This document shows positions 1 to 6,788 of a stretch of 6,788 nt of DNA, piece by piece (within the stretch, counting starts at the first letter, position 1; every line of letters starts with the position of its first letter). The position numbers were made by a program, and so were the translations under genes. Location: the NCBI GenBank assembly GCA_036562265.1, contig DATCKS010000345.1, positions 1 through 6,788 on the forward strand. Direction: 5' to 3'. The DNA is from DASVDK01 sp036562265 [NCBI: Thermodesulfobacteriota bacterium] (lineage in GTDB: Bacteria > DASVDK01). Under the pieces are notes generated by a model that was not told where the DNA came from, ran no database searches, and saw nothing but the letters and a program-made list of their open reading frames with translations.

Positions 1-905
1 GCGTCGCGCCGCCTCGCGATCGCCTCGACCTCGAAGACCGGATAGTCGTGCCGGAGCGAGTAGTACCCGTAGTGGTCGCCGAAGGGCCCCTCGGGCCTGC
101 GCACGCGGGGCGGCACCCGCCCGATCAGCGCGAACTCCGCCTCGGCGACGAGCCGGTGCGGCGAATGCGGCGAGCGGACCATCGGGAGCCGCTCCCCGAG
201 CAGGAGCGACGCCAGGAGCAGCTCGCCGACCGGTTCGGGGAGCGGCGCGATGGCGGCCAGGATGAGGGCGGGCGGTCCGCCGAGGAAGACGGTCACCGGC
301 AGCGCCTCCCCCCTTGCCTCGGCCGCCGCGAAGTGGAACCCGCCCCCCTTGCCGATCTGCCAGTGCATCCCCGTCGTCGTCGGCCCGTGGATCTGCATCC
401 GGTACATCCCGAGGTTGTGCTGGCCGGTCTCCGGGTGCTCGGTGTAGACGAGCGGCAGCGTGATGAAGGGGCCGCCGTCCTCGGGCCAGAGGGTGAGCGC
501 CGGCAGGCTGTCGAGCCGCGGCGAGCGCTCGACCACGTCGAGCACCGGACCCGACGGGCGGGTGACGAGGCCGACGCGCAGCGCGTCGAGCGCGAGGCGG
601 CGCGCCCCCCAGAGCTTGCCGAGCGTCGGGGGGAGGAGGGTCTTCGCGAACCCGGCGACCTCGCGCACGAAGCGCTCCGGCCTTTCGCCGAAGGCGAGGT
701 CGATCCGCTCGGGCGACCCGAAGAGGTTCGTCACGACCGGGAAGGCACCGGAAGTCGGGCGCCGGAAGAAGAGGGCGGGCCCTCCCGCCGCCGCGACCCG
801 GCGGTGGATCTCCGGAAGCTCGAGCGCCGGATCGACCGGCGCCTCCACCTCGAGGAGGTCGCCGCGGGCGCGGAGGGCGTCGAGGAACGGGCGAAGCGAG
901 CGCAC
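1..905 (-). CDS. UbiD-family prenyl-FMN-dependent decarboxylase (3' end outside window)
   Basis: The 301 visible residues are the N-terminal part of a UbiD-family decarboxylase. These enzymes use prenylated FMN to decarboxylate aromatic or unsaturated acids, in ubiquinone or menaquinone synthesis among other pathways. Family landmarks are clear: NLGMYRMQ at 164-171, TTGMHWQIGKGGGFHF at 177-192, EAEF at 255-258 and EGPFGDHYGYYS at 272-283. N164 and R169, then E272 and D277, keep the spacings I recall for N168/R173 and E277/E282 of the fungal homologue Fdc1; H191 and E257 are likely metal/cofactor ligands. The frame is closed upstream by TAG at 917-915, and the only start codon before the conserved region is GTG at 905-903 (VRSLRPFL). 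No Shine-Dalgarno is visible. The C-terminal third lies beyond base 1. Menaquinone or ubiquinone synthesis is plausible, but the substrate cannot be read from the sequence. Family sure, pathway unsure. Confidence 0.93.
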   Translation of the reverse strand, partial: MRSLRPFLDALRARGDLLEVEAPVDPALELPEIHRRVAAAGGPALFFRRPTSGAFPVVTNLFGSPERIDLAFGERPERFVREVAGFAKTLLPPTLGKLWGARRLALDALRVGLVTRPSGPVLDVVERSPRLDSLPALTLWPEDGGPFITLPLVYTEHPETGQHNLGMYRMQIHGPTTTGMHWQIGKGGGFHFAAAEARGEALPVTVFLGGPPALILAAIAPLPEPVGELLLASLLLGERLPMVRSPHSPHRLVAEAEFALIGRVPPRVRRPEGPFGDHYGYYSLRHDYPVFEVEAIARRRD

Positions 906-911
906 GCAGGC

Positions 912-917
912 ATTCTA
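912..917 (-). promoter_or_regulatory. Possible -10 element placing UbiD transcription start at its GTG
   Basis: TAGAAT on the minus strand (five of six consensus positions) ends 6 bases before GTG 905, which would put the transcript start at or next to the start codon. This fits the absence of a Shine-Dalgarno and suggests leaderless translation. No acceptable -35 element lies 16-18 bases further upstream, so the call is weak. The stop TAG that closes the frame is part of the same hexamer. Confidence 0.2.
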
Positions 918-1028
918 GACCGGGTCGTCGACCGGTGTGGGGTTCGGCGGCGGCGTGCCGGGGGGCGCCGCTCCGCGGGGGCGCGTGTGTGCTACGTGCC
1001 CGCGGTATGCTCACGAGAAGAGCCACCG

Positions 1029-2039
1029 ATGCGGCGCCGACAGTTCCTCGCGGCCGCCGGCGCGGCCCTCGCCCTGCCGCCCCTCGCCCTGCGGCGCGGC
1101 CGCTCCGCCGGCGCGGAGCCGGAGGCGGGGCTTCCGCCCCTCGTCACGCCGAGTGAGGCCTTCTTCGAGGTCTCGAAGAACCTCCCCTGGCTCGGCGGCG
1201 ATCCCCGGATCGACGCGGCCGGCTTCCGCCTCGCGGTGGGCGGCCTCGTTCGCCGCCCCCTGGCGCTCTCGCTCGGCGACCTCGGTCGGCTCCCCGCCGA
1301 CACCGTCCTCGCGACGCTGGCCTGCATCAGCAACGAGGTCGGCGGTCCCCTGATCGGCACCGCCTTCTGGCGCGGCGTCCCGCTGCGACGCCTGCTCGCG
1401 GAGGCCGACCCTCGTCCCGCGGCGCGGACGCTCGTCGCGCACTGCGCCGACGGGTACTGGGAAACGCTGCCGACGGCCGTGCTCGACGCCGAGCCGGCGT
1501 GGCTCGCCTACGAGATGAACGGCGCGCCGCTCCCTCGCGGGCACGGGTTCCCGGTCCGGCTCCTCCTGCCGGCGCGCTACGGGCTCAAGAGCGCCAAGTG
1601 GGTCGTGCGGATCGAGCTGTCGGACGAGCCCGAGCGCAGCTACTGGACGCGGCGCGGCGGGTGGGACGGGGCGGCGTTCGTTCGAACGTCGAGCCAGATC
1701 CTCGTGCCGCGCCCCTTCGGCGTGGTGCCGCAAGAGGGCGTGACCGTCGCCGGCGTCGCCCACGCCGGCGCCCGCGGGATCTCCGGCGTCGAACTCAGCG
1801 CCGACGGGCGGCGCACGTGGCATCCCGCCGCCGTCGAGCCGGCGGCCTCACCCGTCGCGTGGGTCCGCTTCCGCTGGCCTTGGAGGCCCGATCGGGAGAC
1901 CGCCGTAGCTCCCGGCCGCCACGTGCTCCAGGTGCGCGCCGTCGACGGCCAGGGCACGCCGCAGGTCGAAACCGACCAGCCACCCTTCCCGTCCGGCGCG
2001 ACCGGCCTCCACGGCGTCCTCGTCCACGTGCGAGGCTGA
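1029..2039 (+). CDS. Tat-exported sulfite-oxidase-family molybdopterin oxidoreductase
   Basis: A 336-residue protein. It opens with a twin-arginine signal (MRRRQFLAAAG, hydrophobic stretch to about 20, AGA near 27-29), so the folded enzyme is probably moved to the periplasm with its cofactor. Residues 60-200 match the sulfite-oxidase-type molybdopterin domain: ACISNEVGG at 98-106 with the expected Mo-ligand C99, FWRGVPLRRLL at 113-123, GYWETLP at 142-148, and the block YEMNGAPLPRGHGFP (161-175) through LLLPARYGLKSAKWV (178-192). Residues 225-335 resemble the C-terminal dimerisation domain (GISGVELSADGRRTW at 250-264). No haem-binding CxxCH motif and no extra membrane helices are present, so the electron acceptor must be a separate protein not in view. 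ATG 1029 is chosen because the Tat signal begins there; AGAAG lies 8 bases upstream. The open frame extending further upstream is antisense to the UbiD gene. The oxidised substrate (sulfite or another) is not determinable. Confidence 0.93.
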   Translation: MRRRQFLAAAGAALALPPLALRRGRSAGAEPEAGLPPLVTPSEAFFEVSKNLPWLGGDPRIDAAGFRLAVGGLVRRPLALSLGDLGRLPADTVLATLACISNEVGGPLIGTAFWRGVPLRRLLAEADPRPAARTLVAHCADGYWETLPTAVLDAEPAWLAYEMNGAPLPRGHGFPVRLLLPARYGLKSAKWVVRIELSDEPERSYWTRRGGWDGAAFVRTSSQILVPRPFGVVPQEGVTVAGVAHAGARGISGVELSADGRRTWHPAAVEPAASPVAWVRFRWPWRPDRETAVAPGRHVLQVRAVDGQGTPQVETDQPPFPSGATGLHGVLVHVRG

Positions 2040-2044
2040 CGAGG

Positions 2045-2743
2045 TCAGTGGCCGAAGGGGGGGCGGCCGTGGAAGTGGCCGTCGAGACGCACGCTGGCCG
2101 CGTCGAGCGACCGGCCCTGGACGCGCAGGGCCGCCTCGAGGCTGTGCACGCCCTGGGCGCGGAGGAGGGGGACGAGGCGCACGTAGATGCGGCCGGCGAT
2201 GACGGCGTCGCCTCGCGCGGTGTGCCGGCCGTCGCACGGCACGCCGAGCTGCGCCGCGAGCTCCTCGAGGGTGAGGCCGGCCCAGTGGGGCGACAGCGCC
2301 CGCGCGAGCCCGGCCACGTCGAGGGCCGGGACGGCGAGCGCCGGCAGGCGCGAGCGACGCGCGAGGCGGTTCAGGATCGAGAGGTCGAAGCCGAGCGCGA
2401 ACCCGACGAGCGGCGCGAAGGCGCCGCAGGCGGCCGAGAGGGCCGGCAGCACCGCCTCGAACGGCGGCGCGCCGGCCACGTGCCGGTCGTCGATGCCGTG
2501 GATCCGCGTGGCGGTGAGCGGGATGGCCCGACAGGGGCGGACGAGGCTCTCGTACCCCCGCTCGGGCCGGGGCTCGCCGTCCTCGAAGGGAATGGCGGCG
2601 ACGGAGACCGGCTCGTCGCGGCGGGGGTCGAGCCCCGTCGTCTCGATGTCGAGGGCGCAGAAGCGGCCGGCCGGGAGCGGCCCGGGTGGAGAGCCGCCGC
2701 CCCCCCCGAAGGGCCAGATCCGTGCGATCCAGGGCCGCATCAT
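2045..2743 (-). CDS. DEDDh (DnaQ-like) 3'-5' exonuclease domain protein
   Basis: A 232-residue protein with one RNase T/DnaQ-type exonuclease domain at about 28-195. All five catalytic positions of the DEDDh class are visible: D32 and E34 in LDIETTGLD, D120 in GFDLSIL, and H174 and D179 in HTARGDA. Enzymes of this class remove nucleotides from 3' ends of DNA or RNA with two metal ions, so this copy should be active. The N-terminal 27 residues are a Pro/Gly-rich lead (GGGGGSPPGP at 13-22). The start ATG (2743-2741) overlaps the stop TGA of the CBS/DUF294 gene in an ATGA, and no independent Shine-Dalgarno is visible, so translation is probably coupled. The stop lies 5 bases from the stop of the convergent molybdoenzyme gene. 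It is not the polymerase III epsilon subunit by context; the pairing with a DUF294 protein suggests a dedicated but unknown substrate. Confidence 0.92.
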   Translation of the reverse strand: MMRPWIARIWPFGGGGGSPPGPLPAGRFCALDIETTGLDPRRDEPVSVAAIPFEDGEPRPERGYESLVRPCRAIPLTATRIHGIDDRHVAGAPPFEAVLPALSAACGAFAPLVGFALGFDLSILNRLARRSRLPALAVPALDVAGLARALSPHWAGLTLEELAAQLGVPCDGRHTARGDAVIAGRIYVRLVPLLRAQGVHSLEAALRVQGRSLDAASVRLDGHFHGRPPFGH

Positions 2744-4254
2744 CCGAACAGCATATCAGTCAGGAAGCGGGTTCGGAGGTCGTTCTGCAGCGAGCGTACC
2801 GCGAGGAGCGCCTCCCTCAGGCCGGCCCGCTCGGCGCGGTTCAGGGCGCGCGGCTCGACGGCGCTCGTGGGTGGGCGCCCGGCGTCGAGGTCGGCGAGCT
2901 GTCGTCGAATCCTGAGCCGGGTGATCACCTCGTAGGCGGCCGTCAGCTCCTCCACCTTCTGCGGTGGGAACCGGCCGTCGCGGGCGGCGGCCGCCTCGAG
3001 ACGCTCGAGCGTGTTCGTCTGCCGGAGCCCGAGCTCCAGCGCGTGGACGCGCAGCGCGTTCACGAGGGGGAGCATCCCCTGGAGCTTCAGGTTGATCCGG
3101 CCCCGAGACGGCCCCCAGAGCGGCGTCACGAGTCGCCCGAAGAGGCCGATCGGCGGCGCCGTCGAGACGGCCGACCAGGCCATGAGGCGGAGGAAGGCCT
3201 TCCAGGACTCGACCTCCTCGCGGAGGTGGGCGAAGAGGCGGTCGGCCAGGTCGTGCGCCCCGAAGACCGGCCTGAAGTCGAACACGATGGAGGCCTCGAG
3301 CAGGTCCTCGGGCGACGACTGCCGAATCCAGCGCGAGAAGCGACGCTCCCAGACGTCCACCGGCTGGCGCCAGGTCCGGTTCGACGCCATCACGTCCGCC
3401 GGGCAGCGCGGCACGCCGCACCGGACGAGGCCCGAGACCGTCTCGGCGGCGAGCCGCTCGAAGTAGCGGTCGACCGCCCAGGCGGGCACGTCGGCGGGCG
3501 GTCGCTCGTGGACGAGCGCGTTGTCCTGGTCGGTCGCGAGCGTCTGCTCCCGGCGCCCCTCGCTGCCGAGGGCGAGCCAGCAGTAGCGGACGGGGGGATG
3601 GCCGAACCCGTCGGCCGCGAGCGCCTGTTCGGCGATGGCGAGGAGGCGCCGGACGAGCGCGTCGTGCAGTTCGGCCGTGATGCGCGCGATGTCGGCGGAC
3701 GGCACGCCGTCGTCGAGGAGGGCGCGGATCACGACCGTCACCTTCGGCGCGATCGCCGCGAGGTCGTCGACCCGCGTCTGGCGCTCGATGGCGCGCAGGA
3801 GCGGAACCGGATGCGCCTCGCCCGGCGTGAGGAAGTCGTGACTCGAAACCACGCCGACGAGCCGGCCCCGACCGTCGCCCGCCGGCTCGGCGTCTGCCGC
3901 CGGCGCCTCGAGGACGGGCAGGTGGCGGATGCCGCGGCGGAGCATCTCGAGGAGCGCCTCGACGGCCGGCGCCTCGGCCGAGACCACGTGGAGCGGCGCG
4001 CTCATGATGCGGCCGACCGGCTCGGAGGGGGGAAGCTCCGCGGCGACGACCTTGCCCCGCAGGTCGCGGTCGGTGACGATGCCGATCGGCGAGCCGTCGC
4101 CGTCGACGACCACGACGGCGCCGACCGCCTCGGCCTGCATGAGGCGCGCGGCCTCGGCGATGGTCGTGGTGGGGGAGCAGGTGACCGGCGCGTGACGGAT
4201 CAACTCCCGGACCGGGCGGCGGAGGGGGGCGGACCCCCGGTAGGCGAGCGGCAT
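2740..4254 (-). CDS. CBS-pair / DUF294 nucleotidyltransferase-like regulator
   Basis: From ATG 4254 this is a 504-residue soluble protein with three parts. Two CBS repeats lie at about 12-72 (VGAVVVVDGDGSPIGIVTDRD) and 77-142 (HLPVLE, GRLVGVVSSHDFL); CBS pairs commonly bind adenine nucleotides. A nucleotidyltransferase-fold DUF294 domain follows at about 165-335: LGSEGRREQTLATDQDNAL at 229-247 carries the GS plus DxD (D242, D244) signature, with a further acidic residue in FDFRPVFG (D326). A helical DUF294 C-terminal domain covers about 340-500. Larger relatives often add an N-terminal cyclic-nucleotide-binding domain, which is missing here. The family resembles GlnD-type uridylyltransferases in fold, but its reaction is unproven. 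A GTG at 4302 would add 16 Pro-rich residues but sits inside a strong hairpin, so ATG 4254 is preferred; no good Shine-Dalgarno precedes either. It follows the symporter and microprotein and is translationally coupled to the exonuclease. Confidence 0.92.
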   Translation of the reverse strand: MPLAYRGSAPLRRPVRELIRHAPVTCSPTTTIAEAARLMQAEAVGAVVVVDGDGSPIGIVTDRDLRGKVVAAELPPSEPVGRIMSAPLHVVSAEAPAVEALLEMLRRGIRHLPVLEAPAADAEPAGDGRGRLVGVVSSHDFLTPGEAHPVPLLRAIERQTRVDDLAAIAPKVTVVIRALLDDGVPSADIARITAELHDALVRRLLAIAEQALAADGFGHPPVRYCWLALGSEGRREQTLATDQDNALVHERPPADVPAWAVDRYFERLAAETVSGLVRCGVPRCPADVMASNRTWRQPVDVWERRFSRWIRQSSPEDLLEASIVFDFRPVFGAHDLADRLFAHLREEVESWKAFLRLMAWSAVSTAPPIGLFGRLVTPLWGPSRGRINLKLQGMLPLVNALRVHALELGLRQTNTLERLEAAAARDGRFPPQKVEELTAAYEVITRLRIRRQLADLDAGRPPTSAVEPRALNRAERAGLREALLAVRSLQNDLRTRFLTDMLFG

Positions 4255-4277
4255 CGGGTGCCCGTTCCGAGCGGAGA

Positions 4278-4309
4278 CGGGCGGGTGGGGCGCCGGCCCC
4301 ACCCGCCCG
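4278..4309 (-). terminator. Perfect 14-bp GC hairpin between microprotein and CBS/DUF294 gene
   Basis: The arms at 4278-4291 and 4296-4309 are exact reverse complements (CGGGCGGGTGGGGC and GCCCCACCCGCCCG) around a 4-base loop. On the transcribed strand it begins 12 bases after the microprotein stop. No T-run follows it, so it is not a textbook intrinsic terminator. It could be a partial terminator, a 3'-end stabiliser or a processing site that makes the upstream symporter/microprotein message more abundant than the downstream regulator message. It also covers the alternative GTG at 4302. The structure is certain at DNA level; the role is inferred. Confidence 0.5.
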
Positions 4310-4321
4310 GGCGTCTTCGGC

Positions 4322-4399
4322 CTAGCGGCCGAAGACGACGAGCATGAAGACGATGGTGAAGAGGATCGATCCGACCAGCCAGTAGTCTTCGCGTGCCAT
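4322..4399 (-). CDS. 25-residue single-helix membrane microprotein, likely symporter partner
   Basis: A short reading frame ATG 4399 to TAG 4322 encodes 25 residues. A polar start (MARED) is followed by an uninterrupted hydrophobic stretch at 6-23 (YWLVGSILFTIVFMLVVF) and ends G24-R25. This is one membrane-spanning helix with no other domain. Support for a real gene: GGAGGG at 4412-4407 lies 7 bases before the ATG, the best-spaced ribosome site in the window after that of the symporter. The frame sits 15 bases behind the symporter stop in the same direction, and a strong hairpin follows its stop. Sodium:solute symporters often have small membrane partners (YjcH with ActP, YhdT with PanF, DUF4212 proteins), though those are several times longer. 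I recall that very small 'symporter small accessory protein' families are annotated beside such carriers, but I cannot confirm a match. Likely role: assembly or stability of the carrier in the inner membrane. Confidence 0.75.
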   Translation of the reverse strand: MAREDYWLVGSILFTIVFMLVVFGR

Positions 4400-4406
4400 A
4401 CGCGAG

Positions 4407-4412
4407 CCCTCC
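4407..4412 (-). promoter_or_regulatory. Strong ribosome binding site of the 25-residue microprotein
   Basis: GGAGGG on the minus strand, 7 bases before ATG 4399 and inside the 15-base gap behind the symporter stop. Its quality and spacing are the main argument that the very short frame is translated rather than chance sequence. Confidence 0.75.
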
Positions 4413-4414
4413 GT

Positions 4415-6238
4415 CTACCGGTTCGCCCGGTCCGGCGAGGCGACGCCGAGCGCCGAGGCGGCCGCCGGCGCCACCTCGTGAACCACGTAGCGGGTATCGG
4501 TTTCGGCCCGCTCGATCTGCGCCCGGCCGAGGAACGAGAGGCCCGCCTTGAACGTGAGCGCCCACATCATCGCGATCCCGAGGAGCCACCAGGCGATCTG
4601 CCACGACCAGAGCGGCGGGAAGCCGAGGAACGAGAAGGCGTCGTTGCCGAGCACGGCTCCAGGTCCGATGGCGAAGAAGTACCACACCGGCACCACCACC
4701 CACATCGCCTTGCGCCACTTCTTCTGCTGCTCGGTCGGCCGATCGATGTCGGCGAGCCACTCGCGCACCTCCCGGCGCCTGGCGAGCTTCTCGGGCGCCT
4801 CCTGCCCGATCTTGCTCGCGAGGAGGCCGACGACGATCGCCACGCCGAGGCCCCAGCCGGCCGAGTGGATCGTGAGCGGATACTTCCAGCCCGGCACGAG
4901 GATGTCGGTCAGGAAGACGGCCGCCACGCCGGCGATCAGGCCGAGGACGGTCCCGAGCCCGGTCACCCGGAGGCCGTAGCAGACCCCGAGGAGCGGCAGG
5001 TACATCAGCGTCCCGAACGCCGTCGCGAGGCCGCCGAGCATGACGAGCGCCGCCTGCGAGTTGACGGCGATGGTGAAGGCGACGACGGTGATGAGCACCG
5101 CGAAGGCGCGCGACGTCCAGATCTGCTCGCCGTGACCCGCGCCGGGGCGGATGTAGCGGAAGTAGACGTCGCGGCAGAGGATCGTCGAGCCGGTGCCGAT
5201 GTAGGGCGACGCGGTCGACTGCATGGCGGCGAGCGCCCCGACGGTGACGAGCGCGAGCCAGAAGCCGGGCAGGTAGGCGTGCATCAGCTTCGGAACGAGG
5301 TCGCTGTCCCTCGTGATGCCGAGCGTGTCGGTCACGATCCGGCCGCCCATCCCCTGGATGGCCGTGAAGAAGAAGAGGGCGAAGCCGACCACGAACGTCG
5401 ACGCGAACGTCTGCTGCCAGGGGAAGGGCCTCGGGTTCTTGTTCGAGAAGGCCCACATCGTGAAGGCCGGCGACGCCTGGATCCCCATGAGGGAGAACAT
5501 GTAGGTGAGGATCATCGTGCCGGTCCAGATCGTCTCGCCGGCCGTGAACTCCATGACGGCCGGGATCTGGAGGTACCGCTCGGGGAGTTGCGCGATCTCC
5601 TGGCTCAGCGTGGACCAGCCGCCGACGGCGGCGAGCGTGAAGGCGCCGAGCGTGATGATGCCGGCGACGAGGAGGACGCACTGGAGGGCGTCGACCCAGG
5701 CGATGGCCCGGAGGCCCCCGGCGGCCACGTAGAAGACGACGATCGCCGCGAGCAGGATCGACCCGGTGACGGCGGGGATGCCGGTGACCCAGTGGAAGAG
5801 GGCGCCCGACGCCATGAGCTGCACGGCGGAGTAGAAGGAGCTGTAGAGGAAGGCCACGAGGACGACGAGCCAGCGCATCGCCTCGGTGCCGAAGTAGTAC
5901 GAGTACATGTCGCCCGGCGTGATGAAGCCGTAGCGCTTGCCGAGGAGCCACTGGCGCTTGGCGAAGAAGGCGCCGGTGATCGGGATCGTCAGGACGTAGA
6001 ACGAGGCGAACGCGTACGCGAGGCCGTCGCGCCAGATGAGCCCCGGATGCCCGATGAAGGTCCACCCGCTGAACGACGTCGCGGTCGCGGCGAGCAGGAA
6101 GATCCACATCGGGAGGGCGCGGCCGGCGATCATGTAGCCGCTGGCCGTCTTCGATCGGCGCGCCCCCTGGATGCCCCAGTAGATGCAGTAGGCCCAGTAG
6201 AGGATGACGGCCGTCCAGACCCAGGCTTCGTTGCTCAT
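4415..6238 (-). CDS. Sodium:solute symporter (SSS/SLC5 family)
   Basis: A 607-residue inner-membrane carrier of the sodium:solute symporter family, which couples solute uptake to sodium entry. About 13 hydrophobic helices are seen between residues 6 and 475, typical of the family core. Family marks include AGRALPMWIFLLAATATSFSGW (38-59) and AGGLRAIAWVDALQ (173-186). LAAMQSTASPYIGTGSTI (336-353) carries A338, S341 and T342 at the expected sodium-2 site of helix 8. After the core come a charged stretch (about 479-510, EKLARRREVREW and QQKKWRK), two more helices (about 511-527 and 545-565) and a 42-residue tail. Substrate is unknown; acetate or another short carboxylate would fit relatives, but this is inference. 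The start is ATG 6238, 5 bases after GGAGG; a GTG two codons earlier lies inside that Shine-Dalgarno. It is followed by the microprotein, CBS/DUF294 and exonuclease genes and is probably the first gene of that run. Confidence 0.95.
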   Translation of the reverse strand: MSNEAWVWTAVILYWAYCIYWGIQGARRSKTASGYMIAGRALPMWIFLLAATATSFSGWTFIGHPGLIWRDGLAYAFASFYVLTIPITGAFFAKRQWLLGKRYGFITPGDMYSYYFGTEAMRWLVVLVAFLYSSFYSAVQLMASGALFHWVTGIPAVTGSILLAAIVVFYVAAGGLRAIAWVDALQCVLLVAGIITLGAFTLAAVGGWSTLSQEIAQLPERYLQIPAVMEFTAGETIWTGTMILTYMFSLMGIQASPAFTMWAFSNKNPRPFPWQQTFASTFVVGFALFFFTAIQGMGGRIVTDTLGITRDSDLVPKLMHAYLPGFWLALVTVGALAAMQSTASPYIGTGSTILCRDVYFRYIRPGAGHGEQIWTSRAFAVLITVVAFTIAVNSQAALVMLGGLATAFGTLMYLPLLGVCYGLRVTGLGTVLGLIAGVAAVFLTDILVPGWKYPLTIHSAGWGLGVAIVVGLLASKIGQEAPEKLARRREVREWLADIDRPTEQQKKWRKAMWVVVPVWYFFAIGPGAVLGNDAFSFLGFPPLWSWQIAWWLLGIAMMWALTFKAGLSFLGRAQIERAETDTRYVVHEVAPAAASALGVASPDRANR

Positions 6239-6241
6239 TCC

Positions 6242-6248
6242 CACCTCC
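6242..6248 (-). promoter_or_regulatory. Ribosome binding site fixing the symporter start
   Basis: GGAGGTG on the minus strand, with GGAGG ending 5 bases before ATG 6238. The GTG at 6244-6242, which would lengthen the protein by two residues, overlaps this site, so ATG 6238 is the better start. Confidence 0.8.
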
Positions 6249-6432
6249 GAAAGGTCAGGGAGAATGACGCCGGCGTAGCCGTGGACGACCGCCTGCGAGC
6301 GACGATGAACGATGACGAACGACCGGCGGGGTCCCGGTCCATGCCGTCAGGTCGCTCCGTCCCCGGGTAGCGTGCTCGTGTTGCGAGCGGCCTGGTCTTA
6401 CACCTCCGCATGCTAGACCCGGCGGGGCCCGG

Positions 6433-6466
6433 CGCGCAATGCGCGGCGCGGCTCGCTCGGCAATGC
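6433..6466. repeat. Dyad and paired GCAATGC elements, operator-like
   Basis: CGCGCAATGCGCG at 6433-6445 is a 13-base palindrome apart from its central base. Its core GCAATGC (6436-6442) recurs at 6460-6466, 24 bases away. Each core is itself a 3+1+3 dyad. They lie about 200 bases upstream of the symporter start, a plausible place for a regulator to bind. In such GC-rich DNA short dyads also occur by chance, so this is only a candidate. Confidence 0.2.
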
Positions 6467-6491
6467 TGGCAAGCGCTCGGGAGGGGTTCGT

Positions 6492-6788
6492 CTAGCCGAC
6501 CTGTGCGGTGAGGAAGCGCTCGTCGAGGGCGCGCTGGAGCGAGGCGACGGTACGGAACGCCTCGGTGAGGGACGCCCGCTCGACGCGGTCGAGACGGCGC
6601 GGCGCGACCCGGTTGTCGGGCGGCCGGCCGGCGGCCACGGCGGCGAGCTGGTGGGCGAGGCGAACGCGCAGGATGACCCTGTAGGCCGCCTCGATGTCGG
6701 CCGCCTCGGCCGGGGTGATGGCGCCGCGCGCCGCCGCGCCGGCCAGTCGCTCGAGCGTGCCGGTTGCCGTGAGGCCCAGGGACAGCGC
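6492..6788 (-). CDS. C-terminal end of a second DUF294-type protein (5' part outside window)
   Basis: The visible 98 codons end at TAG 6494-6492 and run off the right edge. They correspond to the helical C-terminal domain of the CBS/DUF294 protein at 2740-4254. Shared blocks in the same order are LGL..T.TLERL near residues 3-15, AAY.VI.R.R near 34-43, QLA...AGRPP near 48-57, ERA.L.EA near 70-77, SLQ..L near 83-88 and RFLT at 91-94. By hand alignment about half of the residues are identical with a one-residue gap, so this is a true paralogue rather than a recent duplicate. Whether it too carries CBS repeats and an intact nucleotidyltransferase motif cannot be seen. It reads toward the symporter, 253 bases away, and could share a transcript with it. 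Confidence 0.85.
   Translation of the reverse strand, partial: ALSLGLTATGTLERLAGAAARGAITPAEAADIEAAYRVILRVRLAHQLAAVAAGRPPDNRVAPRRLDRVERASLTEAFRTVASLQRALDERFLTAQVG

What the first reader, a model, noticed from the sequence alone, without database searches (positions are those of the whole stretch)
4322..4399. Unannotated 25-residue membrane microprotein locked to a sodium symporter
Seen: a 25-codon frame with a perfect GGAGGG at 7 bases, one hydrophobic helix (residues 6-23), 15 bases behind the symporter stop, and a strong hairpin right after its own stop. Known: several symporters of this superfamily need small membrane partners, but those recognised (YjcH, YhdT, DUF4212) are much longer. Inference: a minimal subunit that stabilises or gates the carrier. 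Genes this short are skipped by routine gene callers.
Basis: partly seen in the sequence, partly recalled or inferred. Interest (0 to 1): 0.7.

Follow-up and report, generated by a model that had tools for sequence, protein, structure and literature searches.

The report
Tiny membrane partner of sodium symporter
Directly behind the gene for a sodium-driven nutrient importer lies a real, unnamed gene for a membrane protein of only 25 amino acids, which relatives in several bacterial phyla keep at the same place behind the same importer, so it is probably a missing small part of that transporter.

Summary
A 25-codon frame (minus strand, 4399-4322) follows a sodium:solute symporter (SSF) after 15 bases, with GGAGGG at 7 bases and a strong hairpin 12 bases behind its stop. 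It is a gene, not chance: a profile of relatives built without the window finds only this frame in the window (E 3e-8). A one-helix frame of 25-30 codons stands behind 37 of the 38 symporters of one clade with a readable 3' end, and behind none of 50 outside it. The frame is under purifying selection in relatives (pN/pS 0.14-0.51, about 1 behind the stop). The next gene varies while the symporter stays, and two paralogous symporters in one genome each carry a copy, so the partner is the symporter. No Pfam or NCBIfam family covers it. I propose a single-helix auxiliary subunit that helps the carrier fold or stay stable, as MAP17 does for SGLT2 and MgtU for MgtB. Binding and effect are inferred: the structure model does not place the helix with confidence, and there are no expression data. 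The most identical relative, L001 (78%), lacks both the frame and the symporter tail. A sister clade carries a different two-helix 79-aa frame there.

The parts
4415..6238 (-). SSF sodium:solute symporter, 607 aa from the ATG at 6238 (609 aa from the GTG at 6244)
   Evidence: Pfam SSF PF00474 E 2.9e-35; ORF; relatives; fold matches SiaT, SGLT and CHT structures
4407..4412 (-). Shine-Dalgarno sequence GGAGGG, 7 bases before the ATG
   Evidence: sequence; an SD core lies within 16 bases of the start in 37 of 37 rows, window included
4322..4399 (-). 25-aa single-helix microprotein gene, stop included
4278..4309 (-). perfect 14-base-stem hairpin 12 bases behind the microprotein stop; likely a 3' end or mRNA-stabilising stem (inferred)
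   Evidence: 70-base stretch behind the stop folds at z -2 or lower in 25 of 37 rows (mononucleotide shuffles)
2740..4302 (-). CBS-DUF294 putative nucleotidyltransferase; the listed GTG start lies in the hairpin, an ATG at 4254 is possible
   Evidence: Pfam DUF294 E 3.6e-44, DUF294_C E 1.8e-42, CBS; next gene also in L092, L110, L111 and L003
2045..2743 (-). DnaQ-type 3'-5' exonuclease, overlapping the stop of the DUF294 gene by 4 bases
   Evidence: Pfam RNase_T E 2.1e-19; ORF

Best explanation
The frame encodes a single-helix membrane microprotein that is a dedicated auxiliary subunit of the symporter encoded just before it. Shown: the gene is real, conserved as a protein, and goes with one SSF clade. 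Inferred: the helix inserts into the membrane and packs against the outside of the carrier, with the E4-D5 pair at its start and, in the 28-aa form, the glycines at its end as contact points. It acts as a fixed scaffold that helps the carrier fold, stay in the membrane or escape proteolysis, and is not part of the transport path. Translation from the same mRNA a few bases on would give matched amounts.
For: 37 of 38 clade symporters with a readable 3' end carry it, 0 of 50 outside. Blind rule: 35 of 37 micro loci, 0 of 51 readable symporter genes without the frame, 3 of 527 other long frames, all three being the micro-gene itself. Hold-out profile finds the window frame at E 3.1e-8. Purifying selection in this frame only. 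In 395 genomes of one phylum the 6 real frames all lie behind clade symporters; two paralogous symporters of one genome each have one. The next gene varies. Precedents seen as passages: MAP17, MgtU.
Against: L001, with the most identical symporter (78%), lacks it together with the symporter tail. L029 lacks it, and its genome has a copy (L082) with no symporter in the 480 bases before it. For the window itself the codon test against L092 shows no third-position excess (differences 12/5/5 by position). No one-sided conserved helix face (3128 of 5000 shuffles reach the observed value). The fused fold does not place the helix with confidence. L092 and L061 are not found by a profile that leaves them out. 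No expression, binding or transport data.
Confidence: 0.6

Rival explanations
1. A regulatory rather than structural partner: it binds the symporter only in some conditions and inhibits it or steers its turnover, as MgtS or MgtR do for their transporters.
For: Size and single helix are like MgtS (31 aa), MgtU (28 aa) and MgtR (30 aa) (passages).
Against: It is encoded directly behind the symporter, median gap 32 bases, and present in 37 of 38 readable clade members, which fits a standing subunit better than a switch made on its own.
Confidence: 0.2
2. A small membrane protein with its own job (stress peptide or type-I-toxin-like) that is only cotranscribed with the symporter.
For: Short hydrophobic peptides can be toxic; an orphan copy, L082, exists.
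Against: In 395 genomes the 6 real frames all lie behind clade symporters; both paralogous symporters of one genome have one.
Confidence: 0.1
3. A translated leader or coupling element for the next gene, the peptide itself being unimportant (compare cbrX, whose translation is needed for that of cbrA).
For: Hairpin between it and the next gene; cbrX precedent (passages).
Against: The next gene differs between loci, in L004, L009 and L010 a DUF294 gene further on lies on the other strand, and selection acts on the amino acids.
Confidence: 0.05
4. A chance reading frame.
For: In GC-rich DNA short frames are common.
Against: 0 of 5000 shuffles, hold-out profile E 3.1e-8, homologous frames under purifying selection.
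Confidence: 0.01

Closest known systems
MAP17 (PDZK1IP1), auxiliary subunit of human SGLT2 and SGLT1
   Same: One transmembrane helix beside an SSF carrier; the symporter model matches the carrier chain of the SGLT-MAP17 structures. MAP17 sits on TM13 and is described as part of a fixed scaffold that helps stability and localisation (PMC10803289, passages).
   Different: MAP17 is a human protein with parts outside the membrane. The microprotein profile matches no PDB chain at E up to 10, so the likeness is one of kind, not of descent.
YjcH with the acetate symporter ActP (acs-yjcH-actP operon)
   Same: A small membrane protein in one operon with an SSF symporter and acetyl-CoA synthetase (operon: PMC6498577, passages); several loci here read symporter, microprotein, acetyl-CoA-synthetase-like gene.
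   Different: YjcH is longer and stands before the symporter (size recalled). No Pfam match of any of 32 microproteins above cut-off.
MgtU, MgtS, MgtR and AcrZ, small transporter partners
   Same: 28-49 aa membrane proteins that bind transporters; MgtU (28 aa) protects MgtB from FtsH (PMC10710835, passages).
   Different: Their partners are P-type ATPases, PitA or AcrB, not SSF carriers.
CbrX with CbrA (SLC5-domain histidine kinase) in Pseudomonas
   Same: Small frame of a membrane peptide directly beside a gene with an SSF-like domain (PMC8871633, passages).
   Different: 58 aa, two helices, upstream and overlapping; its shown effect is translational coupling.

Membership tests
MAP17-like SSF auxiliary subunits | Sequence homology to MAP17 | tested here: not met
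   Profile A2 against all PDB chains, which include SGLT-MAP17 entries: no match at E up to 10. Such a short profile has little power.
MAP17-like SSF auxiliary subunits | Single transmembrane helix beside an SSF carrier | tested here: met
   Hydropathy, helix 616-637 in the fused model, place behind the symporter
MAP17-like SSF auxiliary subunits | Binds the carrier and is needed for its activity | not testable with these tools
   Fused fold without confident placement; needs copurification and uptake assays
YjcH, YhdT and DUF4212-type partners | Match to the Pfam or NCBIfam family | tested here: not met
   No such family among matches of 32 rows up to E 1
Small transporter-associated membrane proteins (MgtU, AcrZ class) | Under 50 aa, one helix, genetically linked to a transporter | tested here: met
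   25-30 aa, behind 37 of 38 readable clade symporters
Small transporter-associated membrane proteins (MgtU, AcrZ class) | Shown binding and effect on transport or turnover | not testable with these tools
   No experimental data

The most novel reading that the evidence does not exclude
Bacterial SSF symporters of this branch generally need a clade-specific small membrane subunit encoded directly behind them, and evolution has swapped that subunit wholesale: a 25-30 aa single helix in the window's clade, a different 79-aa two-helix protein in the sister clade, never both. The window's protein would then be among the smallest obligate transporter subunits known.
Probability: 0.35. Interest if true: 0.7.

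Novelty: new member of a known kind. Interest (0 to 1): 0.55.

Why it matters
SSF carriers are a large superfamily mostly studied as single chains (general knowledge); SGLT2 with MAP17 is a clear case of a needed single-helix partner. A conserved bacterial family of 25-30 aa partners without a Pfam or NCBIfam model would mean that such symporters expressed alone may fail for lack of a subunit, and would give a minimal test case for how one helix stabilises such a carrier.

Tried and rejected
Chance frame: rejected by shuffles, hold-out profile and selection. A known family: the window peptide has no Pfam or NCBIfam match. Scans of all 32 rows of A2 gave only stray matches far below cut-off: NCBIfam 4 families, at most 3 rows each, best E 0.0024; Pfam 6 families, one row each, best E 0.077 (earlier). 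An extra helix fused to sister symporters that the microprotein would replace: not seen in a 16-row alignment; the length difference lies in inserts between helices. A one-sided conserved helix face: not significant. Docking from a fused fold: helix formed, place not confident. Terminator with T run in the window: none by the scan. Rfam at gathering scores: none in the window.

Rows left out: 5 of 37 (window, L027, L061, L092, L114, not 28 aa as read) from the selection test; 4 truncated rows (L034, L078, L080, L115) from the tree. L001, whose frame has no stop before the contig end, was searched apart and has no match. L118-L120 have only 174-180 bases behind the symporter. In one search two of 8 places (L097, L098) lie inside 307-aa frames and were not counted; nine of 10 places are weak (E 0.03-0.09) and inside frames of 158-559 aa by the table. 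In the order of the Pseudonocardia genome only that genome itself matched among 200.

Paper searches for a described partner of this type: 'symporter small accessory protein' 0 papers, 'DUF4212' 0 papers, 'microprotein' with 'sodium solute symporter' 0 papers; listings showed no title of that kind. This covers only the open-licence library.

Full report
WHAT IS THERE. On the minus strand the window reads: SSF symporter (6238-4415), 15 bases, the 25-codon frame (4399-4322), a 14-base-stem hairpin (4309-4278), a CBS-DUF294 putative nucleotidyltransferase (to 2740) and a DnaQ-type exonuclease (to 2045). The frame has GGAGGG 7 bases before its ATG. The one addition is the strand, which the finding did not state.

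IS IT MORE THAN CHANCE. In 5000 dinucleotide shuffles of the 200 bases behind the symporter stop no hydrophobic 20-50 aa frame starts at bases 15 to about 60, and in the window, both strands, this is the only such frame with a ribosome site. A profile built from 32 relatives, without the window, finds this frame at E 3.1e-8 among 625 translated stretches of five sources and nothing else in the window up to E 5.

RELATIVES. A search of genome contigs with the symporter gave 80 loci, the best of 95 found. Genome searches added 13 symporter rows; with the window that makes 94, of which 88 have a readable end. The frame is found behind 37 of the 88, window included. On a tree of 90 symporters (4 truncated rows left out) these 37 lie in one branch of 40 rows with local support 99. 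The other three rows of that branch are L001, L017 (contig ends) and L029; the 50 rows outside lack the frame. The tree is a FastTree tree with warnings about long branches. By the record titles the branch holds mostly Desulfobacterota-type genomes, two Actinomycetota, and L001 (Candidatus Rokuibacteriota), next to which the window and L092 stand. Most rows were in the profile that found them; five (L110-L114) were not and scored E 5e-9 to 1e-16.

CONTROL. A blind rule (ATG, SD core, 22-34 aa, hydrophobic, start within 100 bases) is met behind 35 of 37 micro loci, 0 of 51 readable symporter genes without the frame (50 outside the clade, and L029), and 3 of 527 other frames of 200 aa or more in the 80 loci; all three are the micro-gene itself seen from an overlapping frame. 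SD cores stand in 37 of 37; the median gap is 32 bases, range -4 to 287.

SELECTION. In 32 rows of 28 aa, uncorrected pN/pS is 0.14 (15 pairs at 80-98% DNA identity), 0.26 (89 pairs), 0.37 (145) and 0.51 (247). The shifted frames give 0.90-2.30, the 84 bases behind the stop 0.94-1.04, and 40 codons of the symporter tail 0.26-0.87 (the pairs are not independent). E4, D5, G25 and G28 are invariant in 33 rows; the window has E4 and D5 but a shorter end. For the window itself the codon test is weak: against L092, 8 of 22 residues are identical and differences by codon position are 12/5/5.

WHO IS THE PARTNER. Of 395 genomes of one phylum 7 have matches; 5 of these are real, with 6 frames, each behind a symporter of this clade. 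The symporter search of the same number of genomes in that phylum finds 12: those 5, one with a symporter cut short (G337), and six with more distant relatives and no frame. One genome, that of Desulfosarcina widdelii, holds two paralogous symporters, each with its frame (L081/L018 and L088/L114). The next frame of 90 aa or more varies: DUF294/CBS (window, L092, L110, L111, L003), acetyl-CoA-synthetase-like (L006, L030 by Pfam; L012, L032 and L094 by eye), response regulator (L008), PAS-exonuclease (L016, L025), peptidase (L015), ABC1 kinase-like (L007), PhzF-like (L061), no family (L020) (Pfam was run on 10 of these proteins). Some lie hundreds of bases on. The 70 bases behind the frame fold at z -2 or lower in 25 of 37 rows; a run of five or more T occurs in nine, by eye behind the stem in five (L016, L022, L026, L112, L113). 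The constant neighbour is the symporter.

COUNTEREXAMPLES. L001, whose symporter is 78% identical to the window's, matches only to about residue 578 of 609, and a lipoprotein-like frame stands where tail and micro-gene should be, followed by the DUF294 gene. Tail and micro-gene are gone together, by deletion or misassembly; I cannot tell which. L029 has 642 bases behind its symporter without the frame. Its genome has the frame on another contig (L082), with no symporter in the 480 bases before it; a weak likeness of 37 bases (E 0.02) between the two places may be a repeat. L092 and L061 rest on place, length and helix: a profile that leaves them out gives E 1.8 for L092 and does not list L061.

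HOW IT MAY WORK. The symporter's fold matches SiaT and the SGLT-MAP17 structures best. MAP17's single helix touches TM13 of SGLT2 and is described as part of a fixed scaffold that contributes to stability, the authors arguing against a direct effect on activity (PMC10803289, passages). MgtU (28 aa) shields MgtB from FtsH (PMC10710835, passages). By analogy I propose a fixed helix that stabilises the carrier. This step is inferred. The fused fold gives a good symporter (mean pLDDT 84.7 over the chain) and a helix at 616-637 with block means of 45-58, so no interface is shown. The substrate may be a short carboxylate, judged only from the synthetase neighbours in some loci.

WHAT IS KNOWN. No Pfam or NCBIfam family fits any of 32 rows above cut-off, no PDB chain fits the profile, and the paper searches listed under Tried and rejected showed no such partner in the open-licence library. 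I file it as a new family of a known kind: small single-helix transporter partners.

A WIDER PATTERN. In 26 of the 51 readable loci without the micro-gene, and in none of the 37 with it, a different 79-aa two-helix frame follows the symporter; 7 of the 26 were the seeds of the profile. Two examples have no Pfam match above cut-off, and one was scanned against NCBIfam without a match. This suggests that symporters of this branch use exchangeable small partners, which is the boldest reading left open; 25 of the 51 show neither frame, so it is not a rule.

Noticed in passing
L033, L041, L044, L048-L050, L052, L053, L055-L060, L063-L067, L069-L074, L079, match starting 82-243 bases behind the symporter stop: A conserved 79-aa frame with two hydrophobic stretches follows the symporters of the sister clade in 26 of 51 readable loci and in none of the 37 micro loci; no Pfam family above cut-off for two examples.
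   Followed up: partly
L002, L018, L019, L023, L031, 86-270 bases behind the symporter stop: A further conserved 75-79 aa frame with a CxCGH...CxxC zinc-ribbon-like start and one hydrophobic helix stands behind the microprotein in these five loci; weak Pfam likeness of one to DUF2116, below cut-off.
   Followed up: no
L075, L076, L077, directly behind the symporter: Rhizobial relatives (36% identity) carry yet another frame of 46-49 codons with one hydrophobic helix there; weak Pfam likeness of one to AcrZ, E 0.14, below cut-off.
   Followed up: no
window 6493-6788, minus strand: A second DUF294-type gene seems to end before the symporter: the window's DUF294 protein matches there with 54% identity, E 1.6e-13.
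   Followed up: no
L029 behind base 2807 and L082 1-480: Palindrome-like repeats lie where the micro-gene is expected in L029; its genome has the frame on another contig without a symporter before it.
   Followed up: partly
L061 3001-4859: The Pseudonocardia symporter runs in two frames around query residues 404-411, a frameshift or a sequencing error.
   Followed up: no
L001 4740-5000: The symporter of the most identical relative lacks its conserved C-terminal tail; a frame with a lipoprotein-like start takes the place of tail and micro-gene.
   Followed up: partly
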